Below are positions 1-14,316 of a DNA stretch of 14,316 nucleotides, one piece after another. Origin of the DNA: Acidobacteriota bacterium (GTDB lineage: Bacteria; Acidobacteriota; Blastocatellia; Pyrinomonadales; Pyrinomonadaceae); NCBI GenBank assembly GCA_029777145.1, contig JAKOSS010000583.1:1-14316 (forward strand). Reading direction: 5' to 3'. A program made the position numbers and the translations under genes. A model generated the notes under the pieces. It ran no database searches and was not told the DNA's origin. It saw nothing but the letters and a program-made list of their open reading frames with translations. Numbering within the stretch: position 1 is the first letter of the stretch; each line of letters starts with the position of its first letter.

Positions 1-212
1 CGGAATCCGAGGTGCCGCGCGGCGAACTCGAAGCGATCCTCGCCGAATCGCTCAGTCTTGCCGAATCGAAAGGCGTCCGCGGCAAAGAGATCACGCCGTT
101 TCTGCTGTCGGAAATGTCCAAACGCAGCGGTGGCCGGACGCTCAGATCGAACATCGCATTGCTTGCGAACAACGCTCGTGTCGCGGCGCTCGTCGCGGCC
201 GAACTCAATTAG
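1..212 (+). CDS. psuG: Pseudouridine-5'-phosphate glycosidase, C-terminal fragment
   Basis: Only about the last 70 codons are inside the window; the gene enters from the left edge in the frame beginning at base 3 and stops at TAG 210-212. The family (PsuG/IndA) splits pseudouridine 5'-phosphate into uracil and ribose 5-phosphate in the cytoplasm. The visible tail carries family features: the segment GVRGKEITPFLL, then SGGRTLRSNIALLANNAR, the usual C-terminal helix pair just before the stop. An internal GTG at base 12 is not a start, because the frame is open back to the window edge and the similarity continues. It ends convergently with the next gene, overlapping it by 8 nt. Identification is by remembered family motifs on a short fragment. 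Confidence 0.8.
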   Translation, partial: ESEVPRGELEAILAESLSLAESKGVRGKEITPFLLSEMSKRSGGRTLRSNIALLANNARVAALVAAELN

Positions 213-912
213 TCGCCTTCATCTTTTCATCAAGCTCCGCCATTCGTTTCCGCGCGACTTCGGCCTCCGCCGTGTTCGGAAAGCGGCGAACGATCTCGGC
301 CCACGCGTCGCCCGAGTAATGCAGTTTCCGTGTCGCGGCATTGACGACAAAGTTCACGCCGAGACGCCGGTAGCGGTCAAGCCCCGAATAATTGAGCAGA
401 TATCCGTAATAGACCGGTTGGTCGGTGACGGATCTGAGACGCTTGTTCGCCTGCTCGGTGAGTTTCCTGGCGGCCGCCTCCGACACCTCAGCGAACACAA
501 GCAAGACCCGTGCGCGCTGCGTCGAGTTCGGGAACATTCCGAGGAAGATCCGCGCCGATTCGAGTTGGTCGAATCCGTCGAGAGTGAGCAGGTTTCTCAA
601 TAGTCTGGCTTCGTCCTCGGCGGAGCGCGTCGCGAGCGCATCGCGTTGGATCCATCCGCTCGTGCGTTTCGTGATAGAGACCCGGACAAACGAGACGCCG
701 TCGGCCTGTTTCGACGCGATGATCGTGACTTCCCGGCCGCGGCGGAGACGGCGCAGCGTCTTCCCGAAATAACCGGGTTCGTCGCGGACGACTGCCAGCC
801 GCGGATCGATGACCACGGCCCGAACGGACTTCGGGCTTCGAATCGAGCGCTGGGCATCGACAACGACGGAAAGCGCGAAAAATAGAGATAGGAATACAAA
901 GGTTCGTTTCAT
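205..912 (-). CDS. Secreted protein with SH3-like domain
   Basis: A 235-residue protein. Residues 1-20 form a signal peptide (basic MKR, hydrophobic core, cleavage near VVVDA/Q). Residues about 33-95 resemble a bacterial SH3 (SH3b) domain: a variable strand followed by VVRDEPGYFGKTLRRLRRG, then strand VTIIAS and the closing SGWIQRDAL. Such domains usually bind peptide or cell-wall ligands. The remainder (100-235) is mostly helical and contains short TPR-like stretches such as GDAWAEIVRRFPNTAEAEVA; I do not recognise it as a named family. The ATG at 912 has a GGAG Shine-Dalgarno 6 nt upstream. It lies 47 nt downstream of ruvC on the same strand, so it may be co-transcribed with yebC-ruvC. Its stop overlaps the convergent psuG end by 8 nt. 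Exact role unknown. Confidence 0.75.
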   Translation of the reverse strand: MKRTFVFLSLFFALSVVVDAQRSIRSPKSVRAVVIDPRLAVVRDEPGYFGKTLRRLRRGREVTIIASKQADGVSFVRVSITKRTSGWIQRDALATRSAEDEARLLRNLLTLDGFDQLESARIFLGMFPNSTQRARVLLVFAEVSEAAARKLTEQANKRLRSVTDQPVYYGYLLNYSGLDRYRRLGVNFVVNAATRKLHYSGDAWAEIVRRFPNTAEAEVARKRMAELDEKMKATN

Positions 913-959
913 GAGGAACTCCGTGAGTTTGGTATGCCGGCATTCGCCGGTCGTGAGAT

Positions 960-1457
960 TCAGCGTCCGGTCTTGATCCTGGCCGCGACGCCCGAATGAT
1001 GAAAATGACAGATCGCCAGCGCCAGTGCGTCGGCGGCGTCGTGAGGTTCCGGTACCGACTTCATTCTGAGGAGAAGACGGACCATTTCCTGTACCTGATG
1101 TTTTTCAGCGTTGCCGTAACCGACAACTGTTTGCTTGACGAGTCGCGGACTGTATTCCGCGATCTCGAGCCTTTCGCGTTCGCCGGTGAAAAGGACGACG
1201 CCGCGCACCTGCCCGAGTTTGATCGCGACCTTTGCGTTGGCCGCATAGAACGCTTCTTCAACCGAGAGCACGTCCGGCCGGAACTTCGCGATGACTTCCG
1301 CGACGCCGTCTCCGATCCGCAGCAGACGTTTCGAGAATGCGTCCCGCGGAGACGACTTCACCGTTCCGAAATCGACCAGTGAGTATTTCAGCTTCTCGCC
1401 TTCAATGACGCCCCAACCGAGGGTTTCGCTTCCGGGATCGATTCCTAAAACACGCAT
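960..1457 (-). CDS. ruvC: Crossover junction endodeoxyribonuclease RuvC
   Basis: A 165-residue RuvC, the normal family length. It cuts Holliday junctions symmetrically as a dimer with RuvAB during recombinational repair. The RNase H-fold acidic residues are visible: D7 in RVLGIDPG, E67 in VLSVEEAF, and D140/D143 in HDAADALALAICH. The start is ATG at 1457, because the protein must begin MRVLGIDPG. A longer open frame to 1532 only adds residues translated from an intergenic G-rich repeat and should not be annotated. The start has only a weak GGA just upstream. It follows yebC by 94 nt, a very common gene order, but ruvA and ruvB are not downstream here; a secreted SH3-like gene follows instead. 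Confidence 0.95.
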   Translation of the reverse strand: MRVLGIDPGSETLGWGVIEGEKLKYSLVDFGTVKSSPRDAFSKRLLRIGDGVAEVIAKFRPDVLSVEEAFYAANAKVAIKLGQVRGVVLFTGERERLEIAEYSPRLVKQTVVGYGNAEKHQVQEMVRLLLRMKSVPEPHDAADALALAICHFHHSGVAARIKTGR

Positions 1458-1467
1458 TCCATTTCGA

Positions 1468-1549
1468 ATGTGGGGTTTGGGAATTGGGATTTTGGGGTGG
1501 CCGTACCTTTGCGGCACATCCGCATTCCCCAATCCCCAATCCCCAATGC
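1468..1549 (-). repeat. Inverted G-rich/C-rich repeat in the yebC-ruvC spacer
   Basis: On the plus strand, 1472-1497 has four runs of three or four G with AT-only loops of 3, 4 and 5 nt, a formal G-quadruplex motif. At 1527-1544 there are three runs of four C separated by AAT. The two arms can pair: 1472-1489 with 1527-1544, with one mismatch and two A/C positions that become G-U wobbles in the minus-strand transcript, leaving a 37-nt loop. The structure would sit in the mRNA between the yebC stop and the ruvC start. Short units related to GGGATTTG appear again at 2366-2400. Confidence 0.7.
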
Positions 1550-1551
1550 CT

Positions 1552-2292
<741 letters not shown>

Positions 2293-2328
2293 GTACAGTG
2301 TTCCCTCGGTTGAGTTAAAGAAAACGAA

Positions 2329-2358
2329 AGTATATCGCGGGACGCGGAACGATGACAA
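2329..2358 (-). promoter_or_regulatory. Sigma-70-type promoter of yebC
   Basis: Reading the minus strand, a -35 box TTGTCA (2353-2358) and a -10 box TATACT (2329-2334) are separated by 18 nt, each 5 of 6 to consensus. Transcription would begin near 2322, giving about 30 nt of leader before the yebC ATG with its GAGGG ribosome site. This supports the chosen yebC start. Confidence 0.6.
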
Positions 2359-2363
2359 GAACG

Positions 2364-2430
2364 TCGGATTTGGGATTTGGGAATGCGGATTTCGGATCTC
2401 TGAACTTTCAAATCTCAAGTCTCAATTTTC
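2364..2430 (+). repeat. Degenerate low-complexity heptamer-like repeat
   Basis: The first half repeats GGATTTG/GGGATTTG-type units and contains GGGAATGCGGAT, which is also found in the opposite orientation at about 1519-1530. The second half (about 2401-2430) switches to CTTTCAAATCTCAAGTCTCA-type units. It lies just upstream of the yebC promoter, between divergent yebC and the cupin gene. Translated, such repeats give the peptide pattern IPNP/IRNPHSQ that produces spurious ORF extensions. Confidence 0.55.
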
Positions 2431-2478
2431 AACTATTCAGCAATGAGAATTACCTTGGAACAAATCTGCCGCATTGGC

Positions 2479-2506
2479 TTAACATTTCAAGCGTTTCGTG
2501 GATAAT
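2479..2506 (+). promoter_or_regulatory. Sigma-70-type promoter of the pectin operon
   Basis: TTAACA at 2479-2484 (5 of 6 to the -35 consensus) and GATAAT at 2501-2506 (5 of 6 to the -10 consensus), with a 16-nt spacer. The predicted start near 2513 leaves a leader of about 25 nt before the cupin ATG at 2538. No operator palindrome was recognised around it. Confidence 0.5.
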
Positions 2507-2537
2507 CAGGTTAATCGCTTAATTCCCAAGAAACATA

Positions 2538-2876
2538 ATGATCAACCACCAACAATTCAACTGGGATTCGATCCCGTTCGAGAACGTCGGAGAGGGCATC
2601 GAGCGGCAGATGGTCGTCGGTGAGCACTTGATGATCTGCCGGTTGCGGTTCGCGCCGAACACTGTCACGCCCGCTCACGAACATCCGCACGAACAAATGA
2701 CGATCGTCGAAAAAGGCCGGGTCCTGTTCACGCTCGGCGACGACGAAAAAGTCGTCGGTCCGGGCGACGTCCTGCACTTCCCTTCGAATTTCTGGCACGG
2801 CGCGACGATGCTCGGCGAAGAAGTGATCCTGATCGACATATTTTCACCGATCCGCGAGGATTTCCTAAACAAATGA
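2538..2876 (+). CDS. kdgF: KdgF-like cupin (unsaturated uronate linearisation)
   Basis: A 112-residue single-domain cupin, probably cytoplasmic (no signal peptide). Cupin motif 1 is PAHEHPHEQMTIVEKG (residues 45-60) and motif 2 is PGDVLHFPSNFWHG (75-88). H47, H49, Q53 and H87 form the expected metal site with a Gln as in KdgF, and the ending IDIFSPIREDFL (99-110) is also KdgF-like. KdgF turns the 4,5-unsaturated galacturonate released by pectate lyases into the linear ketouronate. The first-gene position, with a 4-nt ATGA overlap with a pectate lyase gene, strongly supports this reading. The ribosome site is weak (AAGAAA). A generic cupin of another function cannot be fully excluded. Confidence 0.8.
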   Translation: MINHQQFNWDSIPFENVGEGIERQMVVGEHLMICRLRFAPNTVTPAHEHPHEQMTIVEKGRVLFTLGDDEKVVGPGDVLHFPSNFWHGATMLGEEVILIDIFSPIREDFLNK

Positions 2877-4369
2877 GACGCATAACGATCTTGATTCTGG
2901 CGCTTCTCCTGCCCGTCGCGGCGATCGCGCAGACAAAGCAGGAAGTACTCGACGCGATGAAGCAGGCGACCGCGTTCTTCTCGGCGAAAGCTTCGATCCG
3001 CGGCGGTTACGTGTGGAACATTTCCGAGGATTTCAAACGTCACTACGGCGAGATCCCGGCGCGCAATTCGCAGATCTGGGTGCAGTCGGCGACGCCATGG
3101 GTCGGCATGACGATGCTCGACGCGTATGAGGCGACCGGCGACAAGATCTATCTCGACGTCGCCGAGAAGGCCGGTCTCGCGCTCGCGTGGGGTCAACGTC
3201 CCGCGGGCGGCTGGCATTACATGATCGACTTTGAACCGAAAGGCGTCCAGGAGTGGTACAAGAACCACGCCTCGAAGTTCAAATGGGGCATGGAGGAACA
3301 GCGGTTCTTCAACGGCAACGCGACGTTCGATGACGGCAATTCACAATCGGCGACGCGGTTCTTGTTGAGACTTTATCTGGTCAAGAAGGATCCGCGGTTC
3401 AAAGCTCCGTTGCTGAAAGCGCTCGAATTCATGCTCAAGGCGCAATATCCGAACGGCGCCTGGCCGCAGCGATTTCCGCTCCATTACGATTTCGTCCACG
3501 ACGGATTTCCCGACTACACGCCGTATTACACGCTCAACGACGGCGCGATGGTGACGACGATCCAGGTTCTCGTCGATGCTTATGAGAACCTCGGCGACAA
3601 GCGCTATCTCGAATCGGCACGGCGCGCCGTCGATTTCTTCATCGCCGTTCAGGGACCGGAAGATCAGGCGGGATGGGCCGAGCAGTATCATCCCGACACG
3701 ATGCGGCCTGAAAAAGCTCGGACGCATGAGCCCGGCGGATTCGTGATCCGCGAAAGCGAGCAGGTGATCGAGACGCTCGAGATGTTTTACAAGATGACCG
3801 GCGACCGCCGCTATCTGCGTCCGATCCCCGGCTGTCTCGCCTGGTTCGACCGCGTCAACAAGGAAGCGCTCGAGCTCAAGCGCCCGGTTGCCCGCTATTA
3901 CGAACTCGGGACGAATCTCCCGATCTACGTTCTGCGGACGGACAAGACGAACGCGGAAGGCTACGGATTGTATCGGTGGAGCAACTCTGAATCACAAGGG
4001 AACATGCAGGGACTTTCGTCGTTCGCGAACAACGCCACGCAGGTCCGCGAAGTGGTGAACGTCAAACCTCTCCGGGCCGAATATGAACGCGTCGCGAAGC
4101 TCGATCCGAAAACGGCGCGGGCCGAATACGACAGCGAACGGCGCTGGAACGAGCGCTCAGGATTCGACGCCAACTGGCTTTCCGAGGCTTTGCGATCGAT
4201 CGATAGCCGCGGCGCCTGGGTTACGAACTGCCGCGTTCTCAAACTCGACGCGACGACGCCAAACGGCATGAACTCCGGTGATTTCGAGATGATCCGAGGT
4301 TACTCGACCGGGGTCTTCGTCCGAAACGTATCGATGATGACGGCTTTTCTTAAAGCGGAGCAAAAGTAA
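2873..4369 (+). CDS. Secreted pectate lyase, PL10-like
   Basis: A 498-residue protein with a signal peptide (1-19, cleavage at AIA/Q). It resembles polysaccharide lyase family 10 (Pec_lyase), alpha/alpha-toroid enzymes that cut polygalacturonate by beta-elimination. Recognisable blocks in order are FFNGNATFDDGNSQSATRFL (145-164), KAQYPNGAWPQRFPL (189-203), YTLNDGAMVTTIQVL (219-233), AGWAEQYHPDTMRPEKAR (266-283) and GGFVIRESEQVIETL (288-302). These parallel PL10 blocks (a TIDN.AT..Q.RFL pattern, YPNGGWPQ, the FNDDAMV region and A.HDPxT), but some are divergent, so substrate preference is uncertain and I could not map the catalytic Arg with confidence. The start ATG overlaps the cupin stop (ATGA), suggesting translational coupling. 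Confidence 0.8.
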   Translation: MRRITILILALLLPVAAIAQTKQEVLDAMKQATAFFSAKASIRGGYVWNISEDFKRHYGEIPARNSQIWVQSATPWVGMTMLDAYEATGDKIYLDVAEKAGLALAWGQRPAGGWHYMIDFEPKGVQEWYKNHASKFKWGMEEQRFFNGNATFDDGNSQSATRFLLRLYLVKKDPRFKAPLLKALEFMLKAQYPNGAWPQRFPLHYDFVHDGFPDYTPYYTLNDGAMVTTIQVLVDAYENLGDKRYLESARRAVDFFIAVQGPEDQAGWAEQYHPDTMRPEKARTHEPGGFVIRESEQVIETLEMFYKMTGDRRYLRPIPGCLAWFDRVNKEALELKRPVARYYELGTNLPIYVLRTDKTNAEGYGLYRWSNSESQGNMQGLSSFANNATQVREVVNVKPLRAEYERVAKLDPKTARAEYDSERRWNERSGFDANWLSEALRSIDSRGAWVTNCRVLKLDATTPNGMNSGDFEMIRGYSTGVFVRNVSMMTAFLKAEQK

Positions 4370-4389
4370 CGATCCGATCGATTCGAAAT

Positions 4390-4420
4390 AGCTGATAACG
4401 GAGAGCTGAAAGGTGATAGT
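4390..4420 (+). repeat. Short degenerate repeat before the LamG gene
   Basis: In the 77-nt spacer between the pectate lyase and the LamG gene, variants of AGCTGAWA occur three times in about 31 nt (AGCTGATA, AGCTGAAA, GGTGATAG). The pattern is short and imperfect and could be chance; no clear hairpin or terminator was seen. Confidence 0.3.
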
Positions 4421-4446
4421 TCGTTGACCGAATTTGTGCCAAAGGT

Positions 4447-5079
4447 ATGAAAATCGCAACCGCCGTCATTCTCGTGCTTTTTCTTGCCGTTGCCGCGCTC
4501 GCGCAATCGGGTGTGACATGGAAGTTCGACAACCTAAAAGCGATCGGCGGAAATCCGGTCGAAGTTTTGGGTGCGCCCAAAATAGTCAAAAAGGCGGTCG
4601 AGTTCGACGGCGCGGCGGACGGGATCTTGCTCGACACGAACCCGATCGAGGGCCTTTCCGAATTCACGATCGAGGCGATGTTTCGTCCGGACGGCGGCAG
4701 CAAAGAGCAGCGTTGGTTTCACATCCAGCAGTCGGACGCGGACAATCGCGTGCTGCTTGAGATCCGGGTCGACGGCTCCGATTGGTTTCTCGATACGTTC
4801 ATCAAATCGGGCGACAATCGTCTGACGCATTACGCGGAAAAATTCCGGCACCCGCTGGGCAAGTGGTACCGCGTCGCGCTCGTCTTCGATGGCAAGGAAA
4901 TGCGGCATTATGTCGACGGCAAACTCGAACTCGCGGGGGCTTTGACGATCGCGCCGTTCGGGAAGGGACGGACTTCGCTCGGCGTCCGGCAAAACAAGGT
5001 TCATTGGTTCAAAGGCGCGATCAAAAAGGTCCGGATCACCGGCAAGGCACTCGCGCCGAAGGAGTTCATGAAGAAATGA
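4447..5079 (+). CDS. Secreted LamG/concanavalin A-like jellyroll protein
   Basis: A 210-residue protein with a signal peptide (1-19, cleavage at ALA/Q). The rest is one LamG-type jellyroll: AVEFDGAADGILLDTNP (50-66), the strand FTIEAMFRPDG, LEIRVDGSDWFLD, GKWYRVALVFDGKEMRHYVDG and the closing FKGAIKKVRITGKALAPKEF. These are the usual LamG landmarks (W-Y-VALV-DG--YVDG, then a final strand with I/VRI). It has no catalytic module, so it may bind carbohydrate or hold other enzymes, or it could be a small divergent lyase/hydrolase of the same fold. ATG 4447 has an AAAGG only one nucleotide away, an unusually tight ribosome site. It sits in the pectin operon and its stop overlaps the esterase start (ATGA). 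Confidence 0.75.
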   Translation: MKIATAVILVLFLAVAALAQSGVTWKFDNLKAIGGNPVEVLGAPKIVKKAVEFDGAADGILLDTNPIEGLSEFTIEAMFRPDGGSKEQRWFHIQQSDADNRVLLEIRVDGSDWFLDTFIKSGDNRLTHYAEKFRHPLGKWYRVALVFDGKEMRHYVDGKLELAGALTIAPFGKGRTSLGVRQNKVHWFKGAIKKVRITGKALAPKEFMKK

Positions 5080-6644
5080 TCGATCGACGGACGTTCGTCA
5101 AAAGTGCGCTTGCAGGCGCCGCGATCGCGGCTATCTCGGATCGTTCCTGGGCCCAGACCGATTCGCCGGTCGCGACGACAAAGTACGGAAAAGTCCGCGG
5201 ATACGCCGACGACGGCGTCAACTGTTTTTTGGGCGTCCGATACGGCGCCGATACGTCGGCATATCGTTTTCAGGCTCCGAAACCTCCCCGGCCGTGGGAC
5301 GGCATCGCCGATGCACAGGATTACGGCGCGTCGTCGCCGCAGCCGTCGCGCGGCGGATCGAACGTCAGCGAGGACTGCCTTTTCCTGAACGTTTTCACGC
5401 CGAAATTGCGCGACGGCGGCAAGCGCCCGGTGATGTTCTACATCCACGGCGGCGCGTACGCAAACGGTTCCGGATCAAGCCCGCTTTACGACGGCGTCAG
5501 GCTTTGCAATCGCGGCAATGTCGTCGTCGTTTCGATCAACCATCGGCTGAACGCCTTCGGCTATCTCTATCTCGCGCGGTTCGGAGGATCTGAATTCGCG
5601 GACTCCGGAAACGCGGGGCAACTCGACATCATCCTCGCGCTCAAATGGGTTCGCGAAAATATCGCCGAGTTCGGCGGCGACCCGAACAACATCATGGTTT
5701 TCGGGCAATCGGGCGGCGGAGCGAAGATCGCGACGTTGATGGCAATGCCGGCGGCGGCCGGACTGTTCCAGCGCGCCGCCACGATGAGCGGCCAGCAGGT
5801 GACGGCATGCGGACCGTGGAACGGTACTCTTCGGGCGAAGGCGATCATCGACGCCCTGAATCTGAAAGATGTACAGGAGATCCGGTCGACCCCATTCCAG
5901 AAGATCGTCGAGGTTCTGGGGACGAAGGATCCGGTCCTTTCGTTCGGCGGCGTGAACTTCGCGCCGGCGCTCGATGAACGCAATTTGCTCCGTCATCCGT
6001 TCTATCCCGACGCCCCGGCACAGTCGGCGAAGATCCCGATGATCATCGGCAACACCCACGACGAGACGCGCGCGTTCCTCGGCGGCGATCCGACGAACTT
6101 CACCGTCACCTGGGAGCAGCTGCCCGATAAACTGATCCCGAACATGCGTGTCGATATCAAGCCCGAAGAGGTGATCGAGAAGTACCGGAAACTGTATCCG
6201 AAACTCAGCGCCAGCGATCTTCTGTTCAAGATCACGACGGCGTCGAGGAGCTGGCGCGGCGCGATCATCGAAGCCGAAGAACGCGCCAAATCCGGATCGC
6301 CGGCGTACGCGTACCAACTCGACTGGGCCTCGACGCGCGAGGGCGGAAAATTCGGCGCGCCGCATGCGTCGGACATTCAACTCGTCTTCGACAATCTCGG
6401 AAAACCCGGTTCGACCGCCGAAGGTCCGACCTCGCAGCACATGGCCGACATCATGAGCGACACCTTCATCGCGTTTGCCCGCAAGGGCGATCCGAACAAC
6501 AGATCGATCCCGGTTTGGAAGCCGTACACGATGGCAAAACGAGAAACGATGGTCTTTGATGTTCCGCCGCGTCTTGAGAACGACCCGCGCGGCGAGGAAC
6601 GGAAGATCTTCGAGAAAGTCCCTTATGTCCAGGCCGGAAGCTGA
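5076..6644 (+). CDS. Type-B carboxylesterase with Tat-like signal
   Basis: A 522-residue alpha/beta hydrolase. The N-terminus MIDRRTFVKSALAG has a twin-arginine motif followed by a hydrophobic stretch and SWA/Q cleavage, so export by Tat is likely. Type-B motifs are SEDCLFLNVFTP (98-109), the oxyanion HGG (124-126), the nucleophile elbow GQSGGG with S212, the acid E330 in NTHDETRAFL, and H430 in GAPHASDIQLVF. The triad is therefore complete. In this operon a likely role is removing acyl or methyl esters from pectin or associated plant esters, but type-B esterases are promiscuous and the substrate is inference. The start ATG overlaps the LamG stop by 4 nt; a longer open frame from 4782 is only the LamG gene read in another frame. 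The stop is directly adjacent to the convergent yggU stop. Confidence 0.88.
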   Translation: MIDRRTFVKSALAGAAIAAISDRSWAQTDSPVATTKYGKVRGYADDGVNCFLGVRYGADTSAYRFQAPKPPRPWDGIADAQDYGASSPQPSRGGSNVSEDCLFLNVFTPKLRDGGKRPVMFYIHGGAYANGSGSSPLYDGVRLCNRGNVVVVSINHRLNAFGYLYLARFGGSEFADSGNAGQLDIILALKWVRENIAEFGGDPNNIMVFGQSGGGAKIATLMAMPAAAGLFQRAATMSGQQVTACGPWNGTLRAKAIIDALNLKDVQEIRSTPFQKIVEVLGTKDPVLSFGGVNFAPALDERNLLRHPFYPDAPAQSAKIPMIIGNTHDETRAFLGGDPTNFTVTWEQLPDKLIPNMRVDIKPEEVIEKYRKLYPKLSASDLLFKITTASRSWRGAIIEAEERAKSGSPAYAYQLDWASTREGGKFGAPHASDIQLVFDNLGKPGSTAEGPTSQHMADIMSDTFIAFARKGDPNNRSIPVWKPYTMAKRETMVFDVPPRLENDPRGEERKIFEKVPYVQAGS

Positions 6645-6929
6645 TCAAGCAAATTTCCCGCGAACTGCCTCCGCGGAATTTCCGCTGACCCGGACGATCT
6701 TGCTCTTCGACGTCTGCCCGCCGATGATCTCAATGTCGGACCGGCGAACGTCCAGGAGCTTCGCCAGAAATCTGATCAGTTCTTCGTTTGCCGCACCGTC
6801 TACGGGCGGCGATGCGATGCGGATCTTGACCGCGCCGTCGAGTTCACCGGCGACGGCGGTCTTCGACGCGCGCGGCACGACACGCACGCGAAACGTCAGC
6901 TCACCATTCCTCTCATTGATCTCGATCAC
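6645..6929 (-). CDS. yggU: DUF167/YggU family protein
   Basis: A 94-residue member of the DUF167 family (UPF0235, YggU), a small alpha/beta cytoplasmic protein of unknown function. Landmarks are LTFRVRVVPRASKTAVAGE (11-29), VKIRIASPPVDGAANEELI (34-52), and the end region IIGGQTSKSKIVRVSG. The start is GTG at 6929, giving a 4-nt GTGA overlap with the yggT stop; no ATG is available at a suitable place. A longer frame to 7496 is yggT read out of frame. The yggS-yggT-yggU order is widespread and suggests linked but unresolved functions. The stop abuts the convergent esterase stop with no spacer. Confidence 0.88.
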   Translation of the reverse strand: MIEINERNGELTFRVRVVPRASKTAVAGELDGAVKIRIASPPVDGAANEELIRFLAKLLDVRRSDIEIIGGQTSKSKIVRVSGNSAEAVRGKFA

Positions 6930-7519
6930 TGGAAAACGAAAAGACGCAGGACGAAAGACTGCAGAAGTCCGATAAAGATCAGCAATATCATCGCCGAGAT
7001 ATCGACCATTCCGATCGGCGGGATCAGGCGCTGGACGGGACGCAGGATCGGATCGGTGACCCGCTGGACGAAGCCGAGGAACGTGTTGCGCGTGAAGACG
7101 AACCACGAGGCGAGAAATCGGATGAAGATGAACAGAACGAGCACGCTCAGAAGCCCGTAGATAATGAATCCGATGATCACCTTGACGTTGCCGGTCGCGA
7201 TCCCGAGCGTCAGTCCGTCGATAACGAACATCGTGTTCTCGATCACGCTCAGCCCGAAGTACGTCAACAACCCGGCGACGAGCACCGTCACGATCGGCGC
7301 AAAGCGCGTATCGATCCGAAACGCCGCGAGCAGACGGGCCGATGGATAAACGAAACTGTCCGTCCGCTTCTTGAGATGGTATGAAAAGCGACCGACCTTC
7401 CCGAACGGATTCGGATCGCTGTAATTGAAGATCAGTCGCAACAGCATCGCCGCGAAGAACACGAGGAAGACGATCGATACAACGAGACTGATCCAAGGAT
7501 AGACAAATAAACGAAGCAT
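6926..7519 (-). CDS. yggT: YggT family integral membrane protein
   Basis: A 197-residue membrane protein with four predicted membrane segments at about 8-30, 74-93, 113-138 and 172-192. The YggT signature TDPILRPVQRLIPPIG (155-170) precedes the last segment. The family is linked by neighbourhood to YggS and, in some bacteria, to membrane or septum functions and osmotic tolerance; the molecular role is not settled. At 197 residues it matches the long, four-segment form. Its ATG is 2 nt below the yggS stop with only one intergenic base between the genes, so it is co-transcribed and probably coupled with yggS. Confidence 0.88.
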   Translation of the reverse strand: MLRLFVYPWISLVVSIVFLVFFAAMLLRLIFNYSDPNPFGKVGRFSYHLKKRTDSFVYPSARLLAAFRIDTRFAPIVTVLVAGLLTYFGLSVIENTMFVIDGLTLGIATGNVKVIIGFIIYGLLSVLVLFIFIRFLASWFVFTRNTFLGFVQRVTDPILRPVQRLIPPIGMVDISAMILLIFIGLLQSFVLRLFVFQ

Positions 7520-7520
7520 A

Positions 7521-8207
7521 TTAACGGTAATACTCGCGCTCGCCGAAAAGCGCCGTTCCGACCCTCACCATCGTCGCGCCTTCCGCGATCGCGACCTCAA
7601 AATCGTGGCTCATTCCCATCGAAAGCTCTCCGCCGGGAACAAAAGCGTCACGGATCGCGCGCAGTTTCCTGAAGTAAGGGCGAGCGTCGTCGGGATCATC
7701 GAAAAACGGCGGAAGCGTCATGAATCCGGCGAGGGCTAGCCGCCGGCAGCTGCGGACAAATTCGACGAGCGCGGGCAGATCCGCTTCGGGAATTCCGTTC
7801 TTCGTCGCTTCCCCGCCTAGATCGACCTGTATCAGGACTTGCAACGACTCGCGCCCTTCCTCTTCGCAAATACGCTCGAGTCGCGAGGCGAGTTCGATCG
7901 AGTCCAGCGACTGGATTACGTCGAACGATCGGACCGCCTTTCGCGCCTTGTTCGATTGCAGATGACCGATCAGATGCCACTCCGCAAAATCACGTCCAAG
8001 TTCGGTGATCTTCGACTCCGCTTCCTGGACTTTGTTTTCTCCGAAAACGGTCAGTCCGCAGTTTCGAGCCTCCCGGATGGCTTCCGCCGGATGGGTTTTA
8101 CTGACGGCGATAAGCTTCACCGAACCGCGTTCGCGTCCGGCGTTTTCAGCCGCCTTTTCAAGCATTTTCCGAACGTTTGCAATGCGTTCGGCGAGCCCTT
8201 CAACCAT
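7521..8207 (-). CDS. yggS: YggS family pyridoxal-phosphate homeostasis protein
   Basis: A 228-residue single-domain PLP-binding barrel protein (YggS/PLPBP/PipY). The Schiff-base lysine is K37 in KLIAVSKTHP, followed by FGENKVQEA, EWHLIGHLQSNK, and the C-terminal phosphate-binding SMGMSHDFEVAIAEGATMVRVG. The family has no strong enzymatic activity and buffers or delivers PLP; loss alters amino-acid pools. It is the first gene of the yggS-yggT-yggU operon. ATG 8207 is preceded by a weak GAG 2 nt upstream. A TATCAT hexamer at 8214-8219 would put transcription almost at the start codon, so I do not claim a promoter. It is divergent from tRNA-Leu. Confidence 0.93.
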   Translation of the reverse strand: MVEGLAERIANVRKMLEKAAENAGRERGSVKLIAVSKTHPAEAIREARNCGLTVFGENKVQEAESKITELGRDFAEWHLIGHLQSNKARKAVRSFDVIQSLDSIELASRLERICEEEGRESLQVLIQVDLGGEATKNGIPEADLPALVEFVRSCRRLALAGFMTLPPFFDDPDDARPYFRKLRAIRDAFVPGGELSMGMSHDFEVAIAEGATMVRVGTALFGEREYYR

Positions 8208-8231
8208 CGCTCAATGATAACAAAAGACCGT

Positions 8232-8260
8232 TTGAACTTTCACGGCACAAATTGTATATT
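8232..8260 (+). promoter_or_regulatory. Promoter of tRNA-Leu
   Basis: TTGAAC (8232-8237) and TATATT (8255-8260) are separated by 17 nt, an almost ideal sigma-70 arrangement. Transcription would begin near 8267, about 11 nt before the mature tRNA 5' end. Confidence 0.6.
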
Positions 8261-8277
8261 GGCTTTTACCTTTTCAC

Positions 8278-8364
8278 GCGGACGTGGCGGAACTGGTAGA
8301 CGCGCAGGTCTCAGAAGCCTGTGAGCTTAAGCTCGTGATGGTTCGATTCCATTCGTCCGCACCA
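8278..8364 (+). tRNA. tRNA-Leu (anticodon CAG)
   Basis: A complete class II tRNA. The acceptor arms GCGGACG (8278-8284) and CGTCCGC (8354-8360) pair fully. The D-arm has GGTAGACGC typical of leucine. The anticodon stem CAGGT/GCCTG frames a 7-nt loop with CAG at 8312-8314, which reads CUG. A long variable arm follows (GAGC/GCTC stem) and then the T-arm with TTCGATT. Discriminator A at 8361 and an encoded CCA at 8362-8364 follow. The tRNA is a single-gene unit between its own promoter and terminator. Confidence 0.97.
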
Positions 8365-8407
8365 AAAAAATTGTCGGGAACGTGCCGGGCATGATCCCCA
8401 CCGAACG

Positions 8408-8440
8408 AGGTCGAAGCGAGTCTTCGGCTTTTTTGTTTTT
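8408..8440 (+). terminator. Intrinsic terminator of tRNA-Leu
   Basis: A 9-bp stem (AGGTCGAAG at 8408-8416 with CTTCGGCTT at 8422-8430, including two G-U pairs) encloses a 5-nt loop and runs into a T-rich tract with a single G interruption (to 8440). It lies 44 nt downstream of the tRNA 3' end. Confidence 0.75.
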
Positions 8441-8455
8441 GACGACGTGGAGAAT

Positions 8456-8490
8456 GAAAAGCGGCCCCGACGCATAAGTCGCCGGGGCCG
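8456..8490 (-). terminator. Intrinsic terminator of the tandem-domain gene
   Basis: A perfect 8-bp GC-rich stem (CGGCCCCG at 8462-8469 with CGGGGCCG at 8483-8490) is followed on the minus strand by TTTTC. It is 33 nt past the stop of the minus-strand gene at 8523. The T tract is short, so strength is uncertain. With the tRNA terminator at 8408-8440 it separates two converging transcripts. Confidence 0.55.
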
Positions 8491-8522
8491 TTTCCGATCG
8501 GGTCGAACAATGAACTCAATCC

Positions 8523-9458
8523 TTACGGTTTCGAGAAATCGAACTCCTTGTAATTGATGTGCTTGATATATTCGCCGTTCTCATAGGCGATGTCCACGTC
8601 AAGTTTCAGCGTCCAGTTTCCCTTCGCAACCCTGATCTCGTCGTAGGGAACAAACACCGTGACATCCTCGTAAACCGCCGGATCGTAGCCCGGCTTGATG
8701 TCGAACGAGACCTCGAAATCGCCGTCGGCGTTCGAATAGCCGGCGCTTGAACTTGTCAGGAACTCGTCGCTCTGATTTCGGATCCGAACGGTCATTTTCG
8801 CGTCGACGCCTTTCAGTCCGGTGACTTCGAAATTGACATGAACCACCATTCCGCGACGCCCGTTGCGCGTCTGATTGTAGTCGATCCAAACGCGGTTCGT
8901 ATCTTCATTCGTATCGGTCGTCGGCGCGGCGCTGGTGTATTGGAACTCCTTGTACGTCAGATGCTGGATCAAACCTCCGGCCTTGTAAATGACATCGATG
9001 TCCATTCTCAGCTTCCAGTCTCCGGCACTCAGATCGAGTTCGTCGTAAGGCATGAAGATCGAGTAATCGCTGTAGTCGGCCGGATCGTAGGCGGGCTTGA
9101 TCTCGCGGTAAGCCGCGACTTCGCCCGAGGAGCTGTTGAATTTTCCGTTCTTGTCCTTCAACCGATCTCCCGCAGCCGTCTCGAAATAGATGGCGAGATA
9201 TGCGTCGACACCTTTCATCGCAAGCGCCGTGAACTTCACGTGAATCCGCATGCCCTTCTGACCGCTCTCGGTGATATCGTAATCGACCCAGACATCCTTG
9301 AATTCGGCGGCAGGCTTTCGCACCTGAACCGGTTCGCCGGCGTTCTGGGCCAGCGCCTGTTCGGCGGCGAAATGCGTTATCATCCCAACAAAGACTATCG
9401 ACAGAAAGGAAAGCATCGCCTTCCCAAGACTACCTAAAAAGAACTTATTCGTGTTCAA
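8523..9458 (-). CDS. Secreted protein with two tandem copies of an unrecognised domain
   Basis: A 311-residue protein with a signal peptide (about 1-37, ending QALA/Q). The mature part is an internal duplication: residues 56-174 and 190-308 align end to end without gaps, with about 45 of 119 identical by hand count. Shared landmarks are VW(V/I)DY, KGVDA, IKP.YDP, (F)(M/V)PYDE, G(D/N)W.L and YKEF. Alternating strand patterns suggest a beta-sandwich, but I do not recognise the family. I chose a TTG start at 9458 because GGAGGA (9465-9470) lies 6 nt upstream and the resulting N-terminus MNTNKFFLG is a normal signal-peptide start. Alternatives are GTG 9488 (adds 10 residues) and ATG 9416 (shorter signal). 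It is monocistronic and divergent from rsmG. Confidence 0.8.
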   Translation of the reverse strand: MNTNKFFLGSLGKAMLSFLSIVFVGMITHFAAEQALAQNAGEPVQVRKPAAEFKDVWVDYDITESGQKGMRIHVKFTALAMKGVDAYLAIYFETAAGDRLKDKNGKFNSSSGEVAAYREIKPAYDPADYSDYSIFMPYDELDLSAGDWKLRMDIDVIYKAGGLIQHLTYKEFQYTSAAPTTDTNEDTNRVWIDYNQTRNGRRGMVVHVNFEVTGLKGVDAKMTVRIRNQSDEFLTSSSAGYSNADGDFEVSFDIKPGYDPAVYEDVTVFVPYDEIRVAKGNWTLKLDVDIAYENGEYIKHINYKEFDFSKP

Positions 9459-9464
9459 GTTTGA

Positions 9465-9470
9465 TCCTCC
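9465..9470 (-). promoter_or_regulatory. Shine-Dalgarno site deciding a TTG start
   Basis: Minus strand GGAGGA, the strongest ribosome site near this gene, has 6 nt between it and TTG at 9458. The upstream GTG (9488) has only a GGAG 10 nt away, and the downstream ATG (9416) has none. Confidence 0.6.
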
Positions 9471-9532
9471 GGATTGTGTCGGGATCACCGCGGAAACGCT
9501 CCGTCGCCTGGTCCCGAAATCATCGAAAATTC

Positions 9533-9549
9533 GTGATCGCTCAGATCAC
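9533..9549. promoter_or_regulatory. 17-bp palindrome, possible operator
   Basis: A perfect inverted repeat GTGATC with a 5-nt spacer and GATCAC lies in the divergent region between the tandem-domain gene and rsmG. The spacing does not match the CRP site layout. It abuts the next hairpin at 9548. Its binder is unknown. Confidence 0.4.
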
Positions 9550-9579
9550 AGCATGAGAACGCATTCACATGCTGTTTTT
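9548..9579 (+). terminator. Hairpin with T tract upstream of rsmG (terminator or attenuator)
   Basis: An 8-bp stem ACAGCATG (9548-9555) with CATGCTGT (9568-9575), extended inside by GAA/TTC after one A-A mismatch, is followed by a run of five T at 9575-9579. It has terminator form on the plus strand, yet no plus-strand gene ends here; the next gene is rsmG at 9616. GAGAACGC (9555-9562) can alternatively pair with GCATTCTC (9580-9587). Confidence 0.4.
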
Positions 9580-9615
9580 GCATTCTCCCGAGGTTAGATT
9601 CTAAACTTTCGCAGA

Positions 9616-10236
9616 ATGCAACTTTCGGATCTGATCGAAAAACATCAAGGGGCGTACGGCGTCGAACTGGACCGGTCCGCGCTCGACGCGCTGAATATTT
9701 TCTGGGAACTCGTCCGATCGGGCAACGAACTGCTTCACCTCGTTGCGCCGTGTTCGTCCGAAGAATTCGCGGTCCGCCACGTTCTTGAGTCGCTCACTTT
9801 GATCGAGCACCTCCCGCCGGACGCGGGTTTCGCCGACGTCGGAACGGGCGGCGGACTGCCGGCGATCCCGTGTTTGCTGGCGAGGCGCGATCTGCGCGGA
9901 TTCCTGATCGAATCGAAAGCGAAAAAGTCAGACTTTCTGCGCAACGCATTGGATCAGTGCGGAATCGCCGATCGGGCCGTCGTCATCAACCGCCAGTTTG
10001 AGGAGATTGCCGTTCCCGACGCGGGATTCGTTACCTGCCGCGCACTCGACAAATTCTCCGCCAAACTGCCTCGTCTTATCAAATGGGCGAAGATGCGCCC
10101 GCTCTTGCTCTTCGGCGGCCCAAACATCGCTCAGGCACTGACTTCTGCCGGGGCGCGCTTCGACTCAAAGCTCATGCCGGGCTCGGAGCAACGATTCTTA
10201 TTCGTCTGCAAACCGGTTAGTTTCACTCGATCTTGA
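9616..10236 (+). CDS. rsmG: 16S rRNA (guanine-527-N7)-methyltransferase
   Basis: A 206-residue RsmG (GidB), full length. It uses S-adenosylmethionine to methylate N7 of G527 in the 530 loop of 16S rRNA; loss can give low-level streptomycin resistance. Motifs are RHVLESLTLIEHL (54-66), the SAM-binding DVGTGGGLPAIPCLL (74-88), LIESKAKKSDFLR (97-109) and a CRALDK block in place of the usual CRA. The N-terminal start at ATG 9616 is the only good one and has no clear Shine-Dalgarno. It is not next to mnmG or parAB, its frequent neighbours elsewhere. Its stop overlaps the convergent gene below by 14 nt. Confidence 0.92.
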   Translation: MQLSDLIEKHQGAYGVELDRSALDALNIFWELVRSGNELLHLVAPCSSEEFAVRHVLESLTLIEHLPPDAGFADVGTGGGLPAIPCLLARRDLRGFLIESKAKKSDFLRNALDQCGIADRAVVINRQFEEIAVPDAGFVTCRALDKFSAKLPRLIKWAKMRPLLLFGGPNIAQALTSAGARFDSKLMPGSEQRFLFVCKPVSFTRS

Positions 10237-10627
10237 GCGTGAAATAGAATCGTGCCGTTCGCACGGCGGCCTTCGGGTTCTTCCTGACGGTCACCAGGTA
10301 ATCGCCGGTTTCCGGTGCAAGCAGCGAGGTCATGGTGTACGGTTCGTCGTCGTCGGAGGCGACGTCGAATCCGTCGCCCATAAACGTAAAATTGAACAGG
10401 CTTGGTCCGGCGTCCGACCTGACGCTCATGGTGATCCTTTGGCCTTTCTTGGCGCCGAACACCATGTCGTATTCTTCATCGCCCGAAAGCGTCTCCGAAA
10501 CGGTTGCCGACGAACTGCCCTTCGCAAATCTGATGCGGTTCGGCGCCGCGCTCTGAGCGGCTGCTTCAACTGTTGCCGTAAAAAGAATTATGGCGATTGC
10601 CATGATGATTGTTGCGGGACGACTCAT
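10223..10627 (-). CDS. Small secreted PliG/PPC-like beta-sandwich protein
   Basis: A 134-residue protein with a signal peptide (1-24, ending EAAA/Q). The mature part resembles the PPC-like fold and especially the g-type lysozyme inhibitor PliG: IRFAKGSSSATVSETLSGDE (32-51), then YDMVFGAKKGQRITMSV, and near the C-terminus GDYLVTVRKNPKAAVRTARF. The RFxKGxSSA block, the YxxxxAKKGQ block and the GxYxxxVxxxxxAxR block recall E. coli PliG, whose length (~133) is also similar. This is recollection without an alignment, so lysozyme inhibition is only a hypothesis; many PPC-like secreted proteins have no known role. ATG 10627 is 36 nt from the divergent dinB-like gene, and AT-rich sequence between them could hold overlapping -10 boxes. 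Confidence 0.7.
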   Translation of the reverse strand: MSRPATIIMAIAIILFTATVEAAAQSAAPNRIRFAKGSSSATVSETLSGDEEYDMVFGAKKGQRITMSVRSDAGPSLFNFTFMGDGFDVASDDDEPYTMTSLLAPETGDYLVTVRKNPKAAVRTARFYFTLKIE

Positions 10628-10663
10628 GCGCTGATTCTATACTTTTTTTGGTAGAATTGGAAC

Positions 10664-11194
10664 ATGAATTTCAAGCTGATCGGGCCGCCGGAGCCAGACG
10701 AATATTTCGCGTATTACGGCGGCTATGTTTCTCTCGTTGAAAGTGGGACTCTTCTGCAAACATTGCACTTACGGCTTGACGAAGCGGGTTCGTTCTACGC
10801 CTCGATCGACCCCGGCAGATCGCTTTTTCGCTACGCCGACGGAAAGTGGAGCATTCGTGAGGTCCTCGGTCACATCATCGATACCGAACGCATCATGTCA
10901 TATCGGGCACTTTCGTTCGCCCGCGGCGATGCCAACGCGCTTCCGGGTATGGATCAGGACGAATTCATGCGTTTTTCAAATTTCGACGGACGCGACTGGA
11001 CGGGAATGATAGACGAGTTTCTCGCGTTGCGGCGGGCGAATATTCTGATGTTCGAAAATCTTCCGGACGAGGCGTGGAGCCGGCGCGGCGTCGCCAGCGA
11101 TCACGAGATCTCGGTCCGCGCGCTCGGATACATCGTCGCCGGCCACGAGATCCATCACAGCCGCGTCGTCACCGACCGGTATCTCGATCGATGA
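10664..11194 (+). CDS. DinB-like four-helix bundle protein
   Basis: A 176-residue DinB/YfiT-superfamily protein (DinB_2 type). The typical metal triad can be placed at H70 in WSIREVLGHIIDTER, and H161 with H165 in AGHEIHHSRVV. Such proteins bind a divalent metal; relatives act as bacillithiol or mycothiol transferases, or have no known activity. It is cytoplasmic (no signal peptide). The GGA of TTGGAAC lies just before ATG 10664, and TATACT at 10638-10643 may be the -10 box. The stop overlaps the start of the flavoprotein gene (ATGA), so the two are translationally coupled. Confidence 0.85.
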   Translation: MNFKLIGPPEPDEYFAYYGGYVSLVESGTLLQTLHLRLDEAGSFYASIDPGRSLFRYADGKWSIREVLGHIIDTERIMSYRALSFARGDANALPGMDQDEFMRFSNFDGRDWTGMIDEFLALRRANILMFENLPDEAWSRRGVASDHEISVRALGYIVAGHEIHHSRVVTDRYLDR

Positions 11195-12351
11195 AATTTG
11201 ACGCGATCGTGATCGGTGCCGGGGCGGCCGGACTCTTTTGCGCGATCCAGGCCGGAAAGCGCGGCCGGCGCGTCCTCGTCGTCGAGCACAACGCCGAACC
11301 CGGGCGAAAGATCCTGATCTCCGGCGGCGGGCGCTGCAATTTCACGAACACCGGAACTTCGCCGGAGAATTTCGTCTCTGAAAACCCGCATTTCGCGAAA
11401 TCGGCGCTCGCCGGCTTCTCTCCTTCCGACTTTGTCGATCTCGTCAGGTTTCACAAGATCGCATATTACGAAAAAAAGCTCGGTCAGCTATTCTGCCGGG
11501 AATCGGCCCGACACATACTCGAGATGCTGATCACGGAATGCGCGCGCGCCGGGGTCGAGATCCGGACGCGATGTTCGGTCGTCGGGGTCGACAAACGGGG
11601 CGACAAGTACGTCGTGACGACGAATGTCGGAACGTTCGAAGCCGGCTCGCTCGTCGTGGCAACCGGCGGTCTTTCGTTCCCGAAGGTCGGAGCGACGGAT
11701 TTCGGCTACCGGATCGCGAGGCAGTTCGGAATCAGGATCGTGAACACGCGGCCGGCGCTGGTTCCGCTGCGCTTCGCCGAGAGCGAACGAACGTTCTCGA
11801 ACCTCGCCGGGGTCTCGATCGATTCCCGGGTTTCGCTCGGCAAGACCTCGTTTCGAGAAAACATACTCTTCACCCACCACGGACTTTCGGGACCGGCGAT
11901 CCTTCAGATCTCGAATTACTGGGCCCCGGAACGCGAGGTGTCGATCGATCTGCTGCCCGGAAACGACGCCGCGCAGATCCTCGAAGCGGCGGCCGATTCG
12001 AAACGCTCGGTCGCGTCGATCGTCTCCGACCTGCTCCCGCGGCGCTTTTCGGAGAACTTCGTTGCGACGGCGGAGCGATCGGTTTCGCAACTGAACCGGC
12101 GGCAACGCGGCGAGATCGGCGATCGGCTCAACGACTGGCGAGTGCGTTTCGCCAAGACCGAGGGCTACCACAAGGCCGAAGTCACCGCGGGAGGAGTATC
12201 GACCGCGGAACTATCCTCAAAGACCATGGAATGCAAGGCTGTCCCGGGCCTGTTCTTCATCGGAGAAGTCGTCGACGTCACCGGCTGGCTTGGTGGTTAC
12301 AACTTCCAATGGGCCTGGGCGTCGGCCTTCGCCGCCGGCCGATCGCTCTAA
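11191..12351 (+). CDS. HI0933/YhiN-type FAD-dependent oxidoreductase
   Basis: A 386-residue flavoprotein of the HI0933/YhiN/BaiN family (COG2081). The N-terminal dinucleotide-binding Rossmann motif is IVIGAGAAGLFCA (6-18), followed by the family signature KILISGGGRCNFTN (40-53), VATGGLSFPKVGATDFGY, HHGLSGPAILQIS, and the C-terminal FAD-contact GGYNFQWAWAS. The exact substrate is unknown for most members; BaiN has been linked to bile-acid reduction in gut clostridia, which should not be assumed here. Start at ATG 11191, overlapping the DinB stop by 4 nt; a longer frame from 11074 reads through dinB out of frame and is rejected. No strong terminator follows. Confidence 0.93.
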   Translation: MKFDAIVIGAGAAGLFCAIQAGKRGRRVLVVEHNAEPGRKILISGGGRCNFTNTGTSPENFVSENPHFAKSALAGFSPSDFVDLVRFHKIAYYEKKLGQLFCRESARHILEMLITECARAGVEIRTRCSVVGVDKRGDKYVVTTNVGTFEAGSLVVATGGLSFPKVGATDFGYRIARQFGIRIVNTRPALVPLRFAESERTFSNLAGVSIDSRVSLGKTSFRENILFTHHGLSGPAILQISNYWAPEREVSIDLLPGNDAAQILEAAADSKRSVASIVSDLLPRRFSENFVATAERSVSQLNRRQRGEIGDRLNDWRVRFAKTEGYHKAEVTAGGVSTAELSSKTMECKAVPGLFFIGEVVDVTGWLGGYNFQWAWASAFAAGRSL

Positions 12352-12383
12352 GCAAAAGCCAATAAAGACCATATAAAAAAGTC

Positions 12384-12413
12384 TTTTCAAACATGTTTTG
12401 GATTGTTTATAAT
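12384..12413 (+). promoter_or_regulatory. Promoter of the pseudokinase gene
   Basis: A perfect TATAAT at 12408-12413 with TTTTCA at 12384-12389 (4 of 6 to the -35 consensus), 18-nt spacer. Transcription would start near 12420, downstream of the possible starts at 12403 and 12412, which supports a later start codon. Confidence 0.6.
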
Positions 12414-12453
12414 GTTTGTGCCCGAAATGCCTGCCATTCGGAGCATCCCCCGT

Positions 12454-14118
12454 ATGCTTTCAACAAACCAAACACTCCAAAATCGATACCGTATTGTCGC
12501 TCAGCTCGGCCAGATCGACTCTGGTTTGGGATATGAGGCCTACGACAGTGCCCTCGGAAAAACCGTTATGCTCAAAGAAACTCTTGGGGACCCCAACGCC
12601 CCGTCTCCCGTTCTTCCCGCCACCGTTCGCCATCAGTCTCTCCTTTGCGTCACCGACTCTTTCGACGAATCGAACAGGCGATATCTCGTCACTGACCATG
12701 TCGACGGCAAGACACTCGCCGAGATTCTCGAAACCAACAAATGCGCGTTCCCGCTCAAAGACGTCGGTTTGTGGGCGGACGGCCTTCTCGACGCGCTGAA
12801 TCATCTGCATGCGCAGATCCCGGCGATCATTCATTCGAACATCAAGCCGGAAAACATAAAACTGAGCGCGGGCGGCAACGTCAAGCTCTTCGTTTTCGGC
12901 GGTACGGAAAACGGGCGCGACGGCGTCGACGGCGACGGAATGTCGTTCGACGCAAATGTCCTCGGATATCTTCCGATAGAACAGATCTGGCTCGGACTCG
13001 ACGTCGGTTCGCGCAAAGTGATCCGCAGCGGCTACGACGAGCGTTCGGCAGAGATCCTCGAGCAACCGCTCGATGTTCAGAGCGACATTTATTCGATCGG
13101 CGCCACGCTCTACCACCTCGTGACCGGTCGTGTTCCGGCCGATGCGCTGACCCGTTCGATCGATCTGCTCGAAGGCAAGGCCGACCCGCTTGTTCCGGCC
13201 TCGACGATAAATCCGGCCGTCAGCCAGGAGCTCTCCGATGTCTTGATGCGGGCGATGCAGATCAAACGCGAGGATCGATACGGATCGGCCTCGATCATGC
13301 GCCAGGTGCTGCGATCGGCCTTCTCGAAATTGCAAAGTGACGAACGTCGGGAGTCGGTCCCGGTCGTCGATTTCGGTGAGGACGACGCTGTTCTCGAGAT
13401 CCCGGCGACGATCCCGGCGCGACCGGTTGTTCGGCCCGGAATGCAATCGGGCGAATCGAAGCAACTCGAGATCATCAAGCGTCAGCTTCGCGAGGCTGAA
13501 GATCGCCGCCGTGAAGCCGAACGTCGGGCGGCCGAAGCTGAACAGCGCCTTCTTGAACGCGAAACGATCGATTTCAAGCTTGCCGACGTGCCTGTTGAGA
13601 TCGTCGAATCGGCACCCGTCGAGATCAAGACGGAGGTTGTCCGGCCCGAACCCGAACTTTATGAACCGGCAACGCACTTTCCGGCGGCCGACGAAGATGC
13701 AGAGCCTGCGTATTTCGGCGGCGCGGACGACGAAGCGCCCTCGGGCGGCCGTTCGATGGCGAAGGTCGCCGGCGTTGCGGCCGCGCTCGTGATTCTCGCG
13801 GCGGGAGGATTCGGGATCTGGAGGATGACGTCCGACACCGGATCCGCCGAGGTCAAGATCGAATCGCCGGCGGCGACCGTACGACCGGTTGAATCAAAGC
13901 CGCTCGCGGAAAGTCCGGTAGTTTCGACATCGTCAACGGAAACGCCGTCACCAACCGCCGAGACAGTCGCGGAAACGGAACCGGCTCAGGAAACCCAATC
14001 ACGGCCGCGGATGACGCCGACGCCGGCGCAGCAAGCGAAGAAACAACCGACGCCGACACCGAAGTCGGCGCCGCAACAGAAAAAGGTCACGCTCGATGAC
14101 CTCCTCAAAGATAATTAA
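12454..14118 (+). CDS. Membrane-anchored Ser/Thr kinase-like protein, probable pseudokinase
   Basis: A 554-residue protein with start ATG 12454 (GGAG 10 nt upstream; domain begins at LQNRYRIV). Residues about 10-290 are a bacterial Hanks-type kinase fold: VAIK-like K41 in VMLKE, IKPEN (N134), GYLPIEQ, SDIYSIGATLYHLVTGR. Catalytic features are degraded: HRD is HSN (127-129, Asp to Asn), DFG is VFG (147-149, Asp to Val), and the glycine loop is altered (LGQIDSGLGYEAY). It should therefore lack normal phosphotransfer, although nucleotide binding may remain. After a linker come a charged coiled coil (337-372), one membrane helix (438-456) and a Pro/Thr-rich extracytoplasmic tail ending KKVTLDDLLKDN. 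Likely a signalling scaffold or sensor. Alternative starts are 12403 (TTG), 12412 and 12427 (ATG). Confidence 0.85.
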   Translation: MLSTNQTLQNRYRIVAQLGQIDSGLGYEAYDSALGKTVMLKETLGDPNAPSPVLPATVRHQSLLCVTDSFDESNRRYLVTDHVDGKTLAEILETNKCAFPLKDVGLWADGLLDALNHLHAQIPAIIHSNIKPENIKLSAGGNVKLFVFGGTENGRDGVDGDGMSFDANVLGYLPIEQIWLGLDVGSRKVIRSGYDERSAEILEQPLDVQSDIYSIGATLYHLVTGRVPADALTRSIDLLEGKADPLVPASTINPAVSQELSDVLMRAMQIKREDRYGSASIMRQVLRSAFSKLQSDERRESVPVVDFGEDDAVLEIPATIPARPVVRPGMQSGESKQLEIIKRQLREAEDRRREAERRAAEAEQRLLERETIDFKLADVPVEIVESAPVEIKTEVVRPEPELYEPATHFPAADEDAEPAYFGGADDEAPSGGRSMAKVAGVAAALVILAAGGFGIWRMTSDTGSAEVKIESPAATVRPVESKPLAESPVVSTSSTETPSPTAETVAETEPAQETQSRPRMTPTPAQQAKKQPTPTPKSAPQQKKVTLDDLLKDN

Positions 14119-14132
14119 GCGAGGCAACCGAC

Positions 14133-14316
14133 ATGAACAGAACTTTCACCATCAAAACAGTCCGCGTCTCGATCGCCGCCTTCGTCCTTTTGTTCGTCGG
14201 CGCGGTGCAATCCTTTGCTCAGGCTCAACTGAGCCTCGTCGACATCGTCACCGCGCTCAGATCGAAGAAAGCGACCGCCGTCGAAAAGAACCAGATCCTT
14301 TCCGAGGGCGTGAATC
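14133..14316 (+). CDS. Secreted protein, 5' fragment
   Basis: Only the first 61 codons are present; no stop occurs before the window edge. The N-terminus MNRTFTIKTVRVSIAAFVLL continues to a signal cleavage near SFA/QAQ. The mature start LSLVDIVTALRSKKATAVEK resembles a short helical region that I cannot assign. ATG 14133 has a GAGG 8 nt upstream and lies 14 nt past the pseudokinase stop, so the two are in one operon. A secreted partner for the extracytoplasmic tail of the pseudokinase is possible but unproven. Confidence 0.7.
   Translation, partial: MNRTFTIKTVRVSIAAFVLLFVGAVQSFAQAQLSLVDIVTALRSKKATAVEKNQILSEGVN

What the first reader, a model, noticed from the sequence alone, without database searches (positions are those of the whole stretch)
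12454..14118. Kinase-fold membrane protein missing both catalytic aspartates
HRD reads HSN (bases 12832-12840) and DFG reads VFG (the Val codon GTT is at 12892-12894), while the ATP-anchoring Lys, the IKPEN Asn, the PE of the activation segment and the F-helix Asp remain. The reading frame, membrane helix and tail are intact, so this is a maintained gene and not decay. Bacterial pseudokinases are much less studied than active Hanks kinases.
Basis: partly seen in the sequence, partly recalled or inferred. Interest (0 to 1): 0.7.

Follow-up and report, generated by a model that had tools for sequence, protein, structure and literature searches.

The report
Acidobacterial membrane pseudokinase with TonB-like partner
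A bacterium carries a membrane protein built like a signalling enzyme whose catalytic site has been lost, and its relatives have kept it that way next to a secreted partner gene, so it probably works as a scaffold and not as an enzyme.

Summary
The ORF at 12454-14118 (+) encodes a PknB-like kinase fold, one transmembrane helix and a Pro-rich tail, with HSN at HRD and VFG at DFG. In the 120 listed homologues (own protein included) none has both catalytic Asp, 118 lack the DFG Asp and 118 keep a C-terminal motif like VTLDDLLKDN. The lineage splits from intact-motif paralogues at 100/99; kinase-domain dN/dS against one relative is 0.05. In all 26 pseudokinase loci with at least 1200 nt downstream, a secreted protein follows: a new N-terminal domain, TPRs and TonB_C. 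In 16 canonical paralogue loci TonB_C is absent there. In five genomes both operon types stand side by side, which suggests operon duplication. The window shows only the first 61 residues of the partner. None of seven pseudokinase families in a 2025 review fits. Best reading: a non-catalytic membrane-spanning scaffold working with its periplasmic partner. The function is inferred, not shown.

The parts
12454..14118 (+). pseudokinase gene, 554 aa (in-frame upstream starts at 12403 TTG and 12412 ATG are possible; P0005-P0008 and P0010-P0011 start at the equivalent of 12454)
12454..13329 (+). kinase-fold domain, residues 1-292
   Evidence: Pfam PF00069; AF2 pLDDT mostly above 90 except around residues 150-165; Foldseek best hits Stk1/PknB
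12574..12576 (+). beta3 Lys41, retained
12580..12633 (+). short link where alphaC and its Glu are missing
   Evidence: 18 aa against 33 in most relatives; no alphaC in the model
12832..12840 (+). HSN in place of HRD
12844..12855 (+). KPEN with Asn134, retained
   Evidence: Asn in 116 of 120
12892..12900 (+). VFG in place of DFG
   Evidence: Asp absent in 118 of 120
12973..12984 (+). PIEQ (mostly PLEQ in relatives) at the APE position
12985..13071 (+). subfamily insertion between alphaEF and alphaF, shared with the intact-motif paralogues
13084..13086 (+). F-helix Asp211
   Evidence: 120 of 120
13444..13587 (+). long helix, perhaps coiled coil, residues 331-378
13759..13830 (+). transmembrane helix, residues 436-459
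   Evidence: helix and hydrophobic sequence; no membrane predictor was run
13831..14115 (+). Pro/Thr-rich tail, inferred periplasmic
   Evidence: sequence; mostly pLDDT under 50 in the model
14086..14115 (+). C-terminal VTLDDLLKDN motif
   Evidence: motif in 118 of 120, the two exceptions being short pieces; residues 531-554 without an amino-acid change against L001
14133..14316 (+). start of the partner gene (signal peptide plus N-terminal domain), cut by the window end; 14-nt gap
   Evidence: full-length orthologue L001:9678-10760

Best explanation
It is a member of an old family of membrane pseudokinases, so far seen in one class of Acidobacteriota, that descends from an intact-motif Hanks-type kinase operon by duplication. 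Shown by sequence: the kinase fold was kept while the magnesium-binding Asp, usually the P+1 Thr, often the alphaC Glu and often the catalytic Asp were lost. The membrane helix and a near-invariant C-terminal peptide were kept. In every locus with enough sequence the gene is followed by one for a secreted N-domain+TPR+TonB_C protein. Inferred: the protein does not transfer phosphate. Its cytoplasmic kinase fold is a protein-binding and perhaps nucleotide-sensing platform. Its helix and Pro-rich tail cross the inner membrane and hold the soluble periplasmic partner through the C-terminal peptide, so that a cytoplasmic state (binding, or phosphorylation by one of the many intact kinases in the cell) is coupled to an envelope function of the TonB_C protein.
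For: 0 of 120 listed homologues with both Asp, 118 without DFG Asp, tail motif in 118 of 120, F-helix Asp in 120 of 120 (own protein included). Canonical paralogues (picked as having both Asp): 17 of 17 with beta3 Lys, alphaC Glu and P+1 Thr; pseudokinases keep P+1 Thr in 3 of 32 loci and 5 of 110 alignment rows, alphaC Glu in 4 of 32 and 37 of 110 (the two sets overlap a little). Split of the two groups 100/99. dN/dS 0.052 in the kinase domain, none of 24 tail residues changed (one pair of sequences). N-domain and TonB_C after 26 of 26 pseudokinases with at least 1200 nt downstream; N-domain after 14 of 16 canonical paralogues (several weak, in L130 only 1182 nt away) and TonB_C after 0 of 16. 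41 contig lengths shared between the two homologue lists against a mean of 0.6 (most 5) in a jittered control. Pfam TonB_C in 7 of 7 pseudokinase partners scanned and 0 of 3 canonical partners. Tandem canonical and pseudo operons in G002, G054, G055, G056, G057.
Against: 44 of 120 keep the HRD Asp and 2 keep the DFG Asp; beta3 Lys or Arg is kept in 115 of 120 and Asn134 in 116, so nucleotide binding or an unusual activity is not excluded. 37 of 110 rows keep the alphaC Glu. No direct evidence of binding between the pseudokinase and its partner. The tail has only weak resemblance to parts of the partner. Periplasmic location of the tail is inferred from charge and gene context only. Only 32 of 162 genomes of the class showed the family at the thresholds used.
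Confidence: 0.6

Rival explanations
1. Allosteric partner or decoy of its intact-motif sister kinase: the pseudokinase dimerises with it and tunes its activity.
For: Sister operons stand in tandem in five genomes; same fold, same family-specific insertion.
Against: A canonical kinase of the subfamily scoring over 500 bits was found in only 7 of the 32 genomes with a pseudokinase (G001, G002, G054-G058; the 500-bit line is mine). The search scored 8 candidates per genome, genomes may be incomplete, and a further hit in G099 (C212, 380 bits) was not read. It could still act on another kinase: 35 and 52 Pkinase matches in G001 and G002, some being pieces of one gene.
Confidence: 0.2
2. Atypical enzyme: it still binds ATP and transfers phosphate, AMP or another group by a changed mechanism, as SelO and SidJ do.
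For: beta3 Lys/Arg, Lys131 and Asn134 are mostly conserved; published precedents in PMC12599244 section 4.
Against: The residue at the DFG position varies (V 47, A 42, I 13, T 8, D 2, others 8 of 120); alphaC is deleted in the window's clade. Whether another acidic residue took over was not tested.
Confidence: 0.15
3. Decaying gene or sequencing error.
For: Catalytic residues missing.
Against: Open frame in the relatives read, dN/dS 0.05, same letters in other records, conserved operon.
Confidence: 0.02

Closest known systems
MviN/MurJ pseudokinase domain (ActPs3) of Actinobacteria
   Same: membrane-linked bacterial pseudokinase with a scaffold role (PMC12599244, section 8 read)
   Different: ActPs3 loses the beta3 Lys (VALT) and has a deletion in the activation loop; here Lys is kept, an insertion is present before alphaF, and the downstream gene encodes a TonB_C protein
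EssB/YukC of type VII secretion
   Same: single-pass membrane pseudokinase with a non-catalytic structural role (part 1 of section 4 read)
   Different: found in Firmicutes as part of T7SSb; no T7SS gene among the window ORFs scanned with Pfam
ActPs1, ActPs2, GLW, CP1, DYD and DLHK families
   Same: bacterial STK fold with catalytic loss
   Different: each has a defining replacement or domain not seen here (see membership test)
PknB/Stk1-type Hanks kinases
   Same: fold; best PDB matches 9ymt and 4eqm
   Different: no PASTA domain found, catalytic Asp pair lost
TonB
   Same: inner-membrane anchor, Pro-rich spacer and TonB_C (TonB architecture recalled, not from a call)
   Different: here anchor and TonB_C lie on two proteins, and their contact is not shown

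Membership tests
Protein kinase fold superfamily (PF00069) | profile match over the curated cut-off and kinase fold | tested here: met
   73.1 against 31.7 bits; model and Foldseek
Active Hanks-type kinase | HRD Asp and DFG Asp | tested here: not met
   HSN, VFG
Active Hanks-type kinase | alphaC Glu paired to beta3 Lys | tested here: not met
   alphaC deleted
PknB/Stk1 PASTA kinase (NF033483) | score over the curated cut-off | tested here: not met
   118.5 against 450 bits
ActPs3 (MviN) | degraded VAIK, deletion in activation loop | tested here: not met
   Lys41 kept; insertion after PIEQ; feature
ActPs2 | beta3 Lys to Arg, 250-aa activation-loop extension | tested here: not met
   Lys41 kept, 554 aa in all
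ActPs1 | substitutions in all three motifs including beta3 Lys | tested here: not met
   Lys41 kept
GLW | GLW for HRD, Leu/Trp for beta3 Lys | tested here: not met
   HSN, Lys41
CP1 | no TM, linked COG3899 domain | tested here: not met
   hydrophobic helix present, only kinase families in Pfam
DYD | beta3 Arg and DYD motif | tested here: not met
   Lys41, VFG
DLHK | no TM, HRD Asp kept, beta3 Lys lost | tested here: not met
   hydrophobic helix present, HSN, Lys41
EssB/YukC | part of a T7SSb system | tested here: inconclusive
   no such gene in the window ORFs scanned with Pfam, but the window's genome is not held
The family described here | DFG Asp lost, V[TS]x[DE]D-type C-terminus, downstream N-domain+TPR+TonB_C gene | tested here: inconclusive
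   first two features met; of the partner the window holds only the first 61 residues, so TPR and TonB_C are seen in the orthologue L001

The most novel reading that the evidence does not exclude
A split TonB-like device driven or gated by a dead kinase: the pseudokinase supplies the inner-membrane helix, Pro-rich spacer and a C-terminal docking peptide, the soluble partner supplies the TonB_C head, and the kinase fold in the cytoplasm senses nucleotide or phosphorylation. It arose when a Hanks-kinase operon was duplicated, one kinase copy lost catalysis, and only its partner had (gained or kept) a TonB_C domain.
Probability: 0.15. Interest if true: 0.85.

Novelty: new variant of a known kind. 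Interest (0 to 1): 0.58.

Why it matters
Bacterial pseudokinases have few known functions. The 2025 review PMC12599244 lists seven families and its main text does not mention Acidobacteriota. This family comes with a fixed operon partner, a near-invariant terminal peptide that can be tested by pull-down, and intact-motif sister operons in some of the same genomes. That makes the question 'what does a kinase fold do after catalysis is lost' directly testable in one gene pair.

Tried and rejected
Decay or sequencing error: rejected. That HSN/VFG as such are conserved: rejected, only the loss is. That all 120 homologues lack DFG Asp, my first count by eye (also in notebook entry 1): corrected to 118; P0112 and P0115 keep it but lack the HRD Asp. 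That the C-terminal peptide copies the first helix of the partner's N-domain: the best profile match falls there in 64 of 120 partners, mean score 6.3 against 2.6 for shuffled partners, but 22 for the tails themselves, and one shuffled partner reached 12, so I do not rely on it. GltJ similarity of the tail: 20 bits against a cut-off of 450, not pursued. A known structure for the partner's N-domain: no PDB sequence match at E up to 1. Papers on acidobacterial pseudokinases: none recognised in the listings (one search showed 12 of 5,394 papers). The 42-family atlas (reference 72 of PMC12599244) did not come up, so I cannot say whether its families cover this one.

Limits: the window's own genome is not held. 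Genomes of the genome search are unnamed; only a few candidates per genome were scored (8; 3). The partner profiles were built from 17 partners taken from these same loci, so 26 of 26 is partly by construction; the Pfam TonB_C matches are independent. The partner in L094 is split into two frames around an unknown base and was only described. Rows dropped: the careful tree left out three long outgroup rows and used a model without mixture, and it warned that two long rows, L103 and L114, were joined; seven pseudokinase loci (window included) and one canonical locus with under 1200 nt downstream were left out of the partner count. Parts given to calls: A1 36 of 120 listed homologues; A2 the window and 109 of the 119 others; A3 L001 and 65 of 120 partner homologues; A4 9 of 17 canonical paralogues; contig comparison 119 of 120 pseudokinase rows, one having no contig. 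One homologue and one partner carry the source name Actinomycetota (P0082, P0170); I take these for misbinned contigs, not tested. L003-L005 (24-25% identity, other phyla or unnamed) were not examined.

Full report
What is there. The ORF at 12454-14118 (+) is intact, 554 aa. Its first 292 residues match Pkinase (E 3e-20) and are modelled as a kinase fold, mostly with pLDDT above 90. After them come a long helix (331-378), a hydrophobic helix (436-459) and a disordered Pro/Thr-rich tail that ends in a short helix (547-553). The nearest solved structures are S. aureus Stk1/PknB and M. tuberculosis PknB. HRD reads HSN and DFG reads VFG; Lys41, Asn134 and Asp211 remain. The window's clade has also lost alphaC: 18 residues between Lys41 and the next strand against 33 in most relatives, and no alphaC in the model.

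It is a family. A search of 5.8 billion proteins scored 7995 candidates and gave 1319 matches, of which the best 120 were listed, the window's own protein among them. In these 120: both Asp 0, neither 74, HRD Asp only 44, DFG Asp only 2 (P0112, P0115); beta3 Lys 101 and Arg 14; Asn134 116; F-helix Asp 120; C-terminal motif 118, the other two being 415 and 305 aa pieces; V, A, I or T at the DFG position in 110. Several members carry the source name Pyrinomonadaceae, a family of class Blastocatellia. The close relative L001 is an Acidobacteriota MAG with the same gene order around the gene.

Selection. Between the window and L001, dS is 1.03 and dN 0.053 over the kinase domain (ratio 0.052). Residues 293-330 have 0.27, 379-435 have 0.24 and the membrane helix 0.34. 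In residues 531-554 there are eight synonymous differences and no amino-acid change. So the fold and the last residues are what is most strictly kept.

Origin. In the genomes of L001 and L002 other kinases of the same subfamily have GGMG, HRD and DFG. They share the insertion between alphaEF and alphaF. The 17 canonical paralogues read (defined by having both Asp) all keep beta3 Lys, alphaC Glu and the P+1 Thr; among 32 pseudokinase loci alphaC Glu is kept in 4, P+1 Thr in 3, and beta3 Lys/Arg in 28; among 110 alignment rows 37, 5 and 107. A tree of 92 kinase domains, built without the two motif regions, separates pseudokinases (with P0112 and P0115) from canonical paralogues at 100/99; the quick mixture-model tree of 95 rows gives 99 for the same group. 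The DFG state changes twice on the quick tree and the HRD state nine times. The simplest reading is one early loss of the DFG Asp and a return, or a retention, in the small branch of P0112 and P0115.

Operon. The next gene encodes a secreted protein with an N-terminal domain of about 65 residues (four helices; no Pfam match, e.g. L085:1694-2827), TPRs and TonB_C. In the window its first 61 residues are visible from 14133. Of 33 pseudokinase loci (window included), 26 have at least 1200 nt downstream, and all 26 have N-domain and TonB_C there. Of 17 canonical paralogues 16 have that much; 14 have the N-domain (several weakly, in L130 only 1182 nt away) and none TonB_C. The profiles came partly from these loci, but Pfam finds TonB_C in the seven pseudokinase partners that I scanned (L001; L045, L088, L089, L092, L102, L103) and not in the three canonical partners (L044, L084, L085). 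In another line of evidence, 41 contig lengths occur in both homologue lists, against a mean of 0.6 and at most 5 for jittered lengths; equal length stands in for the same contig. In G002, G054, G055, G056 and G057 a canonical and a pseudokinase operon stand in tandem, the canonical one first in four of the six places and second in two (L086, L045; in L045 only the C-terminal part of the pseudokinase is on the contig). This fits duplication of a kinase plus N-domain-protein operon.

Distribution. In the 162 genomes of the class of L001's genome, 37 had a match at E 1e-95; pseudokinases were read in 32 of these (loci, read) and only canonical paralogues in the other five. In a sample of 396 genomes of the phylum, 14 had a match at E 1e-90, all of them handles already met in the class search. 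Few candidates per genome were scored, so absences are soft, and other phyla were not searched this way. A canonical kinase of the subfamily over 500 bits was seen in 7 of the 32, so the pseudokinase does not seem to depend on it.

How it most likely works. Shown by sequence: loss of groups needed for ordinary Mg-ATP phosphotransfer; conservation of fold, hydrophobic helix, terminal peptide and partner gene. Inferred: kinase domain in the cytoplasm and tail in the periplasm (Lys before the helix, partner with a signal peptide). Inferred: the tail peptide docks the partner, and the pair links a cytoplasmic cue to an envelope process in which the TonB_C domain acts. The retained Lys and Asn leave nucleotide binding open.

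Comparison. PMC12599244 (abstract, outline, part 1 of section 4, sections 6, 7, 8, 10, 12, 13, 14 and searched passages read) lists seven bacterial pseudokinase families. The words Acidobacter-, Blastocatell- and Pyrinomonad- do not occur in its main text. None of the seven definitions fits. The review describes MviN and EssB/YukC as membrane proteins whose pseudokinase domain has a scaffold or recruiting role; this family works, if I am right, like them but is not shown to be a member of either. Paper searches brought up no work on acidobacterial pseudokinases that I recognised from the listings. The underlying 42-family atlas was not found in the library.

Verdict. A real, conserved pseudokinase family with a fixed periplasmic partner, not described in anything I could read: a new variant of a known kind.

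Noticed in passing
window 8526-9488 (-): Secreted protein with two repeats (VWVDYDITESGQKGMRIHV...); similar repeats follow the N-domain in the partner of the canonical kinase of G055 (L085:1694-2827). No Pfam match.
   Followed up: partly
L133:6065-7891 and relatives: Many canonical sister kinases end in a Cys-pair tail (about NCIFTDDC) instead of VTLDDLLKDN, while two (in L084 and L087) end in VSVDDIINDTE; meaning unknown.
   Followed up: no
L088:3298-5193, L092:6121-7986: A conserved, probably secreted protein of about 620 aa lies directly upstream of the pseudokinase in several genomes and beside the canonical operon in L085; L088's has no Pfam match.
   Followed up: partly
window 2873-6641 (+): Pectate-lyase-like, laminin-G-like and carboxylesterase genes in a row (Pfam), perhaps for plant polysaccharide use.
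   Followed up: no
L086:2537-3604 (-): An FGE-sulfatase domain gene lies just beyond the canonical kinase of G054.
   Followed up: no
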